Source of the DNA: a virus
Strand: one strand, 5' to 3'
IMG/VR virus record: IMGVR_UViG_3300037847_002035
Span: 1-57,111 of that record
Length of the DNA stretch: 57,111 bases
A program made the position numbers and the translations under genes. The notes beneath the pieces were generated by a model that saw nothing but the letters and a program-made list of their open reading frames with translations, was not told where the DNA came from and did not search any database. Of this stretch, positions 1 through 57,111 are shown one piece after another (within the stretch, counting starts at the first letter, position 1; each line of letters starts with the position of its first letter).

Positions 1-2
1 CA

Positions 3-806
3 ATGTTAATATTTGCTGATGACTTTGATCAACTCAATGTCTTTTCCAGATATATCGCAGGTCTACTAAAAGCATCTAACTTCTACTCATCATCTACTGA
101 TGATCAGATAAAAGCGATTGCGGCAGACTTCGTTGCAAAAGTTGTAGAAGCAGACTGGATGTTTAACTATATGAACATTCATGAAGACTTACTAGATGTG
201 GATGCATACTGTCAGAATATGATTACCACTCATGGAATGTTTTCTAATACATATCAGAACGGTGCTAACTTTAGTTACGATCTATTGTTCTATCTCAATG
301 ATCATCAAAGAAACTCTAGTGTCCAAGGTCTAATCAAAGAGAAATTCACTATCCACTCAAACACCATGGCAAAAGATGTGATGGAGCACTTTACATCACG
401 TAGACATTACATGGCATATTTTCTGGCAGTGATTGATTGGATGAATGCAAATGGATTTCCAGTAGACAAAGATGCGTGGGTGAAAGAAACATATCTAAAC
501 TTAGCAAACAAAGGGCAATACACTCAAGCATTCTATAAGATGGAAGAACAATGGAACCGTGTAAAAGATGACTCAGACTTTATTGCCGCACACCAATCTA
601 AAGCAGATAGCGCGGCAGATGGTTGGGAGTATATGGATCTTTACACAGAGTTTAAGAATGCATTCCCTATTGTGAGAAAAGTTATTCAACAAGATTACGA
701 TATGGATAATCTAACGGAAGATATTAAACTGATAAATACTGACGTTCAGTTCTTCTCAAAGAGACAAAACAGGATACCTTATTTGATTCACAAATACCCA
801 TTGTAG
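3..806 (+). CDS. Unrecognised 267-aa phage protein, possibly 5'-truncated
   Basis: Open frame of 267 codons beginning two bases inside the window, so the ATG at 3 may be internal and the gene may start upstream. The protein looks soluble and mostly helical, rich in aromatic and acidic residues, with no signal peptide, membrane segment or recognised motif. It ends 8 bases before the next gene and reads in the same direction as the radical-SAM array, so it is probably the first visible gene of that operon. It could be a partner or substrate of the modifying enzymes, but nothing in its sequence shows this. Confidence 0.6.
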   Translation: MLIFADDFDQLNVFSRYIAGLLKASNFYSSSTDDQIKAIAADFVAKVVEADWMFNYMNIHEDLLDVDAYCQNMITTHGMFSNTYQNGANFSYDLLFYLNDHQRNSSVQGLIKEKFTIHSNTMAKDVMEHFTSRRHYMAYFLAVIDWMNANGFPVDKDAWVKETYLNLANKGQYTQAFYKMEEQWNRVKDDSDFIAAHQSKADSAADGWEYMDLYTEFKNAFPIVRKVIQQDYDMDNLTEDIKLINTDVQFFSKRQNRIPYLIHKYPL

Positions 807-814
807 GATATATT

Positions 815-1552
815 ATGGAAACTATATGTTATGCTTTGCCACTTGCTCCGCAAGATTTAGTTGGCATTTATAAAGAAAAAGATGAAAGTGAAAAAGAGTA
901 TGTTCTCTATGTTGATTACGACAAGACAACTGAGAAGTTAACAGATCAGCATATTCTAATATATCTGGCAAACACGAACTTCAAAACTTCTTTCGATAAA
1001 ATAACTCCTAGTTTAGTACAAGAATTTATCAAGACTAATTTTCTTGTGCATTGTCCTATGCTCAGTAGAATTGTTGCTATGATATTGAAAGTTTATTTGA
1101 AATGGGATTTGACAGATGGTGAGAAACTATTAACTCAAAATCTATTCACCATGGAACAGATCGATGAGTTTATCAAACTCAATACAAATTTAATTGAGGA
1201 TCTGATTGAAGTTATCCAAGGGTTGTTTCCGTACACGTTATGGAAATTACATTCTCATATGGACGATCCGTCTATAGAACCTAATCTAGTAAAGTGCGTA
1301 GAAGAAATAGAGATTGTTGATCATCCTCTCAATATAGGTCCAAATATCGCCAGGTTGGTTACAGATTGTGTTGATGTTTTGTATTTGGTATTCCATATAC
1401 GAGGAGTTTCTCAAAAATTCAATAAACAAATTTATAATGATAATCCTAAATATCATGGAAGTGATTTGTTTTATCTTATGAACCAAACCAAGATTGTAAA
1501 CTGTATTATTGAAATGCTACCAGAGGATTTCTGGCATGATAAGACTGAATGA
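815..1552 (+). CDS. Unrecognised 245-aa protein upstream of radical-SAM array
   Basis: ATG at 815 follows the previous stop by 8 bases, with a weak AGGATA ribosome site. The 245-residue product is acidic with long hydrophobic stretches that look like buried helices rather than membrane spans. I recognise no family. Its 3' end overlaps the first radical-SAM gene by 17 bases, the same style of overlap used between the radical-SAM genes themselves, so it is translationally linked to them. Confidence 0.6.
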   Translation: METICYALPLAPQDLVGIYKEKDESEKEYVLYVDYDKTTEKLTDQHILIYLANTNFKTSFDKITPSLVQEFIKTNFLVHCPMLSRIVAMILKVYLKWDLTDGEKLLTQNLFTMEQIDEFIKLNTNLIEDLIEVIQGLFPYTLWKLHSHMDDPSIEPNLVKCVEEIEIVDHPLNIGPNIARLVTDCVDVLYLVFHIRGVSQKFNKQIYNDNPKYHGSDLFYLMNQTKIVNCIIEMLPEDFWHDKTE

Positions 1553-2555
1553 TACCTATGCAGGGTACTACACATATGATAAAGACCACAGTCCGTCTAA
1601 CGTTGATTTTCTAAGGACGGAGATAAATCTTGACATCCTACATGGATGTGATCAGATGTGTCCTGGTTGTTTTATTCCCAGAAAGAACTTAACTAACGCA
1701 GATCATCTAAAAGATCTGTACGAACTATTAGTCAATGGCAGTTATCACCCAGACGAAATAGTTATAGGTCCTACCGACATATTCGATGCCCAAAACTTTG
1801 AGGAGATAATGAACCATGAGTATATGTTTAAACTTTATGAGATTTCTGCAATTGGATTCACGTCTACACTTCTACAACCATATTGGGTAATCAAATCAAA
1901 ACTAGAGAAGATATGGAGTTTGTATGCTCACATAAAAAGAGTACCCGACATAGACTTCAAGATTGTTTTAGATATAGACAAATACCTTGACGGTGAACTA
2001 GATGACTGGTACAAGAAGTTAAAACTATTCGTGAATGGTTCTGTACAGTTCAGGGTAAATTATTATAAAGGTGTCTTTGACAGAATTAGTTATAATGAAT
2101 TGTGTCAGAAAGCATATGATGACTTCCATGCACCAGTCGTAATCACCCCATCATTCTTGACAGACAGAAATGCTAGAGGTAAGGTAGAGCAACATCTAGC
2201 AAACTTTCGTAAAGATATGCTAGATCAAAAGATAGATGATAAGTGGAAAGAATACTACACATTCTTTGATGCTAAGTTCAACGGTTATGGTTGCCAGAAC
2301 TATAGTTTCTATAACGGCAAACTATATGTAAATCCATTCTTGTATGATGCAATTATTCAGAGGACTCCATTCTTTGAAACGACAATGGATGAGAACAAGT
2401 TATATGATAATATAGAATATGCACAACAGGTAGATGATTGTAATGGTTGTGAATACATGATGAGTTGTGCTGAGAGAAATGTTCACATGTATATGGAGTC
2501 AAGAGACTTGAATAGTTGCGTAGCAATTAAAGAGTACATGTATGCCACTCATTAA
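1536..2555 (+). CDS. Radical SAM protein with SPASM-like C-terminus (array A, 1 of 4)
   Basis: The N-terminal cluster motif CxxxCxxC is present (Cys38, Cys42, Cys45), followed by a GPTD motif at 78-81 shared by all four forward paralogues. The C-terminus carries C-x2-C-x5-C-x16-C (Cys302 to Cys328), enough ligands for one auxiliary iron-sulfur cluster, as in SPASM/Twitch enzymes. Radical SAM enzymes of this type reductively cleave S-adenosylmethionine to make a 5'-deoxyadenosyl radical and often modify peptides or proteins; the substrate here is unknown. The frame extends upstream to a TTG at 1509, but the ATG at 1536 has an AGAGG site about 10 bases before it and is preferred. It overlaps both neighbours. 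Confidence 0.85.
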   Translation: MIRLNDTYAGYYTYDKDHSPSNVDFLRTEINLDILHGCDQMCPGCFIPRKNLTNADHLKDLYELLVNGSYHPDEIVIGPTDIFDAQNFEEIMNHEYMFKLYEISAIGFTSTLLQPYWVIKSKLEKIWSLYAHIKRVPDIDFKIVLDIDKYLDGELDDWYKKLKLFVNGSVQFRVNYYKGVFDRISYNELCQKAYDDFHAPVVITPSFLTDRNARGKVEQHLANFRKDMLDQKIDDKWKEYYTFFDAKFNGYGCQNYSFYNGKLYVNPFLYDAIIQRTPFFETTMDENKLYDNIEYAQQVDDCNGCEYMMSCAERNVHMYMESRDLNSCVAIKEYMYATH

Positions 2556-3699
2556 GAACAACCTATATTACGAACTTACTACAGAGACACAGACTAAACC
2601 AGTATCTGCAGTGAAGATCCAGATGGACGTGTTGGATGGTTGCCACCACAAGTGTCCTGGTTGTTTTGTTCACCGTAGAGGCAACGCAAGCAATATAGAT
2701 CAATTAGCACAAGCAAAGGAGTTTGTCAAGAATATAACTGACAGAGGAATATTAGTTGACGAGGTCCTAATCGGACCTACAGACTTCCTTGCATCTGAAA
2801 ACTTCTATGAAGTAATGCCAGAACTAGAGGACATGATCAATGATAATTCACCCATACTTGCTTTTGTTAGCACTCTTATTGACGGTGACATTGTGCAGTT
2901 TTGTGATTGGATAACTGAGAGAATAAACCTAGACACAGAGATAGAGATAGGTATTGCAATAAACCCCCACAAGTTTTCTGAACAAACCTATTTACAAAAC
3001 ATCAAAGATAAGTTATGGTACATAGACAGAAACCTAATGCATGAGGTGACCTACACATTTGTTGTGAATATAAGAGACTATGGATTGGACTACACAGTTC
3101 TTCATGATAAGGCAGTGAAAGAGTTCAGCACTATCCTAGATTTTATTCCTTCTGTATCTCGGTCACACAAACCAAATATAATACTCAGCACACTATCGAA
3201 GTTCAACGAATACTTCAACGAGATTAGTAAGGACACCAAGTTAAATAATATTATGGTTGACCACTCACATGCAGGAATGAACTATACTGTTCTCAACTAC
3301 AAGAGAGGCGATTGGTATCTCAGTCCGTTTATGTATGAGAACATGGCAATCTATGATGATAGTCTCAAGGTAGAATCTTTTGACGATGTAGTCCCAATAA
3401 CTGAATCACAAATAAATAGAGCAAAGGGTACAGAGTGTGAAGACTGTCCATTGTTCTTTAGTTGCTACAACCGTAAGATAATTCTATTACGAGATTATCT
3501 GGGAGTCAAGCATTGCATTGCACCGAAAGAGAATATGCTAAACAACATACACAATTACAATGCACCTGCACAGACAATGTATCAATGGGATGGTTACAGC
3601 GTAGAGAATGATAAACGAGGATATCGAAAGAAGTTTTTGGTGACAGAAGATAACGATCCAGAACTAGAAAGAATAAAGAATATATCTTATGTTAAATGA
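2542..3699 (+). CDS. Radical SAM protein with SPASM-like C-terminus (array A, 2 of 4)
   Basis: 385 residues. CxxxCxxC is at Cys34, Cys38 and Cys41 in the context GC...CPGCF, and a GPTD motif follows about 40 residues later. The C-terminal third contains a PFxYE segment and then C-x2-C-x5-C-x16-C, the same spacing as in the gene before it. The last 60 residues or so extend beyond the cysteines, unlike its paralogues. It starts 14 bases inside the preceding gene and overlaps the next by 11 bases. Function inferred only to the level of a radical-SAM maturase-like enzyme. Confidence 0.85.
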   Translation: MPLIKNNLYYELTTETQTKPVSAVKIQMDVLDGCHHKCPGCFVHRRGNASNIDQLAQAKEFVKNITDRGILVDEVLIGPTDFLASENFYEVMPELEDMINDNSPILAFVSTLIDGDIVQFCDWITERINLDTEIEIGIAINPHKFSEQTYLQNIKDKLWYIDRNLMHEVTYTFVVNIRDYGLDYTVLHDKAVKEFSTILDFIPSVSRSHKPNIILSTLSKFNEYFNEISKDTKLNNIMVDHSHAGMNYTVLNYKRGDWYLSPFMYENMAIYDDSLKVESFDDVVPITESQINRAKGTECEDCPLFFSCYNRKIILLRDYLGVKHCIAPKENMLNNIHNYNAPAQTMYQWDGYSVENDKRGYRKKFLVTEDNDPELERIKNISYVK

Positions 3700-4834
3700 C
3701 GAATGGAAAAAGATTGTAGTTGATGGGAATAGACTTGAAGAGTTTACTGCTATCTCTGCCATGTCCCAGTATAAGATACAACCTCAGTTAGAGATACTTG
3801 AGGGTTGTTCCTATATGTGTCCTGGTTGCTTTGTCAAACGTAAGGGCAACTGGAGTCCGTACTCTATTCATCTTTTCTGGGAACTCGCAAAGGAACTTAT
3901 GGGTAGAGAGGACATTGTATTGGATGACCTTGTCATCGGTCCTACCGACTTCTACGGTGCAGAAAACCTAGAGACGATTATAGAAGAAGTCAAACTGGCA
4001 GAAGGTATCATGATGATGCCTGAAGATAATCGCAATGTTCAACACAATTGTTCTATCCTTGGTTCGTTGTCTGAAAAAGATATAGAGGGAAAGATCCGTA
4101 AAATAGAAAAGTCACTGGTGGGGAGCGTGGTTAAGTCTTGGGACGTACAGGTGGCATTAGATGTTAAAAGACTTCTTTACGATAAAGAGTATAGGGGAGC
4201 ACTCGATAATCGTATCGAAACATTTAAGGAGTCAAGTCTTAACTATGAGATATCCATGGCAACAAATATAGTTGACGGTATCGAAGATATGATCTATGAT
4301 GCGATTGATTTAGTCAGAGAAGAATACCAGACAGTGATAGAGATCTTACCATCCGTAGTGAGATCATTTGACCACAGTCCAAAGCATGGAGAGAAACTAT
4401 TCGAGTGGAACGACATGCTCACGAAGTTATCTACTGACGAAAAAAGATTTAAAACAAAATTTCATTTCCTACAAGGTGACGTTTCCCATAAAGCATTCCA
4501 CTACTCCGTGATAAACATACACAATGGAAGAATGTTCATGGCACCTTTTATATACGAGAATGCACAGATATACAATGATGCTTTTCTTATTGACATTACC
4601 CAAGGTGGTGATATAGTGGATCGTATATTAGAACATAAGCACTGGATTGTCAACCACCAAATTCAAAACTCTCAGTTGACAGAGTGCCATACCTGTAAGT
4701 ATTTAAATATATGTTCTCACCGACTTGTCCCCAGAGTAATGGAAACAGTATTCGAGAACAGGAAAGAATGTATTCTAAATAAAGACGTGATACAACTATT
4801 TGACGATGAGGTTTATTATGGGAATAGTTACTGA
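3689..4834 (+). CDS. Radical SAM protein with SPASM-like C-terminus (array A, 3 of 4)
   Basis: 381 residues with CxxxCxxC at Cys40, Cys44 and Cys47 (GC...CPGCF), the array-specific GPTD motif, a PFxYE segment and a C-terminal C-x2-C-x5-C-x18-C set. Closely similar in layout to genes 1, 2 and 4 of the array, which suggests tandem duplication followed by strong divergence. The ATG at 3689 lies 11 bases inside the upstream gene. The substrate cannot be told from sequence. Confidence 0.85.
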   Translation: MLNDEWKKIVVDGNRLEEFTAISAMSQYKIQPQLEILEGCSYMCPGCFVKRKGNWSPYSIHLFWELAKELMGREDIVLDDLVIGPTDFYGAENLETIIEEVKLAEGIMMMPEDNRNVQHNCSILGSLSEKDIEGKIRKIEKSLVGSVVKSWDVQVALDVKRLLYDKEYRGALDNRIETFKESSLNYEISMATNIVDGIEDMIYDAIDLVREEYQTVIEILPSVVRSFDHSPKHGEKLFEWNDMLTKLSTDEKRFKTKFHFLQGDVSHKAFHYSVINIHNGRMFMAPFIYENAQIYNDAFLIDITQGGDIVDRILEHKHWIVNHQIQNSQLTECHTCKYLNICSHRLVPRVMETVFENRKECILNKDVIQLFDDEVYYGNSY

Positions 4835-5843
4835 TAACAAATCCCACGCACAAGCAGACAAAGACTTTGATCTTAGTTTTAGTGAAGGACACGAGATCAA
4901 GGTGCAGTTCAACTGTGAGATCTTGTCTGGTTGCGAGTTCAAGTGTAAAGGTTGTTTCGTAAATAAACTAGGATCTAACGTAGGGGATTTTCAAAGACTC
5001 AATGATGCTATCGACTTATTCAATGAAAACGGTTACCGAGTTTCTACAATCAATATCGGACCTACTGATATATTCGGTAACAATAATGTTCTAGAATTGT
5101 TACAAGATGAAATATTTCGTGAATGTTTATCTAAGGTAACTACAATACAATTCGTAACAACTCTATCAGAACAAATAGATCTTAGGGTTATAGATCTACT
5201 AAACAGTATACCCAAGAAGGAAGGTTTTATGTACGACTGTAATGTGGTCGTAGAACATCCTGTTGTCTGGGGAAGTCTTCAGTCAAGACTCAACATGCTC
5301 AACCTATTCGAAGATGACCTAAACTATTATTTCGTTTACAATATGGGTAATGATGACGAAGACAATGAAAAGGTTCTAGATCTATCGAAGGTGACAGACA
5401 GATACTTTGATACGATACTACAACTCAACCCATCATTCTTTCGCGCACCCAAGAGTAAAGTGCAAAAGCATATGATTGAGAAATGGAAGAGTTATGATTT
5501 CAGTCACGACATGTACCCCAAGACAATTGCTGATCAGGCACAGGGTGGATCTTTAGAACTAAACTTTACTTACTGCAACGAGAGATTTTTCTGGACACCA
5601 TTTGTCTACGACATTGTCATGATAGGAACTGATGAGTTCGAAGTCAAGGAAGAGTGGAATATTAATTCTTGGACGAAGGTGAAAGAAGATCAATTTTTAA
5701 ATCAATTAGAATATACTGCAGAAACAGAACAATGTGCAATGTGTCCCAAACAGATGACGTGTATTGACAAAGGGGTCATCAGTTACATGAAGCATCACGC
5801 ACTTACCAGTTGTGTCTTCCCAGACTTTATTCGATCCATGTAA
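4818..5843 (+). CDS. Radical SAM protein with SPASM-like C-terminus (array A, 4 of 4)
   Basis: 341 residues from the ATG at 4818, which has a GATGAGG site just upstream; the longer frame from a TTG at 4800 is less likely. CxxxCxxC at Cys39, Cys43, Cys46 (CKGCF), the GPTD motif, a PFxYD segment and C-terminal C-x2-C-x5-C-x16-C are all present. It is the last gene of the forward array, and its 3' end overlaps the 3' end of the oppositely oriented radical-SAM gene by 49 bases, so the two arrays converge tail to tail. Confidence 0.85.
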   Translation: MGIVTDNKSHAQADKDFDLSFSEGHEIKVQFNCEILSGCEFKCKGCFVNKLGSNVGDFQRLNDAIDLFNENGYRVSTINIGPTDIFGNNNVLELLQDEIFRECLSKVTTIQFVTTLSEQIDLRVIDLLNSIPKKEGFMYDCNVVVEHPVVWGSLQSRLNMLNLFEDDLNYYFVYNMGNDDEDNEKVLDLSKVTDRYFDTILQLNPSFFRAPKSKVQKHMIEKWKSYDFSHDMYPKTIADQAQGGSLELNFTYCNERFFWTPFVYDIVMIGTDEFEVKEEWNINSWTKVKEDQFLNQLEYTAETEQCAMCPKQMTCIDKGVISYMKHHALTSCVFPDFIRSM

Positions 5844-6892
5844 TTAAACCACATTCGCATTACGCAGTCAGGTAGATCTCTTTCTCGGTTCTTCCAGTCC
5901 CATTGGGTGTAGCATCTAAACCCACACTTATCCCACCACTTACAAGAAAGACAACCGTGTTCATCCATGTATGCTTGCATCATACTGGCATTGTCTTGTC
6001 GGTTCAGTGGTGTGTTGAAATCTGATTTAGTGTAGCGATCCCACCTGCAGTTTGATATACTATTGTTCGGAAAGATAGTAACCTTGTTCAATGCCATGCA
6101 ATGCATGTGGTTATTCTCATTCTTTATAAGATCACTAATAGGGTTAATGTCGGGATAATTATGAAATATGAAGGTGAGGAAATCAAGGTAGAGACTATCA
6201 GATGGGATAAGATGGTCGAAACCTTTATCAGGAATATAATCGTCAAAGTAAAAATTATCAAACTTACTATAGAGATAGTGAAAATACTCATCGTCATCTT
6301 TCATAAACCTTTCTATAGACGGAACCGTTGCAACCATATTGATTGACGTAATGTAGTCGGCAAAGTATTCTATGTTCTTGCCGTAAGGTCCTCGTACTGG
6401 TCTACCATCAAAGTCATAGGAACAAATAATATAGGATGGTATATCTGCTTCATTCAAATCATCTAGGAGTTTTTGTACTTTGTCTCTCTTACTAAATTGA
6501 AACGATGTTACCCAAACAACTTTTATTTCTTGTTCGTATTTATCGTACAATTTCTTTATCTCTATCAGCATATCATAATAGACATCGTATGCCCAATCAG
6601 AGATCCTGTCTTGGAATAGTTCACCCCCAACCATATTGATCTGGCACGTCTTAACCATCCCCTGCATTTTCTTCAGGTGATCCTCAACAAGAGGTATCTT
6701 AGAGAACATTCCCTCACGAGAAAGACCAACTGTCGATTTCTTGTCGTGGTGACAGAAAGCACAGTTCAGGTGACAGTTCTCGAATAGCGTGAGTTCTATC
6801 TCACCTATGTTCGGTCTCTTCTTCTCTAGTAAGACTTTTGTAAAGTCAAAGTTTGTCAAACAGCATTTCCTCGTGGTAATACTCTCGGACAT
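5795..6892 (-). CDS. Radical SAM/SPASM protein (array B, last gene)
   Basis: 365 residues. CxxxCxxC occurs at Cys40, Cys44 and Cys47 (CHLNCAFC). The C-terminus has C-x2-C-x5-C-x3-C-x15-C, close to the classical SPASM signature of peptide-modifying radical SAM enzymes such as anaerobic sulfatase maturases. The ATG at 6892 lies 47 bases inside the preceding minus gene; an in-frame TTG near 6859 just after a GAGGAAA stretch is an alternative start that would remove only the first 11 residues. It differs from array A in lacking GPTD. Confidence 0.85.
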   Translation of the reverse strand: MSESITTRKCCLTNFDFTKVLLEKKRPNIGEIELTLFENCHLNCAFCHHDKKSTVGLSREGMFSKIPLVEDHLKKMQGMVKTCQINMVGGELFQDRISDWAYDVYYDMLIEIKKLYDKYEQEIKVVWVTSFQFSKRDKVQKLLDDLNEADIPSYIICSYDFDGRPVRGPYGKNIEYFADYITSINMVATVPSIERFMKDDDEYFHYLYSKFDNFYFDDYIPDKGFDHLIPSDSLYLDFLTFIFHNYPDINPISDLIKNENNHMHCMALNKVTIFPNNSISNCRWDRYTKSDFNTPLNRQDNASMMQAYMDEHGCLSCKWWDKCGFRCYTQWDWKNRERDLPDCVMRMWFNYMDRIKSGKTQLVSA

Positions 6893-7244
6893 CTGGGCAC
6901 ATACCCTTGTCCTCGTTGAATTCTAATCTTTTCAAAATCGCATCATATGTTTCCTTGTCTTGACTGTATCTCCGAAAGTATGGATCTTTCGGGATCAGAT
7001 CAGCATCGTCTAGCACTGTATAAAAGTCTTCTTTGAAATCTTTCTCTATCCATTTGGCATAACAGATAGCAACGAAGTAAGACTTAGCAGGGTAGATCCA
7101 GTCGTGCACCTTTATATTGAAATGTAGTAGTGCGTCTTCCACAACTGTATCTGGTCTGAAGTTTATTGGCACTCCTTCTAAATCATCTTTATACACTGAC
7201 TCCATCAAGTGGTAGGCGTTGGATCTTGCTTTCCATTCTTGCAT
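6846..7244 (-). CDS. Unrecognised 132-aa protein within radical-SAM array B
   Basis: 132 residues, rich in Tyr, Trp, Phe and acidic residues, with one Cys near the C-terminus and one in the middle, no membrane span and no recognised domain. It is the only non-radical-SAM gene inside either array. It overlaps its upstream neighbour by 56 bases and its downstream neighbour by 47 bases, so it is translated as part of the same operon. Position suggests a partner, substrate-binding or substrate protein for the neighbouring enzymes (inference). Confidence 0.65.
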   Translation of the reverse strand: MQEWKARSNAYHLMESVYKDDLEGVPINFRPDTVVEDALLHFNIKVHDWIYPAKSYFVAICYAKWIEKDFKEDFYTVLDDADLIPKDPYFRRYSQDKETYDAILKRLEFNEDKGMCPDVREYYHEEMLFDKL

Positions 7245-8130
7245 AATCTAATAATCCTTTATATCCATTACAACTGTGTGTTAGGTCTTTTACATATCTA
7301 TAATGTTCGGTCAAACATTTACCAAAGTATTCACAACTCTTACATATTCCAGACACGTTGTCAGTCTTTTCTTTCTCTGTCCACTTTATATAATCATCGT
7401 ATGAGTCAAGTTCAAGAAAGTATTCGTGGTCATTCTTATCAAACTCTAATACACCAAACCTGCCATTGGGTGTGATGTAAACATGATCATCACTGAATGC
7501 ATTGTATTGACCAGATAGCGAGTCTTCTATTCTAGCGGCATTCTCAAAGTGGAACTTCTTGTCTGGGTGCTCCAACCATTTTATAACAAAGTCTTCGAAG
7601 TCCTTATGCGTTACATTATGTTGGTTTGCTTGATTGGTCGAGTATGGTTTTATCTCTACACTCACAACATTAGAAACCATGTTCAAAGTAAATATCATAA
7701 AGTCCACGTCCATCTGCAATACCTTTTCGGATGCCAGTATCAGAACAGCAAGTTCTTTATTTGCATCCATCATATTACTGAGGACATGTTGTTGCTTCTC
7801 TCTTGCATCAAAGTCATACGATACCGATAATGTTATATCATCATCCCTAAAGAAGTCAGGGAAAGCAGAGAGGTTCGTGTTTATATTTATTTCTCCATCG
7901 TAGTATTTACGAATAACATCTTTCATCGAATAGAAATAATCTGGTCGAAGCAAACCAACTTCACCCCCATAGAGATCTATATGGTTTATCTCTGGGACTT
8001 CTGACAGTCTCTGATCTAATACTGAAAGTGTAATCTGTTGTCTATCACCTAATTGTTCTGGTGTCAAGTAGCAAAAGTCACAACGGAAGTTACAGTAGTA
8101 GGTAGGGTTAATGGACAGATTCATCGACAT
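7189..8130 (-). CDS. Radical SAM protein with C-terminal cysteine cluster (array B)
   Basis: 313 residues with the cluster motif very close to the N-terminus (Cys13, Cys17, Cys20 in CNFRCDFCY), a DLYGGEVGLL segment typical of the glycine-rich SAM-binding region of radical SAM folds, and C-terminal C-x2-C-x5-C-x14-C. The first methionine is at 8130, with a second two codons later. It overlaps the upstream radical-SAM gene by 23 bases. Confidence 0.85.
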   Translation of the reverse strand: MSMNLSINPTYYCNFRCDFCYLTPEQLGDRQQITLSVLDQRLSEVPEINHIDLYGGEVGLLRPDYFYSMKDVIRKYYDGEININTNLSAFPDFFRDDDITLSVSYDFDAREKQQHVLSNMMDANKELAVLILASEKVLQMDVDFMIFTLNMVSNVVSVEIKPYSTNQANQHNVTHKDFEDFVIKWLEHPDKKFHFENAARIEDSLSGQYNAFSDDHVYITPNGRFGVLEFDKNDHEYFLELDSYDDYIKWTEKEKTDNVSGICKSCEYFGKCLTEHYRYVKDLTHSCNGYKGLLDYARMESKIQRLPLDGVSV

Positions 8131-9145
8131 AGGGAGTCACACCGTCTGGGTTCATTTTGTTTATCTCTAATATTCTGGGAGCAAGTGTTTTCATTTGTCT
8201 GCAGTGTTCTTCTACAGTTCCCTCTCGCTTCATGTCTCTGACAGTTTTCTTACAACCATTACAGATCTCAAACATAGGGCAAGTATAACATGACATCTTC
8301 ATAGTCTGGATGAGAGGATCATCTTGTAATGGTGTTTGCATCTCACCGTTCATCTCTTCATCGAAGTTTATTTCGTAGTCGAGATCATCTGCAAGTGAAC
8401 CACAGGAATAGTAATCACCGCCAGGATTGAAAGCACGAATACCTTCATCACATTTTCTATTCTGGGGACAACTGGTTGCAGAACCACCAAGTCTCTTCAT
8501 CATTGCTTTGGTATTGTATTCCCAAGGGTGAAGACCTTGATCGTAGATATCAACGTATGTCTTATACATCTTGCTCAACCGATAGGTATTGCCTTGGACA
8601 CCAGATGCCATGGCATAATTCAATTTACATTCTACATCCATTTCCTTGGCAAGTTTTACATTGTCGATAGCACGATAATCATTCATATCTGTAATCACTG
8701 CAATAAAGTCTGGTCTTTCTCCGCAGTACTTCAACATTGCGTCCGATACATTCCAGAAGTCTTCCTCAGTAAATTCACTGAAGTCTCCTTTGAGTCTACC
8801 ACCCCCATACTGAAAAGATGTGCAGACACCCATACGCGGATGATTGAATAGATCAACCCACTTCTCTGGTTTTACATAGAAAGGCCAAAGGTTAGTTGTG
8901 AATGAAATGTATGCAGGGTAGTCGTGTTCATCTAGATGCTCTATCAGTTTCCAATAGTAACTAGGATCTACCATCAACGGATCTCCACCATTGATAATCA
9001 AAGATTTGGTTTCAGGGTATCTTTTCAGAAACCTGAAGATATAGTCCATGTCCAATAAACCTGCATTGTTCGGATCGATTGCAGTCGAAGAACAAAACGA
9101 GCATTTGAAATTACATGCCTCTGTTGGTTTTATTATCAGATCCAT
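8108..9145 (-). CDS. Radical SAM/SPASM protein (array B)
   Basis: 345 residues. CxxxCxxC at Cys11, Cys15, Cys18; an INGGDPL segment matches the GGEP-type SAM-binding motif; a middle pair of cysteines and a GGDYYSCG segment resemble the first auxiliary-cluster region of SPASM proteins; and the C-terminus has C-x2-C-x5-C-x2-C-x16-C. This arrangement predicts up to three iron-sulfur clusters. It overlaps its upstream neighbour by 10 bases. One of the three GGCC tetranucleotides of the window lies in it (8883). Confidence 0.87.
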   Translation of the reverse strand: MDLIIKPTEACNFKCSFCSSTAIDPNNAGLLDMDYIFRFLKRYPETKSLIINGGDPLMVDPSYYWKLIEHLDEHDYPAYISFTTNLWPFYVKPEKWVDLFNHPRMGVCTSFQYGGGRLKGDFSEFTEEDFWNVSDAMLKYCGERPDFIAVITDMNDYRAIDNVKLAKEMDVECKLNYAMASGVQGNTYRLSKMYKTYVDIYDQGLHPWEYNTKAMMKRLGGSATSCPQNRKCDEGIRAFNPGGDYYSCGSLADDLDYEINFDEEMNGEMQTPLQDDPLIQTMKMSCYTCPMFEICNGCKKTVRDMKREGTVEEHCRQMKTLAPRILEINKMNPDGVTPYVDESVH

Positions 9146-10170
9146 TGTTTCTCTTTCGCTAGTTTCATCATTAGAGTTTTAGGTGCAGGACATACATCAT
9201 CCATCCAAGTTAACTGATGACAGTCAGAGTGGCAGTATAAAAACACTGGGCACTTGTAGCATCTCTCATCTCTTTCATGCATCTCACAAGAGATGATCTC
9301 CATTCGTTTAGGTAGAGTTCTCACTTCTTTTGCATTCATATCTATATGACCGTAGAAATCTACAGGTGCAGAGTTAGGGCATCCTGCCACTGTCCCATCT
9401 GCATTTATTGTGTGTATCTTTTGTTCACAATCTCTACAAAAGGTTCCGTTGAAGAACTGGTTTCTATCGTCAAACTTAGCATAGACTGAATCCAAGAAAC
9501 CATTTGCTACTGGATGGTTTTTGGTAGTCTCGTGCATTAACATCCACCAAGCATCTAGTTCTCTATTGTGAGGAAAGATGTCTGGGTTCAATGTGGCATT
9601 ACCGTTGTGAGTCAAACGTTCATAAGATATTTCGCTGACACCAAGTTCTTCCATGTAGTCTGCAATCTCTAATGGATGTTTACTGACAACATCTTTGGTA
9701 ACTGAAATAAAACACTTGACATCTAGTCCTTGTTGTACTAATGTGTATACATTGTTTTCCCACAATCGAAGTTGCCTATCATTAGCAAACCTGATATTAG
9801 AATCCCAACTAGTAGCAACATATCCACCAGAGATACAATTGTTGAAGAAGTCTAGGTGTTCTGCTTTTAGTTTGTACGTCAGGTTAGTGGTGATGCCGTG
9901 TGTACAGCGATCACCCCAATTGTCTTTTGTAATATCATAGAACTCCAATAGATCTTTCATTGGAGCAAGCATAGGTTCTCCTCCATGATACTCAAGATGT
10001 ATGAGATTATCCCCAGTGTCTAATTGATTACACCAGTTTGCAGTTTTCACAGGATCGAAGTAAATCTTCCTTCCGTTAGTTCCTGATGTAAAACAATGGG
10101 AGCAATTTAGATTGCAGGTCTCAGTGGTCTTTATGTATGCGATTAAGTGTTTCTGTGTCGCCAATGCCAT
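9136..10170 (-). CDS. Radical SAM/SPASM protein, anSME-like (array B)
   Basis: 344 residues and the clearest maturase-like member. CxxxCxxC at Cys19, Cys23, Cys26 (CNLNCSHCF), the SAM-binding motif YHGGEPML, a mid-protein FCRDC...NADGTVAGC segment typical of auxiliary cluster I in SPASM proteins, and a C-terminal C-x2-C-x5-C-x3-C-x9-C set. Enzymes with this plan modify peptides or proteins (anaerobic sulfatase-maturating enzymes, RiPP maturases). The ATG at 10170 lies 50 bases inside the cupin gene upstream. Confidence 0.9.
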   Translation of the reverse strand: MALATQKHLIAYIKTTETCNLNCSHCFTSGTNGRKIYFDPVKTANWCNQLDTGDNLIHLEYHGGEPMLAPMKDLLEFYDITKDNWGDRCTHGITTNLTYKLKAEHLDFFNNCISGGYVATSWDSNIRFANDRQLRLWENNVYTLVQQGLDVKCFISVTKDVVSKHPLEIADYMEELGVSEISYERLTHNGNATLNPDIFPHNRELDAWWMLMHETTKNHPVANGFLDSVYAKFDDRNQFFNGTFCRDCEQKIHTINADGTVAGCPNSAPVDFYGHIDMNAKEVRTLPKRMEIISCEMHERDERCYKCPVFLYCHSDCHQLTWMDDVCPAPKTLMMKLAKEKQWI

Positions 10171-10588
10171 GGGATGCGATTAATGCCTTTTCATAATTTA
10201 ATGCTTTGTGTTTAGTTCCTGCAGGGATCATTAGTTTATCCCCGACTGTTAATATTACTTCTAGACCGTCAACCTCTAGAGATTTAGATCCTGCTTTGAC
10301 TTCAATAATAACGTCTACTGGATCTGTGTGTTCATCAAAGGTAGGTCCGAACTTTGGGTTATAGAATAGATGAATTGTTCTATCGTCAAACTTCCAATGA
10401 CGTTCCATCTGTTCTACTTTTATTGTTACCTTCTCCTCTGCCAAATGCCTCGCCATTTGAGATTGATAATCCCAATAATGAAAGGTGTCTATTTGATCTT
10501 GCAACCCACCCTCTCGTATTATAGATACGTCATGTGATTTGAAGCATTTCTCAGATAGCAGGAAATCCTCGAAGTCTTTAAAGTTCAT
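10121..10588 (-). CDS. Cupin-domain protein heading the minus radical-SAM operon
   Basis: 155 residues. The second half reads as a small cupin barrel: HTDPVDVIIEVKAGS, then VGDKLMIPAGTKHKA with the conserved Pro-x-Gly and His of cupin motif 2. The N-terminal half contains DFEDFL and a run of charged residues of unknown role. It is the first gene of the minus-strand operon, 24 bases downstream of a TATAAATA late-type promoter, with an AAGGAAC ribosome site. It may be a metal-dependent small-molecule enzyme or a binding protein; its role beside the radical-SAM genes is unknown. Confidence 0.75.
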   Translation of the reverse strand: MNFKDFEDFLLSEKCFKSHDVSIIREGGLQDQIDTFHYWDYQSQMARHLAEEKVTIKVEQMERHWKFDDRTIHLFYNPKFGPTFDEHTDPVDVIIEVKAGSKSLEVDGLEVILTVGDKLMIPAGTKHKALNYEKALIASHGIGDTETLNRIHKDH

Positions 10589-10612
10589 TTACGTTCCTTA
10601 TATATAAAAGAG

Positions 10613-10620
10613 TATTTATA
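10613..10620 (-). promoter_or_regulatory. T4-type late promoter box for the cupin/radical-SAM operon
   Basis: Read on the minus strand this is TATAAATA, the exact core of T4 late promoters recognised by the gp55 sigma, and it lies 24 bases before the cupin start with a ribosome site between. A gp55 homologue is encoded at 13754, so late expression of the minus array is plausible. Confidence 0.55.
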
Positions 10621-10631
10621 ATGAGGTTACA

Positions 10632-11195
10632 ATGATATATCACAGATGGTCTACTCCTATTGAACATTCTTCTAATCATATAGGAATGAAACCAATACAA
10701 GATCACCTTCTCACTCACTATAATGTCCCAAATACTATTGGTGATAATTATAACATATTTGATGACGAAAGTAAACCCATAGAAGACTTAAAAGATATGG
10801 CATATGCCAACTTTAGAAACTTTGCTAACGTAAATTTTGGGGTAAACTTAGACGAATATCATAGCGTGTTAAAAGGGTGGTTGACACCGACAGAAGATCA
10901 TGCTATGGCAGAGCACAATCATATGGGTGCTTGGTTCTCTTCTGTATATTATATAATGGCAGAGGAAGAAGATCAAGGTGGGGAGATAATCTTTACAGAT
11001 CCCAGAACAAATGCAAACCGAGGATATGATCAGAAGTTTGCGAAGCACTTCAAAGAATTTGTTATCCAACCCAAGACAGGCGACTATGTGATATTTCCTT
11101 CGTTCCTCTATCACTGGGTAAACAAATTTACTTCTAGGTTCAGGATAGCAATACCAATCGACATCTACTTATTCGAAAAGACTAGACAATACTAG
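10632..11195 (+). CDS. Putative 2OG-Fe(II) oxygenase-like protein
   Basis: 187 residues. The C-terminal half has the double-stranded beta-helix pattern of phage 2-oxoglutarate/Fe(II) dioxygenases: AEHNHMGAWFSSVYYI with candidate metal-binding His, GGEIIFTDPR, then PKTGDYVIFPSFLYHWVNKF with the second His, and an Arg-containing RFRIAIPIDI strand that would bind 2-oxoglutarate. Such proteins are frequent in marine T4-like phages. It is divergent from the cupin gene and separated from it by about 40 bases containing the late box. The substrate is unknown. Confidence 0.75.
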   Translation: MIYHRWSTPIEHSSNHIGMKPIQDHLLTHYNVPNTIGDNYNIFDDESKPIEDLKDMAYANFRNFANVNFGVNLDEYHSVLKGWLTPTEDHAMAEHNHMGAWFSSVYYIMAEEEDQGGEIIFTDPRTNANRGYDQKFAKHFKEFVIQPKTGDYVIFPSFLYHWVNKFTSRFRIAIPIDIYLFEKTRQY

Positions 11196-11211
11196 GATAA
11201 TGTGATATAAT
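11183..11211 (+). promoter_or_regulatory. Sigma70-type promoter for uvsY, probably leaderless
   Basis: TAGACA at 11183-11188, 17-base spacer, TATAAT at 11206-11211. The uvsY ATG begins only 7 bases after the -10 box, so transcription would start at or next to the A of the start codon. No ribosome site precedes it. Confidence 0.6.
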
Positions 11212-11217
11212 ATATTC

Positions 11218-11664
11218 ATGATTGACCTAAAGCAAATACACGCAATGTGGGCAGAGGACTGCCAGATAAATCAAATGAAGTTAGCAGACGCATCGAGAGA
11301 TACTCCTGCACTACATGCGAAGTATCTGGAACTGCACTCTACATTTAAACTCATGTTGAAACGTGCAGAGTTTGCACAGAAGACTTTGCTAAAGGACAAA
11401 TGGTTATATTATAATGGTAAGATGTCTGAAGAAGAACTGACTGAAAAAGGATGGGAACCAGATCCGTTCAATGGGTTGAAAATACTCAAAGGGGAAATGG
11501 ATTACTATTACGATTCAGATCCAGAGATACAAAAGTCAGAAGAGAAGATACAGTACTACAAAACTGTTATCGATACTTTAACAGAGATAATAAATAATCT
11601 TAATTGGCGACACCAGACAATAGGTAATATAATCAAGTGGAAGCAATTCGAGTCAGGAAACTAA
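11218..11664 (+). CDS. uvsY: UvsY recombination mediator
   Basis: 148 residues, the usual length for UvsY of marine T4-like phages (T4 is 137). The internal DKWLYYNGKMSEEEL segment and its helical layout are characteristic of the family. UvsY loads the UvsX recombinase onto gp32-coated single-stranded DNA. It is followed, with a 28-base overlap, by uvsW, and begins 7 bases after a -10 box. Confidence 0.9.
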   Translation: MIDLKQIHAMWAEDCQINQMKLADASRDTPALHAKYLELHSTFKLMLKRAEFAQKTLLKDKWLYYNGKMSEEELTEKGWEPDPFNGLKILKGEMDYYYDSDPEIQKSEEKIQYYKTVIDTLTEIINNLNWRHQTIGNIIKWKQFESGN

Positions 11665-13127
11665 ATCATTCCGATCTCCAGATTGAATGTGATAATGGAA
11701 CAGCACAGGAACTAAACGAATACTTTTCGTTCTACGTACCTGGTTATAAGTTCATGCCAAGTTATCGCAATAAGATCTGGGATGGTAAGATACGTTTGTT
11801 TACTCTCAGAGAGAGAACATTACCTGTTGGATTGTACTACCACCTAAAAGAGTTTTCCGATAAGAGACAATATAATCTATTACCAGAGAAAAGTAAATAC
11901 GGAAAACCAGATGATCGTACTCACGTCAGACCTACAGAACTAAAAGAATTTTTAAATAATTTAAATTTACCATTCCCACTCAGAGAATATCAGTTCCATG
12001 CGGTGGGCGAAGCATTGGTTCGTAAACGAGCAATCTTATTATCACCGACAGGTTCTGGTAAGTCGTACATGATCTATGCACTTGCTAGGTTCTGGTATGC
12101 AATGCTAACAGACGGTAGATCGTTTCCAAAAGGTGGACGTGTTCTTGTGATTGTTCCTACTACTTCTTTGGTTGAGCAAATGCACAGTGACTTCATAAAC
12201 TATGGTATGCCCGAAGGGGGAATGCATAAGATCTACTCTGGTAAGGACAAAGCAGTAGATGCCGCAATCGTGATATCTACATGGCAATCAATATATAAGT
12301 TGCCGAAGGTTTGGTTTGAACAATTTGGTTGTGTCTTTGGGGATGAGGTGCATGGATTCAAGTCAAAGTCTCTGATGAGCATAATGAACAAATGTACAGA
12401 AGCAGAATATAGATTTGGAACGACAGGAACATTAGATGGGTCACAAACGCATGAGTTGGTTTTACAAGGTCTATTCGGGAAGATATATAAAGTCATCACT
12501 ACGAAGCAACTACAGGATAACGATACTCTTGCCGCGCTCACTATCAGGAGAGTCATTCTTTCATATAAACACGAGTTTCGGGAATCTAACAGGGAAAACA
12601 CCTACCAAGAAGAAATCGACTTTATCGTTGGTCACGAGAGACGGAATAAATTTATCAGAAACCTCGCGCTAGATCTCAAGGGGAATACTCTAGTGCTATT
12701 CAATTATGTAGACAAGCATGGGAAACCTTTGCATAATCTGATAAGAGATAAAGCAGAAGATCAGAAAGTATACTTTGTGTCTGGAGAAACTGCAACTTCA
12801 GATAGAGAAGCAATCCGTGGTATTGTTGAGAAGTCTGACGGTGCTATTGTTGTTGCGTCCCTAGGAACCTTTTCCACAGGTATAAATATTAGAAACTTAC
12901 ATAATATAATATTTGCCTCACCGTCCAAGTCTCAGATAAGAGTATTGCAATCAATAGGTAGAGGTCTAAGAAAAAGTGATGATGGAAGAGAAACCATGTT
13001 ATATGATATATCTGATGACCTAACTTGGAAGAAAAGAAAAAACTATTCTCTCTTACACTCAGAGGAGAGAGAAAGAATATACAAAAAAGAACAGTTCAAC
13101 TATAAAACGGCAGTGATCCCCTTATGA
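11637..13127 (+). CDS. uvsW: UvsW-type DNA/RNA helicase
   Basis: 496 residues, superfamily 2 helicase. The N-terminal substrate-recognition domain (NYEFF-like region up to about 100) is followed by Walker A PTGSGKS near residue 140, a DEVH box near 240, a TGT motif (GTTGTL), and a C-terminal QSIGRGLRKS motif VI. UvsW unwinds branched recombination intermediates and R-loops during late replication. Translation starts at a GTG at 11637 inside uvsY; the first residues match the expected N-terminus of the family, which supports this start. Confidence 0.92.
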   Translation: MEAIRVRKLNHSDLQIECDNGTAQELNEYFSFYVPGYKFMPSYRNKIWDGKIRLFTLRERTLPVGLYYHLKEFSDKRQYNLLPEKSKYGKPDDRTHVRPTELKEFLNNLNLPFPLREYQFHAVGEALVRKRAILLSPTGSGKSYMIYALARFWYAMLTDGRSFPKGGRVLVIVPTTSLVEQMHSDFINYGMPEGGMHKIYSGKDKAVDAAIVISTWQSIYKLPKVWFEQFGCVFGDEVHGFKSKSLMSIMNKCTEAEYRFGTTGTLDGSQTHELVLQGLFGKIYKVITTKQLQDNDTLAALTIRRVILSYKHEFRESNRENTYQEEIDFIVGHERRNKFIRNLALDLKGNTLVLFNYVDKHGKPLHNLIRDKAEDQKVYFVSGETATSDREAIRGIVEKSDGAIVVASLGTFSTGINIRNLHNIIFASPSKSQIRVLQSIGRGLRKSDDGRETMLYDISDDLTWKKRKNYSLLHSEERERIYKKEQFNYKTAVIPL

Positions 13128-13609
13128 ATATAAAACAATTTAAATTAGTAAATAATGAAGAGATAGTATGCGAGTTTGTCGATACAGTCGGCAAGGAAGG
13201 TGATATCATTTGTCGAAAGATGTTGAAGATATTTCACGCAGAAGATTACAACAATGGTATTAGATACTATTCGTTCAAACCAATGTTGTCATTCCAAGAC
13301 GATCTTAACACACTCAACGTATTGAACTGTGACCATATAGTTCTGGAGACAGAACCATCAAAGACATTGTTGTATCATTACACCAGTGCTCTTGAAGAAA
13401 TAGAAAGAGTCAAGAAGGTACGTGGAGAAAACAAAGATCTCAACATTGATGAGATCATGATGGACACTACCGACATGACAACAGAAGAAATCGCGGAGTA
13501 CCTACAAGAGAAATATGATATGGGAATGATCTCGGATCAAGAACTTTACTCTCTCGACTCTGCCGATAATAACGTGATTCACTTTAACCCAAAGGGGACT
13601 CTTCACTAG
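13124..13609 (+). CDS. Conserved T4-like phage protein, LSm-like N-terminus
   Basis: 161 residues. The start, with the pattern MNIKxFKLVNNEEIVCEF, resembles small phage proteins with an Sm-like beta fold, followed by an acidic C-terminal tail containing TTEEIAEYLQEKY. It overlaps uvsW by 4 bases (ATGA) and ends the operon. The Sm-like reading is a guess from the N-terminal pattern; the function is unknown. Confidence 0.6.
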   Translation: MNIKQFKLVNNEEIVCEFVDTVGKEGDIICRKMLKIFHAEDYNNGIRYYSFKPMLSFQDDLNTLNVLNCDHIVLETEPSKTLLYHYTSALEEIERVKKVRGENKDLNIDEIMMDTTDMTTEEIAEYLQEKYDMGMISDQELYSLDSADNNVIHFNPKGTLH

Positions 13610-13637
13610 TATCCCCCCACCTCAAAAGGGTCTTTTT
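13594..13637 (+). terminator. Possible terminator after the uvsY-uvsW operon
   Basis: A GGGGA...TCCCC pair spans the stop codon and a short ACC...GGT pair lies just before a run of six T at 13632-13637. Neither hairpin is strong, but the position between two operons and the T-run favour termination. Confidence 0.35.
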
Positions 13638-13702
13638 TATTATACACCTATTTTATGATTCTGTCAACCCCTATTTTTTTATTTAAAACAAAAAGATAGT
13701 AT

Positions 13703-13731
13703 TTTACATTCCCTTTGAATTTTGATATAAT
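13703..13731 (+). promoter_or_regulatory. Sigma70-type promoter for gp55 operon
   Basis: TTTACA at 13703-13708, exactly 17 bases, TATAAT at 13726-13731. It lies in the 144-base non-coding gap before the late sigma gene, and closely resembles the promoters before gp44, dam, pol and uvsX. Confidence 0.8.
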
Positions 13732-13753
13732 ATTGTTATGAAAGGATATTATT

Positions 13754-14350
13754 ATGCCACGAAAGAATAAGAAAAGCGCACATTATGTGAATAACGCAGA
13801 TTTCTCGAATGCAGTCGTGGAATACGTAAAGACAGTTAATGAAGCAAAGTCTTCAAACAAAACTATACCCAAAGTACCAGATTATATTGCTCAGTGTTTT
13901 CTTAGTATCGCTGAAGGTTTGTCTCACAAATCTAATTTTATTCGCTACACATACCGCGAAGAAATGGTCATGGATGCAGTTGAGAACTGTCTCAAGGCAA
14001 TAGAAAACTATAGCATAGAAGCGGCAACCAGAACAGGTAAACCAAATGCATTTGCATATTTTACTCAGATAACTTGGTACGCATTTTTACGTAGGATTGC
14101 AAAAGAGAAAAAACAGCAAGACATTAAACTAAAATATCTAACAAGATCAGGAATAGAACAATTCGTTGATGGCGATCTAAGCGATGATTACACTATGAAT
14201 GTTGTGGGGTCTTTTGTTGATACGCTCAGAGATCGTATAGATAAAGTGAGAGAATTTGACACAGAAGTCAAAACATATGCCAAAGAAGAGAAACTCAGAA
14301 AGAAACGTGCAGTGGTTGTAGATTCTGACTTGACGGAGTTTATGAAGTGA
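13754..14350 (+). CDS. 55: Late-transcription sigma factor gp55
   Basis: 198 residues. The central block from LSHKSNFIRYTYREEM through PNAFAYFTQITWYAFLRRIAKEKKQ is the family signature of T4 gp55 sigma factors (a sigma region 2 equivalent, with FAYFTQI and FLRRI). gp55 directs host RNA polymerase to TATAAATA late promoters, with the sliding clamp gp45 as coactivator. ATG at 13754 with an AAGGATAT site. It overlaps gp47 by GTGA. Confidence 0.93.
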   Translation: MPRKNKKSAHYVNNADFSNAVVEYVKTVNEAKSSNKTIPKVPDYIAQCFLSIAEGLSHKSNFIRYTYREEMVMDAVENCLKAIENYSIEAATRTGKPNAFAYFTQITWYAFLRRIAKEKKQQDIKLKYLTRSGIEQFVDGDLSDDYTMNVVGSFVDTLRDRIDKVREFDTEVKTYAKEEKLRKKRAVVVDSDLTEFMK

Positions 14351-15408
14351 AGGTAGCAGTATTAAATGACACACATTGCGGTATCCGAAATAGTTCTGAT
14401 ATCTTTCTTAATAATGCTTCTGATTTTTACAGTAAAGTTTTCTTTCCTTATTGTAAAGAGCATGATGTCAAACAAATTGTTCACCTTGGTGATTATTATG
14501 ATAATCGTAAGTTTATGAACTTCAAGGCACAGAACCACAGTCGTAAATCATTTCTAGATCCGATGCGTGAACTTGGTATGCGAATGGATATCATACCTGG
14601 TAATCACGACACCTACTACAAAAATACAAATGATTTAAATTCTCTGAAAGAACTTCTGGGTTACTACATGAACGAGATCCATATCATTATGGAACCCAAG
14701 GTTATGGAGTACGGTTCTTTGAAGATGGCAATGATCCCTTGGATCAACCAAGAGAACTATGACGATACAATGAAGTTCATCAAGAACTGTCAGGCAGATT
14801 GGTGTGGTGCACACTTAGAACTCGATGGGTTTGAAATGATGCGTGGTATCAAGAACGTGCATGGTATGGATCATAAGATCTTTAGTAAGTTCGAGAAAGT
14901 ACTGACTGGTCACTTTCACGTTGGTTCCCAGATGGACAACATTCACTACCTTGGTTCGCAGATGGAGTTCTTCTGGTCTGATGCTCATGACAAGAAGTAT
15001 TTCCACGTGATAGATACCGAGACCAGAGAAATAGAAAAGGTACATAATCCACACACTTTATTTCATAAAGTACTTTACAATGATGAGAAAATGGATTATA
15101 ATAACTATGACGTATCACAATGTGAACAGAAGTTTGTGAAGGTTGTGGTTGTCAATAAGAAGGATACATTTTTATTTGATAGGTTTATTGATCGTATTCA
15201 AAACGAGAACATACACGAACTAAAGATCGCAGAGAACTTTCAAGAGTTCACAGGTGAAAATGTACATGATGATAATATTGAGTTTGACGATACGCCAAAA
15301 CTTGTAGACTCCTACATCGATGGTGTTGACACAGATCTGGACAAGGACAAGATTAAGATTCAGATGCGAGAACTCATGACTGAAGCACAGGCACTGGAAA
15401 TTGCATGA
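14347..15408 (+). CDS. 47: gp47 recombination endonuclease (Mre11-like)
   Basis: 353 residues of the SbcD/Mre11 calcineurin-like phosphoesterase family. Metal-binding motifs are visible in order: NDTHCGI near residue 7, LGDYYDNR near 48, GNHDTYY near 80, and GHFHVGS near 188. With gp46 it resects DNA ends for recombination and helps degrade host DNA. GTG start at 14347 overlapping the gp55 stop; it overlaps gp46 by ATGA. Confidence 0.95.
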   Translation: MKVAVLNDTHCGIRNSSDIFLNNASDFYSKVFFPYCKEHDVKQIVHLGDYYDNRKFMNFKAQNHSRKSFLDPMRELGMRMDIIPGNHDTYYKNTNDLNSLKELLGYYMNEIHIIMEPKVMEYGSLKMAMIPWINQENYDDTMKFIKNCQADWCGAHLELDGFEMMRGIKNVHGMDHKIFSKFEKVLTGHFHVGSQMDNIHYLGSQMEFFWSDAHDKKYFHVIDTETREIEKVHNPHTLFHKVLYNDEKMDYNNYDVSQCEQKFVKVVVVNKKDTFLFDRFIDRIQNENIHELKIAENFQEFTGENVHDDNIEFDDTPKLVDSYIDGVDTDLDKDKIKIQMRELMTEAQALEIA

Positions 15409-17114
15409 TTAATTTTACAGAGGTAAACTGGAAGAACTTCCTATCCACTGGTGATAAGTGGACAGAGGTTCAGTTAGATAAGGCAAAGAGTACATTAGTT
15501 GTTGGGCATAATGGCGCAGGTAAGTCTACTATGCTTGATGCTATCTCTTTTGCTTTGTTCGGTAAACCTCATAGAAATATCACAAAGGCACAGTTGGTCA
15601 ATTCAATCAATGGCAAGGGCACACTGGTCATTGTAAAGTTTACAATAGGTGATAACAACTTTGTGGTAACACGTGGTATCAAACCAAATGTATTTGAGAT
15701 CCACAAGAATGGCGTGATGATTAACCAATCGTCTCATGCCAAAGAGTACCAGAAGATCCTCGAACAAAACATTCTTAAACTAAATCATAAGTCTTTCCAC
15801 CAAGTTGTAGTATTGGGTTCCTCCTCTTTTATTCCCTTTATGCAACTACAGAGTGGACACCGTAGGGATGTGATCGAGGATCTTTTGGATATCAATGTAT
15901 TCTCCAAGATGAATACACTACTAAAAGAAAAACAAAAGATACTATCAGATACACTGAAGGATCTAAACTATAAGATTGACATACAGACAAACAAGATCGA
16001 GACTCAAGAGAAGTACATTCGAGACATCAAGTCATTGACTGATGAGAATAAGAAAGAGTACGAGTCTCGCATTGCTGATGCACAATCCAACATAGAAGAT
16101 CTGCAGAAAATAAACTCTGAAGCAAGTGTTGATCTTGACTCTAAGATCGAGACTGCAGAGAATGCATTGAAGACACTCAATGATGAAAAGCAAGATCTAC
16201 TACTAAGAAGTCAGGATATCAAAACTCAGATGGGAGCAATCACGAAACGTGCTAAGTTCTATGATGAGAATGATACCTGCCCAGAATGCCAACAAACACT
16301 TGTCGATGATTTGCGTAAGAAGAATATAGACGAATGCAAACATGAAGCAAGAGGACTTGCATCTAGTAAGAAAGCAATTGGCGAAAGAGGTGTTGGAGTC
16401 GAAGCACAGATCAGTCTTGTCACCGAGGATCTAAAAGATCTAAGGTTGCAGGTCTCAGAGATTGCCAACAACAATAAAGAGATATCCTCACTCCAGAAAA
16501 CTATTGGTGAGTACCAGAGGTTTCTGGATAAGGAAGTAGTTGCGGATCTAACTGCCGCAACAAGCGATTGTGAATCAATGAAGCAGGAGAAGCAATCGTT
16601 CATGGAAGAGAAGTTCGAGATATCAGAACAGTACAACTACAATTCTGTTATGGGAGAAATGCTAAAAGATACTGGTATAAAAACAAAGATAATCAAACAG
16701 TATCTACCTGCAATCAACCAACTTACAAATAAGTATTTGCAGGTGCTCGACTTCTTTGTCCACTTTAATCTTGATGAGTCATTTGTAGAAACGATTAGAT
16801 CAAGACATAGGGATGCGTTTACTTACGACTCTTTCAGTGAAGGAGAGAAACAGCGTATCGACTTGGCACTTCTCTTTACTTGGAGACAGATTGCCAAGAT
16901 GAAGAACTCGGTTGCTACTAACTTACTAATCCTAGATGAGACGTTTGACTCATCACTGGATCATGAGGGTGTAGAGAACCTATTGAAGATATTGTACACT
17001 CTTGGTGAGGATACAAATGTATTTGTAATATCCCATAAGGGAGACATACTTGACGGTAAGTTCGAACAAAAGATTGAGTTTAGAAAAGAAAGAAACTTCA
17101 GTAAAATGTATTGA
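15405..17114 (+). CDS. 46: gp46 recombination endonuclease (Rad50/SbcC-like ATPase)
   Basis: 569 residues. Walker A GHNGAGKS is near residue 35, a coiled-coil region with a CPEC zinc-hook-like motif near 293 lies in the middle, and the C-terminal half has the signature SFSEGEKQRIDLAL near 485, Walker B LLILDETFDSSLD near 512, and a switch His in VISHKG. It partners gp47. The last bases of the gene contain the -35 box of the gp45 promoter. Confidence 0.95.
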   Translation: MINFTEVNWKNFLSTGDKWTEVQLDKAKSTLVVGHNGAGKSTMLDAISFALFGKPHRNITKAQLVNSINGKGTLVIVKFTIGDNNFVVTRGIKPNVFEIHKNGVMINQSSHAKEYQKILEQNILKLNHKSFHQVVVLGSSSFIPFMQLQSGHRRDVIEDLLDINVFSKMNTLLKEKQKILSDTLKDLNYKIDIQTNKIETQEKYIRDIKSLTDENKKEYESRIADAQSNIEDLQKINSEASVDLDSKIETAENALKTLNDEKQDLLLRSQDIKTQMGAITKRAKFYDENDTCPECQQTLVDDLRKKNIDECKHEARGLASSKKAIGERGVGVEAQISLVTEDLKDLRLQVSEIANNNKEISSLQKTIGEYQRFLDKEVVADLTAATSDCESMKQEKQSFMEEKFEISEQYNYNSVMGEMLKDTGIKTKIIKQYLPAINQLTNKYLQVLDFFVHFNLDESFVETIRSRHRDAFTYDSFSEGEKQRIDLALLFTWRQIAKMKNSVATNLLILDETFDSSLDHEGVENLLKILYTLGEDTNVFVISHKGDILDGKFEQKIEFRKERNFSKMY

Positions 17115-17139
17115 CACTCAGTCGAGTGTGTGGTATAAT
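17111..17139 (+). promoter_or_regulatory. Sigma70-type promoter for gp45
   Basis: TTGACA at 17111-17116 (overlapping the gp46 stop), 17-base spacer, TATAAT at 17134-17139. The spacer holds a perfect inverted repeat (see the entry at 17114). Confidence 0.8.
17114..17129 (+). promoter_or_regulatory. Operator-like inverted repeat between -35 and -10 of the gp45 promoter
   Basis: ACACTC, a four-base centre, then GAGTGT: 6-base perfect inverted repeat lying wholly between the promoter hexamers. No T-run follows, so a terminator is unlikely. A dimeric DNA-binding protein bound here would block RNA polymerase. Chance occurrence cannot be excluded. Confidence 0.4.
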
Positions 17140-17167
17140 TACTGGAGTTTAACCCACGGAGTATATT

Positions 17168-17845
17168 ATGGAACTACAGGAACAAACCTTAAATGTTCTC
17201 AAAAACTTTTCGGATATCAATCCGAATTTAATAATCAAAGAGGGTAATACAATTAGGACTATCAGTGAGGCAAAGAATGTCGTTGCCACTGCGATAGTTG
17301 ATAACGAGTTCCCTCAAACAATGGGCATCTATGACTTGAAAGAATTCATTGGTGTCTTGTCATTGGTTGACCAACCAAATCTAAAATTTGCTGAAGAATC
17401 AGTTACAGTTAGTGATCAGAGTGGTCGATCTAAAGTAAGGTATTTCTTCTCACCAGAAGAAACATTGACTACTCCAAAGAAAGATATTACCTTCCCAGAA
17501 GCAGACGTGTCGTTTACTCTTGAGTCAAACACACTGAACAGACTGCGAAGTGCGGCATCTACTTTGGGACACTCAGAGGTTTCAATCACACCTAGCGATG
17601 GTATGTTGACTCTCTCAGTCTTAGATGAAGGTAATGCTACATCTAATACATATTCAATAGATGTGCCTTACACAATTAAACCAGATCAAGACTTCAAGTT
17701 TGTTGTCAAGATCTCTAACTTAAAAATCCTACCTGGTAATTATGAAGTGAACTTATCATCCAAGATGATCTCTGAATTCAAGAATACAGATACAAATGTT
17801 CGCTACTTCATTGCCCTAGAGAAATCATCAAAATTTGGAGTATAA
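17168..17845 (+). CDS. 45: Sliding clamp gp45
   Basis: 225 residues, the length of T4 gp45 (228). It starts after an operon promoter, lies directly after gp46 and before the gp44/gp62 clamp loader, and has the two-domain clamp layout with LKEFIGVLSLVD in the first half. gp45 forms the trimeric ring that tethers DNA polymerase gp43 and activates late transcription with gp55. The ATG at 17168 is preceded by a CACGGAG site. Confidence 0.92.
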   Translation: MELQEQTLNVLKNFSDINPNLIIKEGNTIRTISEAKNVVATAIVDNEFPQTMGIYDLKEFIGVLSLVDQPNLKFAEESVTVSDQSGRSKVRYFFSPEETLTTPKKDITFPEADVSFTLESNTLNRLRSAASTLGHSEVSITPSDGMLTLSVLDEGNATSNTYSIDVPYTIKPDQDFKFVVKISNLKILPGNYEVNLSSKMISEFKNTDTNVRYFIALEKSSKFGV

Positions 17846-17846
17846 G

Positions 17847-18050
17847 ATGGCAGAAAAATATGATGAACTAATGAAACTTGCTAACCAAGTATCTCGCTCA
17901 ACTGTTGCAGTAGTTGATGCGGTTACTCAACGTGGTGGTTTCAAGGGAGAAGAACTCTCTACCATTGGTCAGTTACGTGACCAAGCAATCCAGACGATAT
18001 CTATTGTAGAGAACCTACAACAAGATGCCGCCATGGAGACTGAAGAATAA
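17847..18050 (+). CDS. Conserved small phage protein
   Basis: 67 residues starting at ATG 17847, 6 bases after GGAG, immediately after gp45. Helical and acidic; contains TQRGGFKGEELSTIGQLRDQA. It lies between the clamp and the clamp loader genes. I recognise no function. Confidence 0.7.
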   Translation: MAEKYDELMKLANQVSRSTVAVVDAVTQRGGFKGEELSTIGQLRDQAIQTISIVENLQQDAAMETEE

Positions 18051-18052
18051 GG

Positions 18053-18081
18053 TTTACATTCACACTCAAATTTGATATAAT
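18053..18081 (+). promoter_or_regulatory. Sigma70-type promoter for gp44 operon
   Basis: TTTACA at 18053-18058, 17-base spacer, TATAAT at 18076-18081. The flanks of both boxes match the gp55 promoter almost base for base (TTTACATTC and TTTGATATAAT). Confidence 0.8.
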
Positions 18082-18104
18082 GTTTTTTGTGATGGAGTAT
18101 ATGA

Positions 18105-19034
18105 ATGAACCAATTTCTTTGGGTGGAGAAATACCGCCCACAAACAATAGAAGAATGTATTCTTGACAAATCGTTAAAGGATACATTCAATAAGATAGCA
18201 GAGTCAGGTGAGATACCAAATATGTTATTCACTGGCACTGCAGGTCTTGGCAAAACAACAGTTGCCAAGGCACTATGCAATATGCTTGACCTTGACTATA
18301 TTGTCATCAACGGATCTGAAGAGGGCAACATAGACACTCTCCGTGGGAAGATCAAGCAGTTTGCGAGTACTGTCTCACTTCAAGGTGGCATCAAGGTTGT
18401 GATACTTGATGAGGCAGATTATCTAAACCCACAGTCTACCCAACCTGCCCTTCGCGGATTTATCGAAGAGTTCGCCAACAACTGTCGGTTTATACTTACT
18501 TGTAATTTCAAGAACAGAATCATTGAACCTCTACATTCTCGATGCGGTGTGTATGAGTTCAATGGTGGAGATAAGCAACAACTATGTAATGACTTCTTTA
18601 TCAGGACTCAGGGTATCCTAGACAAGGAAGGTATTCCTTATGATAAACCTGCACTAGCAGAACTTATCATGAAGTACTATCCAGATTGGAGACGTGTACT
18701 AAATGAGTTGCAAAGATATTCATTATCTGGTAAAATAGATATTGGTATCTTAAATAATATTTCAGATAAAAATTACAATGATCTATTCTCGTCTATCAAG
18801 AATAAAAACTTCAAGAAGATGAGATCTTGGGTTGTAAACAATATAGATACAGATGCGTCTGCTATTTTTAGATCCATCTATGATCGGATGCAGGATCATG
18901 TGAAACCTCAATCGATTCCACAGTTGGTTCTAATCCTAGCAGACTATCAATATAAAAACGCATTCGTTGCTGATCACGAACTCAACGTTGTTGCATGTCT
19001 TACAGAGGTTATGGCAAATGTCGAATTCACTTAG
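18105..19034 (+). CDS. 44: Clamp loader large subunit gp44
   Basis: 309 residues, AAA+ ATPase. WVEKYRPQTIEECIL at the N-terminus is the RFC-like signature, followed by Walker A GTAGLGKT near residue 44, Walker B VVILDEADYL near 100, sensor 1 LTCNFKNRI, and an SRC arginine-finger motif near 140. With gp62 it loads gp45 onto primer-template junctions. It overlaps the glutaredoxin gene by 17 bases. Confidence 0.95.
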   Translation: MNQFLWVEKYRPQTIEECILDKSLKDTFNKIAESGEIPNMLFTGTAGLGKTTVAKALCNMLDLDYIVINGSEEGNIDTLRGKIKQFASTVSLQGGIKVVILDEADYLNPQSTQPALRGFIEEFANNCRFILTCNFKNRIIEPLHSRCGVYEFNGGDKQQLCNDFFIRTQGILDKEGIPYDKPALAELIMKYYPDWRRVLNELQRYSLSGKIDIGILNNISDKNYNDLFSSIKNKNFKKMRSWVVNNIDTDASAIFRSIYDRMQDHVKPQSIPQLVLILADYQYKNAFVADHELNVVACLTEVMANVEFT

Positions 19035-19305
19035 ATTATTCACTAAAGATGATTGTCCCTATTGCGATGCTATGAAAAACAAGTTAACCACTTGGGGTAT
19101 AAATTTTGAAACTATAAACATTAGCGAAGATATAGAATCAAAATACTTTTTAAAAGAAAATGGACACCGAACAGTTCCACAACTGTATTTTGGTGATCAT
19201 CATGTCAATAAGGTTCCCACCAATGAATTTACACACGAAGAGTTGATGCGTGGTATGCGAGGTGCATATCCAATGCAGGACTCTGGTGTAGAGGATATGT
19301 CGTGA
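19018..19305 (+). CDS. Glutaredoxin
   Basis: 95 residues from ATG 19018. The active site CPYC is near residue 12, followed by the cis-proline segment RTVPQLYFGDHHV near 52. Glutaredoxins reduce ribonucleotide reductase and protein disulfides. It is unusual in being placed between the two clamp-loader subunit genes, with overlaps at both ends, which ties its translation to theirs. Confidence 0.9.
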   Translation: MSNSLRLFTKDDCPYCDAMKNKLTTWGINFETINISEDIESKYFLKENGHRTVPQLYFGDHHVNKVPTNEFTHEELMRGMRGAYPMQDSGVEDMS

Positions 19306-19676
19306 ACCCATTCTCGTTTGTAACCGCAATCAATGACAACAAAGATATCATGGTTGATGATCTTGCTGAGAAAGCATATGACCCATTCATGGTAAACAGG
19401 TCGCTATCGTATTTCCAAGATACGGTCTTGAGTGCCAATGAAATGAACATCAACCATCATATTGACAAACGTCTACAAAACGATTTTCTTATAAATATGG
19501 TTAGGAAACGGAAAAGATTCTCCAAGTGGGATAAACCGAATTCTAACAGTGACGTGGAAGTTGTCAAAGAATATTATGGTTATAATAACGAAAAGGCACG
19601 TAATGCTTTGACCCTTCTAACAAGTGAACAAATTGATATATTGAGACAGAAGGTTTATAAAGGTGGAAGAAAATAA
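19302..19676 (+). CDS. 62: Clamp loader small subunit gp62
   Basis: 124 residues with the family pattern NPFSFVTAINDNKDIMVDD, FMVNRSLSYFQDTVL and RKRKRFSKW. It is shorter than T4 gp62 (187), as usual in marine T4-like phages. GTG start at 19302 within GTGA at the end of the glutaredoxin gene. It is the accessory subunit of the gp44 clamp loader. Confidence 0.88.
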   Translation: MNPFSFVTAINDNKDIMVDDLAEKAYDPFMVNRSLSYFQDTVLSANEMNINHHIDKRLQNDFLINMVRKRKRFSKWDKPNSNSDVEVVKEYYGYNNEKARNALTLLTSEQIDILRQKVYKGGRK

Positions 19677-20070
19677 TATAATAGAGTGGACACCTTCATC
19701 TATGCTAGAGGTTACGTTAAACGAACCCGATGATTTTTTGAAGGTAAGAGAAACACTCACGCGGATTGGAGTGGCATCGAGAAAGGATAAGAAATTATAC
19801 CAGTCGTGTCACATACTGCACAAACAGGGTAGGTACTTTATAGTACATTTTAAAGAGTTATTTTTATTAGATGGAAAGAAGTCTAATTTAGAAGAGAATG
19901 ATATTGCTAGACGAAACACGATAGCACAGTTAATGAGTGACTGGGGACTTATCACAATCGAAGGTTCAACTGTAGAACCACTAGCACCAATGAGACAAAT
20001 AAAGATCATACCCTACAAAGAAAAAAACGATTGGGAACTTTGCCCAAAATATAATATCGGATCTAAGTAA
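19663..20070 (+). CDS. regA: Translational repressor RegA
   Basis: 135 residues, close to T4 RegA (122). The motif LYQSCHILHKQGRYFIVHFKELFLLDGK is characteristic; RegA binds the initiation regions of early mRNAs and blocks translation. GTG start at 19663, overlapping gp62 by 14 bases. The gene order 45-44-62-regA-43 of T4 is kept apart from the insertions between regA and polymerase. Confidence 0.92.
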   Translation: MEENNIIEWTPSSMLEVTLNEPDDFLKVRETLTRIGVASRKDKKLYQSCHILHKQGRYFIVHFKELFLLDGKKSNLEENDIARRNTIAQLMSDWGLITIEGSTVEPLAPMRQIKIIPYKEKNDWELCPKYNIGSK

Positions 20071-20079
20071 GGAATACGA

Positions 20080-20748
20080 ATGCAACGTCTCACAAGTTAC
20101 ATAGAAGAGGGTGTCAATGATCCTGCTATCTTTAAAGCAGTGTTCTTGGCAGGAGGACCTGGATCTGGCAAATCATTTATTGTTGGTCAGACCGCACTCA
20201 CCGCACTAGGTTTTAAAGTAATTAACTCAGACGATGCATTTGAGAATGCTTTGAAAAAAGCAGGACTAAAGACAACACCAGACGATATCTATTCCCCCAA
20301 GGGACAAGAGATTAGAAAGGGTGCCGTTGCTCTAACTGGCAAGAGAATGCAGTTAGCAATAGACGGAAGACTCGGTCTGGTTATAGATGGAACAGGAAAG
20401 AATTACGAAAAGATCAGTGGTCAAGCAAGAGATCTCAGAGACTTGGGATATGAGGTTGCGATGATCTTTGTTAACACAACAGAAGAAGACGCACTGTTTA
20501 GAAATAGAAAACGTGCTAGGAAACTACCAGACGCAGAAGTAAGTAAAATGTGGAGAGACGTTCAAAAGAACATTGGTAAGTTTCAGTCTTTGTTCAGAAG
20601 AAACATGTTTGTAGTAGATAACTCAGAGGGTGCCAACTGGAAAGGTGCTACCCTAAAAGTTTACAAACAAATTGCATCATGGTCAAGATCTAAACCCAAA
20701 GGTGGTATCGCCAAAAAGTGGATGGACGCACAAAGAAAAAAGGGGTAA
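20080..20748 (+). CDS. P-loop kinase, zeta-toxin-like
   Basis: 222 residues. Walker A is GGPGSGKS near residue 27, followed by a VINSDD segment and an IDGTGKN segment, as in the zeta toxin/UDP-GlcNAc kinase and polynucleotide-kinase-like P-loop families. The C-terminus is basic. Such proteins recur in marine T4-like phages without known role. It lies between regA and the hsp20 promoter. Alternative: a nucleotide or polynucleotide kinase. Confidence 0.75.
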   Translation: MQRLTSYIEEGVNDPAIFKAVFLAGGPGSGKSFIVGQTALTALGFKVINSDDAFENALKKAGLKTTPDDIYSPKGQEIRKGAVALTGKRMQLAIDGRLGLVIDGTGKNYEKISGQARDLRDLGYEVAMIFVNTTEEDALFRNRKRARKLPDAEVSKMWRDVQKNIGKFQSLFRRNMFVVDNSEGANWKGATLKVYKQIASWSRSKPKGGIAKKWMDAQRKKG

Positions 20749-20753
20749 GACTC

Positions 20754-20782
20754 TTGACATTTGATATGTGAATGCTTATATA
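20754..20782 (+). promoter_or_regulatory. Sigma70-type promoter for hsp20
   Basis: TTGACA at 20754-20759, 17-base spacer, TATATA at 20777-20782. It stands in the gap before hsp20, about 60 bases upstream of its start codon. Confidence 0.65.
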
Positions 20783-20788
20783 TTATAT

Positions 20789-20836
20789 GACACGCCAATA
20801 ACTGGGTGTCGCTTTAACCTTGCTAGTTATAGGAGG
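20789..20836 (+). promoter_or_regulatory. Structured hsp20 5' leader, possible RNA thermometer
   Basis: Stem GACAC(g)CCA pairs with TGGGTGTC (20789-20810) around loop ATAAC. The same ATAACT (20798-20803) can pair instead with AGTTAT (20825-20830), directly next to the ribosome site AGGAGG (20831-20836). Two mutually exclusive folds around the ribosome site of a small heat-shock gene suggest temperature or ligand control; unproven. Confidence 0.4.
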
Positions 20837-20841
20837 AAAAC

Positions 20842-21300
20842 ATGACTAGAAGTATTGTATACCCACGTAGTGGGTTTATTGGTTTCGACCACATCTTTAA
20901 TCAACTTGAAAATATTCATAAACATGCTAAAGATACCTATCCCCCACACAACGTTGTGAAGGATGAGGAACTCAAGTTCATCATCGAAGTTGCAGTGGCA
21001 GGTTTCCGAAAAGAACATATTGATATTCAGATAAAGGATCACGTCCTCACCATTACTGGTGAACGCCCTGCACGAAGAGATCAAGACTTATATGTTCATA
21101 AAGGAATTAGTGCTCGAAACTGGAAGAAGTCATTTAGACTGTCCGAATATACGGAAGTAAACGGAGCAGATCTGGTGGATGGAATTCTAACTGTCGAACT
21201 AGAAGTTATCCTTCCCGAAGAGAAGCGTCCTCGTAAGATTGAAATTGGATCAAACGAGGAAAATGGAAATGGCAAATTTTTTAAGAAAAATCGTAAGTAA
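20842..21300 (+). CDS. Small heat-shock protein Hsp20
   Basis: 152 residues with an alpha-crystallin domain: IIEVAVAGFRKEHIDIQI, VLTITGERPA, and the C-terminal-domain signature LVDGILTVELEVILPEE. Hsp20 holds unfolding proteins in a refoldable state; it is common in marine T4-like phages, probably aiding virion assembly. Strong AGGAGG ribosome site and its own promoter. Confidence 0.95.
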   Translation: MTRSIVYPRSGFIGFDHIFNQLENIHKHAKDTYPPHNVVKDEELKFIIEVAVAGFRKEHIDIQIKDHVLTITGERPARRDQDLYVHKGISARNWKKSFRLSEYTEVNGADLVDGILTVELEVILPEEKRPRKIEIGSNEENGNGKFFKKNRK

Positions 21301-21499
21301 GTGGCGTTTCAATTCTAAAGTACGTCAGACAATAAAGGAACTACGTGCCTTAACAGATGCGGAACTGAATGACATAGGGATCGGACGTGGAGACATTGTC
21401 TCAATAGCACGTGGTGATTCTGATATGAAACTCTCATCGAGAATTGTATATAATGATAAAGTGTTACCAGTAAACGCAAACATGAAAGGGTGGGTGTAA
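21263..21499 (+). CDS. DUF1127 small protein
   Basis: 78 residues from ATG 21263, 6 bases after GAGGA; an upstream TTG in frame is less likely. The segment VRQTIKELRALTDAELNDIG followed by RGDI is the DUF1127 signature. This family is abundant in Alphaproteobacteria, where some members affect phosphate use and RNA maturation. Its presence suggests such a host (inference). The C-terminal 30 residues extend beyond the domain. Confidence 0.82.
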   Translation: MEMANFLRKIVSKWRFNSKVRQTIKELRALTDAELNDIGIGRGDIVSIARGDSDMKLSSRIVYNDKVLPVNANMKGWV

Positions 21500-21669
21500 T
21501 GACTACAGCAGTAATGTCTTATGTATTCGCCCCTCTATCTGGATTATGGGGTTCTATAATTAGAACCAGTGAAGTCATTGGTTACTCTCGTGCGGCAAGT
21601 GAACTTGCTCGTATGGGTTACCATGAGGAAGCAAAGAAGTGCATGTTAGAACTGGATAAACTACGATAA
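21499..21669 (+). CDS. 56-aa small protein downstream of DUF1127
   Basis: ATG overlaps the DUF1127 stop (TAATG). 56 residues: a hydrophobic N-terminal half with APLSGLWGSII and a charged C-terminal helix containing ARMGYHEEAKKCM. The overlap suggests translational coupling with DUF1127. No family recognised. Confidence 0.6.
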   Translation: MTTAVMSYVFAPLSGLWGSIIRTSEVIGYSRAASELARMGYHEEAKKCMLELDKLR

Positions 21670-21714
21670 ATACAGGGGCAGGGTAACACCTGCCCTTTGT
21701 TATAGGAGATAGAA

Positions 21715-22596
21715 ATGAGTTTTGAATTCGACTTCACAAGAGATCATCTTGCTGAAATAATACCTGGCAACAAACAGGTTGATGAATGGTACGCGGCATT
21801 GTATGAAGTATTGCCTATGTACGAAATCACAACTGAACGTAGGGTTGCCCACTTCTTGTCCCAGTGTGCACACGAGAGTGCAAACTTCAAACGACTAGAA
21901 GAAAATCTAAACTACTCAGCAAAAGCGTTACGTGCTGTCTTTGGTAGATACTTTGGTGATCCACCCAAGAGGGATGCTGATGAGTATCACCGTCAACCAG
22001 AAATGATTGCCAACTATGTCTACATGGATGAGTTCCGTAAATACAAAATGGGGAACATTCACGAGGGTGACGGTTGGTTATTTCGAGGCCGGGGTCTAAA
22101 GCAATTGACTGGCAGAGAAAATTACTCACGCTTCGGAGACTCGATTGGTATGACTGCAGAAGAAGCGGCAGAGTATGTTCAGTCCTTCAACGGTGCAATA
22201 CAAAGTGCATGTTGGTTCTGGGATACAAACAATCTAAATGACATTGCTGATGGTGACAACGTAAAACTAATGACTAAGAAGATCAATGGTGGATCTATCG
22301 GTCTGGAAGATCGACAGAGACGATACATCAATGCAATGGAAGTTCTTGGAATGCCTTTCGAGGTACATGAAGAGGACGATGATGATGAGGATGATATCCT
22401 AGATGATATCGGAGTCCTACGTAGAGGATCTCGTGGTGATGGAGTCAAGTTGATGCAGGAAGCACTTGGGTTAGATGCTGATGGAGTATTCGGTAGAGGC
22501 ACAGAACGTGCACTGAAACTCTGGCAGACAGACAACGGACTAACACCTGATGGTGTGGCAGGTCCTCTGACCATGGCAAAACTACTTGACGATTAA
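21715..22596 (+). CDS. Endolysin, GH19 lysozyme plus peptidoglycan-binding domain
   Basis: 293 residues. Residues 1-215 match glycoside hydrolase family 19 (chitinase-like lysozyme): HFLSQCAHESANFKRLEENL with the catalytic Glu, WLFRGRGLKQLTGRENY, and a KKINGG segment. An acidic linker of Asp and Glu follows near 225, then a PG_binding_1 domain (RGSRGDGVKLMQEALGL and DGVFGRGTERALKLWQ). It has no signal peptide, so a holin or similar would be needed. It contains a GGCC at 22087. Confidence 0.9.
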   Translation: MSFEFDFTRDHLAEIIPGNKQVDEWYAALYEVLPMYEITTERRVAHFLSQCAHESANFKRLEENLNYSAKALRAVFGRYFGDPPKRDADEYHRQPEMIANYVYMDEFRKYKMGNIHEGDGWLFRGRGLKQLTGRENYSRFGDSIGMTAEEAAEYVQSFNGAIQSACWFWDTNNLNDIADGDNVKLMTKKINGGSIGLEDRQRRYINAMEVLGMPFEVHEEDDDDEDDILDDIGVLRRGSRGDGVKLMQEALGLDADGVFGRGTERALKLWQTDNGLTPDGVAGPLTMAKLLDD

Positions 22597-22604
22597 AAAA
22601 AGAC

Positions 22605-22633
22605 TTTACATCCTCTCGAATTTCTGGTATAAT
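22605..22633 (+). promoter_or_regulatory. Sigma70-type promoter for DNA polymerase
   Basis: TTTACA at 22605-22610, 17-base spacer, TATAAT at 22628-22633, 24 bases before the polymerase ATG, with a GGGAGGG ribosome site between. Confidence 0.8.
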
Positions 22634-22656
22634 AGAAATGTTATTCGGGAGGGTGC

Positions 22657-25185
22657 ATGTCAGCATTTTACACATCCGTAGTTCGCTACAGTAATTACAT
22701 TCTCTATCGAGGTTATGATGATCTTGGTAGACCAGTCGCCAAAAAAGAAAAGTTCAAACCACAACTCTACGTTCCAGTAGATAAACATACTGGATGGAGA
22801 GGTTTTGATGGTACACCTGTTACTACCATAGACTTTGATTCCATGAAAGAGTGCAAAGAATTCATGGAAAAGTATGAGAATGTTGTAGGGTACAACATAT
22901 ATGGAATGAGTAACTACATCCACCAGTACATCACCAGAAGATTTCCAAAGGATATTAAGTTTGATCGTGATAAGATCAACGTAACAACCATTGACATCGA
23001 GACTGAGTATGAAGGTGGATTCCCAAACATTGAACAAGCAGATCAAAAAGTTCTTGCTATCACGGTAAAGAATAACAAGGACGGTATATATTATGTGTGG
23101 GGATTGCAGGACTATGATGCTGATGCCGCACTGATCAAACCAGTAGTATACGTCAAGTGTTCTAATGAGAATGAATTACTTGGACGTTTCCTTGCACACT
23201 GGCAGAAACCAGAACACATGCCAGATGTTATTACTGGTTGGAATGTTCGCTTCTTTGATATTCCGTATCTAATAAACAGAGTCAATAGAATCCTTGGTAG
23301 TGATAGATGCAGAGAGTTTTCTCCATGGGGATTGTTTGATCACCGTAAGATCTTCAGACTGAATAAAGAAGAGAGTGTGTATGATCTTCGTGGTATAGAA
23401 ACACTTGACTATCTTGAACTGTTCCAGAAGTTTGGTTATGCCTATGGCAAGCAGGAGTCCTACAAACTGGATCACATTGCTAATGTTGTGCTTGGTGAGA
23501 AGAAACTATCCTATGAAGAATCTGGTTCACTCAAGCAACTATACAAAGATGACTTCCAAAAGTATATCGACTATAATATGAAAGATGTGCAACTGGTTGA
23601 TCGTCTAGAAGATAAGATGGGATTGATTACACTGGCAATGACTGTTGCCTACAAAGGTGGTGTGAACTATCAGGATACCTTTGGAACTACTGGTATCTGG
23701 GAATCTATTATCCATCGTAAACTCAACAACATGAAGATTGCTCCAGATGCTTACAAGAGTAAGATACCAGATAAGAGTGATTTCGCAGGTGGTTTCGTAA
23801 AAGACCCCAAGGTCGGTGCACATGATTGGGTTGTATCGTTTGACTTGAACTCTCTGTATCCAAACATCATTGTGCAGTGGAATATGTCACCAGAGACACT
23901 TGGCAAACTACCACCAGATAATCTACCAAGTGGTGTAGAACACAACCTTGCATTCTTCGAAGGTGGAGATCCGATGCATCCTGCACAGAGAGAAAGAGAT
24001 ATTTGTCTGGCAACAAATGGATCTACCTACAGTAGAAAGATCGATGGTGTTATTCCACAGATCATTATTGATTACTATGATGATCGTAGAGTTATAAAGA
24101 AACAGATGCTTGCGGCAGAACAGGCATACCAGAAAGAAAAAACATTTGAATTAGAAAAAGAGATCAACAGATTTCACAATCAGCAAATGGCAATCAAGAT
24201 CCTGATGAACTCTTTGTATGGTGCGATGGGCAATCGCTACTTCAAGTATTATGATCTAAGGATTGCAGAAGGTGTTACTCTCACTGGTCAGATGGTTATC
24301 CAGTGGGCAGAGAAAGCAATCAACCTAGAAATGAATAAGATCATGAAAACATCTGGGGTTGATTATGTGATTGCGATTGATACCGATTCATTGTATATAA
24401 ACTTTGGTGAAGTGGTAAAGAAACTCAATCCCAAAGATCCAGTAAAGTTTCTTGACAAGATATCAGAGGAACACTTCGAACCTATTCTAGCAAAAGCATA
24501 TGATGATCTGTTCAAGAAGTTCAACTGTCACAAACCCAGAATGGAAATGGCACGTGAGGTAATTGCTGATCGAGGTATCTGGACTGCCAAGAAAAGATAT
24601 ATACTAAATGTTCATAACTCTGAAGGTGTCCAGTACGAGGAACCCAAACTAAAGATCATGGGCATTGAAGCAGTCAAGTCTTCAACACCAGAAGTTGTTC
24701 GGAACAAGTTTAAAGAAGCATTTAAGATAATCATATCGTCAACTGAGAAAGAAGTTCAAGAATTCATTCAAGACTTCAAGAGTGAGTTCAAGTCTCTACC
24801 ACCACAGGCAATTGCATTTCCTCGTGGTGTATCTAACATAACTGACTGGTATGAAAGAAAGACGATTTATAAGAAGGGAACTCCGATACATGTCAGAGGA
24901 TCTCTGCTATATAATCATTATCTAAAACAATACAAATGCACTAACAAATATGAATTAATTGAGAATGGAAGTCGTATCAAATTTTGTTATCTTCGTATGC
25001 CAAATACAATCAAAGAGAATGTCATATCATTTCCAGATGTGATTCCAAAAGAGTTTGGTCTTGATCGTTACATAGATTATGACAAGCAGTTTGAGAAAAC
25101 TTTTATCGATCCGCTTAAATTCATTCTAGACGCAATCGGATGGAATGTTGAAGAGCAAGCAACCTTGGAGGATTTTTTTGCATGA
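22657..25185 (+). CDS. 43: DNA polymerase gp43 (family B)
   Basis: 842 residues, slightly shorter than T4 gp43 (898). The exonuclease I motif DIETE is near residue 113. Polymerase motif [11 protein letters not shown], is near 395; motif [14 protein letters not shown], near 513; motif C, AIDTDSLY, near 570. It replicates the phage genome with gp45 and proofreads. It overlaps the next gene by ATGA. Confidence 0.97.
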
Positions 25186-25529
25186 CAGTCGCAGGAAAGA
25201 TATGGGGACAAACAGAATTACTTGAGGCAAATGGTGCCCTTGAATTTCACAGAATAGAATTCAAGAAGGGGTACGAGTGCTCAGAACACAAACACGAATT
25301 CAAATGGAATGGTTTCTATGTAGAGGAAGGTCAGATGATGGTAAAGGTCTGGCAGGATGAACAGGGGTTAGTTGATGAGACAATCCTCAATCCTGGTGAC
25401 TACACCAAAGTCAAACCTGGTCTTTACCACCAGTTCATAGGACTGGAAGATGGTGTTGCATTTGAACTGTACTGGGCAGAGTTTAACCACAACGATATAA
25501 AACGAAGAAGTTCGGGAAAGAAAACATGA
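25182..25529 (+). CDS. Small cupin protein
   Basis: 115 residues with a single cupin barrel: [17 protein letters not shown] (motif 1 with two His and a Glu) and [14 protein letters not shown] (motif 2). It overlaps both neighbours by 4 bases. A small-molecule enzyme or a binding protein; the substrate is unknown. Confidence 0.8.
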
Positions 25530-25960
25530 TAAAAAACATTTTAAATAAAATTCCAAACTTTTGTCTAAGTCACTGGTTATTACGCATTCCACTTGCTATT
25601 GTGTTTCTACAACAAGGGATGAGTAAATTACCATATAGCATAGAGGATGCAGAAGCATGGGAACTGCCCTACTTAGTCTGGTGGTTTGTTGTATATGGTG
25701 AGTTAGGTGCAGGTTTAGGATTATTGCTCAGTGGCATTATGGTTTCCAAAATAGATGACACTCCTATCTGGGACTTTTGGATTCAAGATCTGGGGGATTT
25801 ACTAACGAGATTCTGTGGCATTGTCATGTGCTGTATCATGACAGGTGTTATATGGATATCGCAACCAAGCAGTTTATGGGACGTGATATTATACGATAAC
25901 TTACACGTATTCTTATGGGTAGGTGGATTATTCTTTGCACTAAGAGGGAGTAGAACGTAA
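25526..25960 (+). CDS. DoxX-like integral membrane protein
   Basis: 144 residues with four likely membrane spans. The N-terminal RIPLAIVFLQQGMSKL and GELGAGLGLLL segments match the DoxX/SURF4 family of small four-helix membrane proteins. Phage role unknown; it is linked by overlap to the cupin gene upstream. DoxX assignment rests on these two segments. Confidence 0.65.
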   Translation: MIKNILNKIPNFCLSHWLLRIPLAIVFLQQGMSKLPYSIEDAEAWELPYLVWWFVVYGELGAGLGLLLSGIMVSKIDDTPIWDFWIQDLGDLLTRFCGIVMCCIMTGVIWISQPSSLWDVILYDNLHVFLWVGGLFFALRGSRT

Positions 25961-26166
25961 TGTTAAGACCAGAAATGATTAAGGCAGTTAAGTCTCACGC
26001 ACAAGCACACATAGATAAACATCGAATGAACGTAGAGGTTTATCTAACAAATCCTGTTGGAGTGGGTGAGCACTCAGATATAATGGATGCCATTGAGAAA
26101 GAACTAGAAGAAATGGCAAAGTACCAAGATCATCTAGATATAATGAACGAATACTTTAAGGAGTGA
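25960..26166 (+). CDS. Conserved 68-aa protein
   Basis: 68 residues, helical, with HAQAHIDKHRMNVEVYL in the first half and an acidic C-terminal helix. ATG shares a base with the upstream stop (TAATG). Function not recognised. Confidence 0.65.
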   Translation: MLRPEMIKAVKSHAQAHIDKHRMNVEVYLTNPVGVGEHSDIMDAIEKELEEMAKYQDHLDIMNEYFKE

Positions 26167-26168
26167 GT

Positions 26169-26570
26169 ATGAACGCCTACACCACAAACTTCGATCATGT
26201 CGGAGAGTTTATGAAAACCTTTGGACAAGAGGTGAAGAAGACCCCTGAGTTGCCAGATGAAGAGACACGCAAGTTAAGACTAGAACTGATAGCAGAAGAA
26301 TTAGAAGAACTATGGGATGCTATCGAAGATAAAGATTTGGTTGCGATTGCTGATGCTCTTACAGATATTCTTTATGTTACTTATGGTGCAGGTCATGCAT
26401 TTGGTATAGATCTTGATGAATGCTTCCGAGAGGTGCAGAGATCTAATATGTCTAAGTTGGGTGAGGATGGCAAACCTATCTATCGAGAAGATGGTAAGGT
26501 CTTGAAAGGTCCTAATTACTCAGAACCAGATCTGAAAAGTTTAATAGAAAAGCACTTTACAACCATATAA
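26169..26570 (+). CDS. mazG: MazG-type nucleotide pyrophosphohydrolase
   Basis: 133 residues from ATG 26169, which has an AAGGAG site. The metal-binding pattern is seen in LELIAEELEELWDAIEDKD (ExxE) and ADALTDILYVTYGAG (ExxD-like). Phage MazG proteins hydrolyse nucleoside triphosphates and have been proposed to adjust nucleotide pools or alarmones of the host. The C-terminus with SNMSKLGEDGKPI is typical of phage members. Confidence 0.85.
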   Translation: MNAYTTNFDHVGEFMKTFGQEVKKTPELPDEETRKLRLELIAEELEELWDAIEDKDLVAIADALTDILYVTYGAGHAFGIDLDECFREVQRSNMSKLGEDGKPIYREDGKVLKGPNYSEPDLKSLIEKHFTTI

Positions 26571-26584
26571 TATTGTGCTATAAT
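26556..26584 (+). promoter_or_regulatory. Sigma70-type promoter for dam, probably leaderless
   Basis: TTTACA at 26556-26561, 17-base spacer, TATAAT at 26579-26584. The dam ATG begins 7 bases after the -10 box, and no ribosome site precedes it, so the mRNA probably begins at the start codon. Confidence 0.75.
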
Positions 26585-26591
26585 ATGTGTT

Positions 26592-27425
26592 ATGAGTTAC
26601 TTCAAAACACCTCTTAGATATCCTGGTGGTAAGTCCAAGGCAATCAAAAGATTGGAAACATTCTTTCCGTATCTGGGAAACTACACGCACTATCGTGAAC
26701 CGTTTCTTGGTGGTGGATCTGTTGCCTTGTACATTGCCCAGAAATATCCTCACTTAAAAATACACGTCAACGATAAGTATAGTGCCCTTCATAACTTTTG
26801 GTATTACCTTCAGAATGATGGGACTTTCCTTACCAGTGTAATCCAAAGATGCATACGTGAAACTAAAGACAAGAAGAAACTATTCTTAGAAAGTAAAGAG
26901 AGAGTCAACAATGAGGAACCTACTAGTTTCCTTCATGCAGTCTCATTCTATATTTGCAACAGATGTTCCTTCAGTGGTTTGACTGCTAGTGGTGGTTTCA
27001 GTAAGATTGCAAGTGAAGAGAGGTTCACGGAGAACATTGCACAAGACCTAATTGATTATTCTTTTTTAATTAAAAATTGGACAATAACCAACTGGGACTA
27101 TTCCAGAATGATGGAAGAGACTGATGAGAAAACATTTGTATATCTAGATCCACCATACGATATTAAAGATTCGCTGTATGGTAACAAAGGTGGAATGCAC
27201 AAAGGATTTGATCACGACAGGTTTGCCAGAGTTTGTAGAGAGTCTAAACTAGATCAATTGATATCTTACAATGCTGATGAGAAAGTAAGAGAGAGATTTG
27301 ATGGTTGGAATATGAATGCGTTTTCTCACACGTATTCGATGCAGTCCGTAGGTGACTATGCAAAAGAACAGAAGAAACGAAAAGAATTGGTAATGTGGAA
27401 CTATGGTATCACTAACTATTTTTAA
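26592..27425 (+). CDS. dam: Dam-type DNA adenine methyltransferase
   Basis: 277 residues, D12 class. The N-terminal LRYPGGKSKAIKRL and FLGGGSVAL form the SAM-binding motif I region, and YLDPPYD near residue 186 is catalytic motif IV. The family methylates adenine, mostly in GATC. GATC is common in this window, so it is not avoided. It could protect phage DNA or act in regulation. It overlaps the next gene by 23 bases. Confidence 0.92.
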   Translation: MSYFKTPLRYPGGKSKAIKRLETFFPYLGNYTHYREPFLGGGSVALYIAQKYPHLKIHVNDKYSALHNFWYYLQNDGTFLTSVIQRCIRETKDKKKLFLESKERVNNEEPTSFLHAVSFYICNRCSFSGLTASGGFSKIASEERFTENIAQDLIDYSFLIKNWTITNWDYSRMMEETDEKTFVYLDPPYDIKDSLYGNKGGMHKGFDHDRFARVCRESKLDQLISYNADEKVRERFDGWNMNAFSHTYSMQSVGDYAKEQKKRKELVMWNYGITNYF

Positions 27426-28323
27426 AAGTATATTCGACAACAAAACGCATAGGCGACTTGACCTAGAAGACTTTGATCAGTTCGAGTCTCTACTGTACAA
27501 GATGTCAAAGGTGGACAAGAAGTCTAAAGACGAAGCACAGTTGATCTGTCCTGCAACCTATGAGAAGGATAAGACTCGTGCCAATGCCAATGTGCAAGAG
27601 TGGGTTGGATGGGCGGCAGTTGATGTCGATGACTTTGAGTGTGAAGGTGATCTACAGACAGAGTTGATGTCTAGGTTTGGTCACTATCGATGGGTGTGCT
27701 ACAGTACTGCAAGCAGTAAGGAAGAGTTGCCAAAATTCAGATTGGTATTCCCACTGAGAGAGAACGTCCCTGCAGATAAGATCAAGCACTTCTGGTATGC
27801 ACTACAGTCTGAACTGGGAGATCTTGGTGATAAGCAAACTAAAGATCTTTCGAGGATGTATTACATCCCTGCCAAGTATCAGGGTGCGTATAATTTTATA
27901 TTCAGCAATCGTGATGCACAACCAATAGATCCAAGTGAACTAATGATGAAGTGGGAGTACTTTACTAAATCTACTCTTGAAGATTTCTTCTCTGATAGTT
28001 TCAATCAAAAGATACTTCAGAGAATAAAAGATGAACTGACTAACGATAACGTACATTGGACATCCTACAGAGATTGTCCATTCTTCCCCAAACAACTAGC
28101 AAGTGAATACAGAATGATCACTAACACTGGTTGGTATCATAAGATGTATCAGATCATGGTTGCCATTGCAGGAAATGCGGTTAAGAAGAAATACCCGATA
28201 ACCTCAGAAGAGATCTCTACGATGTGTCGAGAGTTCGATATGGAAACTGGTAATTGGTATGAAAACAGACCTCTAGATAAAGAGGCAAATAGAGCACTAG
28301 AATACATTTATAGGAACGGATAA
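27403..28323 (+). CDS. Putative primase-like replication protein
   Basis: 306 residues. A WAAVDVDDFE segment near residue 70, STASS...KFRLVFPL near 105, and LSRMYYIPAKY near 150 resemble the N-terminal catalytic region of archaeo-eukaryotic primase/PrimPol-like and BT4734-like phage replication proteins (acidic pair, a basic strand, then a second acidic or basic motif). The C-terminal 120 residues are helical. No DnaG-like gp61 was seen in the window, so it might be the priming protein for the gp41 helicase, but that is inference. Confidence 0.5.
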   Translation: MVSLTIFKSIFDNKTHRRLDLEDFDQFESLLYKMSKVDKKSKDEAQLICPATYEKDKTRANANVQEWVGWAAVDVDDFECEGDLQTELMSRFGHYRWVCYSTASSKEELPKFRLVFPLRENVPADKIKHFWYALQSELGDLGDKQTKDLSRMYYIPAKYQGAYNFIFSNRDAQPIDPSELMMKWEYFTKSTLEDFFSDSFNQKILQRIKDELTNDNVHWTSYRDCPFFPKQLASEYRMITNTGWYHKMYQIMVAIAGNAVKKKYPITSEEISTMCREFDMETGNWYENRPLDKEANRALEYIYRNG

Positions 28324-28574
28324 TGAATAAGAAACATGATTACAATGATGAAATGCAAGATCTAATATTTACTTCTGCAGGTGACTTTATGGGAATGCAG
28401 GAAAAGGAGCATCACCAGTATTGCACAACAAAAGGTTTGGGTTGGGCATTTCTTATTATAGCATTCTTTATAGTTGGTGTGCCTATCTTAATGTTGATGG
28501 CATCAGTTGGTCTAGAGGAATACGGTAGATATTGTAACTTAAATATCATGCCATGCTTTGGGTTGAACAAATGA
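28323..28574 (+). CDS. Small membrane protein
   Basis: 83 residues with one long membrane span (GWAFLIIAFFIVGVPILMLM) between an acidic N-terminus and a short Cys-containing C-terminus. It is the first of three small membrane protein genes. No family recognised. Confidence 0.65.
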   Translation: MNKKHDYNDEMQDLIFTSAGDFMGMQEKEHHQYCTTKGLGWAFLIIAFFIVGVPILMLMASVGLEEYGRYCNLNIMPCFGLNK

Positions 28575-28771
28575 CCCCAAGAGAATCAGCACAGAAAGAA
28601 GCAGAAAAAACTTTCGAAGAATTTATTCTTTGGACTAAGAGAGTCGTATATATAAGTATATTCTTCCTACTAGTAGTTGTTATAGGATGTAACAGTGGAG
28701 TAGATGGAACACAAGGGGGGTATAATGGTGAGGCATATGACCCTAGTAATCTTAGTGTAAAGGATAAGTAG
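28571..28771 (+). CDS. Small membrane protein, possible lipoprotein-like span
   Basis: 66 residues from ATG 28571 (ATGA overlap with the previous gene). A charged N-terminal helix leads into VYISIFFLLVVVIGC, a span ending in Cys, then a Gly/Asn-rich tail. The long N-terminal region before the span argues against a true lipoprotein signal. Function unknown. Confidence 0.6.
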   Translation: MTPRESAQKEAEKTFEEFILWTKRVVYISIFFLLVVVIGCNSGVDGTQGGYNGEAYDPSNLSVKDK

Positions 28772-29098
28772 ATGAGTAATAAATTCATACCAATAGGATG
28801 GGGGAGAACTATTTTAGGTGCAAGGGATGCGTGGAAAAGTATAATGACTATAAAGAATTCTCCGCTTCGTAATTTACCACCTCAGTTAGGGTTGATGGTA
28901 TTTTCGATACTTGCAGTGATGTGGAGTGGCATCTTTGCATGTATAATAAATAATCCGTATGCATTTAGCGTATCTGCAGGTGGACACCTATTAGTTATCT
29001 TTGGTATTTTTATTACTGCAATGGCATACGACAGTGCAAACAAATATACAGCACCACAAAATTATAACATACGTGGTGAAGGTGGAGAACACGAGTGA
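28772..29098 (+). CDS. Small membrane protein with two spans
   Basis: 108 residues; spans at about 37-60 (GLMVFSILAVMWSGIF) and 70-88 (HLLVIFGIFITAMAY). It directly follows the preceding stop and overlaps the next gene by GTGA. No family recognised. Confidence 0.65.
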   Translation: MSNKFIPIGWGRTILGARDAWKSIMTIKNSPLRNLPPQLGLMVFSILAVMWSGIFACIINNPYAFSVSAGGHLLVIFGIFITAMAYDSANKYTAPQNYNIRGEGGEHE

Positions 29099-29346
29099 AG
29101 TGGTTTGTTGTAATAATCTTTAACACATTGGCAGGTGATATCTTTGTATTCAATGAACCTGCCTTTGATACAAGAGAAGAATGTATGATTACTCTAATTC
29201 AATCTAGGGATGCAATCTTACAGAAACTCCTACTTGAGTATGGAGAACCCATGCCCATAGAAGCAGTCAATTGTGTACGACAAGATGTGATTGAGAAAGT
29301 ATTAAAAGATGAAGTGGTTGATATTAGTTTTACTAACGAAGGGTGA
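29095..29346 (+). CDS. Small secreted-like protein, tandem family member 1
   Basis: 83 residues, GTG start in GTGA. It begins MKWFVVIIFNTLAG, a short hydrophobic strand, then an FDTREEC segment and NCVRQD near the C-terminus. The two following genes share the plan: hydrophobic start with Trp, an (E/D)xC segment near residue 30, and a second Cys in the C-terminal third. Probably tandem paralogues with two conserved Cys. Confidence 0.6.
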   Translation: MKWFVVIIFNTLAGDIFVFNEPAFDTREECMITLIQSRDAILQKLLLEYGEPMPIEAVNCVRQDVIEKVLKDEVVDISFTNEG

Positions 29347-29548
29347 ACCCTTCACAATACCGATACAAGAGTTCGAAAGCGAAGATGCTTGTTACGAGTA
29401 TATAAATTCTAAAGAGAACTATCCAACAATTGCAATAGAGGTTATTGCTGTCGCAGGTTTCAACGATCCTGTTAATGACATAAGATGTCTACCAGAGAAC
29501 AGAGTAAAGGAATATTTAAATGTGGGTTCTAGTATGGTTAGCACTTGA
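29309..29548 (+). CDS. Small secreted-like protein, tandem family member 2
   Basis: 79 residues beginning MKWLILVLLTKGE, with a SEDACYEYI segment and DIRCLPENRVKEYL. It overlaps member 1 by 38 bases and member 3 by 29 bases. Same layout as its neighbours; function unknown. Confidence 0.6.
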   Translation: MKWLILVLLTKGEPFTIPIQEFESEDACYEYINSKENYPTIAIEVIAVAGFNDPVNDIRCLPENRVKEYLNVGSSMVST

Positions 29549-29696
29549 GGCAAATCAAGATGTTGACTACTATCATATCGGTACATATGATACCGACAAA
29601 GAATGCCAGATATCATTGAAAGAAGCAGTGGTATTGGTGACAAAGAATAATCAAGCACTTAGTTGTTTTTATGTTGGAGAGGATGCTGATGGATAA
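29520..29696 (+). CDS. Small protein, tandem family member 3
   Basis: 58 residues beginning MWVLVWLALEANQD, with a TDKECQISL segment and SCFYVG near the end. It overlaps member 2 and the dehydrogenase gene downstream (8 bases). Supported by continuing the overlap pattern and sharing the family plan. Confidence 0.55.
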   Translation: MWVLVWLALEANQDVDYYHIGTYDTDKECQISLKEAVVLVTKNNQALSCFYVGEDADG

Positions 29697-30531
29697 CTGG
29701 AATATTGCCATTGTTGGTCATGGATATGTTGGTAAGGCAGTAGAGTACGGATTCAACACAACCGAAGTAAATACACATATCATAGATCCAATATACAAAA
29801 AGGGTATGGATACTATCAAGGACGTAAAGATAGATGTTGCTTTCGTTTGTGTCCCCACTCCTTTTGGGTCTGATGGTAAGATCGACTCATCTATTGTAGA
29901 GAAAGTCGTGAAGCAACTAAAACCAAAAAACTGTGTCATTGCAATTAAGTCTACAGTGACTCCAGACATAGTAACTAAACTACACAAGGATAACGACAGG
30001 GTTGTCTATAACCCTGAGTTCCTCACAGAACAAAATGCCTTAGATGATTTTGTAAATCCACCTATGCATATATTTGGTGGAGATCAGTTCTATTGTAAGT
30101 GGTTGCACACATTCTATCTCGACCATAGTAGATGTAAGGATAGAACAACTAGAGCATATTTCATGTCACCTGCAGAGGCATCGTTTGTCAAGTACGGAAT
30201 AAATTCCTTTTTAGCATCAAAAGTGTTATGGTTCAATCAATTTTCAGATATCTGTGATAAATACAAAGTAAGGTACAATACTATAATCAATGCTATGATA
30301 ACAGATCAACGCATAGGTAGTAGTCATGTACAGGTGCCAGGATCTGATGGCAGGAAAGGATACGGTGGTGCTTGCTTTCCCAAAGATACAAATGCATTCT
30401 CTAAATTTGCTGAAGGTGACTTCTCTATTCTCGATTTGATTATCGAGGAGAACAACAAGTATCGTTCTGAATATCAATTAGATGATAGAGAAAAAGAACA
30501 AAATGTTGTTTACATTAATGGTAAAGTGTGA
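29689..30531 (+). CDS. UDP-glucose/GDP-mannose dehydrogenase family protein
   Basis: 280 residues from ATG 29689, 6 bases after GGAGAGG. NAD-binding GHGYVGKA is near residue 10, VCVPTPFGSDG near 54, KSTVTPD near 88, NPEFLTEQNA near 112, and the catalytic Cys motif GYGGACFPKD near 226. These enzymes oxidise UDP-glucose to UDP-glucuronate. At 280 residues it lacks most of the usual C-terminal UDP-binding domain (family about 390-450), so activity is uncertain. The next gene encodes a matching epimerase. Confidence 0.85.
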   Translation: MDNWNIAIVGHGYVGKAVEYGFNTTEVNTHIIDPIYKKGMDTIKDVKIDVAFVCVPTPFGSDGKIDSSIVEKVVKQLKPKNCVIAIKSTVTPDIVTKLHKDNDRVVYNPEFLTEQNALDDFVNPPMHIFGGDQFYCKWLHTFYLDHSRCKDRTTRAYFMSPAEASFVKYGINSFLASKVLWFNQFSDICDKYKVRYNTIINAMITDQRIGSSHVQVPGSDGRKGYGGACFPKDTNAFSKFAEGDFSILDLIIEENNKYRSEYQLDDREKEQNVVYINGKV

Positions 30532-30537
30532 TATACT
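30509..30537 (+). promoter_or_regulatory. Sigma70-type promoter for the epimerase gene
   Basis: TTTACA at 30509-30514, 17-base spacer, TATACT at 30532-30537, overlapping the end of the dehydrogenase gene. Confidence 0.65.
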
Positions 30538-30559
30538 ATATTTAAATTCGGAGATATAA

Positions 30560-31516
30560 ATGGCAACAATTGGTATTACTGGTATGGGTGGATTCATTGG
30601 TTTCCATCTTGCCAAGAAACTTCATGGCGAAGGTCATGATGTAGTTGGGTTTGATAGTTTCAATAACTATTACGACCCAATGCTAAAATCAAACAGAGCA
30701 TCAAACCTTCACGAGAAGACTGGAATAACAACACAGAATGTAGATCTGAAGAACCGAGAAGAACTTGATCACTGGATGAAGAAAAGATATCCAGATCTTA
30801 TTATACACCTTGCCGCGTATGCAGGTGTAAGAAACTCTATGGATTGTCCAGAGGATTACATTCAAAATAATGTTGTCGGTACGCACAATCTAATCGAGTC
30901 CTGCAAGAAGTACGACATAGACAAAGTTGTGTTTGCTTCCACGTCTTGCGTTATGGCAGGTAACGAGTTACCATGGAAAGAGGATGAGAAGGTTGGGTAT
31001 CCACTCAATCCATATGGTTACACCAAGTTGTGTAACGAATCTCAGTTCATGGCAAGCACAATACCGACTACTATCGGATTGCGTTTCTTCACAGTCTATG
31101 GTGAATGGGGTAGACCAGACATGGCACTCTTTGATTTCACTAATAAGATTATTCGTGGTGAAGAGATCGATCTATTCAATCATGGAGATATGATCAGAGA
31201 TTTTACTTATGTTGGTGACATCGTCAATGGTATCAACATCGTAACTAACTTGGCATTAGAGAGTGACAATACCAAGGATATGTACAACATAGGTAACGGC
31301 AGACAAGTTCCTCTCATGGAGTTTGTCGAGAACATCGAGTTTCAATTGCAAAGAAAAGCAATAAAGAATTTTGTCCCAAAGCATCCTGCAGATACTCAGG
31401 CAACTTGGTCAGACACGACTAAGTTACAAGCATTGGGATACAAAGCAGAGACACCCATCGAAGAGGGTGTAGAAAAATTTATAACTTGGTACAAAGGGTA
31501 TTATAATGTCAACTGA
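30560..31516 (+). CDS. NAD-dependent epimerase, UDP-glucuronate 4-epimerase-like
   Basis: 318 residues, short-chain extended dehydrogenase fold. GMGGFIGFHLA is near residue 7, FDSFNNYYDP near 33 matches UDP-glucuronate epimerases, HLAAYAGVRNS near 80, a STSC catalytic serine region near 124, and the YGYTK catalytic pair near 150. With the preceding dehydrogenase it would make UDP-galacturonate, perhaps to alter host or virion surface sugars (inference). Confidence 0.88.
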   Translation: MATIGITGMGGFIGFHLAKKLHGEGHDVVGFDSFNNYYDPMLKSNRASNLHEKTGITTQNVDLKNREELDHWMKKRYPDLIIHLAAYAGVRNSMDCPEDYIQNNVVGTHNLIESCKKYDIDKVVFASTSCVMAGNELPWKEDEKVGYPLNPYGYTKLCNESQFMASTIPTTIGLRFFTVYGEWGRPDMALFDFTNKIIRGEEIDLFNHGDMIRDFTYVGDIVNGINIVTNLALESDNTKDMYNIGNGRQVPLMEFVENIEFQLQRKAIKNFVPKHPADTQATWSDTTKLQALGYKAETPIEEGVEKFITWYKGYYNVN

Positions 31517-31637
31517 AGAATTGGAAAAAGAAGTAGCAAAGTTTCACAACATAAGTCTTGAAGAATTGTATCAACGAACAGTCATTGGTGGAGAAGCACT
31601 ATTCCATCAATACTATATGCGAGACGGTGGTTTCTAA
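31506..31637 (+). CDS. 43-aa small protein
   Basis: ATG 31506 inside the end of the epimerase gene; stop overlaps the next start (TAATG). 43 residues, acidic, helical N-terminus. Supported by tight overlaps at both ends. Function unknown. Confidence 0.5.
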   Translation: MSTEELEKEVAKFHNISLEELYQRTVIGGEALFHQYYMRDGGF

Positions 31638-32053
31638 TGATCACTGGACTCACTGCATCTACATTTGACTTGCTACACGCAGGTCATATTGCAATGCTGA
31701 GAGAGGCAAAGTCACAGTGTGACTATCTTATCTGTGCACTACAGATAGATCCTTCATTAGATAGACCAGAGAAGAACTCTCCAGTCCAATCTATTGTAGA
31801 AAGATATTCGCAATTGTCTGCAGTCAAATATGTAGACGAGATACTGGTGTACCAGTACGAAAGTGAATTGTTGGACATCATACAGATGTATCCAATAAAC
31901 CTTAGAATCCTTGGAGAAGAATATCGTGACAAGGATTTTACTGGCAAGGATGAATGTCGTAGATTAGGCATTCAACTTTACTTCAACAAAAGGGAACATA
32001 GATTCTCATCATCTGATTTACGCAAAAGAGTAACAGAGAAAGAAGGTGGTTAA
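31637..32053 (+). CDS. Cytidylyltransferase-like nucleotidyltransferase
   Basis: 138 residues with the HxGH motif of the nucleotidyltransferase superfamily (STFDLLHAGHIAML near residue 7) and a C-terminal FSSSDLRKR segment like the ISSTxIR motif. Nearest relatives by pattern are glycerol-3-phosphate cytidylyltransferase and the RfaE/HldE adenylyltransferase domain. It follows two nucleotide-sugar genes and probably belongs to the same sugar pathway. Confidence 0.85.
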   Translation: MITGLTASTFDLLHAGHIAMLREAKSQCDYLICALQIDPSLDRPEKNSPVQSIVERYSQLSAVKYVDEILVYQYESELLDIIQMYPINLRILGEEYRDKDFTGKDECRRLGIQLYFNKREHRFSSSDLRKRVTEKEGG

Positions 32054-32200
32054 ATGGAACAACAAGAACGATATTACAAATCCATGATGGAAATGAATAA
32101 GTTAGCAAACAAGGAAGATGATCTTCGAAGCGCAGTAGAAGATCTGAAGAACAGAGTCAAAAACCTAGAAGAGGAAATTGCTTGGCAGAAAAAAGATTAG
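32054..32200 (+). CDS. 48-aa coiled-coil protein
   Basis: ATG 32054 directly after the preceding stop. 48 residues, strongly charged and predicted to be one coiled coil (heptad Leu in the second half). No family recognised. Confidence 0.5.
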   Translation: MEQQERYYKSMMEMNKLANKEDDLRSAVEDLKNRVKNLEEEIAWQKKD

Positions 32201-32202
32201 AC

Positions 32203-32231
32203 TTTACAACCTTTTTATTATGTGATATAAT
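32203..32231 (+). promoter_or_regulatory. Sigma70-type promoter for uvsX
   Basis: TTTACA at 32203-32208, 17-base spacer, TATAAT at 32226-32231, followed by an AGGAGAAG ribosome site before the uvsX ATG. Confidence 0.8.
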
Positions 32232-32251
32232 GTGAGACATAGGAGAAGAAT

Positions 32252-33298
32252 ATGTCAATAATGGATAAGTTAAAGAAGAATAGCAAACTAGAGAATACTG
32301 CTATTCTATCCGAATCGAAGTACTTCCAAGATGTGGATATGGTTCCTACAGATATCCCAATGCTAAACGTAGCACTGTCTGGTGATATTGATGGTGGTCT
32401 TACACCTGGTCTAACGATGTTAGCAGGTCCTAGTAAACACTTCAAGACATCGTTTGCGTTGGTACTGGCAAGATCATATCTAAACAAGTACCCAGAGTCA
32501 GTATTATTATTTTACGATTCTGAGTTCGGTTCTCCACAATCATATTTCGAGCAATACGGTGTGGACACTAATCGCGTTTTACATACGCCAATCAAAAATG
32601 TAGAGGATCTAAAGTTTGATATTATATCACAACTTGAAGGTCTAGAAAGAAACGATAAAGTCATTATCATAATTGACTCTATCGGTAACTTAGCATCTAA
32701 GAAAGAACTAGAGGATGCTATGAATGAGAAGTCAGTTGCTGACATGTCTCGTGCCAAAGCACTTAAAGGTCTAGGTAGAATGATAACCCCTTACCTCAAG
32801 GAATTGAATATTCCTATTGTTGCTGTAAACCATACGTATAAAGAGATTGGACTATTCCCGAAAGATGTTGTCGGTGGTGGTACTGGTCTGTATTATTCAT
32901 CTGACAATATATACATTGTCGGTAGGCAACAGGAGAAAAAGGGGACTGAAATTGAGGGATATAATTTTGTATTGAAAGTGGAGAAGTCTCGTTATGTCAA
33001 AGAACAGTCTAAAATACCTATCAGTGTTACTTGGGATGGCGGCATCGCTCCTTATAGCGGTCTCCTCGATGTCGGTCTCGCAGGTGGTTATATCTGCTCT
33101 CCTTCTAGTGGGTGGTATAGTGTTGTTGATCGAACTGGTGGAAATGTCGTACACCCCAAAGTCAGAAAGTCAGAGACCATGGAAGAGTCTTTCTGGTTGC
33201 CGATTTTCGAAAACACTGACTTTAGGGACTTTGTCAAGCAGAAGTTCTGTGTTGGTGGGTCTAATGCTAACCCGACTGATAATGAAAATGGAGCATAA
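32252..33298 (+). CDS. uvsX: UvsX RecA-like recombinase
   Basis: 348 residues. Walker A is AGPSKHFKT near residue 57, the form typical of T4-like UvsX; Walker B is IIIIDSIGNL near 129; a VAVNHTYKE segment near 186 and VVGGGTGLYYSSD near 203 are also family features. It catalyses strand exchange with UvsY as loader. It overlaps the next gene by 17 bases. Confidence 0.95.
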   Translation: MSIMDKLKKNSKLENTAILSESKYFQDVDMVPTDIPMLNVALSGDIDGGLTPGLTMLAGPSKHFKTSFALVLARSYLNKYPESVLLFYDSEFGSPQSYFEQYGVDTNRVLHTPIKNVEDLKFDIISQLEGLERNDKVIIIIDSIGNLASKKELEDAMNEKSVADMSRAKALKGLGRMITPYLKELNIPIVAVNHTYKEIGLFPKDVVGGGTGLYYSSDNIYIVGRQQEKKGTEIEGYNFVLKVEKSRYVKEQSKIPISVTWDGGIAPYSGLLDVGLAGGYICSPSSGWYSVVDRTGGNVVHPKVRKSETMEESFWLPIFENTDFRDFVKQKFCVGGSNANPTDNENGA

Positions 33299-33620
33299 AG
33301 AAAACAGTACGTACCAGTTGATACCTGCCGATGGTGATGATCAATACTGGTGCGTAAGAATACTAAAGGGAGTCTTTAACGAAACAGTACTTCGTTATGG
33401 ACAGATTGCTTTCAATGAAAGAGAAGAGGGAGTTATGTCTTTTAACTTTTTCATTGAAGCATCACCCGACTCAACCCTAACGGTTGATAATCCTTTGCTC
33501 CAAGAAGTTGCAGGAGATATCTTGCAAAAGATTATAGAGCAAGCACTAACTGATAACACTGGCATCGTGGGTAAGCACCCCGATCAAGAAAACTGGGAAC
33601 CCCTAACATCTGAGGAGTAA
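33282..33620 (+). CDS. Conserved T4-like phage protein
   Basis: 112 residues from ATG 33282 (a second ATG two codons later is possible). Compact alpha/beta sequence with YWCVRILKGVFNETVLRYG. It lies between uvsX and gp41, where marine T4-like phages often carry a small hypothetical gene. Function unknown. Confidence 0.7.
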   Translation: MKMEHKENSTYQLIPADGDDQYWCVRILKGVFNETVLRYGQIAFNEREEGVMSFNFFIEASPDSTLTVDNPLLQEVAGDILQKIIEQALTDNTGIVGKHPDQENWEPLTSEE

Positions 33621-33624
33621 TAAC

Positions 33625-34986
33625 TTGATTGGTATTGAACAAGTTATCTTCAGAAATATGATCCTTGACGATGGTTACATGCGTAAAGTATTACCCTTCG
33701 TCAAGGATGAATATTTTGAAGGATTGTATAGAAAACTATACACGACATTTAAAAATTACGTAGAAGAATATAATAGAAGTCCAACTAAAGAAGCATTCAT
33801 ACTTGAGTCAAACATGACTGAACAGAACTTCTCTGTGATGCAAGATGCGTTTGATAAGTTGTACAAAGAAGAAAAGGTAGACACTGAATGGTTGCTCGAT
33901 CAAACTGAGAAGTGGTGTCAGGGTAGAGCACTAGAGATTGCGATTGTAGAATCTGTCAATGTCATTGAAGGTAAGCACGATACTCTGACTAAGGGAGCAT
34001 TACCAGATCTATTACAGAAAGCACTTGGGGTTGCTTTCGATGTTAATGTTGGTCACGACTATATTGACAATGTTGAAGAACGTTGGGACTTTTACGATAA
34101 GAAAGAAGAGAGGTTGCCCTTTGATCTTGAAATGCTCAACACGATCACAAAGGGTGGTGTTCCAAACAAAACTCTGAACATTGCACTGGCAGGTACTGGT
34201 GTTGGTAAGAGTTTGTTTATGTGTCACGTTGCGTCTAGCGCATTGACTGATGGTAAGAATGTATTGTACATCACCATGGAAATGGCAGAGGAAAGAATTG
34301 CAGAACGTATTGACGCAAACCTACTCAATGTTCCGATTGATCAGTTGGAAGGTATGCCCAAGACTTTGTTTACAGAGAAAGTCAGAGCACTATCATCAAA
34401 GACATCTGGTAAACTAATCATCAAAGAATACCCAACAGGATCTGCACATGCAGGACACTTTCGTGCATTGTTGGGAGAACTAAAACTGAAGCGACAATTT
34501 GTTCCAGATATCATCTTTATAGACTATCTAAATATCTGTGCATCAAGTAGAATGAAAGGAATGGGCGGTGCAATCAATTCATACACCTACATTAAAGCAA
34601 TTGCTGAAGAGTTACGTGGTCTTGCAGTGGAGTTTGACGTACCGATCTTCTCTGCAACACAAACGACTCGTTCTGGTTATTCTAACTCGGATGTTGGGTT
34701 GGAAGATACGTCCGAGTCTTTTGGATTACCCGCGACTGCCGACTTGATGTTTGCTCTTATCTCCACAGAAGAATTAAATCAACGTGGTCAGATAATGGTA
34801 AAACAATTGAAGAATAGATATAATGACCCGACACAAAACAAACGGTTTGTTGTTGGAGTTGATAGAAGTAAGATGAGACTATTTGACGTAGATCCCAATG
34901 AGCAAACACTGACAGATGATACGCCAGTGTTCGATAAGTCGGAGTCTAAAGAGAAGATGTCAAAGTTTAAGGACTGGAATATCTAA
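33625..34986 (+). CDS. 41: Replicative DNA helicase gp41 (DnaB-like)
   Basis: 453 residues. N-terminal helical domain, then Walker A LAGTGVGKS near residue 195, ITMEMAEERIAERID near 222, Walker B IIFIDYLNIC near 302, and an SATQTTRSGY segment near 355. It unwinds DNA 5' to 3' at the fork. TTG start at 33625, 6-8 bases after GAGGAG; no ATG fits the family N-terminus better. Confidence 0.95.
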   Translation: MIGIEQVIFRNMILDDGYMRKVLPFVKDEYFEGLYRKLYTTFKNYVEEYNRSPTKEAFILESNMTEQNFSVMQDAFDKLYKEEKVDTEWLLDQTEKWCQGRALEIAIVESVNVIEGKHDTLTKGALPDLLQKALGVAFDVNVGHDYIDNVEERWDFYDKKEERLPFDLEMLNTITKGGVPNKTLNIALAGTGVGKSLFMCHVASSALTDGKNVLYITMEMAEERIAERIDANLLNVPIDQLEGMPKTLFTEKVRALSSKTSGKLIIKEYPTGSAHAGHFRALLGELKLKRQFVPDIIFIDYLNICASSRMKGMGGAINSYTYIKAIAEELRGLAVEFDVPIFSATQTTRSGYSNSDVGLEDTSESFGLPATADLMFALISTEELNQRGQIMVKQLKNRYNDPTQNKRFVVGVDRSKMRLFDVDPNEQTLTDDTPVFDKSESKEKMSKFKDWNI

Positions 34987-35195
34987 TGCGTATTTTAACT
35001 AGTAAGCACTGGGGACAAGAGGCATACGTTAAACGCGAAGCACACATTTACAGACTTGAATATTTCTACGAGGTAGAGTTTTGGGATGATGGTGAACTAA
35101 AAGAAACGAGGAAGATGGTCACTGGGACTACTGTACATAGCGTACACTATGCCGAAGATGCGGCAGAGAACTGGTGTCTAGGGTACATCCCATGA
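34986..35195 (+). CDS. Conserved 69-aa phage protein
   Basis: ATG shares a base with the gp41 stop (TAATG). 69 residues, beta-rich with Tyr/Glu-rich strands, ending AAENWCLGYIP. Overlaps the HAD gene by 4 bases. Function unknown. Confidence 0.65.
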   Translation: MRILTSKHWGQEAYVKREAHIYRLEYFYEVEFWDDGELKETRKMVTGTTVHSVHYAEDAAENWCLGYIP

Positions 35196-35932
35196 GCATA
35201 CAGTATCCAGAATTTATGAGAGACGATCACCTCTACGTCTTTGATGTAGACGGAACCCTTACACCAAGTAGACAAAAGATGGACGAAGCATTCAAGAGAT
35301 TCTTCTCTCGGTTTGCCTCAAGGAACTTTGTTTACTTGGTTACTGGATCTGACAAAGACAAAACAATGGAACAGGTAGGTGCCGATCTTTATGGGTTGGC
35401 AGATAGAGTTTACAATTGTAGTGGCAACCATGTGTTCGAAGGTCACAACGAAATCTATAGAAGTAACTGGAGATTGCCTTGGGATGCAGAAGAATGGTTG
35501 AAACAGAAATTAGATCAAAGTATGTTTCATATAAAAACTGGAGCACACTTTGATCATAGAATAGGTTGCTGTAACTTTTCTGTGATAGGAAGAAACTGCA
35601 AACTATATGAAAGAAAAGAGTACGTGAAGTACGATAATATAAACAAAGAGCGAGAAAGAATTGCTCGTGAATTCGAAGAAAAATTTCCTAACATAGAAGC
35701 AGTCATTGGTGGTGAGACTGGACTTGATATCTTTCCAAGAGGAAAGAACAAGGGACAGATCATGGAAGACCTCGACTGGCATTCGGTTCACTTCTTTGGA
35801 GATAAGATGGAAGAGGGTGGCAATGATGCACCTCTTGGTAATAGAATAGATAACAGACCGTTTGGTTATACTTACGCAGTCAAAGACTGGAAACATACTT
35901 GGGAAATACTAGAAGGATTCACGTACACATGA
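35192..35932 (+). CDS. Phosphomannomutase-like HAD hydrolase
   Basis: 246 residues from ATG 35192. HAD motif I is FDVDGTLTPSR near residue 18, motif II is VTGSDK near 51, a cap region follows, and motif IV is FFGDKMEEGGND near 200. The eukaryote-type phosphomannomutase features TPSR, CSGNH and GDKxxxGGND are all visible. It would interconvert mannose-6-phosphate and mannose-1-phosphate, consistent with the nucleotide-sugar genes nearby. Confidence 0.87.
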   Translation: MSIQYPEFMRDDHLYVFDVDGTLTPSRQKMDEAFKRFFSRFASRNFVYLVTGSDKDKTMEQVGADLYGLADRVYNCSGNHVFEGHNEIYRSNWRLPWDAEEWLKQKLDQSMFHIKTGAHFDHRIGCCNFSVIGRNCKLYERKEYVKYDNINKERERIAREFEEKFPNIEAVIGGETGLDIFPRGKNKGQIMEDLDWHSVHFFGDKMEEGGNDAPLGNRIDNRPFGYTYAVKDWKHTWEILEGFTYT

Positions 35933-36606
35933 AAGCAAGACTAATCTCATATTCACAGACAGGAGAAAATCTACATGTCGGTAATGATGTACAGGAACTC
36001 ATTGCGTATTGCGCCCGTGTCTCCAATCCATCGAATCAAGATAACTCTGAAACGTCCGAAAAACTTTTACGTTACCTTGCCAAACACAAACACTGGTCGC
36101 CATTCGAGATGGTCAGTGCTTGCATAGAGGTAGAGACTACTCGTGATATTGCAAGACAGTTATTGAGACACAGATCATTTTCATTCCAAGAGTTTTCCCA
36201 AAGGTATGCTGATGTTCGAGAAATAGATGACAACTTTGTTATCCGTAGAGGAAGACTACAAGATCCCAAGAACAGACAGAACAGCATTGTTACAGATGAT
36301 GCAAGTCTGTTGACTGCTTGGGAGCAACACCAAAGAAATGTTTGGTATGCCGCAATGAAAGCATATGACTGGGCACTCGAAAATGGTATTGCAAAAGAAC
36401 AAGCAAGGTGTGTGCTACCAGAAGGTAATACTTTGTCGAGACTATACGTGAACGGTACGTTGAGATCTTGGATACACTATATAGAACTAAGATCTGCAAA
36501 TGGAACACAGAAAGAGCACATGGACTTAGCAGTAGAATGCGCCAAGGCAATAGCAAAAATATTCCCTAGCGCGGAACAATACATTGACACACAAAGAATC
36601 TCATAG
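35929..36606 (+). CDS. thyX: Flavin-dependent thymidylate synthase ThyX
   Basis: 225 residues from ATG 35929 (ATGA overlap). The ThyX signature RHRSFSFQEFSQRY near residue 82 is complete, and the C-terminal NGTLRSWIHYIELR segment near 171 matches the substrate-binding region. It makes dTMP from dUMP using FAD and methylenetetrahydrofolate, a standard marine phage nucleotide gene. Confidence 0.95.
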   Translation: MKARLISYSQTGENLHVGNDVQELIAYCARVSNPSNQDNSETSEKLLRYLAKHKHWSPFEMVSACIEVETTRDIARQLLRHRSFSFQEFSQRYADVREIDDNFVIRRGRLQDPKNRQNSIVTDDASLLTAWEQHQRNVWYAAMKAYDWALENGIAKEQARCVLPEGNTLSRLYVNGTLRSWIHYIELRSANGTQKEHMDLAVECAKAIAKIFPSAEQYIDTQRIS

Positions 36607-36787
36607 ACTCTTTTGGTTAGTCAAGGGACATCTAGGGGACGAGAAGACAGTACATGGTAGCGCAAACGGTTACTTCAAAAGATTGTGGTGTAAGCATCAA
36701 GGTGAAGACACCAGTTACTTAGAAGAAGGTTTTGAAGAAGCATATTATGAAAAGTATCCAGAAAGAAAATGTCATACACAGAATTAA
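36584..36787 (+). CDS. Hypothetical 67-aa protein
   Basis: Frame from a TTG at 36584 within thyX to 36787, 67 residues, rich in aromatic and charged residues with two Cys. The start is uncertain since the ribosome site is weak. It overlaps the next gene by 19 bases, and fills an otherwise empty stretch. Function unknown. Confidence 0.45.
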   Translation: MTHKESHRLFWLVKGHLGDEKTVHGSANGYFKRLWCKHQGEDTSYLEEGFEEAYYEKYPERKCHTQN

Positions 36788-37269
36788 TAAAACGTAGAGC
36801 GACTAACGAAGAGTCTGATGAATGTTATACACCAAATGATCAGGTTTTTCCTCTACTGAAATACTTAAATAAGGATAGTACTTACTATGAAGCAACTAGT
36901 GGAAAAAGTTCGAACATTCTTTCTGGGTTCAGAAAGCATGGTTATAACATCGTTTCTTCTGATGGCAGGGATTTTTTTGATTGCACACGGAGTGACATCT
37001 ATGATGGAGTTATAACAAATCCACCATATAGTAAGAAGGATAAATTTTTAGAACACTGTTATGAATTAGGTAAACCTTTTGCACTGTTACTTCCTGTAAC
37101 AAGTTTTCAAGGATCTAAACGAGGAAAGATGTTTATGGAAAAAGGAATGTCTGCACTTGTCTACAATAACCGAATAGACTTTACAGGAAAGGGTTCACCT
37201 ACTTTTGGTAATGCTTGGTTCATATGGGGGTTCATGCCTCCTAATCAAATTCATTGGGTAGATAACTAA
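36769..37269 (+). CDS. DNA adenine methyltransferase-like protein (NPPY)
   Basis: 166 residues with ITNPPYSKKDKF near residue 83 as catalytic motif IV of class I adenine methyltransferases, and an N-terminal CYTP segment. The SAM-binding motif I appears degenerate (YEATSGKSSNILSGF). Short phage members of this family are common and their targets unknown. It differs from the Dam and from the 42863 enzyme. Confidence 0.7.
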   Translation: MSYTELIKRRATNEESDECYTPNDQVFPLLKYLNKDSTYYEATSGKSSNILSGFRKHGYNIVSSDGRDFFDCTRSDIYDGVITNPPYSKKDKFLEHCYELGKPFALLLPVTSFQGSKRGKMFMEKGMSALVYNNRIDFTGKGSPTFGNAWFIWGFMPPNQIHWVDN

Positions 37270-37278
37270 GGAGAAAAA

Positions 37279-37350
37279 ATGGAAGGACCTATCTGTAAAC
37301 TAAGAAAGAAAATTAAAACTTGGTTGAGTAAGAAAGATGAAAAAGAATAA
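37279..37350 (+). CDS. 23-aa basic peptide
   Basis: ATG 37279 behind a strong AAGGAG ribosome site. 23 residues, nine of them Lys or Arg. Overlaps the transporter start at 37337. Could be a leader peptide coupling translation of the transporter. Confidence 0.4.
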   Translation: MEGPICKLRKKIKTWLSKKDEKE

Positions 37351-37810
37351 ACTTTGGAAAAAGGTAAGTAAGATGGATCTAGGAAATCCTGTAATTACTG
37401 CCCTAGTTGGGTTAGTAATATTCTATATCGGACTAAAAACATTCTCTGGGGGAATGAAAGCAATGGGTAATATGGATCACCTTGCATTCTTCTTGGGTAA
37501 TCCGATATACATGTTTATTGGTGGTATAGTCATGACATTGTTGTGGCAATCATCGTCACTTTCGACTACCGCAATTATTGCGTTGGTTGCTTCTGGTGCA
37601 CTACCGTTACCTGCGGCAGTTGCGGCAGTCTTGGGTGCTAACATAGGTACTACTGGTACAATATGGTTAGCAGGGTTCTTCGTCTCGGATGGTATGCCGA
37701 AGGGAGATACTCTGCGAATAGCAATGGCACATACAGGAATGAATCTCCTGATGGCATTGATGCTCTTGCCCTTTGTGGGTAGGATTGCACAATTTCTCAC
37801 AAAATTTTAA
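37337..37810 (+). CDS. Half-size Na+/phosphate cotransporter-like membrane protein
   Basis: 157 residues with three or four membrane spans. LLWQSSSLSTTAIIALVASG followed by GANIGTTGT is the QSSS repeat motif of the PNaS (NptA/SLC34-type) Na+/Pi cotransporters. Cellular proteins have two such inverted repeats (300 residues or more); this has one, so it would have to dimerise or modify a host carrier. It suggests phosphate uptake support during infection (inference). Confidence 0.75.
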   Translation: MKKNKLWKKVSKMDLGNPVITALVGLVIFYIGLKTFSGGMKAMGNMDHLAFFLGNPIYMFIGGIVMTLLWQSSSLSTTAIIALVASGALPLPAAVAAVLGANIGTTGTIWLAGFFVSDGMPKGDTLRIAMAHTGMNLLMALMLLPFVGRIAQFLTKF

Positions 37811-37822
37811 ATAAAACAAAAA

Positions 37823-37846
37823 GGGGGTTGACAAGACCCCCTTTTT
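37823..37846 (+). terminator. Rho-independent terminator
   Basis: GGGGG (37823-37827), loop TTGACAAGA, CCCCC (37837-37841), then five T. It closes the preceding operon. Its loop contains the -35 box of the next promoter. Confidence 0.8.
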
Positions 37847-37856
37847 CTGCTACTAT
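37828..37856 (+). promoter_or_regulatory. Sigma70-type promoter for the SleB-like gene, embedded in a terminator
   Basis: TTGACA at 37828-37833 forms the terminator loop; 17-base spacer; TACTAT at 37851-37856. The ATG is 27 bases downstream with a TTGAGG site. Confidence 0.7.
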
Positions 37857-37883
37857 GATTATATAATAATAATTGAGGTAGTT

Positions 37884-38417
37884 ATGATAAAGCAGTTAGT
37901 TCTTAGCGTTGCTGTACTCACTATGATCCCTAGTGGGTCTGAAAGTGCATCAATCGCAGAAGCAGGTGAATATCACTCTGCACTAACAGAACAGGTTTGT
38001 CTTGCGAACAATATCTATTGGGAAGCAAGGAACCAAACAGAGGAAGGAATGATCGGTGTTGGTCTTGTGGTACGCAATCGTGTTAATGATAATCGTTTCC
38101 CACATTCGTATTGCGAGGTGGTGCATGAAGGACCTACTCGTCCAAGTTGGAGGAACCCAGACACTCGAATCCCTGTTAAGCATCGTTGCCAGTTCTCTTG
38201 GTATTGTGATGGCAAGTCTGATGATATTCGTTCTAACGAGTTGGATATTTATGCCATTGCTAGTGACATTGCTCATCGAATTTATTCTGGTGACATCACC
38301 GACATTACTAATGGTGCTACGCACTATCATGCAGACTATGTGATACCTGCATGGGCGGCAACTAAAATAAAGACAATACAAATTGACAATCACATATTTT
38401 ATAGATGGGAGTTTTGA
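37884..38417 (+). CDS. Cell-wall hydrolase, SleB family
   Basis: 177 residues. Residues 1-23 look like a signal peptide (LVLSVAVLTMIPSGSESA). NIYWEARNQTEEGMIGVGLV with the catalytic Glu, CQFSWYCDG, and NGATHYHADYV are the hydrolase_2/SleB pattern. It would cleave peptidoglycan from the periplasm, a second lytic enzyme besides the GH19 endolysin. Ends in TGATG shared with the next gene. Confidence 0.88.
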   Translation: MIKQLVLSVAVLTMIPSGSESASIAEAGEYHSALTEQVCLANNIYWEARNQTEEGMIGVGLVVRNRVNDNRFPHSYCEVVHEGPTRPSWRNPDTRIPVKHRCQFSWYCDGKSDDIRSNELDIYAIASDIAHRIYSGDITDITNGATHYHADYVIPAWAATKIKTIQIDNHIFYRWEF

Positions 38418-38701
38418 TGACACCTTATGAAGAAATAGATTATAAGTTCAACGAAGACAAGTTACTTGCTGAATTTAAAGAGTACATAGATGGAACCTAC
38501 AACGCCCATTACTCCAAAGAAAAATTCCAAGCGACTGAGTTTATCGTGGATAGCGGTCACGGCACTGGGTTCATGATTGGAAACGTGATGAAGTATGCAC
38601 AACGATACGGCAAGAAGGGTTCCAATGCAGATGCTAGGAAAGACTTGCTTAAAGTGTTGCACTATGCCCTTATGCAACTTCATGTCCATGACTCTACATA
38701 A
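38417..38701 (+). CDS. DUF3310-like protein
   Basis: 94 residues from ATG 38417. The C-terminal half, GFMIGNVMKYAQRYGKKG followed by ARKDLLKVLHYALMQL, is the pattern of the DUF3310 (SaV-like) phage family, which is sometimes annotated as a nucleotide kinase on weak grounds. Converges with the next minus gene with an 8-base overlap. Confidence 0.7.
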   Translation: MTPYEEIDYKFNEDKLLAEFKEYIDGTYNAHYSKEKFQATEFIVDSGHGTGFMIGNVMKYAQRYGKKGSNADARKDLLKVLHYALMQLHVHDST

Positions 38702-39179
38702 CTCCGCTAGAACTTTTCATATACATGTAAACAAAGATACCTATTAGACCAAGTATGGTGACTCCTAATGGAATAGCAATCATAAGTTTTTCTTGAAACT
38801 CTGCTTGCTTCTTCAATGCTTCTCTTCTCAATTCTTCGAGACGTTCTTTTTCTTCTTTGATTCTCTGTTGACGTAGCGCGACAATTTCTTTCCACGTTCC
38901 CCAACCGAATCTATGATCGATTAGTTCACGCATTTCTTCCATTTGCTCTGCCGCAAGTTTTGCATCGATTACCTCTTTGGCAACCGATTTAATTCCTAAC
39001 TGGTCAGAGACAGAGTTCCCTCTTTCGACTTTTGCTTTCTGAACTTGAGCATTACCGTCTAAGAGGTTCTCTAACTGAGTACCAATCTCACCAATGTCTT
39101 TTACTGTATTGATATTCGATTTGATGAAATCCACTGACTGTTTCACCAAAGCAATACCTGCTAAAACTTCTGCGACCAT
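38694..39179 (-). CDS. Conserved myovirus membrane-anchored coiled-coil protein
   Basis: 161 residues. N-terminal MVAEVLAGIALVKQSVDFIKS is a hydrophobic helix of a kind seen in cyanomyovirus hypotheticals, then a charged coiled coil (about 85-130), then one C-terminal membrane span (MIAIPLGVTILGLIGIFVYMYM). A TATAAATA late box lies 59 bases upstream. Likely a late, membrane- or virion-associated protein; function unknown. Confidence 0.7.
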   Translation of the reverse strand: MVAEVLAGIALVKQSVDFIKSNINTVKDIGEIGTQLENLLDGNAQVQKAKVERGNSVSDQLGIKSVAKEVIDAKLAAEQMEEMRELIDHRFGWGTWKEIVALRQQRIKEEKERLEELRREALKKQAEFQEKLMIAIPLGVTILGLIGIFVYMYMKSSSGVM

Positions 39180-39237
39180 TTTTTTCTTTCATTTAAATTT
39201 TAATATAGGTCACAGGTTTAATCTAAGTCAGTACTGG

Positions 39238-39245
39238 TATTTATA
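39238..39245 (-). promoter_or_regulatory. T4-type late promoter box for the 38694 minus gene
   Basis: TATAAATA on the minus strand, 59 bases before the ATG at 39179. It sits just before the tmRNA acceptor piece on the other strand. Confidence 0.45.
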
Positions 39246-39254
39246 AGTATTATA

Positions 39255-39316
39255 TATACTACTGTAGATGTTGGAGGATATTCTGGACATGGGGGCAGTA
39301 CCCATCACCTCCACCA
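39255..39316 (+). ncRNA. ssrA: Two-piece tmRNA, acceptor piece (circularly permuted ssrA)
   Basis: The 3' end is unmistakably tmRNA-like: TTCTGGAC (39281-39288) matches the TTTCGGAC just before the T-stem in bacterial tmRNA, then a T-stem ATGGG (39289-39293), 7-base loop GGCAGTA, CCCAT (39301-39305), acceptor strand CACCTCC (39306-39312), discriminator A and CCA (39314-39316). CACCTCC pairs with GGGGGTG at the start of the coding piece (39552-39558), all seven positions with one G-U pair. The T-loop lacks the usual TTC. The 5' end is not defined; GTAGA (39264-39268) can pair with TCTAC in the coding piece. The permuted order, acceptor first, is that of alphaproteobacterial tmRNA. Confidence 0.88.
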
Positions 39317-39334
39317 AAATTACATGGGGAAAAT

Positions 39335-39544
39335 ATGGACGATAAAGATAAAATAATAGACATAAAACGTACTACTAATGAATTTGAAGTCGGAGTTAGA
39401 TTATTAGGAAACGAACTAATAGGAATACGACTTGCATCAACTAACGCAAGTGGCAAGATGATTCTCTGGGCAGTGCTATTATTATTCTTTACATTCATGA
39501 TCATGGAAGTCTTTGGGTTCAACCAATACTTTCTATCCACGTAA
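39335..39544 (+). CDS. 69-aa membrane protein gene inside the tmRNA intervening segment
   Basis: ATG 39335 lies 18 bases after the CCA of the acceptor piece, with GGGGA before it; the stop (39542-39544) is 7 bases before the coding piece. The gene fills 210 of the 235 bases between the two RNA pieces. 69 residues: a soluble half with VGVRLLGNELIGIRLASTN, then one C-terminal membrane span (KMILWAVLLLFFTFMIMEVF). If the locus is made as one precursor, this open frame would be carried on the segment removed during tmRNA maturation. Function unknown. Confidence 0.7.
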   Translation: MDDKDKIIDIKRTTNEFEVGVRLLGNELIGIRLASTNASGKMILWAVLLLFFTFMIMEVFGFNQYFLST

Positions 39545-39551
39545 TTTTGAT

Positions 39552-39690
39552 GGGGGTGAACTAGGTTCGACAGGTATTTGAGTCTACGAAACACAAATGC
39601 AAACGATAATTTTGCACCATCTGGATTACGCCTAGCGGCATAATCACAGGGGGTTGGGCACTTACCTAGCAACAGAAAAGTGTCACCACA
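39552..39690 (+). ncRNA. ssrA: Two-piece tmRNA, coding piece, tag ANDNFAPSGLRLAA
   Basis: Starts GGGGGTGAAC and TAGGTTCGACAGG, matching the conserved tmRNA 5' domain. The tag frame opens at GCA 39599 and reads ANDNFAPSGLRLAA, stop TAA 39641-39643; ANDNFA and a terminal LAA or VAA are classic tmRNA tag features. The end of the frame lies in a hairpin, GATTA(c)GCC (39624-39632) with GGC(a)TAATC (39637-39645), as helix 5 does in known tmRNAs. GGCACTT and AAGTGTC form a further 7-base stem downstream. The 3' end is approximate. Paired with the acceptor piece, it would rescue stalled ribosomes and tag their products for proteolysis. Confidence 0.9.
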
Positions 39691-39709
39691 CACAACACAG
39701 GAGATCACA

Positions 39710-39937
39710 ATGGCAAATCCATATCAAATCCGTTACGATGTTCTTGCAATGGCAAAGGATATCGCAGACAAGAACTACGAAATGCAAAAAGAACTTGCAT
39801 GGAAAATGATAGACATGGCAAAAGATAATTCAGATCAAGTCATGGATGCTTGGAAAACTTATGTCCCAAAGGCAGTAACGCCAGAGGAGATAAAGGAGCA
39901 AGCAGATAAACTATATGAGTTCGTTACCAAGAAATAA
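39710..39937 (+). CDS. Conserved marine T4-like phage small protein
   Basis: 75 residues from ATG 39710 with an AGGAGA site. MANPYQIRYDVLAMAKDIAD followed by a helical stretch is a pattern I know from cyanomyovirus hypotheticals. Directly follows the tmRNA coding piece. Function unknown. Confidence 0.75.
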   Translation: MANPYQIRYDVLAMAKDIADKNYEMQKELAWKMIDMAKDNSDQVMDAWKTYVPKAVTPEEIKEQADKLYEFVTKK

Positions 39938-39944
39938 ATCGCAG

Positions 39945-39972
39945 GGGGTTTGGTTTATTTAAACTGAACCCC
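39945..39972 (+). terminator. Hairpin between convergent genes
   Basis: 12-pair stem: GGGGTTTGGTTT with AAACTGAACCCC around ATTT, two G-U pairs. It lies between the convergent genes ending at 39937 and 39959. Short T or A runs flank it, so termination in both directions is plausible. Confidence 0.55.
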
Positions 39973-40267
39973 TAAAAATTACAGTAGAGTTATAGTGTCT
40001 TTCATTATCACCAATAATACTGTAGTTGGAACTTCTATAAGAATTGTAAGTACCTTCACTGTCAAAATCCTTTTGATAAGTTATGTATGTACCGTCAGAA
40101 GATAAAGTTTCAGTAATTGTTAATTTGCCTGAATTTTCTAGACCATCTAATACTACATCTATATCACTATCTTCAGTTTTATGATCATTCCAAAAATCAT
40201 CTACAGTTTCCCAAGTTTTATCAGGATACTTTGTAGAAAGTATTTTAAGTGTTGTTCTGTATGCCAT
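39959..40267 (-). CDS. Hypothetical 102-aa protein
   Basis: 102 residues, Ser/Thr/Asp-rich and beta-like, with no recognised motif. It is the last gene of a three-gene minus-strand, AT-rich cassette and overlaps the PP-loop gene by 23 bases. Confidence 0.6.
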   Translation of the reverse strand: MAYRTTLKILSTKYPDKTWETVDDFWNDHKTEDSDIDVVLDGLENSGKLTITETLSSDGTYITYQKDFDSEGTYNSYRSSNYSIIGDNERHYNSTVIFRGSV

Positions 40268-41213
40268 TTATCTTTTCCAATAAATTATTATAAAAATCTT
40301 TAAATTTAGGTTCTAATACGCTCTTTATGTATTTATCATATAAGTACCACTCATTTTTAAATTGATCAATTGTTTTTTCTAAATAATCTCTTATCTCATG
40401 TTCTAAATCAAATACATCTTTTGGCAACCTGTCAAATCCAGTATAGTCAGTCATAGGCATACCAAATCTTCTAATATGACCATCTTTACGATCTTTGTTA
40501 TAGTTCACTATAGGTTTTCTACTAACTAAGTTTGGATAGAATGATCTATAAAATTGATTTTTATGACACATTAAACAATTTATAAAACCGTCTTCCATAT
40601 CTGAAGAGTGACTATCCCCATCTGTATTATACTTAGTACCATTGATAAATTCTATTGTCTCATCTTCAATGTACCAACTTAATTGCTGTTCTGGTGTGTG
40701 ATTAAAAAATGCTCCTTCACCAGTATCCTTAAAAAACAATTTGAAAGATTGTTCTTCTTTTCCATATATACCTGATATCTCTCCAGATTGTTCTCTTGTT
40801 AAATCTGGTTCACCAAGACCTAATATTGGATAACCATCAACCTTTTTTGCTACATGCATATAATACAGTATTTGTGGACTAACTGCTCTAGACTTATGAG
40901 CAATATCTAACCATTCAGTGCCTTTCCAAAAGTTGTGAACATCAGCGTCATATAATGTATATTTTATATTATAAGCATCACACCAATCTATTGCATATTT
41001 TATATCATAATCATTCCAACCATCATTATATCTCATAATAAAAATTTCATGAGGCACTTTTGCTAAACGAAAAGATTCTCCAATCACATTAGAATCTAAT
41101 CCACCACTTAAAAATATTACAGGTTTTTTTTGTTCTTCGTAAATCTTTTGTGCTGAAAGTATATTTTCTTCTTGCCATGAGTTTGGCAATCTATTTATTT
41201 TCGATTGAAACAT
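40245..41213 (-). CDS. PP-loop (N-type ATP pyrophosphatase) protein
   Basis: 322 residues. FLSGGLDSNVIG near residue 34 is the SGGxDS PP-loop that binds ATP and adenylates a carbonyl or oxygen in asparagine synthetase, NadE, TilS, QueC and relatives. A NCLMCHKNQF segment near 213 could bind metal. It has no glutaminase domain, and is longer than QueC. The substrate is unknown. It overlaps the GNAT gene, suggesting a short biosynthetic pathway. Confidence 0.78.
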   Translation of the reverse strand: MFQSKINRLPNSWQEENILSAQKIYEEQKKPVIFLSGGLDSNVIGESFRLAKVPHEIFIMRYNDGWNDYDIKYAIDWCDAYNIKYTLYDADVHNFWKGTEWLDIAHKSRAVSPQILYYMHVAKKVDGYPILGLGEPDLTREQSGEISGIYGKEEQSFKLFFKDTGEGAFFNHTPEQQLSWYIEDETIEFINGTKYNTDGDSHSSDMEDGFINCLMCHKNQFYRSFYPNLVSRKPIVNYNKDRKDGHIRRFGMPMTDYTGFDRLPKDVFDLEHEIRDYLEKTIDQFKNEWYLYDKYIKSVLEPKFKDFYNNLLEKINGIQNNT

Positions 41214-41619
41214 AACAATTCATTCCATAATCTGCTTTTATAAATTCGCTTTTTTTAATAAAACCAACTCTTTGGTATACAGGTAAAGATTTTTCTCTAG
41301 GAAAACTCCAAACAAAATCGACATATTTAAAACTATGTTCTATCGTATGCTGTAATAGTTTTTTGCCTATATTTTTATTTCTATATTCTTTTATAACATA
41401 TAATCCTCTAGATCTAAACTTATCAGGTTCAGACATATGGCAACTATTAACTCCAACTAATTTATTATTTTCATAATAACCAAAATAAAAAACATCTATA
41501 TTGTGCATATCACTAAATCCATTTAAATATTTCATATTAGAATATTCTAGATGATTTCTATGTGGATGTAAATATTCCCATAATTCACAGACTTGAGTGA
41601 AAGAAATATTTTTTATCAT
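41191..41619 (-). CDS. GNAT-family acetyltransferase
   Basis: 142 residues. The acetyl-CoA loop motif is in YVIKEYRNKNIGKKLLQHTIE near residue 75-95 (R/Q-x-x-G-x-G/A variant: RNKNIGKKL), preceded by FRSRGLYV and followed by a WSFPREKSLPVYQRVGF motif typical of the fold end. Lysine- and Asn-rich codon use makes this region visibly more AT-rich than the core genes. Confidence 0.8.
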   Translation of the reverse strand: MIKNISFTQVCELWEYLHPHRNHLEYSNMKYLNGFSDMHNIDVFYFGYYENNKLVGVNSCHMSEPDKFRSRGLYVIKEYRNKNIGKKLLQHTIEHSFKYVDFVWSFPREKSLPVYQRVGFIKKSEFIKADYGMNCYVSIENK

Positions 41620-41635
41620 ATAATTAAAAAACCTC

Positions 41636-41664
41636 TTGACAATCGCTTTTAGTTGTGGTACTAT
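41636..41664 (+). promoter_or_regulatory. Sigma70-type promoter for the nucleotidase gene
   Basis: TTGACA at 41636-41641, 17-base spacer, TACTAT at 41659-41664 (with TATAAT overlapping at 41662). Confidence 0.65.
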
Positions 41665-41687
41665 AATTTGTATTTAGAGAGGTTATT

Positions 41688-42134
41688 ATGCAAGAAAGAA
41701 AAATAGTCTATGTGGATATGGATGGGGTCTTGGTTGACTTTCAGTCTGGTATAGATGCTTTAGGTGAAGGACTCAAAGAAGTCTATAATGAAAGGTGGGA
41801 CGAGTGTCCTGACATTTTCTCAAAGATGGAACCTATGCCTGGTGCAATTGATGGGTTTGCTAAGTTGTCAGAGAAGTATGATACATATATACTATCAACA
41901 GCACCATGGAATAACCCTTCTGCTTGGACAGACAAGTTTGAATGGGTACAAGGCAACCTAATGCCTCATGCTTACAAAAGATTGATACTATCTCATAACA
42001 AACACTTGAATGCAGGTGACTACCTTATAGACGATAGGTTAGCAAACGGTGCAGGAAGATTCAAAGGAGAGTTACTCCAGTTCGGAACAGAGAAGTTTCC
42101 AGACTGGGATAGTATTCTAAACTACTTGTTATAA
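41688..42134 (+). CDS. 5'(3')-deoxyribonucleotidase-like HAD protein
   Basis: 148 residues. VYVDMDGVLVDFQSG near residue 8 is HAD motif I in the NT5C form, ILSTAPWNNP near 69 is motif II, and LIDDRLANGAG near 112 is motif III/IV. Enzymes of this type remove phosphate from deoxynucleoside monophosphates. It sits between two AT-rich cassettes. Confidence 0.85.
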   Translation: MQERKIVYVDMDGVLVDFQSGIDALGEGLKEVYNERWDECPDIFSKMEPMPGAIDGFAKLSEKYDTYILSTAPWNNPSAWTDKFEWVQGNLMPHAYKRLILSHNKHLNAGDYLIDDRLANGAGRFKGELLQFGTEKFPDWDSILNYLL

Positions 42135-42144
42135 GGAGAGTTTA

Positions 42145-42300
42145 ATGAATCGCGCTGAGAGAAAGCACAAAGATAAATGTGCACGTAGAAGACGTTCAGT
42201 CATCAAGAAGATAAGAGAGAATCGTATTTTAAATGTTTTTGCTAGGTTGAGATCTCGCAGGAAGAAATTTAAAAAAAATAAAAAAGTACTTGACAAATGA
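42145..42300 (+). CDS. 51-aa Lys/Arg-rich protein
   Basis: ATG 42145, with AAGGAG upstream. 51 residues, about half Lys or Arg, so probably nucleic-acid binding. The last codons contain the TTGACA box of the next promoter. Confidence 0.55.
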   Translation: MNRAERKHKDKCARRRRSVIKKIRENRILNVFARLRSRRKKFKKNKKVLDK

Positions 42301-42318
42301 ATAAGACTGTGTCATAAT
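42290..42318 (+). promoter_or_regulatory. Sigma70-type promoter for the endonuclease gene
   Basis: TTGACA at 42290-42295, 17-base spacer, CATAAT at 42313-42318, then AGGAG before ATG 42343. Confidence 0.7.
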
Positions 42319-42342
42319 ATATTTGTAATGAGAGGAGATATT

Positions 42343-42885
42343 ATGAGAACACAAAAAGAATATTTTGATATTGGATTACAAGGTTTACTTAGAGATAAAA
42401 ATTATAGAGATTTGGGTAAACTTTTTGCAGAAGCGAATGAATATTTTCAACAAGATTGGATTAATGAAAACTGCGATTTTCAAGTAAAAAAAAGAAACGA
42501 TTTTGATGATGATGCAGATGCAAGTGGTTATGATTTAATCTCTACTGATAGTAATATGAAAATTCAATCAAAGTTAAGAGCAACAACAATTCACCTAGAA
42601 CAAACAAGAAGAAAGTCTGGTAAGAATACAATCGCAGAAAACAATACAGGCCATGTAAGATACAAAGTAAGTGAATTAGATGTAGTCCTTGTATCAAGAC
42701 CTAACTTAGATGAATATGACAATATGGATAAATGGGAACTGATTGCCTTACCTACCAAAGATATTGAAGACCCAAAAACTCCAGGATATTGCTATGCAAA
42801 TGTACCAAAAAGAATCTGGTCTAAATACATTGGTCATACCAAAGAAGTGTTAGAGGAAGTATATGAATCAGTATGTAGTAGGTAA
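42343..42885 (+). CDS. Putative PD-(D/E)xK restriction-type endonuclease
   Basis: 180 residues from ATG 42343 behind AGAGGAGA. ASGYDLISTDSN then MKIQSKLRATT fits the catalytic core of many type II restriction enzymes (acidic residue, then an (E/Q)xK strand followed by Arg). It overlaps a DNA methyltransferase gene by 23 bases and both are AT-rich, an arrangement typical of a restriction-modification pair. Specificity cannot be read. It might also serve to cut host DNA. Confidence 0.65.
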   Translation: MRTQKEYFDIGLQGLLRDKNYRDLGKLFAEANEYFQQDWINENCDFQVKKRNDFDDDADASGYDLISTDSNMKIQSKLRATTIHLEQTRRKSGKNTIAENNTGHVRYKVSELDVVLVSRPNLDEYDNMDKWELIALPTKDIEDPKTPGYCYANVPKRIWSKYIGHTKEVLEEVYESVCSR

Positions 42886-43786
42886 TAATTTAGATATAGT
42901 AAAAGATATAAAATGTGATTTAGTTTACATTGACCCACCATATAATACTGGCAGAGATTTTGGTGATTACAATGATAAATGGAAATCTATGAAAATATAT
43001 TCAGAAGAATTTTTATATCCAAGAATTAAATTGTGTTATGATATTATTAATAATAATGGAAATATTGTGGTTCATATTGAACCTAAAAATAGTCATTGGG
43101 TAAGATTTATTTTAGACGATATATTTGGTAGTAAATTTTTTCGTAATGAAATAGTTTGGAAAACTGGTGGTCATGCTAAAAACAAAAAACAATTGGGTCG
43201 TATGCATGATACTATTTTAGTTTATTCAAAATCTAATAAATCTACATTCAATCCTCAATATCAACCATATGATGAAGGATATTTAAAAAATACAAAAATA
43301 GATAATAGAGGAAATTATACAACCACTGCTATTCATAATTCTCAACCAGACGTTAATCCTAGATTAAATTTAAGGTATGAGTGGAATGGACACTTAAAAC
43401 AATGGTATACAACAAAAGAAAAGATGCAAGAATTACATGATGATGATAGGTTAGTTTATAATCAAAATGGTGTTCCTAGAGTTAAAAGATATGTTCATGA
43501 ACTTGATGGAATACCAATCACAGATTTATGGATAGATATTAGTAATACTCAAAGTGGGGAAAAAGTAAATTATGCAACACAAAAACCAATAAAATTATTG
43601 GATAGAATTATTAATATGTATTCAAACGAAAATGATTTAGTGGTAGATATTTTTGCTGGTAGCGGAACTACTGGAGTATCTGCTATAAAAAATAAAAGAA
43701 AATATTTTTTATGTGATATAAATCCAAATGCAAAAAAAATATTTGATAAAAGAATAAAAGGACTTGACTCTTGTTTTTTTATTTGA
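42863..43786 (+). CDS. DNA methyltransferase, N6-adenine/N4-cytosine beta class
   Basis: 307 residues. Catalytic motif IV, VYIDPPYNTGRDF, is near residue 22; SAM-binding motif I, VDIFAGSGTTG, is near 265; the order IV then I defines the beta class (type II and type III Mod-like). NYATQKPIKLLDRII near 240 is motif X. DPPY favours adenine as target. Probably protects against the endonuclease encoded just upstream. Confidence 0.88.
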   Translation: MNQYVVGNNLDIVKDIKCDLVYIDPPYNTGRDFGDYNDKWKSMKIYSEEFLYPRIKLCYDIINNNGNIVVHIEPKNSHWVRFILDDIFGSKFFRNEIVWKTGGHAKNKKQLGRMHDTILVYSKSNKSTFNPQYQPYDEGYLKNTKIDNRGNYTTTAIHNSQPDVNPRLNLRYEWNGHLKQWYTTKEKMQELHDDDRLVYNQNGVPRVKRYVHELDGIPITDLWIDISNTQSGEKVNYATQKPIKLLDRIINMYSNENDLVVDIFAGSGTTGVSAIKNKRKYFLCDINPNAKKIFDKRIKGLDSCFFI

Positions 43787-43792
43787 TATAAT
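43764..43792 (+). promoter_or_regulatory. Sigma70-type promoter for the DUF932 gene
   Basis: TTGACT at 43764-43769, 17-base spacer, TATAAT at 43787-43792. The -35 box lies in the end of the methyltransferase gene. Confidence 0.7.
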
Positions 43793-43820
43793 AATTACAT
43801 AACAAAAGAGGAGATATGTA

Positions 43821-44777
43821 ATGGCACATATGGTAGAAACAATGGCATACGCAGGAGAAGTTCCATGGCATGGACTTGGCGTACCAGTTTCTAATGATTT
43901 AACACCAGAACAAATGATGGTGAAAGCAGGGGTTGACTGGACAGTTGCCGAAGTTGAATCTTATATTGATTTCAATGGAGAGCAAGTTCCAACAGGTCAG
44001 AAGTCGTTAGTGCGTACAACTGACGGTAAGATCCTTACCAATGTTGGTAAAGGTTGGAACCCTTGTCAAAACGCAGAAGCGTTTAACTTTTTTCATGAGT
44101 ATGTAATGGCAGGTGACATGGAAATGCACACTGCAGGTTCATTACAAGATGGTCAGATTGTCTGGGCACTTGCAAAAGTAAAAGACTCTTTCGAACTGTT
44201 CAAAGGTGATACAGTTGAGTCATACTTACTTTTCTCAAACCCACACAAGTATGGTAAATCCATCAATGTGATGTTTACTCCAATTCGTGTTGTTTGTAGC
44301 AACACGTTGACTTTTGCGGTTGATAGCGGTTCAGATCGTCAAGTGAAGATCGGTCACCGAGGTGTCTTTAGTCCTGAGATCGTAAAAGAACAGTTAGGTA
44401 TTGCAACAGAGAAGATGGCAAAATACAAAGAGATAGCATCGTTTCTCGGTTCTAAGCGATACACTAACGAATCGTACATTGACTACATCAATACAGTTTT
44501 CCCACGTTCTTCTGACAAGCGAGTCAAAGAAGGTATGACAACTGCAGAGTCATTGTCACGAAATGCTAAACTTGCTCTTGATGTGTTAGAAACACAACCA
44601 GGTGCAAACTACGCAGAGGGTTCGTGGTGGCAAGCATTCAACTCCATCACTTACATAACAGATCACGTACAAGGTCATAACCAAGAGAATCGTCTTGCAA
44701 ACAGTTGGTTCGGTTATAACCAAAGTAAGAAACGTGATGCGTTGCAAACTGCAATCAAATTTGCAGAGGCGGCATAA
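43821..44777 (+). CDS. DUF932 phage/plasmid protein
   Basis: 318 residues. AYAGEVPWHGLGVPV near the start, VGKGWNPCQN near 75, a DGQIVWALAKV segment near 112, and FTPIRVVCSNTL near 152 are the pattern of DUF932 (phage/plasmid-like protein family). G+C and codon use return to that of the core here. Widespread in large phages; role unknown. Confidence 0.88.
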   Translation: MAHMVETMAYAGEVPWHGLGVPVSNDLTPEQMMVKAGVDWTVAEVESYIDFNGEQVPTGQKSLVRTTDGKILTNVGKGWNPCQNAEAFNFFHEYVMAGDMEMHTAGSLQDGQIVWALAKVKDSFELFKGDTVESYLLFSNPHKYGKSINVMFTPIRVVCSNTLTFAVDSGSDRQVKIGHRGVFSPEIVKEQLGIATEKMAKYKEIASFLGSKRYTNESYIDYINTVFPRSSDKRVKEGMTTAESLSRNAKLALDVLETQPGANYAEGSWWQAFNSITYITDHVQGHNQENRLANSWFGYNQSKKRDALQTAIKFAEAA

Positions 44778-45013
44778 TGGATTATAGTATGAGATTACGA
44801 TCTGTTGTGAGAGATTCCAAGGCAATTGCCTTGGGTCTCCCTCGCGTAGAAGCAGAAATCAAACACCTTGAAGGTGTAAAACGAAGAGTGCGGTCAGTAA
44901 AGCAACGTCTCGAAAGACTTTACACTGCACGTAGACATCTAATAGAGTCACCAGAAGATTCAAAGTCTCTAGTAGAACAATTGAAAGCAATTCAAAATGG
45001 CGAAGAAGCATAG
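44777..45013 (+). CDS. Hypothetical 78-aa helical protein
   Basis: ATG shares a base with the DUF932 stop. 78 residues, Arg/Lys-rich N-terminal two thirds, helical. Overlaps the next gene by 17 bases. No family recognised. Confidence 0.6.
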   Translation: MDYSMRLRSVVRDSKAIALGLPRVEAEIKHLEGVKRRVRSVKQRLERLYTARRHLIESPEDSKSLVEQLKAIQNGEEA

Positions 45014-45161
45014 TCCAGATCAGTACGCGGCATGGGCACGAGATTGGGGGATAGATGGTTTCGAGCATTGGGACCCGAAGTTAAAAGAGAAAGCACGTCA
45101 AAGAGCACTCAAGTATTCGCGGCAGAAACAAGAAAAACAAAATAAACCATACAAGAAATGA
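44997..45161 (+). CDS. 54-aa basic protein
   Basis: ATG 44997 inside the previous gene. 54 residues with three Trp in the first half and a Lys/Gln-rich tail; ends directly at a terminator. No family recognised. Confidence 0.5.
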   Translation: MAKKHSPDQYAAWARDWGIDGFEHWDPKLKEKARQRALKYSRQKQEKQNKPYKK

Positions 45162-45183
45162 AAAGACCTTCGGGTCTTTTTTT
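45161..45183 (+). terminator. Rho-independent terminator
   Basis: AAAAGACC, tetraloop TTCG, GGTCTTTTTTT. A textbook terminator closing the DUF932 operon right after the stop codon. Confidence 0.92.
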
Positions 45184-45184
45184 A

Positions 45185-45213
45185 TTTACAAACTATTATA
45201 AATAGTCTATAAT
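45185..45213 (+). promoter_or_regulatory. Overlapping sigma70-type and late promoters for the late block
   Basis: TTTACA at 45185-45190, 17-base spacer, TATAAT at 45208-45213. The spacer contains TATAAATA (45197-45204), the T4 late box. The 45235 gene could thus be read both by the host sigma and by gp55. Confidence 0.65.
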
Positions 45214-45234
45214 TGCTTCTGATAAGGAAAAAAG

Positions 45235-46536
45235 ATGATTACATTTGATTTTTTAAGAGAGGGTGCACTTTCTCTACCAGAGATACAAAAGTATGACTGG
45301 AGGATAAAGTTGTTCCTAAAGAAATATCAGAACGGAGAATCGTTTGAAACAAATGACGGTTCTAATGTAGTCATTGAAAAGAATCCCGAAGTAGAGAAAG
45401 CAATTAAGTCTGGTAAACAAGAACGTGGTTTTAAATTTAAAACAAAAGATGGTAAAGAGATTGGATTTAATAATCTCAAAAAGACAGTAGAGTTTGGTGG
45501 TGGGACATCTGGTTCTGGTGGTGGAGCAAAGCAAACTGCCTCGGCAGAGTCTGCACAGTGTGTATATGCTCAATGTATCTGGGATAATCCGAATACTTTA
45601 TGGTCGGTGGATGAACTGAAAGCGGCACATGCCAAAGTAAATGTCGATACATCCTTCGAGGATATAATGGCGTTGCCAGAAGTCTGGAGAGTATCATCTA
45701 TTCGCGGTGCTGAGATATTAAAGAGAGCACTTGGTAGAAAGAAGTACAAGTGGTATCGAGGAGAAGGTCTTCAAAAGTATATGGAGAAACGATTCAAAGA
45801 ATTGAACAATGCTTCTGGCAGACCTTTCAATGATGTAAACAAATGGTCACCTGCAGATATCTGGATTGAAGCAGTTGACTCTCAGAAATACGATTGGGAA
45901 AGTGCTGAGTCAATAACATCACTAAACAATATGCTACTACAGGCATATGCAAATCGTGATGTGATGGGCATATCCCTCAAAAAAATTACTGGTAAGAAAG
46001 CAAAGGTTGTTCAAGTAAACTATAAGAAACCTTTCAAAGAACCAAAGTTTAAGAGTCTATCTTTTGGTAAGAGAGATTACTGGAAAGCAAAAGATGGTTA
46101 CATTATGTTTCAGGAAGGAGAGATACAGTTCAGGACTTTCCCTACCTTCCAAGCAGAGATTATAGGAAAAGCGGCAAAACATGGAAAAGTTTCTGGTGGT
46201 CAAGGTGCCTCTTCTCCTATGGGTAAAGTAATGAAACTTGCAGGAGCAAAACCATTAGAAGACCAGAAGCAACTGGTACAGATGTTCCGTAAGAATAAAG
46301 ATGGATTTATGAAGAAGTGGTATGACGAATATAATAAATCCCCAAATGCAAAATTAACCCTTGACAAGTTTAAAGAACTTGCTAAGAATAAAGATGACAA
46401 CTGGGCAGTATCTAAGTATTTGGTTACTAGTATATTCAACAGTCTAAAAGGTAAAGAACAAAAGTTTCTTACTCTAATGTTTAGATTTGCCTCATCACAA
46501 TCTGCAAACTCTGCAGTACACTTAAAGGTAAAATAA
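45235..46536 (+). CDS. Conserved phage protein, late block
   Basis: 433 residues. A charged N-terminal region, a Gly/Ser linker near 88-97, a WSPADIWI segment near 205 and a Lys-rich C-terminal half. I recognise no enzyme motif; the pattern (N-terminal MITFDFLREG) resembles large T4-like marine phage hypotheticals expressed late. Overlaps the next gene by TAATG-like contact. Confidence 0.65.
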   Translation: MITFDFLREGALSLPEIQKYDWRIKLFLKKYQNGESFETNDGSNVVIEKNPEVEKAIKSGKQERGFKFKTKDGKEIGFNNLKKTVEFGGGTSGSGGGAKQTASAESAQCVYAQCIWDNPNTLWSVDELKAAHAKVNVDTSFEDIMALPEVWRVSSIRGAEILKRALGRKKYKWYRGEGLQKYMEKRFKELNNASGRPFNDVNKWSPADIWIEAVDSQKYDWESAESITSLNNMLLQAYANRDVMGISLKKITGKKAKVVQVNYKKPFKEPKFKSLSFGKRDYWKAKDGYIMFQEGEIQFRTFPTFQAEIIGKAAKHGKVSGGQGASSPMGKVMKLAGAKPLEDQKQLVQMFRKNKDGFMKKWYDEYNKSPNAKLTLDKFKELAKNKDDNWAVSKYLVTSIFNSLKGKEQKFLTLMFRFASSQSANSAVHLKVK

Positions 46537-47762
46537 TGCAATTTTCGGATTTCATAACAGAACAAAAGAATACACACATGACACACATTGAGGACAAGGT
46601 TCTTTATGGTGGAGTCAAGGGAACTCGTGATGCTATCCTTGCTTTACGATCTCTACGTGACATGCTTGGGGGTGAAGGGGATGGTAAGGTATCTGTTAAG
46701 TGGGACGGTGCTCCTGCTATTTTTTGCGGAACCGATCCACGAGACGGAGAGTTCTTTGTTGCTAAGAAAGGAATCTTTGCCAAAACACCAAAAGTCTATA
46801 AAACAAATGCAGACATTGATGCCGATACCAGTGGAGACCTCAACGCTAAAATGAAATTGGCATTAAAACATTTACCTGAGTTAGGAATAAAAGGTATCAT
46901 TCAAGGGGATTTTTTGTATTCTAAGAATGATGTAAAAACAAAAAAGATTAAGGGGAAGGACTATGTTACCTTTCATCCAAATACTATCGTCTATGCGGTG
47001 CCTAGAGAGTCGGATGCATCTGATGCTATTATCAAAAGTAAAATTGGAATCGTCTGGCACACAACCTACAAGGGTAACTCCTTCGAGTCTCTCCGCGCTT
47101 CGTATGGAGTTGATGTATCCAAGTTTAACTCAACCAGAAATGTGTGGAGTCAAGACGCAACGCTCAGGGATTTAACTAACCTAACTATGAATAGGAAGGA
47201 TACAGATGAAGTTAATGAATATCTATCAACTGCTGGTAAAATATTTAACCAGATTAGTGGGACTACTCTTAGGACTCTTGAAAAAGATCCTGCGCTTGCC
47301 CAACTTATTGAGCAATTTAATAATACGTATGTTCGCAGGGGTGAAGTCATTAAGAATACCAAGACCCACGCTTCGCGTCTCATTTCTTGGATTAAACAAA
47401 AATACCAAAAAGAAATCGACAAGCGGAAAACGGAAAAAGGGAAGTCCACGCAACAAAAAAAGTTAGACGAAATACTAAGTTTCTTTTCACCAGGGAACCG
47501 CCAATCTCTGGTGAAAATGTTTGATCTACAGAAGGTCATAGTTCTTGCGAAAATGAAACTTATAAATAATCTTAATAAACTCTCAAACGTAAAGACGTTT
47601 CTCAAAACCAAGAGGGGATATCGTGTTACAGGACAAGAGGGTTATGTCGCTATAGACAAACTTGGTGGTGATGCAGTGAAAATTGTTGACCGTATGGAGT
47701 TCTCCTACGCTAACTTTTCACCGAATATATTAAAGGGATGGGACAAACCAGGAAGGAATTAA
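46536..47762 (+). CDS. Ligase/nucleotidyltransferase-fold phage protein
   Basis: 408 residues. VKWDGAPAIFCGTDP near residue 49 has the KxDG motif of the covalent nucleotidyltransferase (ligase/capping) superfamily. IQGDFLYSKND near 127 and IGIVWHT near 171 sit where motifs IIIa and IV would be. It is an RNA/DNA-ligase-like protein of the kind carried by marine T4-like phages (possibly the DUF6267 family). The activity is not established from sequence. Confidence 0.65.
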   Translation: MQFSDFITEQKNTHMTHIEDKVLYGGVKGTRDAILALRSLRDMLGGEGDGKVSVKWDGAPAIFCGTDPRDGEFFVAKKGIFAKTPKVYKTNADIDADTSGDLNAKMKLALKHLPELGIKGIIQGDFLYSKNDVKTKKIKGKDYVTFHPNTIVYAVPRESDASDAIIKSKIGIVWHTTYKGNSFESLRASYGVDVSKFNSTRNVWSQDATLRDLTNLTMNRKDTDEVNEYLSTAGKIFNQISGTTLRTLEKDPALAQLIEQFNNTYVRRGEVIKNTKTHASRLISWIKQKYQKEIDKRKTEKGKSTQQKKLDEILSFFSPGNRQSLVKMFDLQKVIVLAKMKLINNLNKLSNVKTFLKTKRGYRVTGQEGYVAIDKLGGDAVKIVDRMEFSYANFSPNILKGWDKPGRN

Positions 47763-47763
47763 A

Positions 47764-48216
47764 ATGGCAAAACCATTGCGATTTAAAGATATGATCAATT
47801 CGGAACCTGCACCAGGTGAAGACGAATTGACGAACTATTACAAATCCAAAAAGAAAAGAACCTATTCTGGCAACGAAGACGTTGAACCCGAAACCGAAGC
47901 ACTTTCTATTGCACAACGAATGAAGGTTGGGCGAAGAATGAAGCGTCTCAAGCAAAAGATCAAGATTGGTCGAGAGAAAGCAAAGAGACGTATGGCAAAT
48001 AAAGAGGTGTTACAAAGACGTGCACGTAAAGCGGCACGTAAAGCAGTTCTCAAAAAGTTAACTAAGGGCAAAGATAAAAATGATTTACCTTTCGCACGTA
48101 GACAAGAACTTGAAAAGAGACTAGATAAACCCTCAGTGAAGAAACGAATTGATATGATTGCTAAACGAATGTTCAAGGATGTTCGTAAGAAAGAAGTCGA
48201 AAGGAAAAAAGGTTGA
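47764..48216 (+). CDS. Highly basic conserved phage protein
   Basis: 150 residues. An acidic N-terminal 55 residues precede a very Arg/Lys-rich helical region (AKRRMANKEVLQRRARKAAR and following). The pattern recurs in marine T4-like phages between the two nucleotidyltransferase-fold genes. Likely nucleic-acid binding; role unknown. Confidence 0.7.
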   Translation: MAKPLRFKDMINSEPAPGEDELTNYYKSKKKRTYSGNEDVEPETEALSIAQRMKVGRRMKRLKQKIKIGREKAKRRMANKEVLQRRARKAARKAVLKKLTKGKDKNDLPFARRQELEKRLDKPSVKKRIDMIAKRMFKDVRKKEVERKKG

Positions 48217-49409
48217 TAGGATCTTTTAAGAATTTTCTGGTAGAAGAAGAAAAGACAGTCTTCTTCACGTGGGGTAGAATGAATCCACCCACTATTGGTC
48301 ATGAGAAACTATTGACTGTTCTCTCGCGCAAGGCAGGGAACAATCCGTACTTCGTTTACCTGTCACAATCCAGTGATCCAAAAAAGAATCCACTATCATA
48401 TAAAGATAAAATAAAAGTCGCACGTAAGATGTTCCCACGTCATGCACGTAGGATTATGTTGGACATGAAGATCAAAAATCTATTTGATCTGTTGACAAAA
48501 TTATATGATATGGGTTACAAGAATGTTACCATGGTTGTTGGTGCAGACCGCATCAATGAGTTTGATATTCTTATAAAAAAATATAATGCCAAGAAAGGCA
48601 AGCATGGTTTCTATAACTTTAGAAACATCAATGTAGTTTCTGCAGGAGACAGAGATCCAGATGCAGAAGGTGCAACAGGGATGTCTGCATCTAAGATGAG
48701 AGCGGCGGCAGGTAAAGGTGACTTCACAAGTTTTAGTCAGGGTTTACCAAAGACATTCTCTAACGCAGACGCAAAGAATTTATTCAACACAGTCCGTAAG
48801 GGTATGGGGTTGAAGGAACAGAAAGAATACAAAAATCATATACAATTGAACCCGATATCAGAGACGCGAGAACAATATGTGACTGGTGATCTCTATAGCG
48901 TTGGTGATAAGGTTATTGTAAAAGAATCAGATGAGGTTGGTAAGGTTACCCACCTAGGTGCTAATTATGTTATCGTAGAGAAAAGTAACGTGCAGAAAAG
49001 ATACTGGTTAGATGCAATAGAGTTGTTAGAGAAAACAAAAGTTGCCCAAGACCCAGATGTTAAAGACAAGAAGGGTACACAACCTAAGAAATATTTTAAA
49101 GGTCTTTCCAAGTCTACAAAAGATAAGAGAGACGCACACTTTGCTAAAGGTAAAAAGAAAGCAGATAATGATCCGTCTGCATACAAACCTGCACCAGGTG
49201 ATGCGGATGCCAAGACCAAACCGTCAAAGTATACAAAAGCATTTAAAGATATGTATGAAGAAGACGCACTGGCACGTGTTAAGAAAAAACATAAAAGAAT
49301 TAATGACGCAGAAAAAGTAAGCGATGCCGCACGAAAAGTTCAACAAGATAGAGAAATGGATCGTGCTCGTTTAACTGTTACAAAGCAAAAGAATAAGGAA
49401 ACAAAATGA
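48213..49409 (+). CDS. Cytidylyltransferase-fold protein with phage-specific C-terminus
   Basis: 398 residues. FTWGRMNPPTIGHEKLL near residue 17 is the HxGH nucleotidyltransferase motif (TIGH), and TGMSASKMRAAAGKGD near 150 is the ISST-like motif of pantetheine-phosphate/NMN adenylyltransferase relatives. The C-terminal 190 residues are Lys-rich and low complexity with repeats of AKxKK. TTG start at 48213, overlapping the previous stop, with AAGGAAAAAAGG before it. The substrate is unknown. Confidence 0.8.
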   Translation: MIGSFKNFLVEEEKTVFFTWGRMNPPTIGHEKLLTVLSRKAGNNPYFVYLSQSSDPKKNPLSYKDKIKVARKMFPRHARRIMLDMKIKNLFDLLTKLYDMGYKNVTMVVGADRINEFDILIKKYNAKKGKHGFYNFRNINVVSAGDRDPDAEGATGMSASKMRAAAGKGDFTSFSQGLPKTFSNADAKNLFNTVRKGMGLKEQKEYKNHIQLNPISETREQYVTGDLYSVGDKVIVKESDEVGKVTHLGANYVIVEKSNVQKRYWLDAIELLEKTKVAQDPDVKDKKGTQPKKYFKGLSKSTKDKRDAHFAKGKKKADNDPSAYKPAPGDADAKTKPSKYTKAFKDMYEEDALARVKKKHKRINDAEKVSDAARKVQQDREMDRARLTVTKQKNKETK

Positions 49410-49624
49410 GTTTTAGAAAATTCTATGATGGACATGAACAGTTGAATGAGGAAACTCCTTATGACCGTAAGCAGAAAGCAATGGTCGTAAATCTGTCTCA
49501 AGCATATCGCATGTTTATCTCTGGTATGAGAGATAACAATAAAACACGTATGAATAATGCAAAAAAGAGAATAACAGAAATAGAATCTAAATTAGGGTTA
49601 CCTGCACCAGGAGGAAGACTATGA
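49406..49624 (+). CDS. Conserved 72-aa phage protein
   Basis: 72 residues, ATGA overlap with the previous gene. Helical, with KQKAMVVNLSQAYRMFI; ends with GLPAPGGRL. Belongs by position to the late block. Function unknown. Confidence 0.6.
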   Translation: MSFRKFYDGHEQLNEETPYDRKQKAMVVNLSQAYRMFISGMRDNNKTRMNNAKKRITEIESKLGLPAPGGRL

Positions 49625-49863
49625 TAAAATTTAAAAATTATTTAGAAGAGGCAGATAAAGCAGGTAAGTCTATTGCAGACAAAGCAAAGAAGTCTGGTAT
49701 TTCTGCAAAGACTTTACGCACAGTTTTCAATAGAGGAAAAGCGGCATGGAAAACTGGTCATCGACCAGGTACAACTCCAGATCAATGGGGACATGCAAGA
49801 GTTAATGCATTCATTGTTAAGAAGAAAAAAGGTGGACTTAATCACGATAAGGATCTAGCATAA
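49621..49863 (+). CDS. Small basic protein, DUF5872-like
   Basis: 80 residues. AWKTGHRPGTTPDQWGHARV followed by NAFIVKKKKGG is the core pattern of a small family common in marine phages (DUF5872 by memory). An N-terminal helix-turn-helix-like stretch SGISAKTLRTVFNRG precedes it. Role unknown. Confidence 0.7.
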   Translation: MIKFKNYLEEADKAGKSIADKAKKSGISAKTLRTVFNRGKAAWKTGHRPGTTPDQWGHARVNAFIVKKKKGGLNHDKDLA

Positions 49864-51062
49864 TGGATAAAAAAGATTTCAAACCACACATGATGTATGA
49901 TCCTAAAACTGGTAAGGGTTATATGGCAAAGAAATATGCCGATCACCTCAAGATGGACAAGATGGGTTATACTCACGACAAACCAGAGATGAAAGAGTTT
50001 CATGCAAAGGGTATGGAACCTAAGACTCGTAAACCACAAACAAAGAGTTCGACAAAATCTCAACTTGGAAAGATTAGTAAAGATGCTAATTCCTTCAAGA
50101 TTGTTCGAAGTAGAAAGTCTAGTCCTTCGTTGAGAAGAAAACTTGTCAACGGCATGGAGAACATGTGTTGCAAAAACTGTGGCGACATGTTTGGTAACCC
50201 CACTAAAGAGAACAAGTCTTGTCAATACGATGCATATGATCCAAATGGTAAGAATTGGACAGAAGCAAAGAAAGTAACAATTACACCCAAGATGCGGCAA
50301 CGAGCACTTGCAAGTCCTGCCGCAAGAGCAAAACCAAAGAGTCAAGTAAGTCTAAAGAAAGCACCTTGGGATAAGAAGAAAGAACAAACTGAGGCATTTG
50401 ACTTCAGGGTAAACATAGATGGGTTCCCAGAAATGTTTATGTCTGGCAACTCACCAGGTGAGGTCAAGACACACCTACGTAAGTTAATAAAGCAACCATC
50501 AATGATTCAATCAGTAGATCGAGTCACCAAACACGATAAGAAGAAACACCATCGTGATAAGGTAAATGAGGGATTGAAATACACTCATGCCGCAATAGAT
50601 AAAAGTGGTAAAGTGATTGGTATGGCATCACAAGAGTCTGACGCAAAAGATATGGCAAGAAGAAACAAAGGTAGAGTTGTGAAACTAAAAAAACCTATGT
50701 CAGACAAGAAGGGTGATATGATGATCAATCGCCCATTCAAAGAAGGTGCTATGAAACGTATGTCTACTGGTGACGGTATGAATACATTCAAAAAGAAACC
50801 ACCTGAAGTAAAGAAAGCAAATGAAAAGACATCTGGTAAAGTTGACTATGGTTCAGATGAGTCAATCAAGATAATGAAAAAGAAAACACCAGGTGAACAG
50901 AATGAACAGAATCGATTTACCACTATGGTCTTACCATCATTGCAAAGGGCAAAGAATAAATTAGCAAATATAAAGAAATCGGTGATGGGAACTAATCCTA
51001 CAGGTAACCAACAGCGTAAAAAATATGTACCAGGCATCAGGCAGAATATTAGGAACAAATAA
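49863..51062 (+). CDS. Long Lys-rich low-complexity phage protein
   Basis: 399 residues. N-terminal GKGYMAKKYADHLKMDKMGY, then a Cys group (CCKNCGD near residue 100 and a later Cys) that may bind zinc, a Lys/Pro-rich linker, a compact central domain near 178-225 (FDFRVNIDGFPEMFM), and further basic linkers. It looks like a modular protein of late-block type; no enzyme motif seen. Confidence 0.65.
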   Translation: MDKKDFKPHMMYDPKTGKGYMAKKYADHLKMDKMGYTHDKPEMKEFHAKGMEPKTRKPQTKSSTKSQLGKISKDANSFKIVRSRKSSPSLRRKLVNGMENMCCKNCGDMFGNPTKENKSCQYDAYDPNGKNWTEAKKVTITPKMRQRALASPAARAKPKSQVSLKKAPWDKKKEQTEAFDFRVNIDGFPEMFMSGNSPGEVKTHLRKLIKQPSMIQSVDRVTKHDKKKHHRDKVNEGLKYTHAAIDKSGKVIGMASQESDAKDMARRNKGRVVKLKKPMSDKKGDMMINRPFKEGAMKRMSTGDGMNTFKKKPPEVKKANEKTSGKVDYGSDESIKIMKKKTPGEQNEQNRFTTMVLPSLQRAKNKLANIKKSVMGTNPTGNQQRKKYVPGIRQNIRNK

Positions 51063-51412
51063 TGACAAATACATTTAAACAACATACGGCAGATAAGATT
51101 GATGAGATTTGTGAAGAATGTGATCTATACGATGACTTAGAATTAGTAGAGTCTGAGTATCAGGGTAAGAAGGTTACACTGAACAATCCAACTCGTGGTG
51201 GCAGTAAGAAGTTTTATGTTTATGTTAAGAACGAGAAAGGCAATGTTGTAAAGGTATCCTTCGGAGATCCTAATATGGAAATCAAACGCGATGATCCTGC
51301 TAGACGGAAATCGTTTCGAGCAAGGCACAACTGTGACAATCCAGGACCTAAATGGAAAGCAAGGTACTGGTCATGTTGGCAGTGGAGATCAGGAGCAAAA
51401 GTAGATAATTAA
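51062..51412 (+). CDS. Conserved marine myovirus protein with RARHNC motif
   Basis: 116 residues. NPTRGGSKKFYVYVKNEKGN, RRKSFRARHNCDNPGPKWKA and RYWSCWQW form a strongly patterned domain familiar from cyanomyovirus genomes. Cys and His could bind metal. ATG shares a base with the previous stop (TAATG). Function unknown. Confidence 0.75.
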   Translation: MTNTFKQHTADKIDEICEECDLYDDLELVESEYQGKKVTLNNPTRGGSKKFYVYVKNEKGNVVKVSFGDPNMEIKRDDPARRKSFRARHNCDNPGPKWKARYWSCWQWRSGAKVDN

Positions 51413-51422
51413 GGATTGATAA

Positions 51423-51875
51423 ATGGCAACAAAGGTGAGTGAAAATACCGAGGTAGCATTACCACTTCGTAATATAATTAGTATGATTGCAGGTGCATCA
51501 ATTGCAACATGGGCATACTTTGGTATTGTAGAAAGACTAAATCAAATTGAAACTAACCAGACTATGATGAAGGCAGACTTAGAAATGAATACTGAATTCA
51601 GAATTAAGTGGCCTCGTGGAGAAATGGGTTCATTACCTGCAGACAGTGAACAATTTATGTTAATTGAACACTTAGCAAATGAACTTGATAAACTAACAGA
51701 CGAAATCGAAAGCGGTCAAGCACCGTTTGACCAACAACAAAAACTAACATTGGAGTTTTATGAGAAGCGAATAAACCAACTTGAAGAAGCACACGAAAAG
51801 ATACGTAACGATATAATGGACATGGTACACGAAATGAACGGCATGAAACCCAGTGGAAGACATAATGGACATTAG
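51423..51875 (+). CDS. Single-span membrane protein with coiled coil
   Basis: 150 residues. One membrane span at about 17-35 (IISMIAGASIATWAYFGI), then a long acidic coiled coil ending GRHNGH. The layout suits a holin- or spanin-like or virion-anchoring role, but nothing proves it. Confidence 0.65.
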   Translation: MATKVSENTEVALPLRNIISMIAGASIATWAYFGIVERLNQIETNQTMMKADLEMNTEFRIKWPRGEMGSLPADSEQFMLIEHLANELDKLTDEIESGQAPFDQQQKLTLEFYEKRINQLEEAHEKIRNDIMDMVHEMNGMKPSGRHNGH

Positions 51876-51877
51876 AT

Positions 51878-52135
51878 ATGGTAATAGAAGCATTCATTCT
51901 TTTAATGTGGTTCGGAAACCCGATGGAATTAAAAGAGTATACAGTTCGTGATGGATTAGGTGATTGCTTAAAAGCAAAAAGAACTATTGAAAGAACCTTG
52001 CGAGGCGGTAAGTCTAGCGAATATACAGGTTCTGTTCGACTGGGTTGTAAAGAACTCAAAGTCGAAGTTAGTGATGATGGTCTGTACATCATAAGAAACT
52101 TTATTGATGCAGATCCCAAAGAACTAAACCCATAA
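51878..52135 (+). CDS. Hypothetical 85-aa protein
   Basis: 85 residues; a short hydrophobic start (IEAFILLMWFGNP), two Cys, and DGLGDCLKAKRTIERTL. Starts 2 bases after the previous stop. It resembles the small two-Cys proteins at 29.1-29.7 kb in general plan (hydrophobic start, Cys near 30). Confidence 0.6.
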   Translation: MVIEAFILLMWFGNPMELKEYTVRDGLGDCLKAKRTIERTLRGGKSSEYTGSVRLGCKELKVEVSDDGLYIIRNFIDADPKELNP

Positions 52136-52147
52136 GAAAGAAGGGCA

Positions 52148-52426
52148 ATGGCAGATACGACATCAGATCGTCTAGTACGAATAGAACAAAAATTAGAACG
52201 AATGGAAACCGTACTCATTGCGATTGCTCGTTTTGAGGAAAAGATGGATGCTTATAATGAGTATCGTGAAAGATCATGGGAACGTATGAACAAGTTCTCA
52301 GAAAAACTCGATAATATCGAGAAGAAAGTAAACGAAAACGCCCATACAGTTGGCATTATAAATAAAGTAGTATATGCCGCTGTTGTAGCGGCAGTAGGGA
52401 CTTATGTCGCCCACATGTGGATGTAA
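52148..52426 (+). CDS. Coiled-coil protein with C-terminal membrane anchor
   Basis: 92 residues. RLVRIEQKLERMETVLIAIARFEEKM is a coiled coil, followed by a second one and a C-terminal span (VVYAAVVAAVGTYVAHMW). Such tail-anchored phage proteins include holin-like and haemolysin XhlA-like families; the XhlA-like reading is plausible but unproven. A TATAAATA box at 52359-52366 may serve the next gene. Confidence 0.65.
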   Translation: MADTTSDRLVRIEQKLERMETVLIAIARFEEKMDAYNEYRERSWERMNKFSEKLDNIEKKVNENAHTVGIINKVVYAAVVAAVGTYVAHMWM

Positions 52427-52438
52427 AAGGAGACACGG

Positions 52439-52963
52439 ATGTTTAAGAACATATTCAATGAGTGGACTAAGGCACAGACTGAAGTCCCAGAAGATTTAGA
52501 AGAAAAGAAACTAAAAGGTGACCAACATGAGTTGGATACTGATAAGGATGGCGATATCGATGCCAAAGATTTTAAAAACCTTCGTACAAAAAATAAGAAA
52601 AAGAAAAAAGACAAAGACGAAGGGGACATCGAAATGAATCCAAAGATGGACAAAGGTGCACCGACAGAGCAAAAAGAATCTCGTATTCGAACTGCACTGA
52701 AAAGTGTTTTGTCTGAGAAGAGTCCTACTGCAGGAGCAACTAAACCTGAAACTATGGATGACAAGTTAAAAGGTAAAGGTGCCAAGGATATGGCAAACGA
52801 ACCAAAGGAAACAGATGACACTGTAACAAAAGGTCATGACGATGTATCCAAAGCAGGTAAAGTTACTAAAGCGGCAGGGCAAAGAAACGGTGGAGATCAA
52901 GTTCGCTCTGGAGATCAGAACGTAGTGAACTCCGTAGTAAAAGCATTAAAGGGAATGAAGTAA
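52439..52963 (+). CDS. Lys-rich protein with EF-hand-like calcium loop
   Basis: 174 residues. DTDKDGDIDAKDF near residue 35 has the spacing of an EF-hand or dockerin calcium-binding loop (D-x-D-x-D-G-x-I-x-x-x-D). The rest is Lys/Asp/Glu-rich and probably disordered. Strong AGGAGA site. Ends TAATG with the next gene. Confidence 0.65.
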   Translation: MFKNIFNEWTKAQTEVPEDLEEKKLKGDQHELDTDKDGDIDAKDFKNLRTKNKKKKKDKDEGDIEMNPKMDKGAPTEQKESRIRTALKSVLSEKSPTAGATKPETMDDKLKGKGAKDMANEPKETDDTVTKGHDDVSKAGKVTKAAGQRNGGDQVRSGDQNVVNSVVKALKGMK

Positions 52964-53271
52964 TGGCAGTACACCCACCATCACATGCCAAAGATGCTGT
53001 ACCAACTCCTTCGGGTTGGCGACATCCAAAAACAAATGAACTTCTGAAAGCACAGAAGATGACAGATGCTCAGATCAATGAGTATCTTGGTGTTGCAGAA
53101 CCAGTAACGTTGACAGAGTCTCCAACAACTGAGACTGAGTTTGCGGAAGAGCATTTGGAAGACATGACTAAGGTCGAACTAGAAGAACTAGGTCGAGAAC
53201 ATGGTATTGAATTAGATCGAAGAAAGAAGAAATCTACTCTGGTCGAAAGAGTTAAGAACATCTTACCATAA
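52963..53271 (+). CDS. Small protein with HeH/SAP-like C-terminal helices
   Basis: 102 residues. The N-terminal PTPSGWRHPKTNELLKAQKM is a conserved phage pattern; the C-terminal 42 residues, with MTKVELEELGREHGIELD and STLVERVKNIL, fit a helix-extended-loop-helix (HeH/LEM/SAP-like) nucleic-acid-binding fold seen in phage structural genes. Confidence 0.65.
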   Translation: MAVHPPSHAKDAVPTPSGWRHPKTNELLKAQKMTDAQINEYLGVAEPVTLTESPTTETEFAEEHLEDMTKVELEELGREHGIELDRRKKKSTLVERVKNILP

Positions 53272-53273
53272 TA

Positions 53274-53279
53274 TATAAT
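53274..53279 (+). promoter_or_regulatory. Possible -10 box of a leaderless transcript
   Basis: TATAAT ends 6 bases before the ATG at 53286. The -35 region (GTTAAG at 53251) is poor. No ribosome site precedes the gene. Confidence 0.35.
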
Positions 53280-53285
53280 ATTGTT

Positions 53286-53645
53286 ATGGATCAATTGAAT
53301 AAATCAAACTTGATGCTATATGCGGCAAGACATTATTATAACCCTCGGTTCTCTGACATAGAAGAGTTCAACGAGGATTTGAAAAGGTTTAAATATGTCA
53401 AGCGTTTATTGAATCGTTATCTGGATGAAGGTAATCTTTCTGAACGCTTGATACTAAACCACCTGATAGTTATCTTTAATGTCTTTGGCATAGAACCATC
53501 GATAAACATGATGAGAGTAAAGTTAGACGAAAGGCACTGGTCAGTAATAAAACCCTTTTTAGTTTTTCTAAGATATATTACTAATGATCAACTTGTGGGA
53601 ATAACTATGGACGCAAAGGTAGTAGAGGCACTAAGGAAAATATAA
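53286..53645 (+). CDS. Conserved marine T4-like phage protein
   Basis: 119 residues, helical. RFKYVKRLLNRYLDEGNLSE and LILNHLIVIFNVFG are a pattern known to me from cyanomyoviruses. It precedes another conserved gene with a shared stop/start. Function unknown. Confidence 0.75.
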   Translation: MDQLNKSNLMLYAARHYYNPRFSDIEEFNEDLKRFKYVKRLLNRYLDEGNLSERLILNHLIVIFNVFGIEPSINMMRVKLDERHWSVIKPFLVFLRYITNDQLVGITMDAKVVEALRKI

Positions 53646-54232
53646 TGGGTATTCTAAAATCTGCGGCAGATACAGTCTATGCTTTTCGTTTTATACGAAT
53701 GCTTGTAATGAAATGGGAAAACTGGGACGCATACAAAGAAGGTATTATTGATGCTAACGGAAAGAGAGTAAAGGGTGTTACGATCAACACTTCTGAGAAA
53801 CAGTCTGCTTGGACTCCTTTCATTCGCTTGTGCGCTAACGTTAAAAGGTTGTTATCAAAAGTACCAGGAGGGGGAACTAAACTCGGAAGTTTTGCGGCAG
53901 CACTCTTTCTCATTAAGGAAAAGACAGGAATAACAGATTCTCAATTAAAAAAGATTTGTGAAGAATTCAACATAGAACCACTAGACTTTTTGAACGAGAA
54001 CAGCGAATGGTTTGTATTAGAGGATAGGCAACTATCACCAGGTGTGTATAGGATTGCTAATGAAAAGGCAGTGAACAGTAGCATTGAAGTTATTTGCAAA
54101 CCGAAAGATCAGATACGTGTGTTAGACGAAGCGTATCCAGTTGGTGATGTATTTGGAGTTGACATCTATGAAGCAACCCACATGAGGACGAACCAGAAAA
54201 TTTACATTACTATAAACGAGATATCAAAATGA
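53645..54232 (+). CDS. Conserved marine T4-like phage protein
   Basis: 195 residues. Two parts: an N-terminal helical part with MKWENWDAYKEGIIDANGKR and VPGGGTKLGSFAAALFLIKE, and a C-terminal beta-rich part. Strongly patterned and typical of marine T4-like phages; perhaps virion-associated. Overlaps the next gene by ATGA. Confidence 0.75.
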   Translation: MGILKSAADTVYAFRFIRMLVMKWENWDAYKEGIIDANGKRVKGVTINTSEKQSAWTPFIRLCANVKRLLSKVPGGGTKLGSFAAALFLIKEKTGITDSQLKKICEEFNIEPLDFLNENSEWFVLEDRQLSPGVYRIANEKAVNSSIEVICKPKDQIRVLDEAYPVGDVFGVDIYEATHMRTNQKIYITINEISK

Positions 54233-55014
54233 GTTTAACAGTAGCAAAAAATAGACAAAGACTTCTAAAGAAAATGGGTTTGAATAAACCTAAACCTAAA
54301 GAACAAGATGAAGCATGTTGGCAAGGATACAAAGAAGTCGGTATGAAGAAGAAGGGTAACAAGATGGTTCCCAATTGTGTGCCAGAGGGTAAAGCAAAGG
54401 TAGACGAACTGTCTTTGAGTGTGAAAGATATTAGAAAATCTGGTCTTAGAAAAACCACTGATACAGATAAACTCAAGAAAGAATTAGAAGATCTAAAAAA
54501 ACTTTTAAAACAAAAAAATATCAAGGTTAGGGAATCATTCATGTCCCGAAGACCTGGTAATCAAATGTCAGACTTGTATAAACTATACAAACTGGCAATC
54601 AAAGCAATGCCAGGATCTGCAAAGCAAAAAGAACTCAAGAAGAGAATTGCCGCGTTGAGAAAAGAACTCAAGTTGGATGAGAAACTAGGAAAGAACGCAG
54701 ATGCAGGTGATTACATAGATGACTTCAAAAAGTCAGATGCACCACAGTTCAAAGGTAAGTCTGATAAGAAGAAAAAAGACATGGCAATTGCGGCATACCT
54801 AGATGCAAAAGAAAAGGGAAAAATAAAAGAAGACGTACCTGCCAATAGCACTGCAGATATACCTGATCCAAAAGATACTGTTCAAGGTCCTCGAAAAAAG
54901 AAAGACAAGAACAAACCTCAGTTAGTTGTTGATCGAAGATATACAAAGAAGGTTGGACAACCAGTCTTATTGAAAAGGTTTCGTGACTACAATACAGATA
55001 AAGGTATATCATGA
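54229..55014 (+). CDS. Lys-rich late-block protein
   Basis: 261 residues. The N-terminal part has CWQGYKEVGMKKKGNKMVPNCVPE, a two-Cys module often found at the ends of marine phage structural proteins; a Lys-rich middle and a DAGDYIDDFKKSDAPQFKGK segment follow. Ends 3 bases before the tail-fibre-like gene. Function unknown. Confidence 0.65.
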   Translation: MSLTVAKNRQRLLKKMGLNKPKPKEQDEACWQGYKEVGMKKKGNKMVPNCVPEGKAKVDELSLSVKDIRKSGLRKTTDTDKLKKELEDLKKLLKQKNIKVRESFMSRRPGNQMSDLYKLYKLAIKAMPGSAKQKELKKRIAALRKELKLDEKLGKNADAGDYIDDFKKSDAPQFKGKSDKKKKDMAIAAYLDAKEKGKIKEDVPANSTADIPDPKDTVQGPRKKKDKNKPQLVVDRRYTKKVGQPVLLKRFRDYNTDKGIS

Positions 55015-55017
55015 TCC

Positions 55018-56508
55018 ATGAGTCGTATTCGAGACATTGCTTCAATACTGTCAAACACAGAGCAAGCGAACCCAGATAACAATGCTATAGATGCTTCTAC
55101 AGGTGCAAGCACTAGAACGTCAGTTTTTACTTCTTTGGACTCTCTACCTATAACTGGTTTGTCATCTGGTCAACAAGCATTCATCACTTCAACCAATAGA
55201 CTTTATGTTTCTAATGGATCTGGTTGGTACAATACCGCATTAATAAGCGCAGATCCTAATTGGGATTCTTCTCCACTTACTGAATATACTATTGTTGACT
55301 CAGTAACACCTCTCGTCATTATAGCAAAAGCAACAGACTCAGATAATATAAATTTATTAAATCAAAGTGTGGCAAGTGACTCTGCCCAGTACATGGTTGA
55401 CATAACCATAGATTCTTCAGTATTTACATTTACTCCAAAGAGTGCTGATTCTGTAGGAGAAGCAGTCGTTGCAGGTAATCTAACAGATTCTAATGGTGAT
55501 TTTATTTACACGTTTAAGTGGTCGGATGGCGTTAACTTTGTCACTCAACAAGCAACCATAACTTATAGTCCTGCAAGTGCGACAGGTATTTCTTATCTTG
55601 GCACTAGAGGTTTTCATGCAGGTGGTAATGGTAGCACTTTCAATATCGGTTATTTCGATATAACCACTAGTGCGAATACTGCATACTTTGGTGACATGCA
55701 AGGTAAGTTTTCTCAGATGGGTGGAGTAGGTGATGGTGCTAGAATAGTAACTATGGGTGGTTATGATAATAACAAATCTCCTCCAAGATCAGATCAAATT
55801 CAATATTGGGCATCCGCAACCACAGGTAATGCTTTAGACTTCGGAAATCTTACGCAGGTAAAAGAAAAGACTGATGGTGTGGTAGGCGATGCTACTAGGG
55901 CAGTTGTTGGCGGTGGATATGGTGCTTCTAGTTCAGTTGTAAATGAGATGGATTATATCACTATTCAAACGACAGGCAATGCTCAAGACTTTGGAGATCT
56001 TACTCAGGCACGTGATGAGATTGGTAATACGAATGATGCTACACGTGGTGTTTTTATACAAGGGGAAATCTCAGGTCAGGTAAACACCCAAGATTATATT
56101 ACAGTTCAAACGACAGGTAATGCAACAAGTTTTGGTAATGCTACTCATTCTGTGTATGGATGTCATTCAGGTATTTGTGCCGATGAAACAAGAGGTCTGT
56201 ACATGGGTGGTATAACTTCAGGAAATAGTTATGCATGGGATACGATAGAGTACGTAGTTATACAGACTACAGGTAGTGCTACAGATTTTGGTAATATGGA
56301 TAACGGTAGAAGTAATGTTATGGCATGTAGCGATGGAACGACAGGTGTGATAATGGGTGGTTTTGCATATCCTACAGGTCCTTCTACTCAACATATACAA
56401 AAAGTAACTATACAAACCACAGGTAATGCAACCGATTTTGGTGGAGACATTTATGGATCTGGAAGCAATACGCAGGATGGTGCAGGAATGTCAGGGAATG
56501 CCGCATGA
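55018..56508 (+). CDS. Tail-fibre-like protein with kelch-type repeats
   Basis: 496 residues. An N-terminal domain of about 190 residues (with LYVSNGSGWYN and FTYTFKWSDG-like strands) is followed by at least five repeats of about 50 residues with core pattern (D/E)YITIQTTGNA..FGD(L)T.AR...G..(D)ATRG(V).GG, as in beta-propeller/kelch-like repeat proteins of marine phages. Likely a receptor-binding or virion appendage protein. The next gene repeats its N-terminal domain. Confidence 0.8.
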   Translation: MSRIRDIASILSNTEQANPDNNAIDASTGASTRTSVFTSLDSLPITGLSSGQQAFITSTNRLYVSNGSGWYNTALISADPNWDSSPLTEYTIVDSVTPLVIIAKATDSDNINLLNQSVASDSAQYMVDITIDSSVFTFTPKSADSVGEAVVAGNLTDSNGDFIYTFKWSDGVNFVTQQATITYSPASATGISYLGTRGFHAGGNGSTFNIGYFDITTSANTAYFGDMQGKFSQMGGVGDGARIVTMGGYDNNKSPPRSDQIQYWASATTGNALDFGNLTQVKEKTDGVVGDATRAVVGGGYGASSSVVNEMDYITIQTTGNAQDFGDLTQARDEIGNTNDATRGVFIQGEISGQVNTQDYITVQTTGNATSFGNATHSVYGCHSGICADETRGLYMGGITSGNSYAWDTIEYVVIQTTGSATDFGNMDNGRSNVMACSDGTTGVIMGGFAYPTGPSTQHIQKVTIQTTGNATDFGGDIYGSGSNTQDGAGMSGNAA

Positions 56509-57111
56509 CCGTTAGTAAAGCAAGAAACATAGCAACCTTCTTAGGTAGAACAGATAGTGCGAACCCGAATGAACTTCGCCTTTTGCACACTGGTGAACTT
56601 ACAGGTATTGATAGTGACACTGTTCTCAGTATAAATGGAGTTCAATTTTTTAATACTTTAGACTCACTTCCTGTTAGTAATTTACGAGAAGGACAGCAAG
56701 CATTTGTTGATGAAAGTAAAAGACTTTATGTTTCTAATGGATCTGGTTACTATAATGCATTAACAGTGAACAATGCACCTTTTTGGGATTCCGTACCGCT
56801 TGATGAATATACTATAGTTGATTCAGCAACACCTCTGATCATCAAAGCAGATCCTGGTGACTCTGATGGAACCGAATTATTTATCAACCAGAGTTTCGGA
56901 TCTGACTCTGCACAATTCATGGCAACAGTAACTAATGACTCATCCGTATTTACGTTTACCCCAAAGACCAAAGCAGAGATCGCAAGTGCAGTCGCGGCAG
57001 GAAATCTCACAGATTCTGATGGAGATTTTACATACACATTCAAATGGTCTGACGGTATAAACTTTGTTGCTAAAGCGGCAAACATAATTTACAATACCGC
57101 TTCTACTGCTT
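56505..57111 (+). CDS. Second tail-fibre-like protein, 3' end beyond the window
   Basis: ATGA overlap at 56505; the open frame runs off the window after 202 codons. The N-terminus (KARNIATFLGRTDSANPNEL), LPVSNLREGQQAFVDESKRLYVSNGSG, and FTYTFKWSDGINFV segments match the N-terminal domain of the preceding protein, so the two are tandem paralogues sharing an anchoring domain, with possibly different receptor-binding parts. Confidence 0.8.
   Translation, partial: MTVSKARNIATFLGRTDSANPNELRLLHTGELTGIDSDTVLSINGVQFFNTLDSLPVSNLREGQQAFVDESKRLYVSNGSGYYNALTVNNAPFWDSVPLDEYTIVDSATPLIIKADPGDSDGTELFINQSFGSDSAQFMATVTNDSSVFTFTPKTKAEIASAVAAGNLTDSDGDFTYTFKWSDGINFVAKAANIIYNTASTA

What the first reader, a model, noticed from the sequence alone, without database searches (positions are those of the whole stretch)
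39255..39690. Phage-encoded circularly permuted two-piece tmRNA
Acceptor piece (T-stem, CACCTCC-A-CCA) and coding piece (GGGGGTGAAC...tag) are separate and in permuted order, their acceptor strands pair at seven of seven positions, and the tag ANDNFAPSGLRLAA ends in a helix-5 hairpin. The permuted form is known from alphaproteobacteria and some other bacteria; a lytic T4-like phage carrying one could rescue ribosomes on cleaved host mRNA or redirect tagging.
Basis: partly seen in the sequence, partly recalled or inferred. Interest (0 to 1): 0.88.

Follow-up and report, generated by a model that had tools for sequence, protein, structure and literature searches.

The report
Phage split tmRNA enclosing a gene
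A marine T4-like phage carries the gene for a two-part ribosome-rescue RNA (tmRNA), and inside the stretch that should be cut out between the two parts lies a complete gene for a small membrane protein; many related phages carry other small genes in the same slot, which has not been described in the papers searched.

Summary
A circularly permuted tmRNA lies at about 39263-39687; both Rfam permuted models match above cut-off. Phage-encoded permuted tmRNAs are already known (phage Melnitz; PMC9004378), so that part is not new.

The 235-nt spacer (39317-39551) encodes a 69-aa predicted membrane protein (39335-39544) with at least 286 relatives in marine viral contigs. Of 191 distinct IMG/VR permuted tmRNAs, 49 carry such an ORF in the spacer, against 0 of 103 bacterial ones. 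About a dozen unrelated families recur; some lie just outside the tmRNA in other phages. They evolve as proteins (pN/pS 0.15-0.29 in the main families), and two match Pfam DUF6356. The tmRNA halves stay intact, with compensatory pairs and LAA tags. The acceptor stem continues as a covarying helix, mean 10 bp, that closes the spacer. The window's lineage also lacks the room for pseudoknot PK1.

Best reading: a working permuted tmRNA whose excised spacer serves as a nest for a small protein gene. Processing, translation and any coupling between the two remain untested.

The parts
39242..39249 (+). TATAAGTA, T4-late-type promoter box in front of the acceptor piece; no -35 match 16-18 nt upstream
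   Evidence: TATAARTA sits at a near-fixed distance (mostly 33-41 nt) before GGAC in 31/43 nested and 78/139 other viral loci (0.4 and 1.3 expected), 0/101 bacterial. Most relatives also have TTGACA about 17 nt upstream, the window does not (best 3/6). The window encodes a gp55-type late sigma factor.
39263..39316 (+). Acceptor piece: P2 5' strand (TGTAGAT 39263-39269), GGAC and T-arm (39285-39305), acceptor 3' strand CACCTCC (39306-39312), A, CCA (39314-39316)
   Evidence: Rfam RF04321/RF01849; pairing statistics; P2 with compensatory changes in relatives. The exact 5' end is not known.
39317..39551 (+). Spacer, 235 nt, expected to be cut out on maturation
   Evidence: In the bacterial (mostly alphaproteobacterial) set the median spacer is 28 nt and the longest 139.
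39317..39323 (+). AAATTAC, 5' strand of the spacer-closing helix that continues the acceptor stem
   Evidence: Nested set mean 10.07 bp versus 5.35 when strands of different loci are re-paired.
39541..39547 (+). GTAATTT, 3' strand of the spacer-closing helix; contains the UAA stop of the nested gene
   Evidence: also in the precursor fold.
39335..39544 (+). Nested gene, 69-aa predicted membrane protein (P0001), no known family
   Evidence: Translation; 286 relatives; pN/pS 0.25 among nested copies; no PHROG, Pfam or PDB match.
39552..39687 (+). Coding piece of the tmRNA: GGGGGTG (39552-39558), TTCGAC, P2 3' strand GTCTACG (39582-39588), tag, helix 5 and 3' part
   Evidence: The 3' end is approximate (end of the Rfam match).
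39599..39643 (+). Tag reading frame ANDNFAPSGLRLAA with its UAA stop; 47 nt from the start of the coding piece, no room for PK1
   Evidence: 46-50 nt in the window's group, 69-101 nt in 101 bacterial permuted tmRNAs.
39617..39652 (+). Predicted hairpin around the tag stop codon (helix 5)
   Evidence: coding-piece fold, z = -2.5.

Best explanation
This is a working phage-encoded permuted tmRNA gene whose spacer has been taken over as the site of a small protein gene. One transcript reads: acceptor piece, ribosome-binding region and 69-aa ORF, coding piece. The two tmRNA pieces pair through the acceptor stem, lengthened by a helix formed by the two ends of the spacer, so the ORF sits in a loop. 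RNase P (5' end of the coding piece) and a 3' tRNA nuclease (CCA end) then cut the spacer out. The two mature pieces act with host SmpB to rescue ribosomes and tag proteins with ANDNFAPSGLRLAA. The ORF is translated from the precursor or from the released spacer RNA. Shown here: gene order, pairing and covariation, protein-level selection on the nested ORFs, the recurrent nesting of different gene families, the promoter box. Inferred: co-transcription, cleavage, use of host SmpB, translation, and the role of the protein.
For: Rfam hits in the window and in all 20 related loci scanned. Nested ORF family with 286 relatives. Nested in 16 loci; just upstream of the tmRNA in L013; most relatives have no tmRNA in the fetched stretch. 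About a dozen ORF families nested in different phages. Among 72 spacers of 100 nt or more, 33 have an ORF with Shine-Dalgarno and at least 70% cover, against 0.6 +/- 0.7 in shuffles, maximum 2 in any of 100 rounds. pN/pS 0.15-0.29 in the main families. DUF6356 above Pfam's cut-off for two. tmRNA stems 467/468 paired with compensatory changes; 45 of 46 tags found end in AA. Closing helix. Bacterial controls 0 of 103; the longest bacterial spacers examined hold no ATG ORF.
Against: No expression data. The window's own SD is weak (ATGGGGAAAATATG; relatives have GGAGA). The nested count contains near-identical copies. The DNA cannot show whether processing and translation occur on the same molecule. 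IMG/VR assigns contigs to viruses by prediction, and some short-spacer loci may be host fragments.
Confidence: 0.82

Rival explanations
1. Coupled expression: maturation of the tmRNA and translation of the nested gene compete or regulate each other. Ribosomes on the ORF open the closing helix and acceptor stem; cleavage of the precursor ends or truncates the mRNA. Where the ORF's stop codon lies inside the coding piece, cleavage makes a non-stop mRNA that the tmRNA itself would tag.
For: In the window the ORF's UAA lies in the closing helix. In 12 of 49 nested cases the ORF ends 13-42 nt inside the mature coding piece, and 18 end 1 nt before it. A precedent for tmRNA maturation making a non-stop mRNA was proposed for the Carsonella smpB-ssrA overlap (PMC4131195).
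Against: In the window the stop codon is kept on the excised spacer, so no non-stop mRNA is expected there. Overlaps could be mere compaction, since conserved TGA and TAG triplets lie at the junction. No measurement.
Confidence: 0.3
2. The nested ORF is a chance open frame or a decaying insert with no function.
For: Single-member spacer ORFs without homologues (L126, L228, L275) look like this; conserved stop triplets at the junction favour chance ORFs ending there.
Against: 286 relatives, pN/pS 0.25, 33 versus 0.6 expected.
Confidence: 0.02
3. The tmRNA is a degenerate relic or a decoy, and only the protein gene matters.
For: PK1 region missing in the window's lineage; lower Rfam score (69-75 bits) than L013 (129) or bacterial ones.
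Against: Compensatory changes in acceptor stem, T-stem and P2, the G-U third acceptor pair in all 39 distinct nested sequences, tags ending in LAA. E. coli tmRNA with PK1 replaced by single-stranded RNA still tags in vivo (cited in PMC4236655).
Confidence: 0.08
4. Assembly chimera or misbinned host DNA.
For: The window is an uncultured virus contig.
Against: The same arrangement with sequence divergence in contigs from several other metagenomes (L003-L010), with flanking phage genes in the same order. A nested ORF also lies in the cultured phage Melnitz.
Confidence: 0.01

Closest known systems
Permuted two-piece tmRNA of alphaproteobacteria (Rfam RF01849 / RF04321)
   Same: Order of pieces, seven-pair acceptor stem, T-arm, tag and helix-5 hairpin, CCA
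   Different: Spacer of 235 nt with a protein gene (bacterial median 28 nt, no such ORF in 103); acceptor stem extended by a longer helix; no room for PK1
tmRNA of Methylophilales phage Melnitz and other marine phages (PMC9004378)
   Same: Permuted tmRNA in a T4-like marine phage, TATAAATA box before the acceptor piece
   Different: Melnitz keeps the longer pre-tag region. Its 142-nt spacer also holds an ORF (MFKWL..., SD 4), not annotated in the record and not mentioned in the passages read, that runs 42 nt into the coding piece. Its relative L279 has a 54-nt spacer without this ORF
tmRNA genes with group I introns, some with homing endonuclease genes (PMC11915505)
   Same: A protein gene inside a tmRNA gene, in RNA that is removed
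   Different: There the insert is a self-splicing intron in the T-loop region of a standard tmRNA. Here no intron is found by Rfam; the gene lies between permuted pieces and shows no match to an endonuclease family
Carsonella smpB-ssrA overlap (PMC4131195)
   Same: Protein gene overlapping a tmRNA, so that maturation would cut the mRNA
   Different: End overlap of an upstream gene with a standard tmRNA, not nesting. The same paper counts no Pfam-positive CDS internal to 115,660 valid tRNA and tmRNA genes

Membership tests
Permuted tmRNA | Match to permuted-tmRNA covariance models | tested here: met
   RF04321 75.4 bits (cut-off 47), RF01849 69.3 bits (cut-off 50)
Permuted tmRNA | Acceptor piece before coding piece; 7-bp acceptor stem between them; CCA | tested here: met
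Permuted tmRNA | G-U third acceptor pair (alanine identity) | tested here: met
   Pair A2 is G-U in all 39 distinct nested sequences, the window's included
Permuted tmRNA | Resume codon and hydrophobic-ended tag | tested here: met
   GCA, ANDNFAPSGLRLAA
Permuted tmRNA | PK1 between P2 and the resume codon | tested here: not met
   47 nt from coding start to resume codon versus 69-101 in bacteria; covarying P2 ends about 10 nt before it. PK1 is replaceable in E. coli (PMC4236655) and is not part of the RF04321 model, so this marks a variant rather than exclusion
Permuted tmRNA | Processed into two RNAs, charged with alanine, works with SmpB | not testable with these tools
   No RNA data; no SmpB in the 57-kb record
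T4-like phage | Conserved replication, recombination and late-transcription genes | tested here: met
   nearest isolates by gp41-type helicase are phage C48C1 and cyanophages
Group I intron-type tmRNA | Group I intron in the tmRNA gene | tested here: not met
   No intron family reaches Rfam's cut-off in the window
DUF6356 (for the nested ORFs of the L103/L259/L011 and L131/L289 types, not the window's) | Pfam gathering score | tested here: met
   43.3 and 33.5 bits, cut-off 24.4

The most novel reading that the evidence does not exclude
The excised spacer of phage permuted tmRNA genes is a dedicated expression slot for small phage proteins in which RNA maturation and translation control each other: cleavage releases, shortens or makes non-stop the nested mRNA, and the resulting tmRNA polices it.
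Probability: 0.25. Interest if true: 0.9.

Novelty: new variant of a known kind. Interest (0 to 1): 0.74.

Why it matters
Foreign genes inside a tmRNA gene have, in the papers read here, been limited to introns (some with endonuclease genes), one tRNA and a repeat. Here about a dozen different protein families were put, repeatedly, into the part of a tmRNA that is thrown away, while the RNA around them stayed under selection. That explains why such tmRNAs are often missed by gene finders and the small genes left unannotated. It makes testable whether a phage links production of a small protein to ribosome rescue. The missing PK1 gives a natural test of which parts of tmRNA are needed.

Tried and rejected
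Chance ORF: rejected by relatives, pN/pS and shuffles. Degenerate tmRNA: disfavoured by covariation. Nested ORFs also in bacteria: none among 103; the longest spacers of an alphaproteobacterial genome search (165, 115, 89 nt) hold no ATG ORF. Phage SmpB: none in the record. Function of the 69-aa protein: no PHROG, Pfam or PDB match; AlphaFold gave two helices at mean pLDDT 69.6, too weak for a fold search. Relatives of P0001, the DUF6356 ORF and the 38-aa ORF among phage isolates: none. A purely late promoter for all these tmRNAs: not upheld, since most have a TTGACA box too. Host identity by tag: not resolved; the few SAR11 tags seen (for example ANESYALAA) differ. tmRNAs near the non-nested DUF6356 relatives: none by Rfam in 14 loci.

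Full report
Observation. Two Rfam models for permuted tmRNA match above their cut-offs: RF04321 at 39264-39643 with 75.4 bits and RF01849 at 39213-39687 with 69.3 bits. ARAGORN does not report it. The sequence shows the acceptor piece ending CACCTCC-A-CCA at 39306-39316 and the coding piece starting GGGGGTG at 39552, which pair 7/7. The tag ANDNFAPSGLRLAA is read at 39599-39643, with a predicted hairpin around its stop codon. The window is a T4-like phage record of 57,111 bases, with UvsX, UvsW, UvsY, DNA polymerase, gp41-type helicase, clamp, clamp loader, SbcCD-type proteins and a gp55-type late sigma factor. The closest isolates by the gp41-type helicase are phage C48C1 (66%) and cyanophages.

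What was already known. Phage-encoded two-piece tmRNAs are published. The Melnitz paper counts 53 phage tmRNAs called two-piece by ARAGORN, 50 of them from marine or aquatic phages (PMC9004378).

The spacer between the pieces, 39317-39551, holds a complete ORF at 39335-39544 for a 69-aa protein with a hydrophobic stretch. It has 286 relatives in IMG/VR and none among phage isolates. In loci L003-L010 the same gene lies in the same place in contigs from other metagenomes. In L011 and L012 the spacer holds two genes, a DUF6356 protein and a relative of P0001 that runs into the coding piece. In L013 the P0001 relative lies 66 nt upstream of the tmRNA instead. Most other relatives have no tmRNA in the fetched stretch.

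A recurrent arrangement. I collected permuted tmRNAs from IMG/VR by two sequence patterns and by the protein searches and from bacterial genomes by one pattern. In an earlier count, viral spacers (185 distinct) had a median of 74 nt, 21% being 150 nt or more; bacterial ones (103) a median of 28 and a maximum of 139. In the final set 49 of 191 viral and 0 of 103 bacterial tmRNAs have an ATG ORF of at least 30 codons starting within 60 nt of the CCA. For the 72 viral spacers of 100 nt or more, 33 have such an ORF with a Shine-Dalgarno match and 70% cover; 100 dinucleotide shuffles gave 0.6 +/- 0.7, at most 2. These counts contain near-identical copies, and the set was partly enriched by searching with two of the nested proteins, so 49 of 191 is not a population frequency. 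About a dozen unrelated families are involved: P0001, two DUF6356 types, the 38-44-aa MKNPL family, HWISW, MFKWL (Melnitz), CVEYI and the ORFs of L092, L146, L155, L157 and L214, each with a second nested member or a relative outside a spacer. L155's ORF is related to Melnitz gene 85, which lies just upstream of the Melnitz tmRNA. The ORF of L092 resembles the window's own gene at 36584-36787 (by eye). L279, a relative of Melnitz (83% identity upstream, 90% downstream), has a 54-nt spacer where Melnitz has 142 nt with an ORF. Small genes of the neighbourhood thus appear to move into and out of the slot.

The ORFs are genes. Pooled pN/pS among nested copies is 0.25 (P0001), 0.15 (DUF6356), 0.29 and 0.18 (MKNPL), 0.15 (CVEYI), 0.23 (HWISW) and 0.28 (MKHLK); for MFKWL it is 0.40 from one close pair and does not separate the frames. 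In four gapless sets (MKNPL, MKNPL44, CVEYI, MKHLK) the other two frames give 0.69 or more. Two families pass Pfam's cut-off for DUF6356.

The tmRNA around them is kept. In 39 distinct nested cases 467 of 468 acceptor- and T-stem pairs are standard, with compensatory changes at several positions; 45 of 46 tags found end in AA. Detection itself asked for at least six acceptor pairs, so the covariation rather than the raw pairing is the evidence. Rfam confirms the tmRNA in all 20 loci scanned, of which L013 is the non-nested one. The two ends of the spacer pair with each other, continuing the acceptor stem: mean 10.07 bp in nested cases against 5.35 +/- 0.38 after re-pairing strands of different loci. 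Viral spacers of 40 nt or more without ORF give 10.28, bacterial ones of 30 nt or more 4.80. In the window this helix (39317-39323 with 39541-39547) contains the stop codon of the nested gene.

Promoter. A TATAARTA box lies at a near-constant distance before the acceptor piece in 31 of 43 nested and 78 of 139 other viral loci, and in 0 of 101 bacterial ones. Most also have a TTGACA-like box 16-18 nt upstream, fitting a sigma-70 or dual promoter; the window does not, fitting a T4-type late promoter. The Melnitz paper places its tmRNA downstream of an early promoter.

A second variant. From the start of the coding piece to the resume codon there are 47 nt in the window and 46-50 nt in its group, against 69-101 nt in bacteria. 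P2, supported by compensatory changes, ends about 10 nt before the resume codon, which leaves no room for PK1. E. coli tmRNA with PK1 replaced by single-stranded RNA still tags in vivo, according to PMC4236655.

Mechanism. Shown: a conserved, intact permuted tmRNA with a selected protein gene in its spacer, a promoter-like box in front, and a helix closing the spacer. Inferred: one transcript; cleavage by RNase P and a 3' tRNA nuclease, as proposed for permuted precursors (PMC3985003); host SmpB; translation of the ORF from precursor or released spacer. Open: whether the two products regulate each other. In 12 of 49 nested cases the ORF ends 13-42 nt inside the coding piece, so maturation would make a non-stop mRNA, the situation described for Carsonella smpB (PMC4131195). 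In the window the stop codon stays on the spacer.

Novelty. The 2025 tmRNA database paper mentions a tRNA gene and a repeat in spacers, and introns with endonuclease genes in standard tmRNAs. A 2014 survey found no Pfam-positive CDS internal to valid tRNA or tmRNA genes. In the passages read and the searches made I found no report of protein genes in permuted tmRNA spacers. The library lacks most subscription journals, and supplements could not be read. I rate it a new variant of a known kind.

Noticed in passing
L173 2150-2198, L176 778-828, L001 5360-5408: Glutamine riboswitch aptamers (RF01739) beside phage tmRNAs, upstream in L173 and downstream in the other two.
   Followed up: no
window 37337-37810: A half-length Na+/Pi-cotransporter-like gene (PF02690) near the endolysin gene; a 92% identical copy lies just upstream of the tmRNA in L011.
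   Followed up: no
window 40245-41213, - strand: Protein with an SGGLDS motif, as in N-type ATP pyrophosphatases; no Pfam match.
   Followed up: no
window 36584-36787: Small gene resembling the spacer ORF of L092 (by eye), perhaps a member of the pool of small genes that move in and out of the tmRNA.
   Followed up: partly
viral permuted tmRNAs in general: ARAGORN finds only 4 of 18 nested tmRNAs with spacers of 200 nt or more, so surveys based on it undercount them.
   Followed up: yes
L146, - strand, 2106-2604: A 499-nt tmRNA spacer with two ORFs (34 and 120 aa); relatives of the second lie 190-200 nt downstream of the tmRNA in many other phages.
   Followed up: partly
L120, L137, L141, L148: IMG/VR loci with short spacers and the tag ANESYALAA, the same as in some Pelagibacteraceae genomes: host fragments or recent captures.
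   Followed up: no
L474, L475: Alphaproteobacterial tmRNA spacers of 165 and 115 nt made of hairpin-like repeats, no ATG ORF.
   Followed up: partly
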